A stretch of DNA of 40,944 nt from a virus. Where the stretch lies: the IMG/VR virus record IMGVR_UViG_3300043673_000025, positions 1 through 40,944 of that record. One strand, written 5' to 3'. The notes below the pieces were generated by a model, which did no database searches, was not told the origin of the DNA, and worked only from the letters and a program-made list of their open reading frames with translations. Both the position numbers and the translations under genes were made by a program. This document shows positions 1 to 40,944 of the stretch, piece by piece (the stretch's first letter is position 1; every line of letters starts with the position of its first letter).

Positions 1-138
1 TGCATCACCCCTCCCACTACATCGCTACATCACCCCGTTCTCATCTCCCCTTATTGCTCCAACCCACACCCAATCTGCATCCGCTTTATTGGGTTCGCGG
101 TGCGTCCACACCCCGTTCGCGGTTGGTCTGCGTTCTAT

Positions 139-153
139 TTGCTCCCGGTGCAA
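139..153. promoter_or_regulatory. 15-bp near-palindrome, copy 1 (TTGCTCC-C-GGTGCAA)
   Basis: An odd-length near-palindrome with 7-bp arms and one mismatch. It lies just upstream of the candidate early promoter at 163-192, where an activator or repressor site would sit. The same 15-mer recurs at 21296-21310, in inverted orientation at 40906-40920, and with two changes at 1988-2002. Seen directly; the role is inferred. Positions 1-138 hold no convincing gene. Confidence 0.5.
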
Positions 154-162
154 ACTAATTAC

Positions 163-192
163 TTGACTCCACACATACTCATGCCCTATGTT
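163..192 (+). promoter_or_regulatory. Candidate sigma70-type early promoter
   Basis: TTGACT (163-168) is followed after 18 bp by TATGTT (187-192). The predicted start near 198-200 would put the stem-loop at 201-212 at the extreme 5' end of the transcript. It would drive the rightward early genes from 233. Confidence 0.5.
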
Positions 193-200
193 TGTGGAGT

Positions 201-212
201 TGGGTTCGCCCA
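201..212 (+). promoter_or_regulatory. Leader stem-loop 1 (TGGG-TTCG-CCCA)
   Basis: A 4-bp stem with a TTCG loop, then ACACCTC and an AGGAG ribosome-binding site (221-225) 7 nt before the ATG at 233. The same leader layout precedes the genes at 976 and 1309. The outer stem pair is T-A here and C-G in the other two. Confidence 0.6.
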
Positions 213-232
213 CACCTCATAGGAGACGCACA

Positions 233-937
233 ATGAGCACCTTGTTTGAACTTGATGTGCAGCCGGTTCGCACTACATCCGCACCATCCACCCAAGCCAC
301 ATTCACCTACCCCCAATCGCTGACGGCGAAGTATCGTCCTCTTACTCTTGATGGCTTCGTTGGCCTAGATGAGATCGTGGCCGACTTCCAAGACTTCGCA
401 GCGAACCCATTTCCATCCGCTTATCTGTTTTTCGGGCCATCTGGAGTAGGCAAGACTAGCCTCGCTATGGCGCTTGCTGACGCGATCCCTGCCGAGTTCC
501 ACCACATCCCATCTCAAGACTGCAATCTGGCCAACATCGAACGCGTGCGGCGCATCTGTCAGTACGTCCCGATGATGGGAAAGAAAATGCATCTGGTGTT
601 GGTGGATGAAGCCGATCAAATGACTGCCGCCGCTCAGATCTCGCTGCTCTCCAAGCTTGATGAAACAAACTTCCCACCCAACACGGTGTTCATCTTCACT
701 GCGAATGACACCGATCTGCTGGCTGATCGTTTCCTATCGCGTCTACGCCGAGTGAAGTTCTCGAAAGAGGGCATCTCTAAGGATGTGGCCGCGCACCTGG
801 CGCGCATCTGGGCGCTTGAGGTTGGCGATGCGACCGCTCCCAACTTCGCGACCATCGTGAAAGAGGCCAAAAACAACATCCGCGAGTGCCTTATGGAGTT
901 AGAGAATCGCATCCGTCGCGCACGTCGCACCAAATAA
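233..937 (+). CDS. Clamp-loader-like AAA+ ATPase (RFC/DnaX type)
   Basis: This 234-residue AAA+ ATPase resembles a small subunit of a sliding-clamp loader, which opens the clamp and places it on primed DNA. After a disordered N-terminus comes the KYRP..LDGFVG motif (about 33-44), typical of RFC/DnaX/RuvB proteins. Walker A is GPSGVGKT (68-75), Walker B is VLVDEADQ (about 122-129), sensor 1 is TAND (about 156-159), and SRLRRVKF (169-176) corresponds to the SRC/arginine-finger region. The ATG at 233 is chosen over 188 because AGGAG lies 7 nt upstream and follows the shared leader hairpin. It is shorter than cellular clamp-loader subunits and lacks an obvious collar domain. No phage clamp or DNA polymerase is seen, so it may act with host proteins. 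A RuvB-like or Holliday-junction role is a weaker alternative. Confidence 0.85.
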   Translation: MSTLFELDVQPVRTTSAPSTQATFTYPQSLTAKYRPLTLDGFVGLDEIVADFQDFAANPFPSAYLFFGPSGVGKTSLAMALADAIPAEFHHIPSQDCNLANIERVRRICQYVPMMGKKMHLVLVDEADQMTAAAQISLLSKLDETNFPPNTVFIFTANDTDLLADRFLSRLRRVKFSKEGISKDVAAHLARIWALEVGDATAPNFATIVKEAKNNIRECLMELENRIRRARRTK

Positions 938-940
938 CAT

Positions 941-952
941 CGGGTTCGCCCG
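941..952 (+). promoter_or_regulatory. Leader stem-loop 2 (CGGG-TTCG-CCCG)
   Basis: Same design as the hairpin at 201-212 but with a C-G outer pair, which is a compensatory change. GCACCTC and AGGAG (964-968) follow, 7 nt before a TTG start at 976. It sits 4 nt after the stop of the preceding gene. Confidence 0.6.
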
Positions 953-975
953 CACCTCGCACCAGGAGAAACAAA

Positions 976-1254
976 TTGAAAAACGGACTCACTTCCGCCC
1001 AGATCGTCGCCCTCGAAGTAAACGCAATCATCAGCAAATATGAGAAAGAAAGAGAGATCGCAATGACACAACCGCTTACCGCTGGAGAACTCGCAATAGC
1101 TGAATCGCTGCTCACCAACATCCGGGAGGCCCAAACGAAGCTTTGGGATCTCTCGCAGGAATTAGAGGCTGTGCTCGGCTGCGCGGTAGATACCACACGA
1201 GACATGGAAGGCGAGACCATCGCCTCGATCCTCGAACGCAACGAGCTTATCTAA
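976..1254 (+). CDS. Hypothetical helical early protein (TTG start)
   Basis: A 92-residue protein that I do not recognise. It is almost entirely predicted helical: a short charged N-terminal helix (ISKYEKEREI) and a longer heptad-like stretch (AIAESLLTNIREAQTKLWDLSQELEAVLG), suggesting a coiled coil or small helical bundle. The TTG start is preferred because the leader hairpin and AGGAG end 7 nt before it; an ATG at 1063 is the alternative and has only a weak purine-rich upstream. It lies between the clamp-loader-like gene and another small early gene. No function can be assigned. Confidence 0.65.
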   Translation: MKNGLTSAQIVALEVNAIISKYEKEREIAMTQPLTAGELAIAESLLTNIREAQTKLWDLSQELEAVLGCAVDTTRDMEGETIASILERNELI

Positions 1255-1272
1255 CAACTCGCTAACAGACAC

Positions 1273-1284
1273 CGGGCCAGCCCG
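1273..1284 (+). promoter_or_regulatory. Leader stem-loop 3 (CGGG-CCAG-CCCG)
   Basis: Third copy of the leader hairpin. The stem matches copy 2 but the loop is CCAG instead of TTCG. GCACCTC and AGGAG (1297-1301) follow, 7 nt before the ATG at 1309. A retained stem with a changed loop argues for selection on structure. Confidence 0.6.
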
Positions 1285-1308
1285 CACCTCTTCTCCAGGA
1301 GAAACACC

Positions 1309-1707
1309 ATGTCACTCACCAGCCGCGAATACACCATCTACCTACAGGACCTCAGCGGCGAATACCGCGCTACCATCTACCGGCAAGCCACCAGCCGCGA
1401 ACGCGCGATCGGCCAACTCACCGAAGAATTAAAATTTGAGATGCGCGCCATGTATGCCCATCATTGGCACTCAGAGCGCCAGCTCACTGTCTACATCGCA
1501 GCAGCCACCCGTCAGGAGAACATACATGCAGCAGGAAACATCGCAATCAACTCCCACCCCACGCACGCAGCCGGCGCACAAATTCAACTCGGTGGACTGC
1601 GACGTAAAACAGGGGAAATTCAACACCGTGGCGCGCGCAACCTCGAAGAATATGGCCCAGCGGATCGCGAACGCTTTGAACAAATACACGCCCGGAAGGC
1701 GAGGTAA
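1309..1707 (+). CDS. Hypothetical early protein, long C-terminal overlap
   Basis: A 132-residue reading frame with a strong AGGAG site and the shared leader hairpin. The first ~70 residues look like a real small protein (alternating Tyr-rich strands, then a charged helix). The last ~60 residues, from about 1526, overlap another well-supported gene in a different frame (1526-1711) and have the low-complexity look of a shadow translation. The original stop may have been lost so that the frame now runs through its neighbour. Function unknown. Start confidence is high; the biological C-terminus is uncertain. Confidence 0.6.
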   Translation: MSLTSREYTIYLQDLSGEYRATIYRQATSRERAIGQLTEELKFEMRAMYAHHWHSERQLTVYIAAATRQENIHAAGNIAINSHPTHAAGAQIQLGGLRRKTGEIQHRGARNLEEYGPADRERFEQIHARKAR

Positions 1708-1711
1708 ATGA
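1526..1711 (+). CDS. Small conserved-looking phage protein
   Basis: A 61-residue protein with AGGAG 7 nt before its ATG and a stop that overlaps the next start (ATGA at 1708-1711). The C-terminus (KNMAQRIANALNKYTPGRRG) has the form of small phage proteins ending in an 'RIANALN+Y.P..RG' motif, which I recall as common but of unknown function. It lies entirely within the 3' part of the preceding frame, an overlap of 182 nt. The independent ribosome-binding site and downstream coupling make it the better candidate for this stretch. Confidence 0.65.
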   Translation: MQQETSQSTPTPRTQPAHKFNSVDCDVKQGKFNTVARATSKNMAQRIANALNKYTPGRRGK

Positions 1712-1890
1712 TGCAAACCTATTCCCTCACCTTCAAAGACGGCCTCACCCTCGAAGGCTTCAAATGGTCGATCTTTGGCTACTACTACAAAAACTTTCCT
1801 GATTCGGGATGACGATCTGAGCCATCCAATAACCTCAAATACACCAGAGAGGCGCTCATCGAACAGGGCATCGAAATCACAAAAGAATAG
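1708..1890 (+). pseudogene. Small ORF interrupted by an in-frame TGA
   Basis: The frame starts at ATG 1708, coupled to the previous stop, and encodes 34 residues (MMQTYSLTFKDGLTLEGF...) before TGA at 1810-1812. The same frame then stays open for 25 more codons to TAG 1888-1890, and the second part (NNLKYTREALIEQGIEITKE) reads like a genuine protein C-terminus. The simplest reading is a ~60-residue gene broken by a nonsense change or a sequencing error. Real truncation at 34 residues or TGA read-through are alternatives. It is the last gene before the convergent terminator. No function recognised. Confidence 0.45.
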
Positions 1891-1904
1891 CTCCACACAA
1901 ACAA

Positions 1905-1939
1905 AACGGCGGCGACCCTTCAGGGGGATCGCCGCCGTT
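1905..1939. terminator. Convergent bidirectional terminator
   Basis: Perfect 11-bp arms (AACGGCGGCGA at 1905-1915, TCGCCGCCGTT at 1929-1939) around a 13-nt loop that can itself pair (CCC..GGG). A-rich sequence precedes and a partly T-rich TCTGTT follows. It lies between the end of the rightward block (1890) and the stop of the leftward block (2010), where a shared terminator is expected. Confidence 0.8.
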
Positions 1940-1987
1940 CTGTTGGAGGCACTAGTTACGAGGATACAAGCACATCCTACGTTAGCG

Positions 1988-2002
1988 CTGCTCCGGGTGC
2001 AA
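1988..2002. repeat. Diverged copy of the 15-bp near-palindrome
   Basis: CTGCTCC-G-GGTGCAA matches the 139-153 and 21296-21310 elements at 13 of 15 positions, and it shares the following TGG with the 21296 copy. It lies in the convergent intergenic gap just before the stop at 2010. Confidence 0.35.
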
Positions 2003-2009
2003 TGGCCCT

Positions 2010-2558
2010 CTAAGCGTCTGCCGCCTTCTCAATGGCCCTTAGCTGCGCAGCCAAGCTTGCGACCTCTGCAGCGACGTAACGCACATCGCGATATTTCCAT
2101 TCTGACTTATACTGCGCGAGTCCAAGCATCTTGGCCGTATCCAACGGTGTGAGGTCGTACAAATGGGCACAGTCGAATCCGAACCACCACACGCTATCTG
2201 TTGTGCCCGGTTCGGGAACATGACACACGCCGCGTGATTCGTCCTCACCATGCCCGCATCCAGAAGCGAACGTTAAGCCACCATGCACATCGATCTGGCC
2301 ACCTGCAGAATCGTAATCTTTGCCATGCAATCGATGTTCTGGGAACACGCCAGCATAGCCGCACAGCGCGCCACCTCCGCCTCGAATGATGAGGCAAGGA
2401 AGGTTTGTATCCTTGTCCACCCATTGCATTTTGCTCGGTTCGTTATCCCACGGACCACCTGGAATCTGGAGCTCCTTTCGGTGGTCGATTCCATTGAAAT
2501 ACATCCGCACCGTGCCCTCCACGGCATTAACTCCAATTTGTTCTGCTGTCATCGTCAT
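2010..2558 (-). CDS. Conserved phage hypothetical (WWFGFDCAH motif)
   Basis: A 182-residue protein of a type I recall from many unrelated phages, always without known function. The visible family signature is CGYAGV..(E)HRLHGKDYD (about 66-83), then VHGGLTFA (about 91-98) and WWFGFDCAHLYDLTP (about 124-138), followed by a helical tail with a short coiled coil (VAAEVASLAAQLRAIEKA). Conserved His, Asp and Cys residues suggest a metal-binding or catalytic site, but this is inference. The ATG at 2558 has GAGAGGG about 8 nt upstream and overlaps the preceding stop (ATGA). It is the last gene of the leftward DNA-metabolism block. Confidence 0.8.
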   Translation of the reverse strand: MTMTAEQIGVNAVEGTVRMYFNGIDHRKELQIPGGPWDNEPSKMQWVDKDTNLPCLIIRGGGGALCGYAGVFPEHRLHGKDYDSAGGQIDVHGGLTFASGCGHGEDESRGVCHVPEPGTTDSVWWFGFDCAHLYDLTPLDTAKMLGLAQYKSEWKYRDVRYVAAEVASLAAQLRAIEKAADA

Positions 2559-3121
2559 AGTTTTACCCTCTCTTTCAATTCATCGGCGGTAATCTGTTCG
2601 GCCTGCGTAAGCAGGCATTTGTGATATCCGATCACCGTCTGCCCTGGCTGTAGCAGCTCGTTGAGATCCGTATCGCCGCCGTCCACCGCGCCGACGATCT
2701 GGCCGATCGCCGCGTAGGCGAACACCTCGAAGCATCGCAGCGAACCATCTTCCAATCGCTTGCGGATGCCTGGACAATGCTCCATCGAGTACCGCGCGCA
2801 GCGCGCACAACACGGTGGCTCCGTTAACACCTGGTAGACCTTCCCCTGGTGTTGCATCATCTGGGGCGCGTCCATCCCAAAGCGGCGCTCGTCGTTGAGT
2901 TTGCAGTTGCACACCTGACACCTCGCCGTGGCGCATGTTTCGCGCTGGCGGGCCTCATGCATCTTTCCCCATACCGGCTCACCCTCGCCGCGCTTGCCCT
3001 TGCTGAAGAGAGCCTCGCGGCCACCGCTATAACGGCACGTCGCAACATAGCGCTCCGTCTCGCTCGACCACACGGCCACATAAGGGACGGGCACCGTCCT
3101 CCAGTACAGTTGCTCTACCAA
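2555..3121 (-). CDS. Cys-rich putative zinc-binding protein (TTG start)
   Basis: A 188-residue protein with several cysteine clusters (C..RCQVCNCK around residue 65-75; PPCCARCAR and HCPGIRK around 100-115), consistent with one or more structural zinc sites. I do not recognise a family. The frame is open further upstream, but that part overlaps the neighbouring gene and reads as a shadow. TTG 3121 has AGGAG about 8 nt upstream and only a 7-nt overlap with the preceding gene, so it is the best start. It is coupled to the downstream gene by ATGA. Confidence 0.65.
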   Translation of the reverse strand: MVEQLYWRTVPVPYVAVWSSETERYVATCRYSGGREALFSKGKRGEGEPVWGKMHEARQRETCATARCQVCNCKLNDERRFGMDAPQMMQHQGKVYQVLTEPPCCARCARYSMEHCPGIRKRLEDGSLRCFEVFAYAAIGQIVGAVDGGDTDLNELLQPGQTVIGYHKCLLTQAEQITADELKERVKL

Positions 3122-3480
3122 AAGACCATCTCCTGTCTCTTCGTCCAGCGAACCAGCTTGATGCGCTTGCGGGTCGCCTTCTGCAGCTCCCGCGCGATAG
3201 GCTTCATCTTCTCCAGGATGTCCGGGTTCATCGTGCAAAGCGGTTGCAGGCCCATGTTCACAATCATCGCGCCGCATAGCGCCTCATGACCATCCGTATC
3301 CTCACTCAGAAAGGCCCACATCTGCTCCGGTGCGTCCATCGTGTTCGGAGGATCTAACACCAGGGCGAGATTCGTATGGAACCCATGACAGAACCCGCAG
3401 TACTTTTGCTCGATATCGTTTTTGTTATAGCTCACATGCCCACACTGCAGGCACTTAATCGACGGCTGCTCTTCGGTCAT
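3115..3480 (-). CDS. Small phage zinc-ribbon protein
   Basis: A 121-residue protein opening with a compact zinc ribbon: IKCLQCGHVSYNKNDIEQKYCGFCHGFH (about 8-35), in which two CxxC pairs should bind one zinc ion. This ribbon is common in phage genomes, often as a free-standing small protein. Here it is joined to a second half (EALCGAMIVNMG..., then a basic helical tail) that may be another conserved domain. ATG 3480 overlaps the previous stop (ATGA) and is preferred to a TTG at 3486. Role unknown; nucleic-acid binding is plausible. Confidence 0.75.
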   Translation of the reverse strand: MTEEQPSIKCLQCGHVSYNKNDIEQKYCGFCHGFHTNLALVLDPPNTMDAPEQMWAFLSEDTDGHEALCGAMIVNMGLQPLCTMNPDILEKMKPIARELQKATRKRIKLVRWTKRQEMVFW

Positions 3481-3734
3481 AACCAAGTCTCCACAATCTT
3501 TGAATCGTCCGATGCATCACGCCGAATGCAACTCAACGCTCCTTGCTCGACGGCTTTGGCTCTGGCTGCAGTGAGCGAGTCTAAAAGCCAAAAGCATCCA
3601 GGCTGCGGATCTCCATAAACGATCTGCCACTCGCGAACAACAAATTTATCCGGATGATCTGTTGGCATCTCGTAGATCACGAACATCCGCAAATTCGTAT
3701 CCTGGACATACTTCGATGGGATCGCGGTGCTCAC
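3477..3734 (-). CDS. Conserved small phage protein (FVVREW...VETW)
   Basis: An 85-residue protein with the layout of a widespread small phage family: MFVIYE.P.D.P..FVVREW near the N-terminus, a central helix (LTAARAKAVEQG) and a C-terminal strand ending KIVETWL. I recall this as conserved but uncharacterised. Its start and stop both overlap its neighbours by ATGA, inside a run of translationally coupled genes. No catalytic motif is visible. Confidence 0.75.
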   Translation of the reverse strand: MSTAIPSKYVQDTNLRMFVIYEMPTDHPDKFVVREWQIVYGDPQPGCFWLLDSLTAARAKAVEQGALSCIRRDASDDSKIVETWL

Positions 3735-3940
3735 GGTTTCACCGCGCCCTTCAGATTCGTGACCCAGGCGAAAAAGGCATGGAGAACGCTCGGCTCCAGG
3801 TAGACCACATTGGTCGTGTGGAGTCCGTTACTGGCGTAGAGCTTCACCTGGAACCCGTCAAACTCCGCATAGAGGCCATCGCCTAAGTACACTGGCGGGC
3901 TTGGCTCTCCCATCCCTACGTCGATTGCATCACTGCTCAT
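3731..3940 (-). CDS. Conserved small phage protein (YLGDGLYAEFDGFQ)
   Basis: A 69-residue protein with the motif VYLGDGLYAEFDGFQVKLYASNG...VVYLEPSVLHAFFAWV, which matches my memory of a common small phage family of unknown function. The predicted fold is a small beta-sheet followed by one helix. It overlaps both neighbours by ATGA. Co-occurrence with the FVVREW and zinc-ribbon families in adjacent genes is typical of a conserved phage accessory cluster. Confidence 0.75.
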   Translation of the reverse strand: MSSDAIDVGMGEPSPPVYLGDGLYAEFDGFQVKLYASNGLHTTNVVYLEPSVLHAFFAWVTNLKGAVKP

Positions 3941-4167
3941 GATTTGGTCCTCACCTCATAGCTATCGATGCAGCTCTTGTTGCTGCAAAGTGGAATCTCT
4001 TTATTCACCCACCAACACGGTCCATCCGGCAACGTGCAGGCGTTTGAATCAGTGCAGCCGCACACCACACATATCGCCTCGATCTTGTCGGCCTTCGCGG
4101 ATCGGGTGACTATGAGAGGCGGCGTTGCCATTTTGAGTTTGAACATGGTTTCTTTATTTTTTTTCAT
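3937..4167 (-). CDS. Small Cys-rich protein (CxxCGCTDSNAC...CWWV)
   Basis: A 76-residue protein. After a basic N-terminus it has CVVCGCTDSNACTLPDGPCWWV (about 33-54) and LCSNKSC (about 60-66), with five to six cysteines spaced for one or two zinc sites. The 'GCTD..AC....CWWV....LCS.C' signature is widespread in phage proteins as a tail domain or, as here, a free-standing protein. Function unknown. It couples the previous small protein cluster to the helicase loader (ATGA both sides). Confidence 0.75.
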   Translation of the reverse strand: MKKNKETMFKLKMATPPLIVTRSAKADKIEAICVVCGCTDSNACTLPDGPCWWVNKEIPLCSNKSCIDSYEVRTKS

Positions 4168-4991
4168 CGCTTCCCTTTCACCCGGTAGTCATCCCCGGCC
4201 ATCTCTACCACCTGGCACATCTGTTGCAACCGCGAGTGCATTCTCGCGCCGATCCGGTCGCCCAGGGTGTCGCCGCGCACTGCCGGCACACTGCGCCCGT
4301 ACTCGCTCACCACGGCCATCGTCGCCGGCGCAGTGTTCGGCAAATTCGTGGTGATGATGGTGGAGCGCTTGTCGTTGTAGCGGCCATTGATAATGCGCTC
4401 GACAGCATCGAACGTCCAGTCGGTGGCCTGCACCGCGCCCAGCTCGTCGAGCACGACGACGTCGGCCGCGAAAAGTGGATCCAGAATCTCGGCCTCGCTC
4501 ATACTCCGGTCGCCAAACGTCCGCTTCACCCGGTTCAGCAGGTCGCGGAAGTCGGCAAAGATGCCTTTGGCTCCCTTCTCCAGCACAACTTTGCGCAGGA
4601 TGCCCACGGCCAGGTGCGTCTTGCCGATGCCCACGGTCCCCACAAGCAACAGGCCGCGCCCGTCCGTGCCGATGGGGTACTCTTCGACGAATCGCCGCGC
4701 TGTGGCCAAGCCATGGCCTAGCGAGGGGTGTCCTCCTATCGCGTCGTAGCTATCAAGTGTGGCCTGGCGGTACCGCTCGGGGATCTTCGCGACCTCCAGC
4801 TTGCGCGCGATCCGCTTCTGCGGAATACAAACACACTCGCGGGCCATCCGGTTGCCCTTGTCGTCGGTCAGGACGATGTGCCCGCTACCTCCGCAAGTGC
4901 AACTCCCCAGCCCTGGGGCTAAGTCCACGGCTGGGGGTGCGAACGAAGGCAGCAGGCTATCGAGCATTCTATTTACATCGTCACGCTTCAT
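4164..4991 (-). CDS. DnaC/IstB-like helicase loader ATPase
   Basis: This 275-residue AAA+ ATPase should open and load the host replicative helicase (DnaB) at the phage origin. An N-terminal Cys pair set (CTCGGSG about 31-37 and CVCIP about 53-57) resembles the zinc site of DnaC/DnaI-type loaders. Walker A is GTVGIGKTH (118-126), Walker B is VVVLDELG (178-185), and sensor 1 lies in ITTNLP (about 213-218), followed by a DRIGARMHSRL arginine region. The length fits DnaC/DnaI. No phage helicase is seen, so the partner is probably the host DnaB. Together with the DUF1376-like initiator at 39.3 kb it outlines a theta-type initiation pathway. IstB, a transposase helper, is unlikely because no transposase is present. 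Confidence 0.88.
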   Translation of the reverse strand: MKRDDVNRMLDSLLPSFAPPAVDLAPGLGSCTCGGSGHIVLTDDKGNRMARECVCIPQKRIARKLEVAKIPERYRQATLDSYDAIGGHPSLGHGLATARRFVEEYPIGTDGRGLLLVGTVGIGKTHLAVGILRKVVLEKGAKGIFADFRDLLNRVKRTFGDRSMSEAEILDPLFAADVVVLDELGAVQATDWTFDAVERIINGRYNDKRSTIITTNLPNTAPATMAVVSEYGRSVPAVRGDTLGDRIGARMHSRLQQMCQVVEMAGDDYRVKGKR

Positions 4992-5176
4992 CGCCGCGCT
5001 CCTCTTCTCAAATCCGCTAGGCGCTTCACCTGGCGGGCCTTCTCCTTTGCCGCTGCCTCGGCCTCCATCTGGGGAACCAGCAGCTCATGGCGCGGGCAAT
5101 AGCCGCTGTGGTTGGCCATCACTCCGCATCGGATCGGCTTACTCGGTGGGCCGTGGGTGAATCTGCACTGATTCAT
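4988..5176 (-). CDS. Small Cys/His protein
   Basis: A 62-residue protein: MNQCRFTHGPPSKPIRCGVMANHSGYCPRHE, then a basic charged helix (MEAEAAAKEKARQVKRLADLRRG). The C-H-C-H-C-H pattern in the first 30 residues suggests a small zinc fold; the tail could bind nucleic acid. ATG 5176 overlaps the previous stop (ATGA), so it is chosen over the upstream ATG at 5209. It immediately precedes the helicase loader. Function not known. Confidence 0.65.
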   Translation of the reverse strand: MNQCRFTHGPPSKPIRCGVMANHSGYCPRHELLVPQMEAEAAAKEKARQVKRLADLRRGARR

Positions 5177-5550
5177 CGCAGTGCCCCACCGATCAGCCGG
5201 AAATCGCAAGACCGCGCCTGCATGACCTTCGCGGCCTGGGCCACAATTTTAGGGTTGATATAAAACGCGTCGCCACACCCAGCCATGCAGCAGTGGCCAT
5301 AGATCCCACCCGCCTCGGTGATCTCTCCGGGCACGCGGTCGAAATCGAGGATGTGGAGGTGCAGCGGAGTCGGAGCCACCGGATCGGGCGTCCGGTCGAT
5401 CCCGCTATGCATCTTCGCTAGGCGATCCTGCCGCCAGACGTCGACCGGAGCCTCCGCATCGAGTCGCTCAACCCACTTGCGCAGCCTGTAACCGAGAAAA
5501 CCACAAGCAGGCCAGAAAAAAATCAGGAACAAAATACCGCAAATATTCAT
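5173..5550 (-). CDS. Membrane-anchored hypothetical protein
   Basis: A 125-residue protein with one N-terminal membrane segment (residues about 3-22, ICGILFLIFFWPACGFLGYRL) followed by positively charged residues, suggesting an N-out/C-in or signal-anchor helix. The soluble part has HLHILDFD and a small HCCMAGCGDAFYI motif that could bind metal. It overlaps both neighbours by ATGA inside the DNA-metabolism block, an odd place for a membrane protein. No family recognised. Confidence 0.65.
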   Translation of the reverse strand: MNICGILFLIFFWPACGFLGYRLRKWVERLDAEAPVDVWRQDRLAKMHSGIDRTPDPVAPTPLHLHILDFDRVPGEITEAGGIYGHCCMAGCGDAFYINPKIVAQAAKVMQARSCDFRLIGGALR

Positions 5551-5777
5551 CGCTTGCTCTCCTTGACGATGGGACGGTAGACGGTGATGGCTTCGTAGCC
5601 CAGGACCTCGCAGATTTGCGGACCAGGCGATTGCACCCGACCCAGGACCTTCCCCAAATACTGGAAGGTGACACCGAAGTCCTTGGAAAATGGGCGCAGG
5701 CCTCGCCCACCCTGCTGATCCTTCAACAGCTCCAGCAGCTCGTCGAGCATCAGCCAGTCATCCTTGCTCTCAGTCAT
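5547..5777 (-). CDS. Small Cro/C1-like helix-turn-helix protein
   Basis: A 76-residue protein. Residues about 24-50 (LRPFSKDFGVTFQYLGKVLGRVQSPGPQICEVLGY) match the pattern of small phage HTH proteins of the 'a..lGvs..ylsdvL.g+..PGpkil.aLG' kind, so DNA binding is likely. The ATG at 5777 has GAGG 7 nt upstream; the longer frame from 5855 is overlapped by another small gene. It might repress or modulate a phage promoter, but a host-directed regulator or recombination accessory is equally possible. No target site can be assigned. Confidence 0.7.
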   Translation of the reverse strand: MTESKDDWLMLDELLELLKDQQGGRGLRPFSKDFGVTFQYLGKVLGRVQSPGPQICEVLGYEAITVYRPIVKESKR

Positions 5778-5922
5778 GCTTTGCCTCTTTGCGTTTGTCG
5801 GTGCAATTGATACAAGGGCAATCCACGCCCTCGGGAAGAGGCGGGGCGGGCTCAATCACCCCGCCCAGAAACCGCAGCCCCCACTCTCGAAGCGCTTCGT
5901 TGTAGGACTCTTCCAGGGTCAT
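5770..5922 (-). CDS. 50-residue Cys-containing small protein
   Basis: A short gene with ATG at 5922 overlapping the stop of the RecF/SMC-like gene (ATGA) and a TGA stop (5770-5772) lying inside the next gene's start region. The product begins MTLEESYNEALREWGLRFL and ends with VDCPCINCTDKRKEAKHD; the three cysteines could bind zinc. Coupling on both sides and a sensible amino-acid composition support it. Function unknown. Confidence 0.65.
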   Translation of the reverse strand: MTLEESYNEALREWGLRFLGGVIEPAPPLPEGVDCPCINCTDKRKEAKHD

Positions 5923-7436
5923 AGCTTGGAAAATTTATCCTTGTTCTCCGCGATGACCTGCTTAATAGGCTTGCGTGGGACGGTAGTTTTCAGTGTTTCT
6001 CTCGATGCCTCGATGGCCTCGCGGTCCACCACGGTCTCCGTCTTCTGGCCCTTCTCATCGGTCCGAACGCGCACAACTTGGGAAGGACCATCGGGCGGTG
6101 ACATCCTCAAGCCCTTCGCCTCTTTCATCACCTTCTCAGAGTTGCGCAACTCGCCCGGCTTAGGCTCCTCCTCCACATCGTTCGTCGAAGCCACGATGCC
6201 ATCCTGCAGGACAATCCCGATCTTGCCGCTGTTGTCCACGGCCTCGATCCAGATCTGGAAGTCCTTCTCGATCGCCATCTGATTGACTACTTCCATGCTG
6301 TCTTCGTCGAGCAAGCTGCCATCCTTCACCAGAATCACGCGGCCCTCGGGGTTGCCCGCCATCGCCACGGCCAGGGAGACGCGGAGCTGCTCGGCACCGC
6401 TGGCCTGGTCGAGTGGGAAGTCCTGGTAAACTACCTCGCCATCCTTGAACGTCAGCCCGTCGATCGGCATCTCGCAAGCCAGCACAGCATCGGCGAGTTG
6501 CTTGTCGCGCGCCTCCATGTCGGCGGTTAGCTTGTCGGCCTGGGCCTCCTTCGTGGTGAGCTGCGCCTGCAGCTCATCCTTGCGGGCTTTCTTGTCGAGC
6601 TGCGCATTCACCGCGCGGGCGTTCTCGATCTCTTCGCGGAGCGCGGCGGTGTCGATCGGCTTCGGGATCTCGATTGCGTCCGTTTGCTTTACACGCTCGT
6701 CAGCGCTTGCCTCTTTTGCCCTGGCTGTCTCGATCATGTTCGCAGCCTCCTCGCGGAGACGCTTAGCGGCCTCGTTTTGCTCCTTCGCAAATTCATACCC
6801 GCGCTTTGCCTCTGCCTCGATGGTGGCGATGCTGGCATTAAGTTTTCCGGCCTCCTCCAGCTCGGTGATCTTGGCCGAGATGTCGATCGGCTTCTCAGGC
6901 AGCTCGGCCACAACCGAGATGAAGTTCACCTGGGCCTGCAGCTCCTTCGCCTCGCGGGTAATGTTGCGGCGGAGGTCATAGTCGGCTTTGTTCGCGATCT
7001 TGATCTCTTCGGGGTCGATCTCCAGGCGTACCAGGGAGCGGAGCTGCTTCATCTGTTCGTCGGGCTTCATGCGGGTGAAGGCCAGCGGATCGAAGAAGAG
7101 TTTTCCAAACCAGTCGTCGAGCTTGCCTTGCGGCTTCTTATAGCGCGCTCCGTCCTTGCTTTCGAGAATCAGCTCGGAGCCTGTCGGGGTGTACTTACGT
7201 ACAGCCCAGCAGTCGCCCAGGTCGATCCGGCTAAAGCCCTTGTCCGCGCCCTTGCGGATCGGCTGGCTGGGGAGATCCTCGGTGCCGCCCAGCGTGTAGA
7301 GAATGGTGTCGAGCGTCGAGGTCTTGCCCTGGCCATTCTTGCCCGTCACCATGATGACGCCGGGCTTGTTCTTCGGGGTGATGTCGATCACCTTAAGCTT
7401 CTTTATGTTTTCCGCTTCCAGACGTAAAATTCGCAT
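5919..7436 (-). CDS. RecF/SMC-like AAA ATPase (phage recombination type)
   Basis: A 505-residue ABC-type ATPase of the RecF/Rad50/SMC class. The N-terminal strand-rich lobe contains Walker A GKNGQGKT (32-39); a long charged coiled-coil region spans about 150-330; the C-terminal lobe has a signature-like SGAEQLRVSLAVAM (about 355-368) and Walker B VILVKDGSLLDEDS (about 378-391). An acidic, basic-rich tail of about 80 residues follows. Such phage proteins are thought to handle DNA ends, often with a nuclease partner; no SbcD-like nuclease gene is adjacent. GAGGAG precedes the ATG by about 8 nt. The coiled coil is short compared with true SMC proteins. Confidence 0.85.
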   Translation of the reverse strand: MRILRLEAENIKKLKVIDITPKNKPGVIMVTGKNGQGKTSTLDTILYTLGGTEDLPSQPIRKGADKGFSRIDLGDCWAVRKYTPTGSELILESKDGARYKKPQGKLDDWFGKLFFDPLAFTRMKPDEQMKQLRSLVRLEIDPEEIKIANKADYDLRRNITREAKELQAQVNFISVVAELPEKPIDISAKITELEEAGKLNASIATIEAEAKRGYEFAKEQNEAAKRLREEAANMIETARAKEASADERVKQTDAIEIPKPIDTAALREEIENARAVNAQLDKKARKDELQAQLTTKEAQADKLTADMEARDKQLADAVLACEMPIDGLTFKDGEVVYQDFPLDQASGAEQLRVSLAVAMAGNPEGRVILVKDGSLLDEDSMEVVNQMAIEKDFQIWIEAVDNSGKIGIVLQDGIVASTNDVEEEPKPGELRNSEKVMKEAKGLRMSPPDGPSQVVRVRTDEKGQKTETVVDREAIEASRETLKTTVPRKPIKQVIAENKDKFSKL

Positions 7437-7468
7437 CGTTCTAACTCCTCTATGTGGGATGGGTTGGG

Positions 7469-7660
7469 TTACTTGCTGGCGGTCTGCGCGACGAACTTCG
7501 CCGGGCGGCTATAGGGCTTGGGCATCGAGACAAGCTTCGGGGCTGGGGCCTTCATCGAGGGTGCGGGCTTAGGCAGGGTGATCGGTTGTACCTGAGGGGT
7601 CCATTGTGCGAGGGCCGAGGCAGACGAGAGCGATACAAACAAAAGCAAAGTGAGTTTCAT
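7469..7660 (-). CDS. Small secreted proline-rich protein
   Basis: A 63-residue protein with a clear Sec-type signal peptide: MKLTLLLFVSLSSASALAQ, with a likely cut after ALA. The remaining ~44 residues are Pro/Lys-rich with repeated P(K/S)PAPxMxAPAPK-like units and no cysteine, so it is not an obvious lipoprotein spanin. AGGA lies 5 nt before the ATG. It lies between the RecF/SMC-like ATPase and a small conserved gene, away from the lysis cassette. It could act in the periplasm at entry or lysis; this is speculation. Confidence 0.6.
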   Translation of the reverse strand: MKLTLLLFVSLSSASALAQWTPQVQPITLPKPAPSMKAPAPKLVSMPKPYSRPAKFVAQTASK

Positions 7661-7666
7661 AGTGTC

Positions 7667-7942
7667 CTAGAGGGGTTTTACTTCGGGTTTAGGGAGTGGG
7701 TCGCCGTTCTGATCGACCCGGCCAGCCAGCCAGTTTTCTACGCGATGCGGTGCTCCCCACATGAATCCGGGGAGATAGCTGTTGGTGAAGATAACGAACT
7801 CGGCCAGGTAGAGGGCGCTCGTCGGATCTGCATGAGCAACTACTCCCATGAGATTGTTCTCCAGCAGAGCGCGAAGAAAACTACCGGGCTGCAATCGCAG
7901 CTTGTAGTTATCGAGGCCTTCTTTCAGTTCGGTCATGTTCAT
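7667..7942 (-). CDS. Conserved small phage hypothetical
   Basis: A 91-residue protein of a type I recall from many phages: 'RLQPGSFLRALLENNLMGVVAHAD..(S)ALYLAEFV.F..SYLPGFMWGAPHRVENWLAG'. The conserved parts are the GSFLRALLEN helix, an Asp/Ala stretch and the WG.P..V..W ending. It is predicted mostly helical and has no known function. The ATG at 7942 overlaps the stop of the KH-domain gene upstream (ATGA). Confidence 0.75.
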   Translation of the reverse strand: MNMTELKEGLDNYKLRLQPGSFLRALLENNLMGVVAHADPTSALYLAEFVIFTNSYLPGFMWGAPHRVENWLAGRVDQNGDPLPKPEVKPL

Positions 7943-8208
7943 ACGCGGGCCTCGGCCTTCTGATCCTCAATGATGTTGAGCGTGATGTTTACACCCTCGC
8001 GCATGTTGAAAGCCCCTAGCACGGTGCGCATCGCGCGGGCGGTGCGGCCCTTTTTGCCGATGACCTTGCCAGCGTCTTCGGGAGCTACTTCGAGCGAGAG
8101 GACATATCGGCCCTGGCCGAGATCCCGCAACGAAGTCTTGACCGCCGCCTGATCGTCTACCAGGGCATAGGCCATTGTGGTGATGAGGCAGAGCGCGAAC
8201 ACTTCCAT
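7939..8208 (-). CDS. KH-domain RNA-binding protein, KhpA-like
   Basis: An 89-residue protein closely resembling bacterial KhpA, a single-KH RNA-binding protein. The N-terminal helix (MEVFALCLITTMAYALVDD) fits KhpA's opening helix. The core strand LSLEVAPEDAGKVIGKKGRTARAMRTVLGAF (about 37-67) has the GxxG loop as GKKG (51-54), and the last strand is GVNITLNI. Length matches KhpA (about 75-90 residues). The start overlaps the preceding stop (TAATG). KhpA proteins bind RNA and, with KhpB, affect translation and envelope control in some bacteria; a phage copy could compete with or replace the host protein. Its neighbours are small DNA-metabolism genes, not ribosomal genes, so this is not host DNA. 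Confidence 0.85.
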   Translation of the reverse strand: MEVFALCLITTMAYALVDDQAAVKTSLRDLGQGRYVLSLEVAPEDAGKVIGKKGRTARAMRTVLGAFNMREGVNITLNIIEDQKAEARV

Positions 8209-8528
8209 TATTCGGCGACCTCGCTCTCTTCTTCCTCTTCCTCATCTTCGTTCTGGCAATCGGCACAGTTGCCCTCGCTGTCGGCCTCGTCGGGATCGAC
8301 CAGGTTGTCGCAGGTCTTACAGACCAATGCGTCAGTCAGAGCATCATGCCCGAACGTCGCGTTACCGACAGGATCGCCTTCAGCCTTCAGCGCAGCTAAA
8401 ATCGCTTCCTCCGTGATGAGATCCTCGGCTGCAGTCTCGGCTTCGAGCTCTGAATCGGCCTCAACCTCATGCTCAAATTCAAGCGTGTCATGCAATTCAA
8501 CCTTCGTTTTTACCGTCCATGTAGCCAC
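8208..8528 (-). CDS. Acidic zinc-finger-like protein, first gene of block (GTG start)
   Basis: A 106-residue, very acidic protein. The N-terminal half is strand-rich (ATWTVKTKVELHDTLEFEHEVEA), then a Glu-rich helix, then a CKTCDN...NCADCQ zinc-ribbon motif (about 69-91) and a run of Glu at the C-terminus. GTG 8528 has GGAGG about 9 nt upstream; the longer frame from 8570 would run into the promoter. It is the promoter-proximal gene of the leftward DNA-metabolism block. The acidic tail is reminiscent of DNA mimics, but there is no further evidence for this. Confidence 0.65.
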   Translation of the reverse strand: MATWTVKTKVELHDTLEFEHEVEADSELEAETAAEDLITEEAILAALKAEGDPVGNATFGHDALTDALVCKTCDNLVDPDEADSEGNCADCQNEDEEEEEESEVAE

Positions 8529-8548
8529 TTGTTGATACCTCCGCATCC

Positions 8549-8577
8549 TTTGTATCCTGCGTGTATCCACCTGTCAA
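8549..8577 (-). promoter_or_regulatory. Sigma70-type promoter with GGATACA repeats
   Basis: On the minus strand a perfect TTGACA (8577-8572), exactly 17 bp of spacer, then TACAAA (8554-8549). Two direct GGATACA elements (8568-8562 and 8557-8551) lie 11 bp apart, one in the spacer and one overlapping the -10. It reads into the gene starting at 8528. The promoter of the RHH gene at 38.6 kb has the same -35/GGATACA spacing. Confidence 0.7.
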
Positions 8578-8594
8578 CCATTTTGGCGACAAAA

Positions 8595-8632
8595 GTTAAA
8601 TAAAAATAGGGGTGGAGATCTCTCCCCACCCC
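8595..8632 (-). terminator. Rho-independent terminator of the late operon
   Basis: On the minus strand a 7-bp GGGGTGG/CCACCCC stem (8632-8626 with 8615-8609) is followed at once by TATTTTTATTT. It lies 60 nt after the last late gene (8692-9129) and just before the promoter of the next leftward block, separating the two units. Confidence 0.85.
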
Positions 8633-8691
8633 AAGCCAGTGTCTTCCATCGTTTCTATCGAGTGTCCCCAGGACGATTCCCGGCGACGCGT

Positions 8692-9129
8692 TTAGGCCGC
8701 ATCTGTCTCCAGCTTCTTCAGATCGGCCAAGATCGTTTGATCGAGCGAGTGTGCGGAGTCCACCAGCGCCTTCCAGGCCGCGAGGATATCGGCGACGTTC
8801 TGCGCCTTGAAGTCGGCGGCCAGCGTCTTCACTGCCGCCAGAACCGCAGCGTCATACTCCGCGTTGACTCCCCCAGCCTGCGCCGCTTCCGCCAGGGCAC
8901 CTCCCAGCGCCGTCAGTCCGGTCAGGAAGACGCCGCCATCCTTCACGGTAGCCGTGGCCAGGTCCTTTACGTCTTCGAGCACCAGGAGCACCTCGGGAAG
9001 CGCCTGGCTCCCGAGCTGCTCCGCATCGTGGGTCAGGGTGATGAGCCTCGGCAGCTCCTTGAACCCGTCGCCGATCTTTACTACGACCCACTTGATGCCG
9101 TGGCCGATCTTTACAAAAATATTCGACAT
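8692..9129 (-). CDS. Hypothetical protein at the end of the late operon
   Basis: A 145-residue, Ala-rich, helical protein. The N-terminus MSNIFVKIGHGIKWVVVKIGDGFKEL is amphipathic and may touch membranes; the rest (helices rich in A, L, D, K, E with IGSQ/ALGGALAEAAQ stretches) resembles a helical bundle. AAGGA lies 7 nt before ATG 9129. It follows the holin candidate and precedes the terminator, so a lysis-related or late accessory role is possible. I do not recognise a family. Confidence 0.65.
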   Translation of the reverse strand: MSNIFVKIGHGIKWVVVKIGDGFKELPRLITLTHDAEQLGSQALPEVLLVLEDVKDLATATVKDGGVFLTGLTALGGALAEAAQAGGVNAEYDAAVLAAVKTLAADFKAQNVADILAAWKALVDSAHSLDQTILADLKKLETDAA

Positions 9130-9201
9130 TCTCTTTCCTTTCGGGTTGTGCTGCATGGGCCGGAGTTCTCAGAAATTACTCTTTTTGTAGAAAAGTGAGA
9201 T

Positions 9202-9579
9202 TTATGACTGCTTTGCGATGTTCGCGCCCAGGTCGTTTCCGCCTGCTCCCTGCGCGCCGACGCTGGCCATCAGTGGCGAGGTGGGAGTGCCGGCCTTCTG
9301 GAATGACTTCACCGTGCCGTGGATACCGGCAGCAGCTCCAGCGGCCATCAGCAGGCTCGACCAGAAGCTCAGCGAGGAAAGGTCTCCCGGCTTGGCCACG
9401 GAGATCGTGCCGGCCATGCTGAGCGCGAAATTCAGCGCGATCGCCCACGGCCCGGTGATCTGGGGAAAGAACGCCTTGAGCATCTGCACGACCAGATAGA
9501 CCAGGCCAGAGATCGCGACAAGCTTAACAGTGAGGCTTGACCAGAAAGCTGCCAGGGCAATAATTGCAAGAAAGTGCAT
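9202..9579 (-). CDS. Putative holin (multi-spanning membrane protein)
   Basis: A 125-residue hydrophobic protein with about four membrane segments: residues ~2-17 (HFLAIIALAAFWSSLT), ~19-38 (LVAISGLVYLVVQMLKAFF), ~43-62 (WAIALNFALSMAGTISVA) and ~70-86 (FWSSLLMAAGAAAGI), followed by a flexible Gly/Ala tail. It lies directly downstream of the endolysin, so a holin that releases the endolysin is the natural reading. AAAGGAG lies 7 nt before ATG 9579; the longer frame from 9672 includes a duplicated leader and is rejected. The family cannot be named from sequence alone. Confidence 0.65.
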   Translation of the reverse strand: MHFLAIIALAAFWSSLTVKLVAISGLVYLVVQMLKAFFPQITGPWAIALNFALSMAGTISVAKPGDLSSLSFWSSLLMAAGAAAGIHGTVKSFQKAGTPTSPLMASVGAQGAGGNDLGANIAKQS

Positions 9580-9655
9580 CGTGAAACTCCTTTGTTTCTG
9601 CGGATGGTTAAAATTTAACAGCCAATGTAAGAATGCTGCCGTGAAACTCCTTTGT
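9580..9655 (-). repeat. Duplicated 16-bp leader (two copies 60 bp apart)
   Basis: The 16-mer CGTGAAACTCCTTTGT occurs at 9580-9595 and again at 9640-9655. On the minus strand each is a complete ribosome-binding leader (ACAAAGGAGTTTCACG). The first leads straight into the holin ATG; the second leads into GCA GCA with no start codon. It looks like a duplication remnant or the leader of a lost gene. Confidence 0.7.
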
Positions 9656-9698
9656 GTAAGCCCCTTACACAATGGTGCAAGGTGTAATTAAGCCATTG

Positions 9699-10325
9699 TC
9701 ATGCAGCGCCGTGATGAATCACCGCCGCCGCCCTTGCTGCTCGATCCGCATCCATGAAGCTGCAGAGCGTCCAATAGTTGCGGGCTGCGAAGGCGGCATC
9801 ATGCACATTGCGCCCGCACTCCTTCGATGCCTGCTCCCAATTCTCCTCATTCAGCGAGCTAATCAGGTGCGAATAGACCTTGAAATGCGAGGGTCCCAAG
9901 TTGAACAGCATGTCGATAGTGGCAAGCTTGGCTCCCTTCGGCCAATCCCCATAATGTGGGAACATAGCGCGGAGCTGTCGATCGACATCGGCCACCACGG
10001 AATACAAGAGCACCTCGATGTCGGCATCCAGCAGCTTGATCGAGGTCGCGGCCAGGTAGTACGTCGGCAGATGATCCGGCTCCATCGCATGGACGCGCGC
10101 GAAGTCGGCCTCGACCTCCGCGTATGTGGCCAGTCTGCCCTGCACCTGGAACGGCAGCACTGCCGCCGCGATCGGGTTCGGCAGCATCTTCCCTACCCCG
10201 ACCGTCACCAACCCAGGCTTGTTGGAGTCGAGGTAAAGCCACGGCACCTTATCCTCGAACTGTGTGATCTTGCCGCATATCTCCTGCAAATAATCAACCT
10301 GCGCGGTCCCAACAGCATCGTTCAT
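9699..10325 (-). CDS. Endolysin, phage lysozyme (GH24-like muramidase)
   Basis: A 208-residue enzyme expected to cut the peptidoglycan glycan backbone. The catalytic region is FEDKVPWLYLDSNKPGLVTVGVG (about 23-45): E24 and D33 have the E-8aa-D spacing of T4-type lysozymes, with T41 as the likely third residue, although the D-T gap is a little longer than in T4 lysozyme. The C-terminal lobe has the usual helical GDWPKGAKLATIDMLFNLG motif (about 126-144). There is no signal peptide, so export through a holin is expected. It lies between a holin candidate (9202-9579) and a coiled-coil/membrane protein (10340-10645), forming a lysis cassette at the end of the late operon. Confidence 0.85.
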   Translation of the reverse strand: MNDAVGTAQVDYLQEICGKITQFEDKVPWLYLDSNKPGLVTVGVGKMLPNPIAAAVLPFQVQGRLATYAEVEADFARVHAMEPDHLPTYYLAATSIKLLDADIEVLLYSVVADVDRQLRAMFPHYGDWPKGAKLATIDMLFNLGPSHFKVYSHLISSLNEENWEQASKECGRNVHDAAFAARNYWTLCSFMDADRAARAAAVIHHGAA

Positions 10326-10339
10326 AGTCGGCCCCTTGG

Positions 10340-10645
10340 CTATTTTCCAGCGATGGATTTATAGATCTGCATCCCCACCCACACCAGTCCCGGCGCGGAC
10401 ATCATGATCCCCAGGGCGACAAACATCCCTTTGAACCCTGCGACCTTTTCCGTCACCATGAGCTTTAGGCTCACAACCTGGGCCAGGACTTCATCCGTCT
10501 TTCCGTCGTTTTTCTCTACCTTCGAATTGAGGGTCTGAATCGCCGGACCCCAGACATTGCCCTCGAACTCTTTGATCGTTTCCTGCATCATTCGATAGCC
10601 CCCGTCTCTTGTCAGTGGCATAACCCCAGAATCATCTCTCGGCAT
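10340..10645 (-). CDS. Coiled-coil/tail-anchor lysis protein (XhlA-like layout)
   Basis: A 101-residue protein. A central helix rich in charged residues (IKEFEGNVWGPAIQTLNSKVEKNDGKTDEVLAQVVSLKLMV) is followed by one C-terminal membrane segment (about 72-93, FKGMFVALGIMMSAPGLVWVGMQI) and a short basic tail. This coiled-coil plus C-terminal anchor layout is that of XhlA-type holin-associated proteins. It directly precedes the endolysin. TAGGAG is 11 nt before ATG 10645; internal Met codons are possible alternative starts. Assignment rests on topology and context only. Confidence 0.55.
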   Translation of the reverse strand: MPRDDSGVMPLTRDGGYRMMQETIKEFEGNVWGPAIQTLNSKVEKNDGKTDEVLAQVVSLKLMVTEKVAGFKGMFVALGIMMSAPGLVWVGMQIYKSIAGK

Positions 10646-10664
10646 TTTCTATTTCACTCCTAAG

Positions 10665-13106
10665 CTAAATCTTGATACCCCATGTTCCAGCAGCGCAGAA
10701 GGATGCATGGCCGTCTTTAGAGAATGCCCATTGGCCGGCTGTGCAAGCGCCTGTGGGCGCAACAGCAGGTCCGTTATAAGCGGGAGCCGAAAAAGGCTCC
10801 GTAGTTATGACATCCGTGCCGTTGTCTGCGATGCTTGAGTTTCCCTGATTCCCCAAGGCACTGATGGTCTTTGGAATAAAGTTGGCCGTCACTGCTCCGC
10901 TTGCAAAACTAAAATAATTGCCTGCGGCCTGGTACTGCGTAAGGTTCGGGATATCGGCGGCGACCAAGGTACGCGCTGCGGAGGCGAAGGCTCCATTGAC
11001 CACAACTGCAAATCCATTCCCGGTCGGAGCTGCTGCACACTTGCCATTGCTGGAAGTACACACGAGTGTGGCGTCTATCCCGGAGTCACCCGCACCGCTC
11101 CCGGTTCCACCTACTGTATCGGGAATCCATGAAAGAAGATGATGGGGTGCGATTGGAATGGATCCATTGTCTGCCTCGCTAACAAGTGCCTGGCTATCCC
11201 CGGACATAGACTTTGCAAAATTGACCCCAAGAAAGAGCACTCCAGGTGTGATGGATGGAGCACTGAAATTGCCGAATTTCTCAATCACGTTGCCTGTGCC
11301 CTGGTCCACAGTAAAGAGCGCGGGGCATTGAGACGCTAAAGTCGGGAACGGAGTGTTACAGGAATAGACTCCCCAGAAACCTCCCATAATCATATTCATC
11401 AGAGAAAAATGTCCATCCGAGTCCAGGCCTTCACTCGTTCGCATCATGAAATTATTGTGGTTGTTCGTCCATTCCATACCTGAAGCAAAGCCCGTCAGTC
11501 CGGGAACTCCGGAAGTTGCCGGTTTCCAGTCCTGAAGCGTGTTGTTCCCTTGCGGATTGCCTGGGGCGCTGAGCGGTCCGGTAAACACTCCCGATCGTCC
11601 GCCTGTGTTCGGGATAGTGAAGGGGATGCCCAGAAAGGCGGCAGCGTTCTCTACCGTCTGCGCATAGTGGAATGACCCGCAATCATTGAAATGCTGATTG
11701 CCTGGAGCTATGGAGCCGCATAGGGAATTGCTTCCCATGTCGGTCGTATCGTTCACTCCTGGGTTGCCGCCGCGGAGATCGACAAAGAGCAGGTTGATGT
11801 TCCTGGCCTTCATTGCAGTGGCCAGAGTGGTGATGATGGTGTTGTAAGCTGCCGAGTCCGTTCCATCTACATCTGCCAACTGCATCGGGATACCGGGCAC
11901 AATCACCAGAGGAGCCGTGGGCATCGGCGACGTGGGCGCCACATCAACGGCACCGATGTAAAGCGGGTTCGCAGAGGTCGAGAGGATATGCACGTCGTGG
12001 GTGGCTCCGGTGACGGGGAAGATCTGCTCGAAAGGATTCAACGATGTCCCTGTGGACACGCTGTTACAGCCCGTCGCGGTGAAGGTCGTTGTTCCGGAGC
12101 AGAGATCGGTTTGCAGGACTCCATCGATCGAGATGGTGAAGGTGCCGGGTGTAGCGCTGTTATCGATGCGATACAACACGCCGATGCTTGTGCCTACCGT
12201 CTGCACTGTCGCGGCGCTGACGGTGAAATCAAGCGCTGCCCCATTTGTGGTTGCCTCCATCCAGCTCCCCACGACTCCGGCTATATTCTGCGCATTGAAG
12301 AAACCTATCGCGGCGATCCAGCTCCCTCCGCTTTGTGTCGCCCTCGATGCCATGATCTTCTGGTTATAGGCGATGCCCGGCCAGTTGATGCCCGCCTGCA
12401 TGGAGAGCTTGTAGTTGTTCTCGGCCCCAAGCGCAGTGCCGTTATTGATGTAATCGTTGATTCCACCCTCCACCATGACACGGGTAGGCGCGTTATAGTC
12501 GGTGACGATGAAGCCTCCTAATACCGTCGTGGCGATCTGCGGCGACATCGTCCCTCCCATCGCATCGTTATGGCATACGCCGCCGTAGTCGCTGCAAAGC
12601 TTCGCAAAGAATCCCTTGCTGATGCTGCTCGGCCCTTGCGTGTCTGCCGCCATGATCGAATCACCGAAGCCCCAGAGGTCCTCTCCCTGGGTGTACTGCA
12701 TGTTGTTATAGAAATCTTTGGGTCCTCCGGTGTGAGCTGTGGTCGTAGTGTCGTTGACGACAAAGCCCGGAGTGATTGGAAAGAGAGCGCCTCCTCCTTG
12801 CCCTCCTCCAGAGATGATGAGCGCACCGTTGGCGTCGAGCTGCAGCGGCTGGAAGGTAACACCGTCCGGCATCAGGCCGTAGACAGCGGCCTGATACATG
12901 CCGCGCGGCGGTGTCGCATCAGGCGGTGCCACGCCCGCGCCCGAGGCCGTCAGCATGGCCTTGGCATTGTCGAGCGAGATCGGGACAAACGATCCATCGG
13001 CCTGAACCGCATAGGTCGCATACTTCGAGAAACCAGGCGGCGGCGTCTGCGCGATCGCGGCCAGGGTGCAAAGCAACAAAGACAGGGAGAGAGCGAAGCG
13101 TTTCAT
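10665..13106 (-). CDS. Large fibre-like protein with SGNH-hydrolase core and Sec leader
   Basis: An 813-residue protein. It begins with what looks like a perfect Sec signal peptide (MKRFALSLSLLLCTLAAIAQ). An SGNH/GDSL hydrolase core follows: GFGDSI (146-151, catalytic Ser), GGIND (214-218, block III Asn) and a FNDCGSFH segment (473-480) that supplies the His; the usual Asp two residues before it is not in the canonical place. A beta-rich insert of about 170 residues separates blocks III and V. The C-terminal 300 residues are Gly/Ser/Thr-rich with fibre-like 'SAARTLVAADIPNL' and 'GNQGNSSIAD' stretches. Its position between other fibre genes and the lysis cassette suggests a tail fibre/spike that de-esterifies surface sugars. 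The N-terminal leader is unexpected for a virion protein. Confidence 0.75.
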   Translation of the reverse strand: MKRFALSLSLLLCTLAAIAQTPPPGFSKYATYAVQADGSFVPISLDNAKAMLTASGAGVAPPDATPPRGMYQAAVYGLMPDGVTFQPLQLDANGALIISGGGQGGGALFPITPGFVVNDTTTTAHTGGPKDFYNNMQYTQGEDLWGFGDSIMAADTQGPSSISKGFFAKLCSDYGGVCHNDAMGGTMSPQIATTVLGGFIVTDYNAPTRVMVEGGINDYINNGTALGAENNYKLSMQAGINWPGIAYNQKIMASRATQSGGSWIAAIGFFNAQNIAGVVGSWMEATTNGAALDFTVSAATVQTVGTSIGVLYRIDNSATPGTFTISIDGVLQTDLCSGTTTFTATGCNSVSTGTSLNPFEQIFPVTGATHDVHILSTSANPLYIGAVDVAPTSPMPTAPLVIVPGIPMQLADVDGTDSAAYNTIITTLATAMKARNINLLFVDLRGGNPGVNDTTDMGSNSLCGSIAPGNQHFNDCGSFHYAQTVENAAAFLGIPFTIPNTGGRSGVFTGPLSAPGNPQGNNTLQDWKPATSGVPGLTGFASGMEWTNNHNNFMMRTSEGLDSDGHFSLMNMIMGGFWGVYSCNTPFPTLASQCPALFTVDQGTGNVIEKFGNFSAPSITPGVLFLGVNFAKSMSGDSQALVSEADNGSIPIAPHHLLSWIPDTVGGTGSGAGDSGIDATLVCTSSNGKCAAAPTGNGFAVVVNGAFASAARTLVAADIPNLTQYQAAGNYFSFASGAVTANFIPKTISALGNQGNSSIADNGTDVITTEPFSAPAYNGPAVAPTGACTAGQWAFSKDGHASFCAAGTWGIKI

Positions 13107-13119
13107 GGGATGGCCTTTC

Positions 13120-14295
13120 TTACGGGTGCATGACAATGCAATCCACTCTTCCACCAGCCGTGCTGGAAGTCGTGCTTGCATTGAATATCGATACTTGGAA
13201 GGATGAAGTGTTGAAATCGAAGGTGTTCAACGCTATGGGTGTGCCGGTCGAGGCATTATTAGCTAAGCATCCCATCACAACATAAGACGTATCTGGCTCG
13301 GCAGTTAGAATCGGTACCAAAATATTGCATATCGCCCCTGGACCTGCCGCGCACAACGCGCCGGAGGAGATCTGCAATCCGATGCCATTCCCGAGTCTTC
13401 CCATAGTGGCGAGTAACCCTATATTCGTGAAGTTTGCGGGGATGGAATCATCTGCTATAAGCATGTTTCCCATGCTTGGAGAGTTGCGATAGAAGCCAGT
13501 GGCGTTGTTCCCTGATGGACGTCCGAAGTGAACCTGATCGCCTCCAGTCAGATCCCAGAAGAGAATGCCGCTGGACGAGGTTGGCGAAAACCCATGCGTC
13601 AGGTCGATGTTGGCATTGGCGAGACCGTTCGACGCGACCCCGCCGCCGCCTTCGACCGCCATATTCGCATCGATCTCGCATCCGTTTCCGTCTGTCGCCC
13701 TGAGATTGTTCGCCGCGAAAGCCCCGCACGTTCCTGCTATCCCGCTGGCCCCTGCCCCCTGCACAGCCGTAACCGTCGAGCTTCCGGTGAGCGAGCTCGG
13801 TGGCGATGCGGTCCCGTTGTTCTTCACCAGCCCGGTAAAGTTCACGCCACCCAGCACTCCATTGTTGTCGTACTGGACGGCGAAGTTTCCGCCCGCAGCC
13901 GAACCGCCGCCATAGGGCACGGCGACATAGTGGCTTCCATTCCAGGTGTAGGGCTGCTCCGGTACCGCGTTGCGATCGAGGATGCTGGCCTGGGCACATC
14001 CTCCGGTCACTGCGGCGATGGTATCGGACGGAGCTGCTGCAGCCGGGATGACGACGCGGGCTCCACTCGTCGTGCAGGTCTTAGTCACCGCGCTTTGAAT
14101 GCTCGGGTACCAGCCCGGAACGCTGCCGACGTAATATTCGGTATTGATCTGCTGGGCCTTGCTGGCAGGCAGAATATTACTCTGCGCTCCGCAAAAGGTG
14201 TCGGCCCATAGAAACAGGACCAGGAGCGCGACCCATCCGAACACAATCAGGAATGCTCTTGTGAGCGGCTTCATTTTCTTCTTTTCGTTCTGCAT
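13120..14295 (-). CDS. Fibre-like protein with N-terminal membrane/signal segment
   Basis: A 391-residue protein. Residues about 14-36 (FLIVFGWVALLVLFLWADTFCGAQS) are a hydrophobic segment resembling a signal peptide or anchor. The body is Gly/Asn/Ser/Thr-rich and beta-strand-rich, with 'GGNFAVQYDNNGVLGGVNFTG' and 'TGSSTVTAVQGAG' stretches like repeat modules of tail fibres and bacterial surface proteins; the C-terminus (AEPDTSYVVMGCLANNA...) has a compact beta-domain appearance. AGGAGG lies 4 nt before the ATG. With the SGNH protein downstream and another fibre-like gene upstream it belongs to the adsorption module. No named family recognised. Confidence 0.65.
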   Translation of the reverse strand: MQNEKKKMKPLTRAFLIVFGWVALLVLFLWADTFCGAQSNILPASKAQQINTEYYVGSVPGWYPSIQSAVTKTCTTSGARVVIPAAAAPSDTIAAVTGGCAQASILDRNAVPEQPYTWNGSHYVAVPYGGGSAAGGNFAVQYDNNGVLGGVNFTGLVKNNGTASPPSSLTGSSTVTAVQGAGASGIAGTCGAFAANNLRATDGNGCEIDANMAVEGGGGVASNGLANANIDLTHGFSPTSSSGILFWDLTGGDQVHFGRPSGNNATGFYRNSPSMGNMLIADDSIPANFTNIGLLATMGRLGNGIGLQISSGALCAAGPGAICNILVPILTAEPDTSYVVMGCLANNASTGTPIALNTFDFNTSSFQVSIFNASTTSSTAGGRVDCIVMHP

Positions 14296-14303
14296 CCTGC
14301 CTC

Positions 14304-15050
14304 CTAAAAAGTGGTGCTCATCTGCTGGCCGTCCAGACTTCCGTCTGTATCCGGTATGAGGAGTTGCGTATTTCTGCTGCCGTTCGTCGGGTTGATCTCG
14401 CCGCCGTTGCGCACGTTGGCTGGCCAGTTGAAGAGGAAAGGACCGCCTGCCGCCGCCTGCACGATCCGCACCGAGACCAGGGATTTGCCCTGCATATTCT
14501 GAAACACCGCGTTCACCGACTGCGTAAGCGAGATCTTGAAGCTGTTGCCCTGCGATCCGTCGAACAAAGCCGTCGCGGGGTTCACTATGACGGGCTCGTT
14601 CAACTCCATCAGGAATGTTGCGCGCAGCGCGCCCGCCACGGTCTGGGTTGTACCGCCTGGAGGGTTCTTGAGCACTGCATCGGCTGGTGGCGGCGGCAGC
14701 GGCGGGAATGGGTTGTAGATCGGCGTGTTGCTGAGGTCATAGGAGCCATCCTGGAGAAACTGGTAGGCGTTCAACTGGATGACATTGCCGGCCTCGTCGG
14801 AGAACGTCATCGTGTAGTACGTTCCCTGCGGCGTAATCACCGCGTTATTCCAGATCGTCTCCTGGATGAGGCCGCTGCCGGGCGCAATCAGGGGAATCGG
14901 CCTCGTCCTCACCAGGAGGCCGCTGCCGGCGACGCGTGGCACCTGGCTCCCATAGCCTGCGAGTTGAATCGTCATCGATGAGCCCGGATCTGCAGCGCCC
15001 AGCAGAGTGAGCATGTTTGCGATGATGGTTGCGCCTGGTGCGAGGGCCAT
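14304..15050 (-). CDS. Probable tail-fibre/baseplate-associated protein
   Basis: A 248-residue, beta-rich protein with no leader. It has a proline-rich linker (NPFPPLPPPPADAVLKNPPGG, about 113-133) separating an N-terminal domain (about 1-110) from a C-terminal domain with alternating strands (VAGALRATFLMELNEPVIVNP..., SVRIVQAAAGGPFLFNWP). Two-domain proteins of this style often join fibres to the tail. It lies between the SleB-like hydrolase and the fibre genes in the late operon. Assignment is by composition and neighbourhood only. Confidence 0.55.
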   Translation of the reverse strand: MALAPGATIIANMLTLLGAADPGSSMTIQLAGYGSQVPRVAGSGLLVRTRPIPLIAPGSGLIQETIWNNAVITPQGTYYTMTFSDEAGNVIQLNAYQFLQDGSYDLSNTPIYNPFPPLPPPPADAVLKNPPGGTTQTVAGALRATFLMELNEPVIVNPATALFDGSQGNSFKISLTQSVNAVFQNMQGKSLVSVRIVQAAAGGPFLFNWPANVRNGGEINPTNGSRNTQLLIPDTDGSLDGQQMSTTF

Positions 15051-15054
15051 AGTT

Positions 15055-15468
15055 TTATCCGAAGAAAGCAGTGGTGCCCACGGTTGCGACGCGGGGATGG
15101 TTTTGGTGATCTCTCACGATGTTGTCGCGGAGCCATAGATTGGTGAGGTTGTGCAGGTTGCAGTAGTACAGCGCGCCGTTGGTGGATCCATCCTCGGCCG
15201 AGCCGTCGTAGATGCTGTCGATGGCGCTCAGAAAATCTCTGATGTCCTGCCGTTGCAGGTCGAGGCCCGCGACCCGCGCCGGCACGTTTCCGCGTAGGTC
15301 GATCGACTTCTCCAGCACTCGCACCCAATCGCCGCCCGCCCAGCCTGCCTGCACCCGGTTGCGGATGACGAACGCGATTGACTCCATATCGACCGCATCG
15401 CCCTGCATCCAGCGCTCCTCAATGCAGAAGTCGGCCAGCTTGGCCTTGATGAACGTATCGGCATTCAT
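15055..15468 (-). CDS. SleB-like cell-wall hydrolase
   Basis: A 137-residue protein that resembles the SleB/CwlJ 'Hydrolase_2' family: ESIAFVIRNRVQAGWAGGDWVRVLEKS (about 29-55) matches the 'vaqVvlNRv.....w..tv..V' core, and DGSTNGALYYCNL (about 93-105) matches the 'D.T.GA.yf' motif. In that family a Glu near the start of the first helix is catalytic; E29 is the candidate here. In this position, next to fibre and ejection genes, it could be a virion-associated enzyme that locally opens peptidoglycan during genome entry. It is shorter than bacterial SleB domains and lacks a signal peptide. Confidence 0.65.
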   Translation of the reverse strand: MNADTFIKAKLADFCIEERWMQGDAVDMESIAFVIRNRVQAGWAGGDWVRVLEKSIDLRGNVPARVAGLDLQRQDIRDFLSAIDSIYDGSAEDGSTNGALYYCNLHNLTNLWLRDNIVRDHQNHPRVATVGTTAFFG

Positions 15469-15725
15469 GCTGGCTCGATCCTGTTCTTCGCCGTCGCAAT
15501 CATGTAGTGAAGCGTGGGGAAGCTGGCGGTGCCAAAATGCCTGAATTGAACTGCGGGGCTGCGATTGTTCCTCTTCTCCAGAATCAACACCACGACATCG
15601 CTGATCTCTCCATGCTCTCCGCGTTCGATCTCGCGCTCCAGTTGCTTGATGCTGCCGATCACGTCGTAACGGGTTCCCTGGTCGATTGCACGAATGCCAC
15701 TCCTCGGTTTCTTCTGTGCGCTCAT
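15465..15725 (-). CDS. Conserved small phage hypothetical
   Basis: An 86-residue protein: a helix (IGSIKQLEREIERGEHGEISDVVVLILEKRN) and a short strand/helix (QFRHFGTASFPTLHYMIATAKNRI). The 'L..L...IE.GE.G...dvvvv+.......fG......l...a..ri' outline matches a small family I recall from phages and prophages, of unknown function. It overlaps both neighbours by ATGA, between an ejection-type protein and the SleB-like hydrolase. Confidence 0.65.
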   Translation of the reverse strand: MSAQKKPRSGIRAIDQGTRYDVIGSIKQLEREIERGEHGEISDVVVLILEKRNNRSPAVQFRHFGTASFPTLHYMIATAKNRIEPA

Positions 15726-16414
15726 ATTTGTAGCCCCATCCTTATGCGTCGATTGATTTGTAACTGTTCGCGGTAAAACTCACTTGCCGGTCCCACGGCG
15801 GGACCGAACGCCTCTGTTGCTTCTTTTTCTGTGATGACCTCGGCAAAGATCAAGGCCAGCAGCGTCGTGCGCCAACCTCGATATTTTTCCTCCCTGGGCA
15901 CGTCGTATTCATCGAAGCGCATCACGGAGTACTCGGGCGCATACGGATACTGCAGCGTCGTCACGGTCTGCGCCTCGCCTGCAATCCTCGCGTTGATTCC
16001 GATGCGACCGACGCGGGTGAAATTGTTCAGCCACATCCGCGCGTTCTTGTGCTCCTCCACGCGCGCGTCGATGCCGACAGCCTGCAGCCGGCGCAAAAAC
16101 GTATAAGGGTGCATGATCCGCACCACGCGCATCTCTTCGTTCTCCTTGCCCATCCAGCGCTTCTGGCCGCCCCAGCGCTTGCGCCTGGTACGCGGGTCGT
16201 TGTAGTTGGTCTCATACTGTCGGAGCGCCTCTTCGATGTTCTGATTGCTGCTCCGGAGATAGCGCTCTTTCATGATGGCCATGCCCGCTACGACCTCGGG
16301 CTGGTGATAGCGCGGATCGTCCATCTCCTCATCGAAGTCTTTATCCGGCTGGGCCATCGCCTTCGCGATCTGCGACTGCGAGAGCGTGAGGCCTGTGTCT
16401 CTTTCCTGAATCAC
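15722..16414 (-). CDS. Hypothetical structural protein (GTG start)
   Basis: A 230-residue protein, charged and rich in Arg and Tyr, with a helical N-terminus (SQSQIAKAMAQPDKDFDEEMDDPRYH) and a core with many aromatic and basic residues (TRRKRWGGQKRWMG, YPYAPEYSVMRFDEYDVPREEKYRGWR). GTG 16414 overlaps the previous stop (GTGA) and has GGAGG 8 nt upstream; the longer frame to 16606 lies over the neighbour and is a shadow. It lies between a large ejection-type protein and the SleB-like gene, suggesting a virion component. No family recognised. Confidence 0.6.
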   Translation of the reverse strand: MIQERDTGLTLSQSQIAKAMAQPDKDFDEEMDDPRYHQPEVVAGMAIMKERYLRSSNQNIEEALRQYETNYNDPRTRRKRWGGQKRWMGKENEEMRVVRIMHPYTFLRRLQAVGIDARVEEHKNARMWLNNFTRVGRIGINARIAGEAQTVTTLQYPYAPEYSVMRFDEYDVPREEKYRGWRTTLLALIFAEVITEKEATEAFGPAVGPASEFYREQLQINRRIRMGLQI

Positions 16415-18768
16415 TGCGCGGCCTCCGTGTGGTGGTCTTGGTTCTGTTGGATCGCCGCCGCAACAAGCGGCGCGAAGATCTTCGGGTTGACGTTGTGGCG
16501 TACCGCGCGATCGAGCATCATGCCGACACGCGGATTGATCGCGGCCTGGCGCATGACAAAGCGGGTCGCATCCTCTGCGCCCGCTCCGATAGCAGCTCCA
16601 GCCCACGGATGCCCCACGATGGCTCCCAGCATTCCTCCAGCCACCGCGCCCTTCGAGGTTCGCTGCAGGATATGCAGCCCAATGGCCCGCGCTGCGGACG
16701 TGGTCTTTACGGCGGTTTCCGGCGTCTTCAGCAGGTTCGAGACGCGGTACAGGTTCTCTAGGCCGTCCTTGCCGATCACGCGCTCGATGTCGGCCTGGGG
16801 AGTTTTCTGCAGCAACCGATTCAAACGGCTCTCCAGGGTATTACCGCGAAGGATGCGGTTCGTACCCAGGCTGTCGCTGATGCCCTTGGGCGCGCCTTTG
16901 AAGCTGCCCTCCACTGTTGCATGCAGGTTGTCGAGCACCTTCGAGTCTCGCCATGCTGAGTTGGCGCTCGTGAGCTCCGCGCGGTTGACCTTGCCGCCGT
17001 ACCTGGTAAACAACTCCTGGATTCCGTCATCGGCGGCTTGCTTCGCCTCCAGCGCCTTGTCATAGGCGTCGATGCTGCCAGGCTGAAACATGACCTTGCT
17101 TGCGGCCTTGGCCTGGTTGCGGAGCGCGGTGAACTGTCCACCCGATACGTCATCGAGCTTTTGATAGATCGGCTTCACCGAGGCCTGGATCTGGTCGGCG
17201 GCTTCTCCGAAGTTCGTCACATGCCCGATTGCCTGGTCGATGTTGACGGGCTCGAAGTTCGGCATCCCGTTCGGGGAGACGGTGCGCGAAGCGTGATACA
17301 TGCCAAGCTGCTCCTGCAGGGACTTGTGTGCAGCGTTCACGCGCTCTTGCTGCTCTGGGGTCATATCGCGGAATGTAGCGCTATCCTTGAGGTCCTGCAG
17401 GCGCGTGAGCGTCCCCTGGGCGAGCTGCGGATCTGTGGTGACGATCGTGCCGCCTCCGGTGGCGTTGTCGGTCCTGGGCGTCTGTCCTGGTGCCGATTCA
17501 TTGTTGTACTGCCGAACCTCCCACGTCGGCTCCTTGTGCGAGACGGTTGCAGTCTCGGGCGGCGTCGCGGCCTCGGGATTGTCGGGTATCCCAAAGGGCT
17601 GCAGGCCGTGGTAGTTGCCCGCGTCGAACTTCGCCGAAGGCTTCATGTTGCCCGATCCCTTGCCCTCCACCACGCGCGATCCGGTCTGTCGATAGCGTGT
17701 CGACGGATCTTGCAGGAGATCTCCAGTCGGCTCCTCGGTCGGCGGCGGCTGCGCGATGTGGAACTCGAACGGCGTAGCTTCCGGTGCTTCGAGCAACCTT
17801 GCAGGGTCGGTGATTGCGGTCGGCTTCACCCGCACGGCGTTAACCTTTTCGAGTGCATCCTTGGTCGCCTTCTGGGCAATGTTGGTGACGGCGCGCTGAG
17901 TTCCCTGCTGTTGGGCCTCTGCCGTTGCCGGCGCATCGCTGATAGTCGCCGCCTTCGATGCGACCTTGGGCGCTCCGGGCTTCTGCGAGGCCAGCTCCGG
18001 GATCGCCTCGCCCGCTATCTCTGTCGTGCTAGGCCGGATCTTCTCAAGTAAACTGCGCATCCCACTTCCCAGAGCTGGGAATGCAAGATCTGCAGCTCCT
18101 CCCACAACTCCGGTGAGTATTCCGCTGGTTGCGGAATCTCCCGCGCTGGCTCCGTGGGCGGCGGCTTGCCCTGCCCCGACTCCCATCTGACGGATGCCCA
18201 CATTGAGCGCCTCCATCAGCCTTGGACTCTTCGATATCTTCGACAGAAACGGCGCTATCTTGGCCAGCTTTTCGGCATAGCCGAGGCCTTTCAATGCCTC
18301 ATCTCCACCCATGAACTCCGCAATGTTTTCGAGCGCATATCCCGTCTTCCCGGCGATGGTATCGACGGGTGCGTCGGCGTTCTGCTGGGTCTCCTTCATG
18401 GTGTCGCCGAACTTCGTATGGTTGTCCAGGAACGTGCCCACTCCGGGCACAGCATGAATTGCTTTCATGGCCGTCAGACCCGTCTCATTGACGCCCTTTT
18501 TGACACCCGCAATAGCCTCTTGCGTCTGCCCCAGGAGGGTATCGTCATCGGGTGGCGCGGAGGTCACAGCCTTACCGTCGAACAGCTTCCCGCCTGCCTT
18601 CAGGGCGGCGTCCTGCTGGTCTGAAGGTATCCACCTGGGGGTGTTCGTCGGGTCGATAATCTTCACTGCCGTTTTGCCTCCAGCCTGCAGCGCGGCAGTG
18701 GCCTGGTCGGCTGGAATCTGCCGTACCTGGCCAGTGGGATCGAACATGGGAACGGTCGAAGTTGCCAT
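16411..18768 (-). CDS. Large probable ejection/internal virion protein
   Basis: A 785-residue protein. The N-terminus has a tandem repeat of 29 residues: DPTGQVRQIPADQ..AALQAGGK (10-32) and DPTNTPRWIPSDQ..AALKAGGK (39-61). Such 'P.G....IP..Q...A...G' units start many phage structural proteins. Later come Ala/Gly-rich helical regions, a disordered Pro/Thr-rich middle (about 330-430), a long helical stretch (about 440-690) and a C-terminal glycine-zipper-like segment (SKGAVAGGMLGAIVGHPWAGAAIGAGAED, about 715-745) that could insert into membranes. This is the profile of proteins injected with the DNA. The start overlaps the previous stop (TAATG). No transglycosylase motif seen. Confidence 0.65.
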   Translation of the reverse strand: MATSTVPMFDPTGQVRQIPADQATAALQAGGKTAVKIIDPTNTPRWIPSDQQDAALKAGGKLFDGKAVTSAPPDDDTLLGQTQEAIAGVKKGVNETGLTAMKAIHAVPGVGTFLDNHTKFGDTMKETQQNADAPVDTIAGKTGYALENIAEFMGGDEALKGLGYAEKLAKIAPFLSKISKSPRLMEALNVGIRQMGVGAGQAAAHGASAGDSATSGILTGVVGGAADLAFPALGSGMRSLLEKIRPSTTEIAGEAIPELASQKPGAPKVASKAATISDAPATAEAQQQGTQRAVTNIAQKATKDALEKVNAVRVKPTAITDPARLLEAPEATPFEFHIAQPPPTEEPTGDLLQDPSTRYRQTGSRVVEGKGSGNMKPSAKFDAGNYHGLQPFGIPDNPEAATPPETATVSHKEPTWEVRQYNNESAPGQTPRTDNATGGGTIVTTDPQLAQGTLTRLQDLKDSATFRDMTPEQQERVNAAHKSLQEQLGMYHASRTVSPNGMPNFEPVNIDQAIGHVTNFGEAADQIQASVKPIYQKLDDVSGGQFTALRNQAKAASKVMFQPGSIDAYDKALEAKQAADDGIQELFTRYGGKVNRAELTSANSAWRDSKVLDNLHATVEGSFKGAPKGISDSLGTNRILRGNTLESRLNRLLQKTPQADIERVIGKDGLENLYRVSNLLKTPETAVKTTSAARAIGLHILQRTSKGAVAGGMLGAIVGHPWAGAAIGAGAEDATRFVMRQAAINPRVGMMLDRAVRHNVNPKIFAPLVAAAIQQNQDHHTEAAQ

Positions 18769-20639
18769 TATTGCGCCACCGGATGATCGCCCCAATTGAA
18801 GGCGGGCGCGGCTGCTGCGGGCTGTCTAGCTGCCTGCGAAGTGTTGGGTGTGGCCGTGCCTGTCGGATGGTGATAGACCATCGATTCGGGCACTCCAAAG
18901 TGAGCCAGCGAGGCCTTTCCATCCTCGTCCAGCATGTCCGGTGCGTCGGTTCCAAACGTCCGGTAATAGGTGTGGTTGAGGGCGCTCATACGGATCGAAG
19001 CGGTCGTAATGAATTGCTTCATCGCAGCCTGCGCCGCTGCCGGGCTCACGTTCTCGTCGAGCATCTTCTCGCCCTCTTCCTTGTCCTGGGCCATGAGAGC
19101 GTGATTGTTATTAAGGAAGTTTTGGAACTCGGTTTTAACTGCTGACTGCGCGATAAGGACCTGCTGAATCGCCGGGTTGCCCTCCGCGTTTTTCTTCAGC
19201 CAATTGAGCGGCTTGTTGATGAGCGGGCTGTGACTGTTGCGCAGATCGTTGATCGTCTGCGAGTAGTCGTCAGCATGGCCAAGGAAGGCATTGAACGATG
19301 TAAGCTGCTGCGATGCCTTTCCATCTGCGAAGTCCTGCCTTACTTTGAGCTTCGTTCCATAGTCCTGCATGTTGAACTTTGGATCTTGTTGCTTGGCCTG
19401 GGCAATAAGCTGCTCTCTTCGGTTGCCGCGAATACTGGCGGTTTTCGTGATGTCGATCGAACCGTCGAGCATCCCTTTGACGATGTCGGAATCACTGGCT
19501 CCATCCGGAGCTTTGAGGTTCGCGGTCTCCCGATTCGTCTTCGCGGTCTCGGCATAGGCCTTTGCCGTTTCAGCCCTATTCTTCGCGACCGTGCTCGCGT
19601 CGATCGTGTTTTGGTGCTTCTCCTTCGCGGCCTCGGTCTGCCACTTCATAATCTCCTGCGCCGCTGCCGCTTGCTGGTTGGCAAAAGCACCATTTTTGAT
19701 GGTTCCTGCTTTTACAGTTTGTTTTTGAATCGTGGGTTGCTCTCCCACCTTTGTCGCCGGAACCAGATGGAAAAAACTCTGATCTTCTGTGGTATTTGCA
19801 TCTTTCCACTGCGGAGTCACCAGCGCGTAGCGCATTCCGTCGAATTTGCCATCGCCGTCTACGTGCGAGGTCGCGATGATGTTGCCCTGGGCATTCTCCT
19901 TATAGAGATCCGGCATGTCCTTATGCATGGCGAGAACATCTTTGAAGTCTTTCGCGACACCGAGGTCCTGGCTCCCGTTGCCTCCCGCCTGGATCGACTT
20001 GACGAATTGATTCTCGCGGTCTGCATCCATCTGGTGAGCTTCGACACCCATACGCTGCAGCCGGAATGCGGCCTCTGAGGTCTGGTAGGTGAGGAGCTGG
20101 GTCTGCGCCTTCTGCAGCGTGGCCTTCTGCTGGGTGGAGAAATCCTGGTCGGCATGCTGTCTCTGTTGATCATCCTGTTTGGAGACCATCTGTTGCGAGG
20201 TTTGAAAGCCGGCACTGGCCGCGCGCTCCAACTGACCGGGGCCAGGCGAAGCTCCCAGGCCTGCGGCGGTACCGGAGACCGCGCCGGCAATGATGCGCTT
20301 CCATTGGGTCCCGGTGCCGGATGCGGTCTGGGTCACAACCATCTTCCCCGTGTTCGGGTCGCGCGCATAGCTGGTGTCCTCAGTCCCTCCCAGCGCGCCC
20401 ATGATGCCGTGAAAGATACGCTTGGCCAGCGGATCCTGTGGGAGTGTTGCCCCCATTGGCGCGGCGTTCGCATCGGGCGCGGCAGCGGGCTGGATCGTCG
20501 CAGTGGACTGCGGCGCATCCTGGGTCGCGACCTGGTCGGGTGCGGGCGCGGTTACCGTAGCACTTTGGGGCGGGGCCTGCGCGGGTGCCGTTGTCGTCGT
20601 ATCCGGGGACGTGCTGTTTGCTTGCGTCTCGTCTGCCAC
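18768..20639 (-). CDS. Large probable ejection/internal virion protein
   Basis: A 623-residue protein. The first ~70 residues are a disordered Thr/Ala/Pro/Gln tail. There follow a small Gly-rich segment (RIIAGAVSGTAAGLGASPGPG, about 114-134) and long Gln/Ala/Lys-rich helices with coiled-coil character (about 135-215, 330-400). The C-terminal third holds mixed helices. Length, composition and position upstream of a second large helical protein fit podovirus internal core/ejection proteins. Sequence families diverge quickly here, so none is named. Its stop overlaps the next start. Confidence 0.6.
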   Translation of the reverse strand: MADETQANSTSPDTTTTAPAQAPPQSATVTAPAPDQVATQDAPQSTATIQPAAAPDANAAPMGATLPQDPLAKRIFHGIMGALGGTEDTSYARDPNTGKMVVTQTASGTGTQWKRIIAGAVSGTAAGLGASPGPGQLERAASAGFQTSQQMVSKQDDQQRQHADQDFSTQQKATLQKAQTQLLTYQTSEAAFRLQRMGVEAHQMDADRENQFVKSIQAGGNGSQDLGVAKDFKDVLAMHKDMPDLYKENAQGNIIATSHVDGDGKFDGMRYALVTPQWKDANTTEDQSFFHLVPATKVGEQPTIQKQTVKAGTIKNGAFANQQAAAAQEIMKWQTEAAKEKHQNTIDASTVAKNRAETAKAYAETAKTNRETANLKAPDGASDSDIVKGMLDGSIDITKTASIRGNRREQLIAQAKQQDPKFNMQDYGTKLKVRQDFADGKASQQLTSFNAFLGHADDYSQTINDLRNSHSPLINKPLNWLKKNAEGNPAIQQVLIAQSAVKTEFQNFLNNNHALMAQDKEEGEKMLDENVSPAAAQAAMKQFITTASIRMSALNHTYYRTFGTDAPDMLDEDGKASLAHFGVPESMVYHHPTGTATPNTSQAARQPAAAAPAFNWGDHPVAQ

Positions 20640-20656
20640 GGTGAAGCTCCTTGTCT

Positions 20657-21265
20657 CTACTTGATAAGTTTTCCTGCCGCAATGCCGCCGATACCGCCTA
20701 GCGCACCCATGACAGCGGTAAAGGGAGAGCTGGCCGAGGCCGCGATCGCGTTCGCCTCATTGGCCGCGCTGCCTCCTGCACTTACTGTCGTAGAGCCATA
20801 GCCGACCGGGTTGAGGGCAGTCGCGACACCCTCTTCGCCTGCGACCGCGTTGTTATAGTTCGAGTTGCCTTCGGCATATCCGCTCTGCAGGACCTGGCTC
20901 TTGAGCGTGGAGTCTGTCTGCGCTCCGGTCTCGGCCAACTCCTCGTTCTCCTGCTCCTTGACGCCCGAGGGGATAAACGTGTCGCCGCCGCCCATCGCCG
21001 CTTGATTGTTTCCCAGCGCCTGCGAGGCTTTGGTCATGTTCTGCCCCACGTTCTCATCGACCGTCGTATTGAGGTTGTTCAACTCATCCTTCGAATACCC
21101 CATCTGGCTCGGGCCTGCAGCGATGATTTTGGAAAATCCGGCGTTGAGGCTGGCGAGGATGCCCTGCTGCTGCCCGAACACGGTCGCGTTCTCTGCCGTC
21201 ATCTGTTTCGCAAAGTCGGCTTGTTCCTGGTAGTTCTCGTCCTGCTGGCTGCTATCACCGCACAT
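20657..21265 (-). CDS. Small probable internal virion protein
   Basis: A 202-residue, Gln/Asn/Ala/Gly-rich helical protein ending in a glycine-rich hydrophobic helix (SSPFTAVMGALGGIGGIAAGKLI). The body is an amphipathic helical array with few aromatic residues (MTAENATVFGQQQGILASLNAGFSKIIAAGPSQM). This is the composition of small ejection proteins such as the T7 gp14 type, and it directly precedes two large helical proteins. GGAG lies 7 nt before the ATG. Role inferred from order and composition. Confidence 0.6.
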   Translation of the reverse strand: MCGDSSQQDENYQEQADFAKQMTAENATVFGQQQGILASLNAGFSKIIAAGPSQMGYSKDELNNLNTTVDENVGQNMTKASQALGNNQAAMGGGDTFIPSGVKEQENEELAETGAQTDSTLKSQVLQSGYAEGNSNYNNAVAGEEGVATALNPVGYGSTTVSAGGSAANEANAIAASASSPFTAVMGALGGIGGIAAGKLIK

Positions 21266-21292
21266 TTGCCGTCTCCGTCGTCATTCTCATTG

Positions 21293-21772
21293 CTATTGCT
21301 CCCGGTGCAATGGGTTATCTTGGGTCTTGTACGTCGCGAGACTGGTAATCCTATGGATAAGCTCGTCGGGCGCACTGTCGAAGGCAAGGCGTCTTTTCGC
21401 GAAAGCGATGAGCGGCGGGTTCGTCGAGCGGAAAAGGATCTCGTGAAAAGCGGCACCCTGAGCTCCGGCCCGCAACCACTGGAATCCCTCGCGCATGGCA
21501 TCCGCTGTCCGCTCCCGTTGGTGCATCGTCTCGTCGGGGCCGAACTGGATGTCGAGGCGCATCACCCGCGTCATCTTGATATAGAGAACGACATGCCCAA
21601 ACTCGTCTTCGAGCGCGAAGCATTCCATTCCCTCCCGATCGACACAGAAAAACTCAGGCTTCACCTTGTCGCGGTGGTCGGGGTCGCCCTCGATCCAGAC
21701 CGCCAGGAGATCCCGGTCGCGCTCGGTCGCGGGCCGCAAGGTGTAATTGCCGATGCGAATCGGTTTGTTCAC
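21293..21772 (-). CDS. GNAT-fold-like protein (tail/ejection assembly)
   Basis: A 159-residue protein with the strand-helix pattern of a GNAT acetyltransferase: IGNYTLRPATERDRDLLAVWI (about 6-26), a central FALEDEFGHVVLYIKMTRVMRLDIQF sheet (about 51-77) and a TNPPLIAFAKRRLAF ending (about 116-130) like the GNAT 'N..si.ly.k.GF' motif. The acetyl-CoA-binding Q/RxxGxG/A loop is not obvious, so it may be a structural relative. T7-like phages have a comparable GNAT-like protein just before the ejection genes, which fits its place here. The final codons (HREQ, stop) lie in the 15-bp near-palindrome at 21296-21310. Confidence 0.65.
   Translation of the reverse strand: MNKPIRIGNYTLRPATERDRDLLAVWIEGDPDHRDKVKPEFFCVDREGMECFALEDEFGHVVLYIKMTRVMRLDIQFGPDETMHQRERTADAMREGFQWLRAGAQGAAFHEILFRSTNPPLIAFAKRRLAFDSAPDELIHRITSLATYKTQDNPLHREQ
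21296..21310. repeat. 15-bp near-palindrome, copy 2
   Basis: Identical to the element at 139-153 (TTGCTCC-C-GGTGCAA). It lies at the very end of the GNAT-like gene, 30 nt before the next start, so it is partly coding. Role unknown. Confidence 0.5.
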
Positions 21773-22011
21773 AGTTGACCTCCAGCGGGCAGGAGCCGCG
21801 TCGTCGTGACTGCCGAGTTGCGATAGAACTGCTTTACCAGGGAGTCATAGGTCGCCGCGCTCGACGGCAAAGCAGCATGGAAGAAAGGCGACATCTGCAG
21901 GCTGGCATCGGGCGCGGGAGCGAGAGGCCCGCCCATCGCCTGCGCCTGGGGCGCGTTGGCGGGGGTGAGCTGGCTCATGTCGATACGGCTGGAATCGCGA
22001 ACGCTTGGCAT
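21769..22011 (-). CDS. Small hypothetical late protein
   Basis: An 80-residue protein, Pro/Ala/Ser-rich in the first half (LTPANAPQAQAMGGPLAPAPDASLQM) with a short helical second half (AATYDSLVKQFYRNSAVTTTRLLPAGG). Start and stop overlap its neighbours (TAATG and ATGA). It lies between the tail-tube protein and the GNAT-like protein. It could be a small structural or chaperone-like tail protein; no motif helps. Confidence 0.55.
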   Translation of the reverse strand: MPSVRDSSRIDMSQLTPANAPQAQAMGGPLAPAPDASLQMSPFFHAALPSSAATYDSLVKQFYRNSAVTTTRLLPAGGQL

Positions 22012-25000
22012 TACTGGCTCCTCAGTTCGTTATGGATCGCTCCGAAAATGGTGTAGGTCAAAAGCTCGTTGCGCGCGTCCTCCGCTGCGAAGTCGATCCG
22101 GAGCTGCAGATGACGACACCAGACGGGTTTTTGGTTCTGCATCATGTAGTAGCGGTCGGCGTAGAGGCTGCGCGAGGGCGGCAACAAAGGCGGGTCTTGC
22201 CGCGTATTGACCAGGAGATCCCACGCCGTCGTCGTCGGCCCGTCGATCTCACCCAAAATGACACTTATAGTGGGCCTCGTTCCGACCTTCATCGACTCCA
22301 GGGTGAAGAAGCCCAGCTCCGCGATGCTGCCCGGCTGTGCCAGGACAAGCGAACCGATGATCGGGAACCACGGATAGAGAACCCCGTTGTCCGTGTTCAC
22401 GGTCGTATCGCGGAAGAGGATCGGCCCGTTGACGGCTGGGCCCAGCAGCAATTGATTCTGGCCCGGCGAGGTCTCGACGGAGCTCATCGCCTTGAACCCG
22501 GCTCCGATCGTGCCCATCGTGCTCCAGACCAGGCCGGCCTCTGGGGCTGACAGCGCGGCCATGCGGAACCAGTCGCCCGTCGCGTTGCCCGCAAAGAGCG
22601 CTGTGTCGCCGTGCGCGCCGTCATGCCAGGTGAGCTGCGCGGTCGATGCGTCATACAGGCTATCGAACTCGTCCGCGATCGGGAAGCCGGGCTCGATGAG
22701 GCCGGCGCTGGGGTCGAGCGCCATCACGCGCTTAACCGAATCCATCATGTACGGCGTGGTTTTGTTCACCGTCCAGGCGTCGTAGCTCGAAAGGCCCAGG
22801 CCGGTAATGTACTTACGTACATAGAGCGGATCGCTGTCCGTCGCCGAACCCAGCACGATATAGACCTCGCTGACGGTGAAGACAATCAGGCCCAGAGTGC
22901 AGCTCCAGGCGCGGATGATCTTCGCCGGAAGGGTGAAGAAGTTGAGCGGCTGATAGCTCTGGTTGGGATCGCCGATCTGGTTTGAACCATTCGACCAGGA
23001 GAGGACATTGCCCACCGCTCCGAAGACGCGAGAGAGGTGGTACTCCATCGGTTTGAATCCAACCGGGGGCGGGTTGTTCGCCTTGGCTACAGGCGCGGCA
23101 ATCAACTCGTTGATCCGCGAGTCGGGCAACTGATCCTGATACTGCCAGAGCTGGCCAGGTGGCGGCGCGGGGATCTCGTCGAGATAGAAGAGAGTCGCGC
23201 CGCCCTGGGCGATGCGCCAGATGACGATGGTGTCCACCTGTGGGTCTGGGCTTCCCGGACCCTGCAGGAATGCGTAGTTATTGGCATCGAGCGTGATCGC
23301 GGTGCTGATCGGCGAGGCCGTGCTCACATGGTTGGTTACGCTCGTCTTCCAGGAGTATGCCCACTGCGAGGGCTCGGTGCGCGCTGCGGCGGTGATTCCG
23401 GTGTTCCTCCAGGTCGCCGCGTTGTCCACGGTGAGCTGCCCCTGGGCCGATGCCCAGGCCGGATTGTTGGCTCCGCTCAGGCCTGAGATCGCGATCGCCT
23501 GCAGGTTGCCGAGGGAGTCCACAACCTGCTGTGCCGGGCTTACCGGAGTAGTGTCCAGCTCGGCTGCTACCGCCAGTACATTCCCGCCGCCGTTCCACTG
23601 GTTGCCTCCGCTATCCCGGTAGAAAGCAGTGAGGGTCTCACCGGCTAAAGTAATGCTCCAGCCATGGCCATGATTGCTCCCGCTGGCAGTCCACTCCGAC
23701 ATCGCCGCCGTGGCCACTATCAGGGCGCTACCGAAGCCGGGGGGAAGGCCGAAGCTTGCCCCGGTCGCCAGCTTCGCCTGGATGACAGCAACCGCCTCCC
23801 TGGGGAACGTCGGGATCAAGATCGCAGTCCCCCCGCTGACAAGCTCCACGGTGATGCCGCCCGTCGTGTCATAGAACAGTCCGAAGAGGTTTGCCGGACC
23901 TGACCAGGTGCTCCCGTCGTTATCGTTGTAGAGGGTAGTGAGCTTCAGCGTTCCATCGAGCGAACAGGTCTCTACGCCCTGCATGATATGGCCCGGATTG
24001 TCAGAGCCGCACATGCCAACAATATTCAGAAATTGGGCAGCAATAAATCCTGCTGGAAGGGCTACGTCAGACCCATTGGTGAGGGTTCCAGCGGCCAGGC
24101 AAAGCAGGTCTCCGTTCAATGTGACGAAGCTTACAAACTGCACGCCGCCGATGCTGGTTTTCGTCACCGTGGCGTCGCTCGACCATGCCGCCGCTGCCCA
24201 ATTGGAGGTAGCCGCGAAGGCCGCGCCGCCGAAGTTTCCCTGGAACTCACTATTGAGAGATCCTCCGGAGCTCGTCGATTGAAAGACGCCCTCAGTGACG
24301 GTGGAGGTCCCGCTGAAACCAACCGAGGGGGAACTCCACGTCAACGAATTGGAGCTGCTAAATCCGCTGGGTAGCGCGATGATTGTACCGTTCGGCGCAT
24401 TCTGGCCCATGCCGATAACCACGGAGCCTCCACCCTGGACGGGGATCGTGGCGAAACTGCCCGAGACGCTCGATGAGGTGATATTGCTCCACTGCTGCCC
24501 AATGCCCACATTCTGCCAGGTAACGCCTCCGTCGATCACCTGCGAACCAAGCGCAGATGTGAAGACGGGCGGCACGGCGGCGGTGTTTCCGTTATTCAGG
24601 GCCTTGAAGAAATAGAGCGTTCCCGCCGTGTTGGCCTTGATGACAAACTGCCCTGCAGTATAGGCCGCTCCGCTGACATACGCGCCATTGTTGACGCACT
24701 TCCACGTCACCGATCCATCCATCGTCGTAGTGCCGGGCACGTCGCTAAAGACAGGCATGATAGAGCCGGTAGTACCGAAGCCCACGGCCATCTGGATAAA
24801 ATTGGCCGCGTCATAGATCAAAAAGCAGGTTGAGTAGTACGTCGAAGAGGCCCAGGAGGGGAAAGTCTGGGGTAGGGCATCCTGCACCACCGAGGGCGCG
24901 ACCAGGGGCGGCGCGATGCCCCACTCTTCGAGGCTTGGCCCTTTGCATACCCACTGCTGGCTTCCGTCATCGGTATATGCTCCAATAGTCGAGGACCAGG

Positions 25001-25871
25001 CTGGCTGCGCTGCTCCGGTAATCCCCGCTCCGCTGGTCGCCGTTCCGGTCTCCTGGGTAGGACCGTAGTTTGCAACCGCTAGTGCAGCGGTGAAAACGTT
25101 ACTCGAATAAGCTGGCTGGCCCTGTGGAACGGTGGCGATAGTCACTGTGCGCCCATTTAAGAACGCCGCGCCACCGAATCCAGAAAACATAATCTTCATC
25201 CCAACCTGCGCCATCAGGTTCTTCGGCAGGTTCGGATCGTTGGGGTTGAGCGTGATCGTGAGCACATTGCCCGCGACCTGTACGCCGGTCACACCTACGC
25301 TGAGGCCTCCGCGCGCGATCTGCAGATTGTTATTCGAATCGACGATGTACGCGCCCGGTGCAAACTTGGTGTTCGGTCCCCACGGTGGCTCACTCTGAAC
25401 CCACTTCTTTTGATCGACGCCGTCTCCAAAGAAAAGATTGTTGCCCACGCTCTCGAACGTGGTGTCTCCTGCGCCCGCGCTCTTGTTCCAGATGTTGATC
25501 TTGCGGTTGGGTCCGGTGCCGTCATACACAGCACCTGCGGTATCGCACATCACGCGGATATTCTCGGTGTTTGTGCTGAAGGTACGGAAGCTGTAAAAGC
25601 GATTGATCGCCGGGAAGATCTGCGAGTTATAAACCGAGTGGCCGGCGCGCCGCGCGAGGCTCATCTTTGGCGTCAGCTCCGCGTTGAGGCCTCCAATCAT
25701 GGAGTCAAAGCGAGTCGCCGAATAAAACTTTTCATACAGAAACGTTGTGGCCGCATCGCGCAGCGGGTTGCGGTTGGTCCATAGCCCGGTCATGAAACGA
25801 TTCGTATGAAGCGGGGCCCACGAACTAGGATCGCTGATCGCGCCGGCTGCGGTGAGGGGAGAGTTTGCCAT
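22011..25871 (-). CDS. Very large tail tube/nozzle-like protein with inserted beta modules
   Basis: A 1286-residue protein. The N-terminus (LHTNRFMTGLWTNRNPLRDAATTFLYEKFY, then LTPKMSLARRAGHSVYNS) and the C-terminal third (SWSNGSNQIGDPNQSYQPLNFFTLPAKIIRAWSCTLGLIVFTVSEVYIVLG) resemble tail tubular protein B/nozzle proteins of short-tailed phages, which form the distal tube. The middle holds at least two tandem 'Y..G..Y..GQFVIKA...G..YFFKALN.G.T....P.FTSALGS.VIDGGVTW.N.G' units and several Gly/Ser-rich beta modules, explaining the large size against the ~800 residues usual for T7-type nozzles. These modules look like surface-binding decorations. It directly follows the two adaptor-like genes. 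Confidence 0.7.
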   Translation of the reverse strand: MANSPLTAAGAISDPSSWAPLHTNRFMTGLWTNRNPLRDAATTFLYEKFYSATRFDSMIGGLNAELTPKMSLARRAGHSVYNSQIFPAINRFYSFRTFSTNTENIRVMCDTAGAVYDGTGPNRKINIWNKSAGAGDTTFESVGNNLFFGDGVDQKKWVQSEPPWGPNTKFAPGAYIVDSNNNLQIARGGLSVGVTGVQVAGNVLTITLNPNDPNLPKNLMAQVGMKIMFSGFGGAAFLNGRTVTIATVPQGQPAYSSNVFTAALAVANYGPTQETGTATSGAGITGAAQPAWSSTIGAYTDDGSQQWVCKGPSLEEWGIAPPLVAPSVVQDALPQTFPSWASSTYYSTCFLIYDAANFIQMAVGFGTTGSIMPVFSDVPGTTTMDGSVTWKCVNNGAYVSGAAYTAGQFVIKANTAGTLYFFKALNNGNTAAVPPVFTSALGSQVIDGGVTWQNVGIGQQWSNITSSSVSGSFATIPVQGGGSVVIGMGQNAPNGTIIALPSGFSSSNSLTWSSPSVGFSGTSTVTEGVFQSTSSGGSLNSEFQGNFGGAAFAATSNWAAAAWSSDATVTKTSIGGVQFVSFVTLNGDLLCLAAGTLTNGSDVALPAGFIAAQFLNIVGMCGSDNPGHIMQGVETCSLDGTLKLTTLYNDNDGSTWSGPANLFGLFYDTTGGITVELVSGGTAILIPTFPREAVAVIQAKLATGASFGLPPGFGSALIVATAAMSEWTASGSNHGHGWSITLAGETLTAFYRDSGGNQWNGGGNVLAVAAELDTTPVSPAQQVVDSLGNLQAIAISGLSGANNPAWASAQGQLTVDNAATWRNTGITAAARTEPSQWAYSWKTSVTNHVSTASPISTAITLDANNYAFLQGPGSPDPQVDTIVIWRIAQGGATLFYLDEIPAPPPGQLWQYQDQLPDSRINELIAAPVAKANNPPPVGFKPMEYHLSRVFGAVGNVLSWSNGSNQIGDPNQSYQPLNFFTLPAKIIRAWSCTLGLIVFTVSEVYIVLGSATDSDPLYVRKYITGLGLSSYDAWTVNKTTPYMMDSVKRVMALDPSAGLIEPGFPIADEFDSLYDASTAQLTWHDGAHGDTALFAGNATGDWFRMAALSAPEAGLVWSTMGTIGAGFKAMSSVETSPGQNQLLLGPAVNGPILFRDTTVNTDNGVLYPWFPIIGSLVLAQPGSIAELGFFTLESMKVGTRPTISVILGEIDGPTTTAWDLLVNTRQDPPLLPPSRSLYADRYYMMQNQKPVWCRHLQLRIDFAAEDARNELLTYTIFGAIHNELRSQ

Positions 25872-26575
25872 TACTTGGTCCGTCCTCCCACGCCGGATTG
25901 CGTCTTGCCCTGCTGCGCCTGGAGCTGGCGCATCACATCCGTCCAGTTGCCGATGAAGATGCTCTTCTGCAGCTCATCCAGTCCGCTTTGCGCTCCCAAC
26001 AGGTGCGAGACAAAGCGGTCATTGAAGATGGGGAAACGTGCATCGCTCTTGAGCACCATGCACATCGCGAGGAAGCCGGGCAGGTAGATGTAGCTCAGCT
26101 CGTCCGGGATCGGGTCCCAGCGGATCGCAAGCGAGGTGAAGGGAACCGCCTTCTGCTGGAACTGCACTGTGAGCGTGTAGGCCTGGTCGGGCACATTCAT
26201 CAGCCGAAAGGTGATATTTCCCGCGTTGTCGTCGCGCACCACGGCGATATATTCCGGACGCGCCTGTGTCGAAGACTTCGCGAGTGTCGTCTTGACCTCG
26301 ATCTCCTTGGTCTCTTCACCGAGTGTCAGCCAGGCCTTTTCGATGAATCCGAAGTTCGGCAGCGAGACCGTATAGTCCTGGACGCCTACGGTGCAGGGGA
26401 TCGGATCTGACTCCACGCGGTTCCACGGCCAGGTGAAGGGAGCGCCCAGCATCGTGGACTTGATGAGGTTCCCATTCGATAGAGTGGGCTCATCGCCGCC
26501 GATCTCAAGCGGCTGATAGCCGATGAACGGCCCGGTCCAGATAACGGCCTGCATGAGGTTCTGTGTGGATGCCAT
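25871..26575 (-). CDS. Tail adaptor-like protein 2
   Basis: A 234-residue protein placed directly before the nozzle-like protein, where short-tailed phages encode the tail tubular protein A/adaptor ring. It has the beta-core plus helix pattern expected (FGFIEKAWLTLGEETKEIEVKT; TSLAIRWDPIPDELSYIYLPGFLAMCMVL). The motif (F.SL...)DPIPD is also present in the gene upstream, suggesting the two arose by duplication. It has a helical C-terminus with Gln-rich tail. Start overlaps the previous stop (TAATG). Confidence 0.6.
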   Translation of the reverse strand: MASTQNLMQAVIWTGPFIGYQPLEIGGDEPTLSNGNLIKSTMLGAPFTWPWNRVESDPIPCTVGVQDYTVSLPNFGFIEKAWLTLGEETKEIEVKTTLAKSSTQARPEYIAVVRDDNAGNITFRLMNVPDQAYTLTVQFQQKAVPFTSLAIRWDPIPDELSYIYLPGFLAMCMVLKSDARFPIFNDRFVSHLLGAQSGLDELQKSIFIGNWTDVMRQLQAQQGKTQSGVGGRTK

Positions 26576-27573
26576 TATCGTCCGCTCCAGCCCGGCCAGC
26601 CGTTGCCGTAGGGGTTCGCGGGTCCGACGTCTCCGCAGTCGCCCGAGGCCATCACGCTACGGCTGGGCACAAAGCCAGCGTTGTCTTCTTCGCGGTCGCC
26701 TTGCTTCATCGTGGCCAGGATGTCATCCAGCCAGGTCTGCCGCATGGCGAACCACTCCTTTTTGAGCTGCGGATCCACGGCGTACTTGTGGCAATAGACA
26801 TAGACTCCGTTGGTGAAGTTCGTGGAGTAGTCGTCAGGTATCGGATCGAGCTTCTGGCTCAGGGAAATAAACTGCGGCGGGTTCTTCTGGCCTACTGGCT
26901 CGATCTTGTAGACGACGCCCGACTGCGGCGGCATGGGGATCAAGCGAAAGCCCTGAGCGTCTGGGTCGCAGCACGTCCATACGACATTGCCGTCAATCAC
27001 CGTTGTACCCGGTGCAGTGGCCGCTGGCAGCACTGGCGCGATGTTGCCGGTGGTTCCGTAGGTTGTGACGATAAGAATGTTGCCGTTGGCATCCAGGATG
27101 TTTGTCCGGGGATTCGCCGGCGTCGATACCTGGCCCAGCGGATTGATGTATACGACGCCCGCGCCCGGCCAGGACGCCTGCTTCAAAGTCTTGTTGTACA
27201 TCCAGCAGAGTTTCGTCGGCGGGCTGGCTGCGAAGCTGGTCGGCTGCAGGGCGCGCACGGCTTCGACAGTCCACTCCGGCTTCGGCAGCGCGGTGTTATT
27301 GATGTCCACCCAGGTCGCGTTCTCCAGCCACCCGATCCCTTTCTGGCTGATGGTCGCGTAGTCGGTCTGGTAGCCGATCGTATAGAACGGCGGGATATTG
27401 AAGCTGTTCCACTTCCAGTTGAACTTCTGGGACAGCAGATCGCTCATTACAGAGTTGCCGATAGCAAGCCAGGTCAGGTTGGAGAATCCTCCAACCGCCT
27501 GGGACACGCTCACCGGACCCATGTTCTTCATAAGGTCGGTCTGTGACTGTAGTGAAACGGTGCTGCTGCCCAT
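26575..27573 (-). CDS. Tail adaptor-like protein 1
   Basis: A 332-residue protein upstream of the second adaptor-like gene. It starts with a SLQSQTDLMKNMGPVSV segment and shares PQFISLSQKLDPIPDDYS with the PFTSLAIRWDPIPDELS of its neighbour, followed in both by a Tyr/Val-rich helix. A central insert carries the 'GNIAPVLPAATAPGTTVIDGNVVWTC' beta module that is also repeated in the nozzle-like protein (PVFTSALGSQVIDGGVTW). The set suggests module sharing across tail genes. Role: head-to-tail connector component, by position and pattern. Confidence 0.55.
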   Translation of the reverse strand: MGSSTVSLQSQTDLMKNMGPVSVSQAVGGFSNLTWLAIGNSVMSDLLSQKFNWKWNSFNIPPFYTIGYQTDYATISQKGIGWLENATWVDINNTALPKPEWTVEAVRALQPTSFAASPPTKLCWMYNKTLKQASWPGAGVVYINPLGQVSTPANPRTNILDANGNILIVTTYGTTGNIAPVLPAATAPGTTVIDGNVVWTCCDPDAQGFRLIPMPPQSGVVYKIEPVGQKNPPQFISLSQKLDPIPDDYSTNFTNGVYVYCHKYAVDPQLKKEWFAMRQTWLDDILATMKQGDREEDNAGFVPSRSVMASGDCGDVGPANPYGNGWPGWSGR

Positions 27574-27585
27574 AGGTTTTCTCGC

Positions 27586-28212
27586 TTACTGCTGATCGTT
27601 GTGCTGCTGGTTGTCGTTCTGATCCTGCTGAACATCCGGTTGCGCGGCGGCATCGGCTTCTTCCTGGGTGGGCACAACAGGCTGCGGATCGGCGGTGGCA
27701 AGCTGCTCGTCGATGGCTCCGCTGTGATAGTTGTCGGTTCCCTGGGGCATCGCGAGGCCTTCGCCTTGGCCTTCATCCGTCCAGGCCTTGATGCCGCCCT
27801 GTCTCTTCTGTTGGTTCAGGACCTCGTTCGCGCTGGGATATCCCTGCTCGATCGCGGTGATCTTCGAATCATGCAGTTCCTTGCGGCGGTATAGTTCTTG
27901 CTGGGATTGAGCGGGGAGCTGAGATTCTAGGAGTTTCATAAATTCCGTATCCGAGAGGGAAGAGAGGGGCTGGGCTGATGCGGCGTTCTGGTTTTGTGTG
28001 GCGTTCTGCTGTGCCTGCAGTGCCGCCTTCGCATCGCTAAGCCCCGTAATGCCCGAACCCGAAGCTACAGCGACGCCGCTAGCCATTCCGTGATTACCAC
28101 CGATGTTGATACCTGCCTTGCGGAGTGCCCCCTCCAGCCGGTCGACGCGATCGACGAGCTTCGCGTGCATGTCGCCGAGGTCACTTTTGAGCGTTTCTTT
28201 TATTGTTCCCAT
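27586..28212 (-). CDS. Gln-rich hypothetical late protein
   Basis: A 208-residue protein. It opens with a coiled-coil-like helix (TIKETLKSDLGDMHAKLVDRVDRLEGALRKAG), passes through a Gln/Asn/Ala-rich linker, has a folded middle (LSDTEFMKLLESQLPAQSQQELYRRKELHDSKITAIEQGYPSANEVLNQQKRQGG) and ends with a very Gln/Asn/Asp-rich tail. AAGGAG lies 8 nt before the ATG. It sits between the capsid gene region and the tail adaptors. It could be a head-completion or scaffold-like factor; no family recognised. Confidence 0.55.
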   Translation of the reverse strand: MGTIKETLKSDLGDMHAKLVDRVDRLEGALRKAGINIGGNHGMASGVAVASGSGITGLSDAKAALQAQQNATQNQNAASAQPLSSLSDTEFMKLLESQLPAQSQQELYRRKELHDSKITAIEQGYPSANEVLNQQKRQGGIKAWTDEGQGEGLAMPQGTDNYHSGAIDEQLATADPQPVVPTQEEADAAAQPDVQQDQNDNQQHNDQQ

Positions 28213-28280
28213 CGAAATTTCTCCTTGACTTCCCTAAACTTTCCGGTTTTTGGAGCGTGATTGAGGGTTTACCTGGTGAA

Positions 28281-28856
28281 CTAGGCGGCTTTGGTCTTTC
28301 CCTTACCTTTGCCACTGCGCGGGGCACGAATGCGCGGTGTCGTCTCTTCTTCATCGTCATCGTCCACGCGCCGGCTGCGAACCTTGTGCTTGGTGATGAG
28401 AAAGAGCTGGGTGCCGCTGGGCTCGTTGTCGGTGGGCCATTCGAGCACGCGCTCATATTCGCGCATCAGTCTCTTGTAGAGATCCGGGTCCGTGGCGCGC
28501 AGATCCAGCAGCGGCTCCTTCCACTCTTTGCCGCACCGCTGGCAGAGAATGTCTTTGTTGCCTGCTGGGTAGGTGTTGACGATGATCGAATAGTTGGGGG
28601 CGTTGCCCTTCACCAGTCCGGCCTTGTTTCTTCCGCCCTTGCGGTGGTTGCAGGCCTTTTCGCGCTGCTCTTTGAGCTGGGCGTTCTTCGCGATGTCTTC
28701 CTGCTGTTTGCGCATCTTGATGAGGCGCGCTTCCTTTTTGCCCTTCAGATCGGCAAGAGCCTCCTGGTTGAGCTCCAGGCTGATCTTTTTCATCTCCAGA
28801 TCCATCAGCGCCGATTCTCTGAGGATCTCTTCGGTGGTCATGTTCTCAACTGACAT
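28281..28856 (-). CDS. Coiled-coil/zinc-motif hypothetical protein
   Basis: A 191-residue protein. Residues 1-75 form a strong charged coiled coil (MTTEEILRESALMDLEMKKISLELNQEALADLKGKKEARLIKMRKQQEDIAKNAQ). Then CNHRKGGRNKAGL and CQRCGKEW supply Cys/His residues for a zinc site split by a strand (SIIVNTYPAGNKDIL). The C-terminus is acidic then basic (DDDDEEE...GKGKGKTKAA). ATG 28856 has GGAG 8 nt upstream; a GTG at 28901 has its site too close. It lies immediately downstream of the capsid gene. Function unknown; DNA or capsid binding is possible. Confidence 0.6.
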   Translation of the reverse strand: MSVENMTTEEILRESALMDLEMKKISLELNQEALADLKGKKEARLIKMRKQQEDIAKNAQLKEQREKACNHRKGGRNKAGLVKGNAPNYSIIVNTYPAGNKDILCQRCGKEWKEPLLDLRATDPDLYKRLMREYERVLEWPTDNEPSGTQLFLITKHKVRSRRVDDDDEEETTPRIRAPRSGKGKGKTKAA

Positions 28857-28916
28857 AGCGTTGCTCCGTAGCTGCAGAGTGATGGGCGTGGAGTCGGCCA
28901 CGCCCTCCCGGTTGGA

Positions 28917-30107
28917 TTAGGAGATGAGGCTCGGAGCGTCGATCATGCGGATTCGAGCGACGGGATCGGGTACCACAGTGGGAACGAAGTTGACGTTGTA
29001 TGCGGTCGATCCGCCGATCATGCCGGCAGCGTCGGAAACGCTCACATCGTCATACTTCTTGGTGTACATCTTGAGGTTGCGCCAGTCGCCGTTTCCGATC
29101 TGCGCGCCTTCCTTCTTGCCCAGAGAGACGGTGATGACGCCATTTTCTCCGAAGATGTACGTGCGGAACGCATTCACCCCAGCATGGCCGAGATAGTTCG
29201 GTGTGATCGTGACTTCGGTAGAAGGCATAAAGCTGCAGCCTGCCCAATCCATCACGCGCACACTGTCCTCACCGGTCGGAAGCTCTTCCAACTTCATCTG
29301 GCCCTCGATGGTGTGCTTGAGTACATCGGTCAGTGAGTTGTTCGAGACATCGTTGAGGGTATCCCCAATGCAAAAATCATGGATAACTCCCTTGAATCGG
29401 CCACCGGCGAATGCTTTCACATTGCGGCCACCGAGAGAGGCGATCGCAGACGTGATGTTCGATTTGCCAAAGGGAACGTTGAAAGCATTCTGCTCCAGAG
29501 CGGACGAATCGACCGCGCTGATGCCATCTGCAGTGTTGCGGATGAGGGTGTTGAGCGTCTGAGCGAGGCGGTAGCCCAGCTCCTTCGCGCCGTTCTCCAG
29601 GGCAGGGTCGATCGCAAGCTGCAGCGAAAACTTGCTGTAGTTGAGATAATCCGCGTAGTTACCGATTTTGGTGAGATTGTTGAGGACCTGGATGGTGATA
29701 CCAGATCCGACTACGCCCTCTGCGGCTTGGGTCGTGTTCGCACCAAAGGTCTCGTACTCAAAGAGCGAGAGAGTGTTACCAGAATTTTCCGGCATCTCCA
29801 TGCGCTTCGTGCAGCGGAGCATCGGTGTTTCGGCCTTCAAGTTGTCGATGAAGGTCTTTTCATAGTAAATGGCCTGGGTTTGGGGGAGGTTTCCGGTCGT
29901 ATTCGACGCGGGGCTATAGCCCGTGTTGAGTACGGCATACTGGCCCTGGCTCTGCGCCATCACGCCGATCGCGACGATAGCAGCGCGCCAGAAGACGCGG
30001 AACGGAATGAGGGTCATACTACCGAAGGCAAGTATCATGCGAAAAATTACATCAAGAATCAGTGCGACTTTAAGGACTGCCCGGTCAAACGGGGTGTGGT
30101 GTTTCAT
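28917..30107 (-). CDS. Major capsid protein, N4-gp56-like, with hydrophobic leader
   Basis: A 396-residue protein with the features of HK97-fold capsid proteins of the N4 gp56 class: an N-arm (GYSPASNTTGNLPQTQAIYYEKTFIDNLKAETPMLRC), NSGNTLSLFEYETFG, a spine-helix region (LAIDPALENGAKELGYRLAQTLNTLIRNTADG) and a C-terminal sheet (HAGVNAFRTYIFGENGVITV). ATG 30107 is chosen because AGGGAG lies about 7 nt upstream; ATG 29960 (MAQSQGQYAV) would give a normal-looking capsid N-terminus but has no ribosome-binding site. The first ~50 residues are strongly hydrophobic with interspersed Arg, like membrane-targeting helices. Either the leader is cut off or capsid assembly is membrane-linked. Confidence 0.85.
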   Translation of the reverse strand: MKHHTPFDRAVLKVALILDVIFRMILAFGSMTLIPFRVFWRAAIVAIGVMAQSQGQYAVLNTGYSPASNTTGNLPQTQAIYYEKTFIDNLKAETPMLRCTKRMEMPENSGNTLSLFEYETFGANTTQAAEGVVGSGITIQVLNNLTKIGNYADYLNYSKFSLQLAIDPALENGAKELGYRLAQTLNTLIRNTADGISAVDSSALEQNAFNVPFGKSNITSAIASLGGRNVKAFAGGRFKGVIHDFCIGDTLNDVSNNSLTDVLKHTIEGQMKLEELPTGEDSVRVMDWAGCSFMPSTEVTITPNYLGHAGVNAFRTYIFGENGVITVSLGKKEGAQIGNGDWRNLKMYTKKYDDVSVSDAAGMIGGSTAYNVNFVPTVVPDPVARIRMIDAPSLIS

Positions 30108-30158
30108 TTTGGTTCTCCCTGTGCTGAGTCGTTCGCACAAGAGAGTCGAAAGTTAGGC

Positions 30159-30974
30159 TTAGGCCGGTAGCTGATCTACGAACTGAGCGAATCCCGCTTC
30201 GTTCTCCATCTTGTGCTTGAAAACGGCACGAGGCATAAGCTCGATCTCCTGACGCGTATACTTCGGCTTCGGCTTTCCAGGTGGTACGTTGCTCATCGTT
30301 GACGCACGTACTCCAGAGGAGAAGCTTCCGCGTGGCCGAGTCGTCTGCTGAGGGGCAATCCGCTCCGTGTGCGCATTCGTTTCGGGTGTTTCTGGTGTCT
30401 CTGTGGTCGTTTCTGGCCGTCGAGTCAACAATCCGTCGCTCATCAGTTTGTCAAACACAATGCGGTAGTTCTTTGCAGTCCATGCAAGGTTGTTATCCCG
30501 AATGTAGCCAAACAGCGTGTTCTTATTTTCTTCCGTCTGATACCAATCTGGCGTCGTCTGGATGAAGATATTGACCTCTGCAATGGCTTGGTTTTCGAGT
30601 TCCTTCTCATCTATGCTGTTCAGTCGCGCTGCTACTTCGTTAGGTTTGCCTCCTAGACGCGCCTCCATCACGCGATCCATGGCCTCCGTAACCTTGTTGG
30701 GGTCCCTCATATCCTGGGCCGCCTGAAATTTTTCGTCTTCGGTCAATTCGCGCGGCTTGAGCGGCTTCTTGGTCACAGCGCGGTCGGGCACTCGGCCCTG
30801 CTTGAGTTCATTGATCGCGCGGCTGGCATGAAATTGCGCGTTGGCCAGTTTGTCTGCGGCCTCTTTGAAGGTCTCGCCCTTGAACGTCTGGACCGCTGAT
30901 CCATCCTCTGGGTCAACGTCTACGACATACAGGCCGTCTATCGGCTCTCCGCTATTTCTCCACTCAACTCCCAT
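30159..30974 (-). CDS. Putative scaffolding protein
   Basis: A 271-residue charged protein between portal and capsid, the usual place for a scaffold. It starts with a small beta-domain (YVVDVDPEDGSAVQTFKGETFKEAADKLANAQFHASRAIN), then a helical, Lys/Glu-rich middle (LTEDEKFQAAQDMRDPNKVTEAMDRVMEARLG...) and a FIQTTPDWYQTEENKNTLFGYIRDNNLAWTAKNYRIVFDKLMSDGLL segment of a kind common in phage scaffold-region proteins. A Thr/Pro-rich linker and a basic C-terminal helix (TRQEIELMPRAVFKHKMENE) follow; basic C-termini often bind coat protein. GAGGT lies about 8 nt before the ATG. Confidence 0.65.
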   Translation of the reverse strand: MGVEWRNSGEPIDGLYVVDVDPEDGSAVQTFKGETFKEAADKLANAQFHASRAINELKQGRVPDRAVTKKPLKPRELTEDEKFQAAQDMRDPNKVTEAMDRVMEARLGGKPNEVAARLNSIDEKELENQAIAEVNIFIQTTPDWYQTEENKNTLFGYIRDNNLAWTAKNYRIVFDKLMSDGLLTRRPETTTETPETPETNAHTERIAPQQTTRPRGSFSSGVRASTMSNVPPGKPKPKYTRQEIELMPRAVFKHKMENEAGFAQFVDQLPA

Positions 30975-30977
30975 GTT

Positions 30978-31355
30978 CTATACCTCACCCAATCCGGGAT
31001 AGTTCTCTTCCGGCCGCAAAATCGCTTGCTCCGGATCTTCGTACATCGCTAACCTCTTTGCAGCTTCTTCGGCCTCGATGCCTTTATGCACCATGACCTC
31101 AAACTCGACCATCTTCTGCATGGAGACGAACACCTGCCAGAAGGCCTTCGACAGCAAAAACTCCGAGTAGATCTTCTCGCGATCTTCGGGCGCGCAGTTG
31201 ATGATGTTCGTCTCCTGGGCGATGCAGGCGCGCTCCATGATGTCCAGCAGGACTTCATAGCCCTCGGTGTGACGGATGCTCATCAGGTGCGACCTCTCGG
31301 TCGCATTGAGGCGATCCTGCAGGCCGTGGCTACGTTCTGTGCGTACTTCGCTCAT
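30978..31355 (-). CDS. Hypothetical helical late protein
   Basis: A 125-residue protein, predicted all-helical: SHGLQDRLNATERSHLMSIRHTEGYEVLLDIMERACIAQETNIINCAPEDREKIYSEFLLSKAFWQVFVSMQKMVEFEVMVHKG. ATG 31355 starts 2 nt after the stop of the Acb2/Tad1-like gene and is preferred to a TTG at 31400. I recall proteins of this outline ('...E...i......p......l..k.....W..f...v...v') between scaffold and portal in other phages, of unknown role. It might be a head protein or chaperone. Confidence 0.6.
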   Translation of the reverse strand: MSEVRTERSHGLQDRLNATERSHLMSIRHTEGYEVLLDIMERACIAQETNIINCAPEDREKIYSEFLLSKAFWQVFVSMQKMVEFEVMVHKGIEAEEAAKRLAMYEDPEQAILRPEENYPGLGEV

Positions 31356-31357
31356 AT

Positions 31358-31567
31358 CTACTTTTCTAGGGCGATGCTTGCGTTTGCCGTCATCACACAA
31401 ATGCGCAGCTCACGAATGGCGGCTGACTGATCTGCAGACTTCGGAGTGTTGGCGACGATCACCTTCGCGAGATTCTTCGCGGCCTCGCGGATCGCTTGAT
31501 AGCGTTCCGGCTGGCCGGGCTTGGGCGCGTGATAGGTGAAAAGTTCTTCGATCTCTTGTTCGTTCAT
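31358..31567 (-). CDS. Acb2/Tad1-like small protein (candidate anti-CBASS/Thoeris sponge)
   Basis: A 69-residue protein with the pattern FTYH.PK..QPERYQAIREAAKNLAKVIV.NTP.SADQSAAIRELR..VMTANASIA. This outline (FTYHpPk.gQperYe.ir.aak.la..i...cP.s.e.s.Ai..l..avmwANasIA) matches small phage proteins that I recall being assigned to the Acb2/Tad1 hairpin domain family. Characterised members form oligomers of helical hairpins that hold cyclic di- or trinucleotide or gcADPR-type signals and so block CBASS or Thoeris defence. The assignment is from memory of the pattern; ligand binding is inferred and no ligand can be predicted. It overlaps the portal stop by ATGA, so it would be made with late structural genes. 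Confidence 0.65.
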   Translation of the reverse strand: MNEQEIEELFTYHAPKPGQPERYQAIREAAKNLAKVIVANTPKSADQSAAIRELRICVMTANASIALEK

Positions 31568-33684
31568 TGTGCGAATGGCCCCTGTCTGATTGCAGTACGT
31601 TCTTCCTGCCGCTCCACGTAGCCCGCCGCCTGCTGCCCGGCTTCAAGCATCATCTTGCTGGCGAGACTGGCTTCGTGGTTCTGGTCGATCTCCTGCGACT
31701 TGGCTACATGCTTCGCCGCAATGAGCGCCATATCTCCCTGGACTTTTTGCAGGCCAGGGTTATTTTGTTTGAACGCCGCCGCCTCGGGCGGCGTCATGGG
31801 ACGGATGAGCTCGCGGCTGTCCTTCCACTCGCTCATCTCCATGAACATGTCGAAGAGAAGCTTGGCATCAACGGCATACCCCATAGCGTTAATTTGCTGT
31901 ACCAGGGCGGGGTTCTCGATCACCTGGATCATCAGCGGGAGCGCCTGGGCCATTGCCTTCTTCGCTGCCAGCTTCGCGCCGGCCAGAACCTCAAACTTAT
32001 CCGCGGAGTTGAGAAAATCCTCCTCGTCGAGCTCGAAGGCGTCGCCCAGCTCCTTGCCGAGGATCTCGCGGATCTCCGCAATCGGCATGAACTCCTTCAC
32101 CATGTCGTCGAGCGCGTAGATGAAAGGGAGGAAGATGCCACGCACAAAGCGCCCGACTGGCCCCTGTATCTTGCCCGCGTTCGCCTGGATGATGCCGCCC
32201 GCGCCCGTGGCCGTCCGTGCAGCGCTCGATCCCCCTTTGCCTGGCAAACTACCCTGGGTGAAGGCCTCGTCTGCGCCTGTGGTCGATTGCGCGCTCTGGC
32301 TGGCCTCCTGGAGAAGAGGGAAGACCTCGGCGGGCGTCTTCGGCTGTTCGATGATGCCGAACGAGTCTCGCGCGCTTCGTCCCTGGGGAGCGTCTACGTC
32401 AACGATGCCAGCCAGCCTGGTGCGGATCTGCTGGGTGGGAACATTAGCGCCACGGTCGCGGAAGTAGGACGGATTGAGCGAAAAGCTCAAAATGTCGAGC
32501 GCTCCGTCGATGAGGCCCTTTTCGATGCGCTGGTCGCTTCCAACCAGACGGCCCACGCCGATCCCATACCCCGCGCCTGGGATGTTCCAGAAGTTAGCCG
32601 ACACAAAGCAGTGGCTCCCCATGCCGTGCATCTCGTTGCGGATCACGCAATACTTGCCGCCTGCGGCTACCAGTACGGTTTTGACATACGTGTCATCCCA
32701 GCGCTCGAGCATTTCGATCGGGCGCTCGTCCGGGGCGTCGCTGGTGATCTCGTTGCGTCCGTCCGGGTGGTACGCGATGGAGTTGTTCGTCTGCTGTTGC
32801 TCAAAGTTGCTGGTCGCGCCGGCATCGGTGTCGTTGGCGAAGAAATACTCAATCAGATCCTCTTCGCTGGGGATGTCATATCCCCCGTCTTTCTTGGTCA
32901 CGCCCTCGGCTGGGCGAAGCTTGTCCAGATCCTTGAACGTCGGATAGGTCTGGTGAATGACAAACTTCGCCTTTTTCAGGTTGTTTGCATGTCGCCAGCC
33001 TGGATCGACATACACGGAGCCCAGCGGGCAGAACTCGAAGAAAGGACGGTTGAATGTAACCTCGTCCTCGCGCACCTCAAACTCATCGCTCTCTGCGGTG
33101 TGTACCGAAACCTGCTTACTCTGCAGCGGCATCGTGACGCGGATCGGCGCTTGCTTCCGTACATGCGTCTTGACGGTCTTGGTCTCAGTCACCCACCCGT
33201 ATTTGCAAATGGCGGTGCCGCTGTTGACCATGCCCTCGATCGCGAGGACACATTCGTCCTGGAAGTTGATCTCATCCAGGAGCGATCCATACAGCGCCAT
33301 CTTTGCCTTCGCCGTGTACTGGCTCTGGTTGGGCCGGGGACGGATCACAAACGGCGGCGTCTCGTAGAAGAGGCCGCTCTCGATCGCGGGAGCCAGGGAG
33401 TTGACGTGCTTCGCTACTGTGAAGCGCGAGACATTCGACCTGGTGACGACGGAGTTCTCGAAGTTGTTCGCCCCGCGCGGGGACTGATACAAGACATCCG
33501 ACTCCATCCAGTGCAGCGCCCATTGTTTTTGCTGCTGGAACTCGCGCGCCCTGGCCATGTCACCCCGGACGAGCTTCGCGACACCCTCATCGGTATACTT
33601 CGGCGCAAGCGTCGGGCCTTGGAGCTGGATGTCGTCGCGGGTGATCTCGCCAGTCGGGTCGATGAGATTGGGGAGAGTGGCCAT
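31564..33684 (-). CDS. Portal protein
   Basis: A 706-residue protein immediately downstream of the terminase pair and upstream of scaffold and capsid, with the size and layout of P22-type portals. The N-terminal region (ALHWMESDVLYQSPRGANNFENSVVTRSNVSRFTVAKHVNSLAPAIESGLFYETPPFVIRP) forms the usual opening of the dodecameric ring subunit; a wing region follows, then a helical stem/clip area with PVGRFVRGIFLPFIYALDDMVKEFMPIAEIREILG. The C-terminal ~120 residues are helical (barrel/crown-like). AAGGA lies 9 nt before the ATG, and the start overlaps the previous stop (TAATG). The portal is the DNA channel and motor docking site. Confidence 0.85.
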   Translation of the reverse strand: MATLPNLIDPTGEITRDDIQLQGPTLAPKYTDEGVAKLVRGDMARAREFQQQKQWALHWMESDVLYQSPRGANNFENSVVTRSNVSRFTVAKHVNSLAPAIESGLFYETPPFVIRPRPNQSQYTAKAKMALYGSLLDEINFQDECVLAIEGMVNSGTAICKYGWVTETKTVKTHVRKQAPIRVTMPLQSKQVSVHTAESDEFEVREDEVTFNRPFFEFCPLGSVYVDPGWRHANNLKKAKFVIHQTYPTFKDLDKLRPAEGVTKKDGGYDIPSEEDLIEYFFANDTDAGATSNFEQQQTNNSIAYHPDGRNEITSDAPDERPIEMLERWDDTYVKTVLVAAGGKYCVIRNEMHGMGSHCFVSANFWNIPGAGYGIGVGRLVGSDQRIEKGLIDGALDILSFSLNPSYFRDRGANVPTQQIRTRLAGIVDVDAPQGRSARDSFGIIEQPKTPAEVFPLLQEASQSAQSTTGADEAFTQGSLPGKGGSSAARTATGAGGIIQANAGKIQGPVGRFVRGIFLPFIYALDDMVKEFMPIAEIREILGKELGDAFELDEEDFLNSADKFEVLAGAKLAAKKAMAQALPLMIQVIENPALVQQINAMGYAVDAKLLFDMFMEMSEWKDSRELIRPMTPPEAAAFKQNNPGLQKVQGDMALIAAKHVAKSQEIDQNHEASLASKMMLEAGQQAAGYVERQEERTAIRQGPFAQ

Positions 33685-33998
33685 TAAGACTGTCCTTCGA
33701 TCACAAAGCGGATCGTCTGCCCACTATGAGCGGGAATTTCATGGAGAGCTGTCATTCTCGTGAACGGTGTGTGAGCCTTTAGATTCGCGACGAATCGCTT
33801 GTCGTAATAGACCTTCAGGAGATCGACATTGACAATCGCATCCGCTCCCATGAGGTAGGTGTTATAAGCGGTCGGATTCACGATCACGTCCGACTTCCAG
33901 CCACCGATCGGAGAGAAGAAATAGGTGGGCACAACCGGCGCGACAACCGCCGCTGCAGCAGCTCCACCAAAAAGCTTTAGAAATCCGCGTCTGTTCAT
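33684..33998 (-). CDS. Tat-leader protein with capsid N-arm-like segment
   Basis: A 104-residue protein. The N-terminus NRRGFLKLFGG followed by AAAAAVVAP is a textbook twin-arginine signal (RRxFLK plus a hydrophobic run). Residues about 60-104 (LLKVYYDKRFVANLKAHTPFTRMTALHEIPAHSGQTIRF) align with residues about 75-120 of the capsid protein (QAIYYEKTFIDNLKAETPMLRCTKRMEMPENSGNTLSLF): YY[DE]K.F..NLKA.TP..R....(E)(I/M)P..SG.T. It therefore looks like a capsid N-arm copy joined to an export signal. Its start overlaps the terminase stop (ATGA) and its stop the portal start (TAATG). Function unknown; it may seed capsid or portal assembly or act at the membrane. Confidence 0.75.
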   Translation of the reverse strand: MNRRGFLKLFGGAAAAAVVAPVVPTYFFSPIGGWKSDVIVNPTAYNTYLMGADAIVNVDLLKVYYDKRFVANLKAHTPFTRMTALHEIPAHSGQTIRFVIEGQS

Positions 33999-35692
33999 CC
34001 TGATAGCCCCGGCATGATGTCTTCGAGGCCCTGGCCGTTGGCCTGCAAAATTGGCTCCTCGTCATAGATCTCGGCCTCTACGTCAATCACTTCGCGCTCG
34101 GCATGGCGACCAAGACCGAACACGCGATCATGGGCATCGCGCTCCATCTCCATACGCTCGGCCTCGTCCTCATCGTCCGGAGCGTCCGGGTGTTTGATCG
34201 ACTTCGGCAGGGCATCGCAGACGCGCGCGATGCATTCCACGATCTCGTTTTCTTCGACCATCCCAAAGTTCGAGAATTGGCGCATCAGCTCGACCATGTA
34301 CTTGAGATCATCGGAGAACATCAGCCGGCCATCGGAGACCAGGGGCTCGATCGCCTTCAAGCGAAGATCTCGCGCGCCGCCGTCGTCGTCGTGCTCGATC
34401 CAGCGGATCATGATTTTATGATCCATCTCCAGGCCGACGTTATGGATGGTGCTCTCGATGTGCCGCGCGCCTGGTGAATCGACGATGGTGACGGTGCGGG
34501 CATCGTGCTTGATCGCAAGGTCGATGACCCGGCGCGCCTGGACTGAGGGGCTGAAGATCCCGCGCACCACGTCCAGAATGAACATGCGCCCGTTCTCCAT
34601 GCGTCCAACGGCAGCGCCGGCGTATTTCATCGCTGGGTCACTGGCATTGCTGAACCTCCAGACGATAATCGCGTGCCCACGTACTGGTGTGCGCTCCGCG
34701 TCGATCTTCCGCGAGTTCAAGGCCTCGACATCGAAAACGATGTCCTTGCCGCCGTGAGCGTCGTTCATGTATTGGGTCATGAACGAGCTGTAATCGTCCT
34801 CGTAGGACTCCTTCAAAAAGTCGTAGCTCAGCAGATCCGGGAAGGTGAGTACAACCTCATCCTCTTCGGGGAAGGCCTCGGAGCTCACGCGCAGGCCGTG
34901 ATCCTCGGCATACGCGGAGCCCTCAAGGATGCGCAGGGCGGCACGGCGCAAAATATGGATCTTACCGGGCCGGGCCTTCTCGATGTCCTCGCCATAGGCG
35001 TCGAAGGGGTCGTAACGGGTGCCCGCTGTGTCGCGATAGCCCCAGGGCATGAGCATCTTCCGGTTGATGTGCCGGTTCTTCTTCACCTTCTCGATACCGC
35101 TCGGGGTCTCCGAGTTGCGGTTATCGACGATGTCGTCTTCCTTCATCCAGTCGAAATGCCAACCCGACAAGCTGGACTCGACGGAGCTGGACATCAAGGT
35201 GTCTTCCTTGCGTCCGGTCTGACGCTTCGGCGCGCAGTAGCTTCCCACTCGCACCTCTGAGGGTGTGATGGTGAACTCGGGAAAGAGCTCCTGGAACTCG
35301 GTGCCGCTAGCGAACTTCGGAAGGGTGAAGTGGCCCGTCACCTCGGCGGCGAATCCGTTGGTGAGCTTGTTGGAGCCCGACAGCAGGAGGCCTGCGCTCT
35401 CGGGAAAGCCGATGATCCACTGGATCGTGTCGGCCATGTTGAGGGTCGATTTGAACGTCCCGCGAGGGTCGAGGTGCAGGCGGTTTTTCACCGTGTCCTG
35501 CTCCTCGATCGGGAGTCGCGGGTCCTTTTGCACGTAATGGTCAGCCACCGCGCGATGGTTGGCCTCCGTGATCTTGCGGTAACGCAGCAACTCGAAGGAC
35601 AGCCAGAAGAGATCCGTCTGGGCGCGGAGTCTCAGCTCGGCCTTATAGGCCTTGTCCTCGCGAATGCGCGAGAGATTGATAGTTGCCGACAT
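33995..35692 (-). CDS. Terminase large subunit
   Basis: A 565-residue packaging motor. The ATPase domain has a deviant Walker A, LDPRGTFKST (74-83), in the 'lapRg.fKSt' form of terminases, and a downstream acidic Walker B-type segment WHFDWMKEDDIVD. The nuclease domain begins about residue 340 (RFSNASDPAMKYAGAAVGRMENGRMFILDVVRG), with the first catalytic Asp in SDPAMK and a second acidic strand TVTIVDSPGA, as in RNase H-fold terminases. An acidic C-terminal tail follows. No convincing small terminase subunit is adjacent; the 108-residue gene just upstream is not a clear match. Confidence 0.9.
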   Translation of the reverse strand: MSATINLSRIREDKAYKAELRLRAQTDLFWLSFELLRYRKITEANHRAVADHYVQKDPRLPIEEQDTVKNRLHLDPRGTFKSTLNMADTIQWIIGFPESAGLLLSGSNKLTNGFAAEVTGHFTLPKFASGTEFQELFPEFTITPSEVRVGSYCAPKRQTGRKEDTLMSSSVESSLSGWHFDWMKEDDIVDNRNSETPSGIEKVKKNRHINRKMLMPWGYRDTAGTRYDPFDAYGEDIEKARPGKIHILRRAALRILEGSAYAEDHGLRVSSEAFPEEDEVVLTFPDLLSYDFLKESYEDDYSSFMTQYMNDAHGGKDIVFDVEALNSRKIDAERTPVRGHAIIVWRFSNASDPAMKYAGAAVGRMENGRMFILDVVRGIFSPSVQARRVIDLAIKHDARTVTIVDSPGARHIESTIHNVGLEMDHKIMIRWIEHDDDGGARDLRLKAIEPLVSDGRLMFSDDLKYMVELMRQFSNFGMVEENEIVECIARVCDALPKSIKHPDAPDDEDEAERMEMERDAHDRVFGLGRHAEREVIDVEAEIYDEEPILQANGQGLEDIMPGLSG

Positions 35693-35695
35693 GGT

Positions 35696-36022
35696 CTACT
35701 GGCCCATCGCTCCGGGATCGCCGCCTGCGCCTGCAGGATCGGGTGCGGTGGTCGGTGGCGCGCCCTGGCCGGCTGGCGGCTGGTCTGCCATCGCGTCCTG
35801 GACTTGAGCGCCCATGTCGTCATTGTTGGCAGCGATGCCGGTCTGCACACCGGCATCGTTGCCGTCTTCGTCGCGCATATGGTGGCGAATGTGGTGGCCA
35901 CCATGATCCGCGCGCTCGACCTCGATACGGTGGGTATGCAACTTCTTCCCACCCTTTTCTTTGTCTTTGCCACCTTCGCTCTTGAGGTGAGCCATGACCT
36001 TTTTCGCTACTTTTTCGCTCAT
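35696..36022 (-). CDS. His/Gly/Pro-rich small hypothetical protein
   Basis: A 108-residue, low-complexity protein: a Lys-rich start (MSEKVAKKVMAHLKSEGGKDKEKGGKK), a His-rich patch (LHTHRIEVERADHGGHHIRHHMRDE) and a disordered Pro/Gly/Ala tail (PPAGQGAPPTTAPDPAGAGGDPGAMGQ). It sits directly before the terminase, in the usual place of a small terminase subunit, but has no visible HTH or oligomerisation core. The His cluster could bind metal. Its upstream ribosome-binding site is weak. Confidence 0.55.
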   Translation of the reverse strand: MSEKVAKKVMAHLKSEGGKDKEKGGKKLHTHRIEVERADHGGHHIRHHMRDEDGNDAGVQTGIAANNDDMGAQVQDAMADQPPAGQGAPPTTAPDPAGAGGDPGAMGQ

Positions 36023-36122
36023 CGTGGCAGTCTTTCTTTAGCACCTGGGGAGGGCTTTTTCATTGCGGTCGCGGCGGCTTGGTTATTCCTCCGCGACCTT
36101 TTCGTTGAGGTACACGAATTGG

Positions 36123-36662
36123 TTAGGCGTTGAGGCTGAAGTCAGCAAGATTCCCGACGTTTGCTCCTGCAGCGCTGAAGGTGATACCGATTGCGAACAG
36201 GAGTGCCGGCTCATTCTGGCCATTGATCCCTGCCAGGACAGCGGTGAGGGCGGCGGCGGCGATCGGTACGTTAGCGACGCCATTCTTGAACGTTCCCACC
36301 AGATGGCCAGAGGTGGAGTCGAATAGAAGTTCGGCCTCCAAATACCAGGCGGCGGTAGTCGTGTTGATGACGGCGGCGGTGCCGACAGCGATCGCAGTCC
36401 AGGATGCGGGGACTGTAGGGTTAGTCGGAAAGGCGACTGAGGCATAGAGGGTAGCCAGGGCCGTCGTTGCAGCTCCCACAGTGGTCGTGGTACCGGATGC
36501 GCTCACCTGGAAGGGCTTAACTTCGAGGCGTCCGCTTCCTGGACATACCAGAACAACGGGCTTTATGGGGTTTTGATTCAATTCGGCGAATAGTTGAGCT
36601 GTGGCGAGGCCTGACGTAAGCGCTGCCGCTGGACGTGCGCGCTGGAGGGCGGATGTAGACAT
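36123..36662 (-). CDS. Probable virion decoration/structural protein, first late gene
   Basis: A 179-residue, Ala/Thr/Val-rich beta-type protein with no charged helices. It has strands such as GRLEVKPFQVSASGTTTTVGAATTALATLYASVAF and WYLEAELLFDSTSGHLVGTFKNGVANVPIAAAALTAV, a composition like head-decoration or spike-cap proteins. It has a very good ribosome-binding site (AAAGGAG, 9 nt) and is the first gene after the candidate late promoter, consistent with high expression. A capsid-decorating role is inferred only. Confidence 0.6.
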   Translation of the reverse strand: MSTSALQRARPAAALTSGLATAQLFAELNQNPIKPVVLVCPGSGRLEVKPFQVSASGTTTTVGAATTALATLYASVAFPTNPTVPASWTAIAVGTAAVINTTTAAWYLEAELLFDSTSGHLVGTFKNGVANVPIAAAALTAVLAGINGQNEPALLFAIGITFSAAGANVGNLADFSLNA

Positions 36663-36708
36663 GGGGGAGGTCTCCTTTGCTTTCAGCTTTGCAGCCTCAG
36701 CAGCCCTA

Positions 36709-36737
36709 TAGATACGTTAAACTGCACCTGTTTGCAA
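36709..36737 (-). promoter_or_regulatory. Candidate late promoter
   Basis: On the minus strand TTGCAA (36737-36732), 17 bp, TATCTA (36714-36709), followed by TAGGG. It precedes the first late gene (36662). The -35 is only a 4/6 match and overlaps the hairpin at 36734-36757, so a phage activator may be needed. Confidence 0.4.
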
Positions 36738-36757
36738 CCTTTTATGGAAAAGGTTGC
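36734..36757. promoter_or_regulatory. Perfect 10-bp inverted repeat in the late control region
   Basis: Arms GCAACCTTTT (36734-36743) and AAAAGGTTGC (36748-36757) flank ATGG. It lies in the 137-bp gap between the 36800-37357 gene and the first late gene. No U-tract follows on the minus strand; on the plus strand a T-run begins 13 bp later. It could be an operator, a processing site or a weak terminator. Apart from this and the candidate promoter I see nothing else in the gap. Confidence 0.6.
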
Positions 36758-36799
36758 CACATGGTGGGAATTTTTTACCTACTTTTTGGTTAATGCCGT

Positions 36800-37357
36800 T
36801 CACCTTGGCCTTCTCCTATACTCGTCGATCGCGTCGGCGATTTCCTTCGCCAGATCCGGGGCTACATTGCCGTGTTCGTAGCTTCGGAGCGCGTGGAAGG
36901 CAGAGAAAAGGAGCCTATCGACTTCGTTTTCTGTCGTCAGATAAACCGGGGGGCTTGGGATCTCGACGGCTAGGTTAACTCTGATCCTGGTCTCTGGTTT
37001 GATCCAGAGTTTCATGCCACCCTTGTCGAGGTCTTGCCTGGGCAGTAGATACGTGTGGGTATCCCCAGTTCTCCTGCTCATCGGGACTTCGTATGCTTCC
37101 CACCCCATCATCGTGTATGTGGTGCGGGTTTCGACGAGACCCTTGCGGTACAGCTTGCGGTACAGATCGACCATGCGCTGTTGTTTGCGCCTGTAGGCCA
37201 TCTCGGCGTCGATGTCCTGCTCGACCTTCTCCCGCTCGAAGGGATTGCGCACCCGGTACATCATCCACCAGCTCGCCCACCCACCCTCGTCCTGGGCGTA
37301 CGATCTGCTGCAGCTCCGACCACGCGGCCATCCTGGAATAATCTCTCTCGCCTTCAT
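36800..37357 (-). CDS. Hypothetical basic protein
   Basis: A 185-residue, Arg-rich protein. The middle (EQDIDAEMAYRRKQQRMVDLYRKLYRKGLVETRTTYTMMG) is a long basic helix that could bind nucleic acid; later YLLPRQDLDKGGMKLWIKPETRIRVNLAVEIPSPPVYLTTENEVDRLLFSAFHALR has strands and a helix. AAAGGA lies 9 nt before the ATG and the start overlaps the previous stop (ATGA). It is the last gene of the small leftward block before the late control region. Not recognised. Confidence 0.6.
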   Translation of the reverse strand: MKAREIIPGWPRGRSCSRSYAQDEGGWASWWMMYRVRNPFEREKVEQDIDAEMAYRRKQQRMVDLYRKLYRKGLVETRTTYTMMGWEAYEVPMSRRTGDTHTYLLPRQDLDKGGMKLWIKPETRIRVNLAVEIPSPPVYLTTENEVDRLLFSAFHALRSYEHGNVAPDLAKEIADAIDEYRRRPR

Positions 37358-37635
37358 TGCTTCTGTCCTTTCATCGCGTCATAGTGTTTCTTTGCGCATG
37401 GTGGGCATGTGATGCTGTCGATGTTGTTTCGACCTTCCATCATGGCTTGAGCTTCTTTGGAGAGCACACAGAGCGAATTGCACTCTGCACATCGAACCTG
37501 CTTGTTGCCAATCAGTCGGTTGCCGGGCCACGGAGCTGCGAGGATCAAAATCGGTTCGGCAGGGAACTCCCGCAACACTTCGCCTTTGTCCAGGATCTCG
37601 CGCAGCACATCTTTCATCATCACCGTCTTGTTCAT
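37354..37635 (-). CDS. Small zinc-ribbon-like protein
   Basis: A 93-residue protein. A short helix (MKDVLREILDKGEVLREFP) and hydrophobic strand (EPILILAAPWPG) lead into a two-pair zinc motif: VRCAECNSLCVLSKEA and ITCPPCAKKHYD. The two CxxC pairs about 33 residues apart should bind one zinc. ATG 37635 overlaps the previous stop (ATGA). The upstream extension in this frame is a shadow of the neighbour. Function unknown. Confidence 0.65.
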   Translation of the reverse strand: MNKTVMMKDVLREILDKGEVLREFPAEPILILAAPWPGNRLIGNKQVRCAECNSLCVLSKEAQAMMEGRNNIDSITCPPCAKKHYDAMKGQKQ

Positions 37636-37883
37636 TCGCCCACCGACCGGATCATGATCGCACCGCCGACCATTCGATGGATCTCGACCTCTTCGCAGCG
37701 CATCCAGGCCTTCGGCTGGACATTGCGAGGACCAGTTTGTGTAAGGGTGTGAGACAACACAAAAATCACATCCGTCTTCACTTCGGTTGCTGGATCGCCG
37801 TCGTCTACGCTCCACACCAGCGGGGCTTCTTCAAATGCGTTGTAATACACGCGCGCATTACCCTTCCAAAGCAGCGTGTTCAT
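37632..37883 (-). CDS. Small hypothetical beta-type protein
   Basis: An 83-residue protein: MNTLLWKGNARVYYNAFEEAPLVWSVDDGDPATEVKTDVIFVLSHTLTQ, then QPKAWMRCEEVEIHRMVGGAIMIRS. It is predicted strand-rich with no known motif. ATG 37883 has AGGAG 7 nt upstream and is clearly the right start; the longer frame to 37952 is the reverse of a Lys/Pro-rich neighbour. Not recognised. Confidence 0.65.
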   Translation of the reverse strand: MNTLLWKGNARVYYNAFEEAPLVWSVDDGDPATEVKTDVIFVLSHTLTQTGPRNVQPKAWMRCEEVEIHRMVGGAIMIRSVGE

Positions 37884-38148
37884 TCGGGGTCTCCTGGGGC
37901 GTCTTCTTTTTCGGGCCTGGCTTCTTCGGTTGCCACGCGGGATCTGTTTCACGCCGCCACCGCAGGAACATAGTACGTTCTTCGGGTGTGCTGGGACGCG
38001 CGCACTGTCGACATACCTTTTCGTCGCGGTGAGAGCGCCGGATCGCCTTCAGTTTCTTCTTACATTCGTCGCTGCAGGTAACAGCCTTCTTAATCGTGCG
38101 GTCGAGGCCGATTTCACTCTGGCAAACAATACAGAACATGGATTCCAT
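37858..38148 (-). CDS. Small Cys-rich (zinc) protein with basic tail
   Basis: A 96-residue protein: CIVCQSEIG...AVTCSDECKKK is a compact zinc motif (CxxC ... CxxxC) of the kind that ends many bacterial and phage small proteins; VCRQCARPSTPEERTMFLRWRRETDP adds another CxxC. The C-terminus is Lys/Pro-rich (WQPKKPGPKKKTP), suggesting nucleic-acid contact. ATG 38148 overlaps the previous stop (TAATG). It follows the VRR-NUC-like nuclease and could assist it. Not recognised further. Confidence 0.65.
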   Translation of the reverse strand: MESMFCIVCQSEIGLDRTIKKAVTCSDECKKKLKAIRRSHRDEKVCRQCARPSTPEERTMFLRWRRETDPAWQPKKPGPKKKTPQETPNEHAALEG

Positions 38149-38636
38149 TAGCGTTTTTTCACTCCATACTCTTTGAACCACTCCATGAGCTGCTCACACG
38201 AGTCCGTAACGCACAGATACCCCGCGCCGATCGACGTCACCCAAGTTTGAAAGTTTTTCTGTTCTGCCGTCAGTACACCGCTTCCCGATTTTGCTTCCAC
38301 CCACAGCGGAACGGTGCAATTCATCATCACCGCCTTCGTCTCACCCTTCGGAATCACCTTGACGTGTACCGTAGGCTGCAACAGCAGATCAGCCATGCCG
38401 CTGCGATGTAGAAATCCATTCGCATCGGTCCATTCCCCGACAAAAAAGGGACGTTCCTTGCCGTCTACTCCGGGTACGCGAAACATTCGCGACTGCATTC
38501 GTAGAACGGGAACATTGAATAGGGCACAGACATCCTGCACGGCCCTGACAACTCCATTACCTGCTGCACTAGCTCTACTCAACTCGATACCCCCGGTTTG
38601 ACTTTGCTTCTCAGTAAGGATACATCTTGTATCCAT
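38148..38636 (-). CDS. VRR-NUC-like nuclease
   Basis: A protein of 162 residues from ATG 38636, or 144 from TTG 38582. It has the VRR-NUC/PD-(D/E)xK layout: GMADLLLQP (catalytic Asp), VPLWVEAKSGSG (the E-x-K core strand), LTAEQKNFQTWVTSIGAGYLCVTDS (the conserved Gln and 'G....v' strand). Such phage enzymes act on structured or branched DNA, for example as resolvases. The start is uncertain: ATG 38636 overlaps the start of the divergent gene at 38635, while TTG 38582 has GGGGG about 7 nt upstream and leaves a divergent promoter gap. It heads the leftward block 38.6-36.8 kb. Confidence 0.7.
   Translation of the reverse strand: MDTRCILTEKQSQTGGIELSRASAAGNGVVRAVQDVCALFNVPVLRMQSRMFRVPGVDGKERPFFVGEWTDANGFLHRSGMADLLLQPTVHVKVIPKGETKAVMMNCTVPLWVEAKSGSGVLTAEQKNFQTWVTSIGAGYLCVTDSCEQLMEWFKEYGVKKR
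38598..38626 (+). promoter_or_regulatory. Candidate promoter of the RHH gene
   Basis: TTGACT (38598-38603), exactly 17 bp, TACATC (38621-38626). The -35-to-GGATACA distance is the same as in the 8.55 kb promoter. A start near 38633-38635 would give a nearly leaderless message for the gene at 38635. The -10 is weak (3/6). Confidence 0.5.
38618..38634. promoter_or_regulatory. Palindromic operator candidate (GGATACA-TCT-TGTATCC)
   Basis: Perfect 7-bp arms with a 3-bp centre, ending at the base before the ATG of the RHH gene and overlapping its -10. It also overlaps the 5' end of the divergent nuclease frame. GGATACA is the element found twice, in direct orientation, in the 8.55 kb promoter. An autoregulatory site is the natural reading. 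Confidence 0.6.
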
Positions 38637-38871
38637 GAAAGCAAAGAAAAAAGCACCCCCTCCAGCCGAGAAAAACATTCGTATCCGATTCAAGGATGCC
38701 GATCAAGTAGCGATGATCCGAAAGGCCGCAGAGCGCGGCGGTCTTTCGTTCAACCGTTTTGTCATCGAGGTATCTGAGCGAGTCGCCACCTCTTTGCTCA
38801 GTACAAAACCGCAGGACCCGCTCCAACTTATCAACGATGCAGTACATGAATCACTCACCAGAAAGGTCTAA
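38635..38871 (+). CDS. Ribbon-helix-helix transcriptional regulator
   Basis: A 78-residue protein with the RHH (Arc/MetJ/CopG-like) pattern: a short strand NIRIRF (about 14-19) that would insert into the major groove as a dimer ribbon, helix 1 (DADQVAMIRKAAERGGL, about 21-37) and helix 2 beginning SFNRFVIEVSERVATSLL (about 38-55). The N-terminus is Lys/Pro-rich. Upstream is the palindrome GGATACATCTTGTATCC overlapping a TTGACT-N17-TACATC promoter, so negative autoregulation is likely. The divergent nuclease operon and the 8.55 kb promoter may also be targets. It is the first gene of the rightward replication block. Confidence 0.75.
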   Translation: MKAKKKAPPPAEKNIRIRFKDADQVAMIRKAAERGGLSFNRFVIEVSERVATSLLSTKPQDPLQLINDAVHESLTRKV

Positions 38872-38874
38872 ACA

Positions 38875-39174
38875 ATGGCTTCCACCAGTGCTTTTATCGA
38901 ATTCTTTTCTTCGCAGGATTGGCTTCTCAACCCGGCGATCCGATTCTTGGAGTATCACGATCGCGGCATCTATCTGGAGCTGCTGATCTGGATGTACCAC
39001 AAGGACCTGGATGAACCGAAGATGCTCTCTCGCGGCGGGCGCGCGATCTCCAACGAAGCGATCGCGCGTCTGCTCGGCCTGGAGCTCCCAGCTTTACTCC
39101 AAGTAATCAAAACCTTCGAGACGGCGGGTTTGGTCGCCCGCCATCCCACAACCAAAGCGCTAATTCTGAAGTGA
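38875..39174 (+). CDS. Replication-initiator-related winged-helix-like protein
   Basis: A 99-residue protein: FIEFFSSQDWLLNPAIRFLEYHDRGIYLELLIWMYHKDLDE (about 6-46), then ISNEAIARLLGLELPALLQVIKTFETAGLVAR (about 58-89), a winged-helix-like pattern. The outline resembles the N-terminal domain of phage replisome organisers and of DUF1376 proteins, as in the larger gene downstream (compare RGIYLELLIWM with HGAYMLLLGEEW). The pair could be partial duplicates. It starts 3 nt after the RHH stop. Its stop codon overlaps the first iteron (39173-39187). A DNA-binding role at the origin is plausible. Confidence 0.6.
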   Translation: MASTSAFIEFFSSQDWLLNPAIRFLEYHDRGIYLELLIWMYHKDLDEPKMLSRGGRAISNEAIARLLGLELPALLQVIKTFETAGLVARHPTTKALILK

Positions 39175-39204
39175 TACTCGGAGTATTCGGATACTCGGAG
39201 TATT
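39173..39204. repeat. Iterons 1 and 2 (GATACTC-G-GAGTATT)
   Basis: Two identical 15-mers at 39173-39187 and 39190-39204, centres 17 bp apart, in the intergenic gap before the DUF1376-like gene. Each is a palindrome with 7-bp arms and a single central base, with one end mismatch. Four further copies lie inside the downstream gene. Confidence 0.8.
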
Positions 39205-39223
39205 CCAACTGTTACGATCTGCC

Positions 39224-39243
39224 ATTGCCGCTTCGGCGGCAAT
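39224..39243 (+). promoter_or_regulatory. Very stable cTTCGg hairpin
   Basis: Perfect 8-bp stem ATTGCCGC/GCGGCAAT closed by the extra-stable C(UUCG)G tetraloop. No U-tract follows, so it is not a classical terminator. It may stabilise or attenuate the initiator message, or act as DNA structure at the origin. Confidence 0.6.
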
Positions 39244-39285
39244 CTGGCAAACGTCGTCTGATCCACGGCGCAATGGCGGGGGGGG

Positions 39286-39318
39286 TCCTCTAGCTCCTCC
39301 TGCCGCCTGACTAGAGGA
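39286..39318 (+). promoter_or_regulatory. Stem that can hide the initiator ribosome-binding site
   Basis: TCCTCTAG (39286-39293) can pair with CTAGAGGA (39311-39318); the second arm contains part of the purine-rich AGAGGAAGGA site for the start at 39328/39334. This would allow translational control of the initiator. Inferred from base pairing only. Confidence 0.4.
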
Positions 39319-39333
39319 AGGAATTTAGTGTCT

Positions 39334-40473
39334 ATGCCCAAAATTGACGTTTGGATGCCGTGGTATATCGCCAGTTACATCGCCGACACCGTGAAATTGA
39401 CCAGCTTCGAGCATGGGGCTTACATGCTCTTACTCGGAGAAGAGTGGCGAAGCGGGCGCATCCCGGACAACATGACGCAGCTCGTCCGTTTGACCAGGAG
39501 CGAGTGTTTTTTGTCTCTTACTCCGAGTATCGCCCGAGTAGTGCTTGAGAATGACACACGTATGTCACACAACACGTCTGAATCGACCCAGGACGTCGTG
39601 CATCGGTGGCTTCGATCGCTTCTCGACACCTATTTCACGCTCGACGCCGATGGCTTGTGGTTCAACGCCAGGCTTGAGGAGATCCAGACAGAATGGGCAG
39701 AGAAGGCTTTCAAAAGAGTCGAAAAATCCAAGAAAGCGATCAAAGCGCGCTGGGATCGCGTTCGCGAGTTGCAGGCTCAGGAGCTCGGGAGCAAGGGCAA
39801 AAAACCGCATACTCCGAGTAAGAAACAGGGGGATACTCGGAGTATCACGCAAGAATTACTTGAACCATTCCCTTCACCTTCACCGTTATCTAGTAGTGCT
39901 TTAAAGACCTCCGCGCCGACTTCGTCGTCGCTGGGTCGCGGATCGCGACCGAGGCCGGCTTCGCGTTCGATCGCCGATCCGGTCGCGGCCCACACAAAGG
40001 GCGAAAGCGAGGCGAAAGCGACGAAAAAGGCCCTCCACGCCATTTCTGAGGCCCAGGTGATAGGGAAGGGTGCAAAAGGTGGGATCGGTGGAGCTTACCC
40101 GGCAAAGATAGCTAAATCTGGCGGCTCTGGGACGCCTAAAGATCACCTGAATCCGGTTAAGGGATCGGATGGGAGATTTGGGGTGTTTCGGGATGAGATC
40201 TTCCGGGCGTATGCCTACATGTACGACGCCGGCCTGGTGCGCTCCAGCAGTCCGAGCTGGGGGCCGAGGGAACGGAGGGAAATGAATGTATTCCTTGAAT
40301 CAAATCCGAATGTAGATTTTCCAGTGTTCAAGGCCGCGCTCTTGAACTGGTCAACCTCTGATAATGCGAATGTGGCTTCGCCACCGCATAAATGGCTGGG
40401 CAATCTTATGTCGTTCTCGATGAATCGACTTGATCGTTTCGGTCGTACTCCGAGTAAGCGTCGGGTTTATTGA
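39334..40473 (+). CDS. DUF1376-like replication initiation protein
   Basis: A 379-residue protein from ATG 39334 (GTG 39328 also possible). The N-terminal ~120 residues match the DUF1376 pattern: DVWMPWYIASYIADTVKLTSFEHGAYMLLLGEEWRSGRIPDNMTQLVRLTR, and later DADGLWFNARLEEIQTEWAEKAFKRVEKSKKAIKARW. This domain begins many phage proteins thought to start DNA replication. A disordered middle (about 155-285, Ser/Pro/Lys-rich) and a C-terminal helical domain (GVFRDEIFRAYAYMYDAGL...HKWLGNLMSFSMNRLDRFG) follow. Four iterons are embedded in the gene and are all read in the same frame (as T-P/R-S). An origin inside the initiator gene is known from lambda O. With the DnaC-like loader it would recruit host DnaB. 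Confidence 0.75.
   Translation: MPKIDVWMPWYIASYIADTVKLTSFEHGAYMLLLGEEWRSGRIPDNMTQLVRLTRSECFLSLTPSIARVVLENDTRMSHNTSESTQDVVHRWLRSLLDTYFTLDADGLWFNARLEEIQTEWAEKAFKRVEKSKKAIKARWDRVRELQAQELGSKGKKPHTPSKKQGDTRSITQELLEPFPSPSPLSSSALKTSAPTSSSLGRGSRPRPASRSIADPVAAHTKGESEAKATKKALHAISEAQVIGKGAKGGIGGAYPAKIAKSGGSGTPKDHLNPVKGSDGRFGVFRDEIFRAYAYMYDAGLVRSSSPSWGPRERREMNVFLESNPNVDFPVFKAALLNWSTSDNANVASPPHKWLGNLMSFSMNRLDRFGRTPSKRRVY
39517..39531. repeat. Iteron 3 (CTTACTC-C-GAGTATC)
   Basis: Copy of the 15-bp palindromic iteron, with the central 11-mer TACTCCGAGTA intact, in the initiator gene, followed 4 bp later by a half site (CGAGTA). It encodes L-T-P-S-I. Confidence 0.75.
39808..39846. repeat. Iterons 4 and 5
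   Basis: CATACTC-C-GAGTAAG at 39808-39822 and the fully palindromic GATACTC-G-GAGTATC at 39832-39846, centres 24 bp apart, in the disordered linker part of the initiator gene. Confidence 0.8.
40444..40458. repeat. Iteron 6 (CGTACTC-C-GAGTAAG)
   Basis: Last copy, 15 bp before the stop codon of the initiator gene, followed downstream by the A/T-rich gap 40474-40587. Confidence 0.75.
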
Positions 40474-40587
40474 GTCACCACGTTGATGCATCTTTCGTAA
40501 CTTTTTATGGGGTTTTTTCAAGAAAACGCTTGTATGTTGCTTCGATAAGTGTTCGCCTAGCATCAGAGATTTACCAGGAGGTTCACT
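40474..40587. other. A/T-rich gap, possible unwinding region or promoter
   Basis: This 114-bp non-coding gap contains runs such as AACTTTTTATGGGG, TTTTTTCAAGAAAA and TTGTATGTTGC, clearly more A/T-rich than its surroundings. It follows the iteron-bearing gene, so it could be a duplex-unwinding region. A promoter for the gene at 40588 (TATGTT as -10) is another option. Confidence 0.35.
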
Positions 40588-40896
40588 GTGGCGCGAGATG
40601 AGAAAGGCAATGTGTTGAAGGTTGAGGATGGTGTCTGTCTACGGTATCCGGGCGGCATTCGCTTCTCTGGGAGCGTCCTCAAGATCACAGAGAAGCCAGT
40701 TCGACGGGGATCTAAGAAGCGGCAGGGTTCGATGATTATCGTGACTCACCACTTAGTCGAGTTAGAGGATATGGAATCGCCTGTTGAGGGTATCGAGAAG
40801 TTCCCGCAGGAGTATGGGGCCTATCACCTCGCGAAGCCAAAGGGTGTTCTGCGCGCTCCAAAGATTGAAACAACGAGAGCTAAGAAGTCCGCATAA
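40588..40896 (+). CDS. Hypothetical protein (GTG start)
   Basis: A 102-residue basic protein: VLKVEDGVCLRYPGGIRFSGSVLKITEKPVRRGSKKRQGSMIIVTHHLVELED (about 10-62) looks like a small beta-barrel (SH3/OB-like) with a basic loop, followed by an extended segment and a Lys-rich tail. A small nucleic-acid-binding protein is possible. AGGAGG lies 7 nt before GTG 40588, an excellent site. It is the last gene of the rightward block in this window and, if the genome is circular, would lie just upstream of the early promoter at 163. No family recognised. Confidence 0.65.
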   Translation: MARDEKGNVLKVEDGVCLRYPGGIRFSGSVLKITEKPVRRGSKKRQGSMIIVTHHLVELEDMESPVEGIEKFPQEYGAYHLAKPKGVLRAPKIETTRAKKSA

Positions 40897-40905
40897 CTAG
40901 TTCCC

Positions 40906-40920
40906 TTGCACCGGGAGCAA
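40906..40920. repeat. 15-bp near-palindrome, copy 3 (inverted)
   Basis: TTGCACC-G-GGAGCAA, the exact reverse complement of the copies at 139-153 and 21296-21310. It lies 10 nt after the last stop. In a circular molecule the 40906 and 139 copies would face each other about 176 bp apart. Confidence 0.5.
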
Positions 40921-40944
40921 AACAATTAGAAGTATATAGCCGGT

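What the first reader, a model, noticed from the sequence alone, without database searches (positions are those of the whole stretch)
39173..40458. Six palindromic iterons in and before the DUF1376-like initiator gene: candidate replication origin
The 11-mer core TACTC-S-GAGTA occurs six times within 1.3 kb (centres 39180, 39197, 39524, 39815, 39839, 40451), several as near-perfect 15-bp palindromes; I noticed no other full copy elsewhere. Copies 3-6 lie inside the gene and all in one codon phase (T-P/R-S), so the repeat has been kept against coding drift. Lambda O carries its origin iterons inside its own gene, and this phage also has a DnaC-like loader. Inference: the DUF1376 protein, or the 99-residue protein before it, binds these sites.
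Basis: partly seen in the sequence, partly recalled or inferred. Interest (0 to 1): 0.78.

Follow-up and report, generated by a model that had tools for sequence, protein, structure and literature searches.

The report
Phage replication origin inside initiator gene
Short mirror-image DNA repeats inside and next to a phage gene are very probably the landing sites for that gene's own protein, which starts copying of the phage genome, and the same built-in layout recurs, with other repeat sequences, in DUF1376 genes of many unrelated phages.

Summary
The six exact TACTC-S-GAGTA palindromes are real, confined to 39175-40456 of the 40,944-bp phage record, and far above chance. A collinear relative (G001) has five exact copies and one near copy, all in its last 3.5 kb, three at the same codons of its DUF1376 gene. 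A more distant relative (G201) has none, but carries another palindrome, ATGCT-N3-AGCAT, at the same two places in its DUF1376 gene and nowhere else; both arms changed together. Around the first in-gene site, half-sites repeat every 11 bp, in all three codon phases, inside a 29-codon insertion in the DUF1376 domain. This is family-wide: leaving out this clade, 17 of 30 DUF1376 genes hold short direct repeats exactly 11 bp apart, against 14 of 258 control genes (p=1.5e-11). The 99-residue protein is absent from both relatives; the ribbon-helix-helix protein does not track the motif change. Best reading: the DUF1376 protein is a lambda-O-like initiator binding helically phased iterons in its own gene, a replication origin. 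Binding and origin activity are inferred, not shown. The layout resembles lambda ori, but with a different initiator family, on which I found no functional paper: a new variant of a known kind.

The parts
39328..40473 (+). DUF1376 protein gene, 381 aa (GTG start; the ATG at 39334 is more likely, since both relatives begin with MPK). Proposed replication initiator and host gene of the iterons.
   Evidence: Pfam DUF1376 2.2e-10 over residues 9-57, above the curated cut-off; PHROG 'primosomal protein' 5.5e-13; relatives G001 and G201.
39505..39591 (+). 29-codon in-frame insertion (residues 60-88) in the DUF1376 domain, between the second helix and the following helix. It holds the core iteron array.
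   Evidence: Alignment A9: gap in six distant DUF1376 proteins, filled only in the three related phages; the Pfam match stops at profile column 51 of 86 here but runs through in others.
39507..39515 (+). TTTTTTGTC just before the first in-gene palindrome, also present in G001 and G201.
   Evidence: Sequence comparison.
39519..39529 (.). Palindrome copy 3 (site a), TACTCCGAGTA.
   Evidence: Exact; at homologous codons in G001 (39188), and replaced by ATGCTACAAGCAT in G201 (38765).
39525..39551 (+). Half-sites GAGTA / GAGTA / GAGAA at 39525, 39536 and 39547: 11-bp steps.
   Evidence: The only exact 11-bp-spaced GAGTA pair in the genome on either strand; G201 has AGCAT/TGCAT/AGCAT/AGCAT/AGCAT at 11-bp steps, 38773-38817.
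39810..39820 (.). Palindrome copy 4 (site b1), TACTCCGAGTA.
   Evidence: Exact; homologous in G001 at 39458 with the same 24-bp distance to the next copy.
39834..39844 (.). Palindrome copy 5 (site b2), TACTCGGAGTA, just before the PSPSP linker.
   Evidence: Exact; homologous in G001 (39482) and replaced by ATGCTCCAAGCAT in G201 (39026).
40446..40456 (.). Palindrome copy 6, last codons of the gene.
   Evidence: Exact; decayed in G001, which has a near copy just after its stop codon instead (40168).
39175..39202 (.). Palindrome copies 1 and 2 in tandem (17 bp apart), in the gap before the DUF1376 gene.
   Evidence: Exact; no counterpart in G001, where this gap is only about 10 bp.
39431..39441 (.). 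One-mismatch copy TACTCGGAGAA inside the gene; status uncertain.
   Evidence: not conserved in G001.
40466..40582 (.). A+T-rich stretch after the gene, possible unwinding element or promoter region.
   Evidence: Among the least stable 60-100-bp stretches of the genome but not the least; in G001 the same place (40144-40255) also ranks, in G201 it does not. Suggestive only.
38635..38871 (+). Ribbon-helix-helix-like protein, 78 aa; conserved neighbour, considered as a rival binder.
   Evidence: Weak TacA1-like Pfam match 0.026; 47-56% identity across the three phages, no link with the motif change.
38875..39174 (+).
   Evidence: Weak MarR/HTH matches; relatives go from the ribbon-helix-helix gene straight to DUF1376.
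4164..4991 (-). DnaC/IstB-like ATPase, candidate helicase loader.
   Evidence: PF01695 1.7e-17; 63% identical homologue in G001.
188..937 (+). AAA+ ATPase resembling clamp-loader subunits.
   Evidence: PF00004 7.3e-14, PF13177 1.4e-11.

Best explanation
The repeats are iterons of a replication origin embedded in and around the gene of its own initiator. The DUF1376 protein would bind through its N-terminal winged-helix-like domain as a dimer to the palindromes and as a row of monomers to half-sites spaced one helical turn (11 bp), all on one face of the DNA. The assembly would wrap or bend the region, open nearby weak DNA, and hand a helicase loader and helicase to the opened strand, as lambda O and P do. 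Shown: the sites, their clustering, their conservation by position, the joint change of both arms in G201, the 11-bp phasing, and the same layout in many DUF1376 genes. Inferred: binding by the DUF1376 protein, melting, loader recruitment and origin activity.
For: Clustering and rarity. Same sites in G001, all within its last 3.5 kb. A different palindrome at the same codons in G201, only in its DUF1376 gene (3 exact and 2 near copies in 40 kb). DNA-level constraint: 15 of 16 identical residues in the core block use identical codons between window and G001, against 68 of 147 elsewhere, Fisher p=3e-4. Half-sites at 11-bp steps in all three phages, across codon phases. Family-wide: same-strand 7-mer pairs 11 bp apart in 21 of 34 DUF1376 genes, at most 8 in 200 synonymous-codon shuffles; without this clade and one near-duplicate 17/30 against 14/258 control genes, p=1.5e-11; at 22 bp 14/30 against 11/258, p=1.5e-9. 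Leptolyngbya phage Lbo-JY16 carries ATGCT-N3-AGCA three times in its DUF1376 gene and once elsewhere in 41.7 kb. Pseudomonas phage UFJF_PfDIW6 has exactly four CGTT-S-AACG sites in 42 kb, all in its DUF1376 gene, in pairs 11 and 22 bp apart. DUF1376 genes sit directly before a DnaC-like loader, replication protein P or DnaB gene in Rac, 683R6, PfDIW6, AH02, PfAn1, Lbo-JY16 and ctTUS972. The DUF1376 N-domain tracks the motif (64% identity where the motif is shared, 30-36% where it differs), whereas the ribbon-helix-helix protein does not.
Against: No binding, melting or replication data. No clear GC-skew turn at the site. No uniquely weak A+T-rich element common to the three phages. Some sites lie outside the gene and at non-homologous places in window and G001, looser than a compact lambda-type origin. 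About 13 of the 30 distant DUF1376 genes show no 11-bp repeats with this test. The loader gene is not beside the initiator here. The structure model is of low to medium confidence (mean pLDDT 56.6; N-domain about 70-80) and found no significant solved relative.
Confidence: 0.8

Rival explanations
1. The palindromes are operators of a phage transcription regulator (the ribbon-helix-helix protein at 38635, the 99-aa winged-helix protein, or the DUF1376 protein acting as an autorepressor) and have nothing to do with initiation.
For: Tandem copies lie just upstream of the DUF1376 gene (39175, 39192); ribbon-helix-helix proteins commonly bind short palindromes; that gene is a conserved neighbour. 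G001 has two copies in the leftward genes.
Against: Most conserved sites are deep inside the coding sequence. The 99-aa gene is missing in both relatives. Ribbon-helix-helix identity does not follow the motif change, and its probable DNA-contacting strand (EKNYRIRF) is the same in G001 and G201 although their motifs differ. In-gene phased repeats recur in DUF1376 phages in general.
Confidence: 0.1
2. The sites form a centromere-like partition or segregation array, dispersed palindromes bound by a ribbon-helix-helix protein, for a plasmid-like prophage.
For: Dispersed palindromes over 1.3-2.7 kb and a ribbon-helix-helix neighbour.
Against: No ParA-like gene among the proteins scanned (not every gene was scanned). 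The pattern is tied to the DUF1376 gene in unrelated phages.
Confidence: 0.03
3. A host-encoded regulator or a common host sequence motif explains the sites.
For: Perfect palindrome with the look of a regulator site; probable Acidobacteriota host.
Against: Not enriched in 199 Acidobacteriota genomes against the reversed control; the motif differs in the close relative G201.
Confidence: 0.03
4. A small mobile or amino-acid repeat (T-P/R-S) spreads in the gene and the DNA repeat is a by-product.
For: Several copies in one codon phase encode T-P/R-S; linkers are disordered and tolerant.
Against: Repeats also lie outside genes, half-sites occupy all codon phases, synonymous-codon shuffling removes the signal (z=7.9, 0 of 200), and both palindrome arms change together in G201.
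Confidence: 0.04

Closest known systems
Lambdoid phage origin (ori-lambda in gene O; O-P system)
   Same: Initiator gene carries its own iterons in the coding sequence, upstream of the loader gene in most relatives. Lambda has four 18-bp iterons at 39034, 39054, 39078 and 39101 inside O; O binds iterons next to an A+T-rich tract (PMC7466680). Extra iterons add amino acids, as in Stx phages (PMC7466680).
   Different: The initiator is a DUF1376 protein. Sites are 11-bp palindromes plus half-sites one turn apart, in two clusters (within the winged-helix domain and at the start of the linker) plus sites outside the gene. No clear A+T-rich tract next to them. The loader is elsewhere in this genome.
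E. coli Rac prophage ydaU-ydaV (DUF1376 plus DnaC-like), carrier of oriJ
   Same: Same initiator family and, in Rac and phage 683R6, the same order before a DnaC-like gene. MG1655 ydaU holds four GATGTTSAA copies and GTTCAAAC/GTTTGAAC repeats, with a single other GATGTTSAA in 14 kb. Rac has an active origin, oriJ (PMC3945230).
   Different: Different repeat sequence; whether oriJ lies inside ydaU was not found in the papers held.
Other phage initiators with the origin in their own gene (for example replisome organizers of SPP1 or TP901-1 type, PF09681)
   Same: From general knowledge: origin repeats within the initiator gene.
   Different: Different protein family: the window protein matches PF07120, not PF09681. 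Not compared further here.

Membership tests
DUF1376 (PF07120) proteins | Match above the curated Pfam cut-off | tested here: met
   41.2 bits against a cut-off of 30.1; the match is cut after column 51 by the insertion.
Lambda-O-type in-gene origin | Several iterons inside the initiator's own coding sequence, kept at DNA level | tested here: met
Lambda-O-type in-gene origin | Iterons in register with the DNA helix | tested here: met
   11-bp half-site steps; family-wide 11/12/22/23-bp peaks. Other spacings in the window (17, 24, 291 bp) are less regular.
Lambda-O-type in-gene origin | Adjacent A+T-rich unwinding region | tested here: inconclusive
   Weak stretches near the 3' end in window and G001, not in G201; a six-T tract beside the core site.
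Lambda-O-type in-gene origin | Initiator gene followed by helicase loader or helicase | tested here: not met
   Not in this genome (loader at 4164-4991, minus strand), but met in seven other DUF1376 phages.
Lambda O protein family | Sequence homology to lambda O | not tested
   No direct comparison was run; P0001 matched DUF1376 and no other replication protein family in Pfam.
Lambda-O-type in-gene origin | Initiator binds the iterons and replication starts there | not testable with these tools
   Needs binding assays and origin mapping.

The most novel reading that the evidence does not exclude
DUF1376, a widespread phage protein family of unknown function, is a class of replication initiators that carry their origins inside their own genes as iterons spaced one helical turn apart. 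The iteron sequence drifts together with the protein's DNA-binding domain, so each phage lineage has a private initiator-origin pair, and the E. coli Rac origin oriJ would lie inside ydaU.
Probability: 0.7. Interest if true: 0.72.

Novelty: new variant of a known kind. Interest (0 to 1): 0.62.

Why it matters
It gives a concrete function and origin location to a common family of phage genes of unknown function (5 papers in the held library mention DUF1376; the one read does so in passing), makes origins predictable from sequence in many uncultured phages, and yields a direct test in E. coli K-12 through the Rac gene ydaU. It also offers a compact case of a protein and the binding sites written in its own gene changing together.

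Tried and rejected
Host-wide motif: not enriched in 199 Acidobacteriota genomes. Paired-motif scans of viral and genome collections mostly returned unrelated arrays, many of the genome hits in Prevotella or related Bacteroidales; only the G001 contig was relevant. Protein scan of genome contigs found no prophage relative, so the host is only suggested. GC skew was uninformative. A search for a common weak unwinding element was inconclusive. Solved-structure searches by sequence and by fold found nothing significant. Programmed frameshift at the T tract was considered and dropped: the frame stays open and DUF1376 resumes after the insertion. Phage Orisa03 was fetched through a C-terminal match and left out of the later statistics because its N-domain is not DUF1376.

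Full report
Observation. The window is a whole IMG/VR virus record of 40,944 bp. TACTCSGAGTA occurs exactly six times, at 39175, 39192, 39519, 39810, 39834 and 40446, and nowhere else. Up to one mismatch there are ten matches against 0.22 expected. Among all palindromes with 5-bp arms and a 0-6-bp spacer it is the commonest, with six copies against three for the next.

Gene context. 39328-40473 encodes a DUF1376 protein, which PHROGs files next to primosomal proteins. Upstream lie a ribbon-helix-helix-like protein (38635-38871) and a 99-aa winged-helix-like protein (38875-39174). A DnaC/IstB-like ATPase lies at 4164-4991 on the other strand and a clamp-loader-like AAA+ protein at 188-937. Terminase and portal were recognised; the terminase's best match is Tunturiibacter phage Tunturi_3, which suggests an acidobacterial host.

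Relative with the same motif. IMGVR_UViG_3300044691_000460 (G001) is collinear throughout and its DUF1376 protein is about 44-51% identical. It has five exact and one near copy, all between 37516 and 40178 of 41,017 bp. Three are at homologous codons of the DUF1376 gene; the others are not homologous in position. The 99-aa gene is absent. Around the first in-gene site 15 of 16 codons of identical residues are identical, against 68 of 147 elsewhere in the gene (Fisher p=3e-4), so the DNA is kept, not only the protein.

Relative with a changed motif. IMGVR_UViG_3300036797_000049 (G201; portal 72% identical) has no copy of TACTCSGAGTA even with one mismatch. At the same two places in its DUF1376 gene stand ATGCTACAAGCAT and ATGCTCCAAGCAT, with a third exact and two near copies in the same gene and none elsewhere in 40 kb. 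GATACTCCGAGTATT has become GATGCTCCAAGCATT: both arms changed in mirror fashion, which is what recognition by a dimer would demand. The DUF1376 N-domain follows the motif (64% identity with shared motif, 30-36% with changed motif), whereas the ribbon-helix-helix protein does not (51% against 47-56%). This points to DUF1376 as the binder; with three phages it is indicative, not proof.

Fine structure. Right of the first in-gene palindrome the half-site repeats at 11-bp steps: GAGTA 39525, GAGTA 39536, GAGAA 39547 in the window; the same in G001; AGCAT, TGCAT, AGCAT, AGCAT, AGCAT at 38773-38817 in G201. This is the only exact 11-bp pair of GAGTA in the window's genome. The half-sites lie in all three codon phases, so the spacing is a property of the DNA. 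The array, preceded by TTTTTTGTC in all three phages, fills a 29-codon insertion in the DUF1376 domain that six distant family members lack. A structure model places it between helices of the N-domain and puts the second site cluster at the start of a disordered linker (residues about 163-279); confidence is modest.

Family-wide test. Thirty-five genes were collected: the three of this clade, genes from named phages, and IMG/VR loci. One (Orisa03) was dropped from the later statistics because its N-domain is not DUF1376. In a synonymous-codon-shuffle test 16 of 35 genes had z of 3.4 or more, Orisa03 and two of the three clade members included; 10 of 134 control genes did. Same-strand 7-mer pairs pile up at distances 11-12 and 22-24 and hardly in between: at 11 bp 82 pairs in 21 of 34 genes, against a mean of 5.6 pairs and at most 8 genes in 200 shuffles. 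With the finding's own clade and a near-duplicate removed, 17 of 30 DUF1376 genes have an 11-bp pair against 14 of 258 control genes (p=1.5e-11), and 14 of 30 against 11 of 258 at 22 bp (p=1.5e-9). These tests do not correct for relatedness among the 30 genes, and the control genes are long open reading frames, not curated genes.

Examples. Leptolyngbya phage Lbo-JY16 has ATGCT-N3-AGCA three times in its DUF1376 gene and once elsewhere. UFJF_PfDIW6 has four CGTT-S-AACG in 42 kb, all in the gene, in pairs 11 and 22 bp apart. E. coli K-12 ydaU holds four GATGTTSAA copies, with one other copy in 14 kb of Rac. In many genes the repeats fall in the same two places as in the window: around the helices at codons 60-75 and at the start of the linker.

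Mechanism. DUF1376 genes stand directly before a DnaC-like loader, replication protein P or DnaB helicase gene in seven phages. Together with the sites this makes the DUF1376 protein a lambda-O-like initiator and the repeats its iterons. Lambda's own iterons lie in gene O at 20-24-bp steps and are bound by O next to an A+T-rich tract (PMC7466680). Steps shown here: sites, positions, joint change, phasing, family-wide recurrence. Steps inferred: binding, strand opening, loader recruitment, origin use.

Weak points. No binding or replication data; no clear skew signal; no shared weak element; some sites lie outside the gene; the loader is distant in this genome; roughly 13 of 30 distant genes lack the signal; the host is only suggested.

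Prior work. Five papers in the held library mention DUF1376; the one read mentions it in passing. Two papers mention oriJ with the Rac prophage; PMC3945230 states that Rac has an active origin, oriJ, and neither passage read places it in ydaU. The library lacks most subscription papers, so earlier work cannot be excluded.

Noticed in passing
window 139-151, 21296-21308, 40908-40920: A second imperfect palindrome, GCACCGGGAGCAA, occurs three times (0.11 expected); two copies lie near the two record ends in opposite orientation, so they would be neighbours if the genome is circular.
   Followed up: partly
window 1 and 40944; L105 start and L107 end: Window and relative G001 are cut in the same intergenic region (between the 40588 gene and the AAA+ gene) with no end repeats found in the window, hinting at true genome ends or a shared break.
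   Followed up: partly
window 38619-38633: GATACATCTTGTATC, an imperfect palindrome just upstream of the start of the ribbon-helix-helix gene; possible autoregulatory operator different from the iterons.
   Followed up: partly
L148:1036-1779: Pseudomonas phage Orisa03 pairs a different N-domain (weak Phage_rep_org_N) with a C-terminal domain like that of the Lbo-JY16 DUF1376 protein, and also shows in-gene repeats GAACCAGCAGT at 11 bp: a possible N-domain swap on a shared initiator tail.
   Followed up: partly
L008, L010, L018 and many Prevotella contigs: Unrelated paired or tandem arrays containing TACTCGGAGTA (for example 30-bp period in L008, L010 and L018), origin unknown.
   Followed up: no
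window 38148-38693, minus strand: Conserved protein (53% identical in G001) that looks by eye like a VRR-NUC-type nuclease; Pfam gave no match.
   Followed up: no
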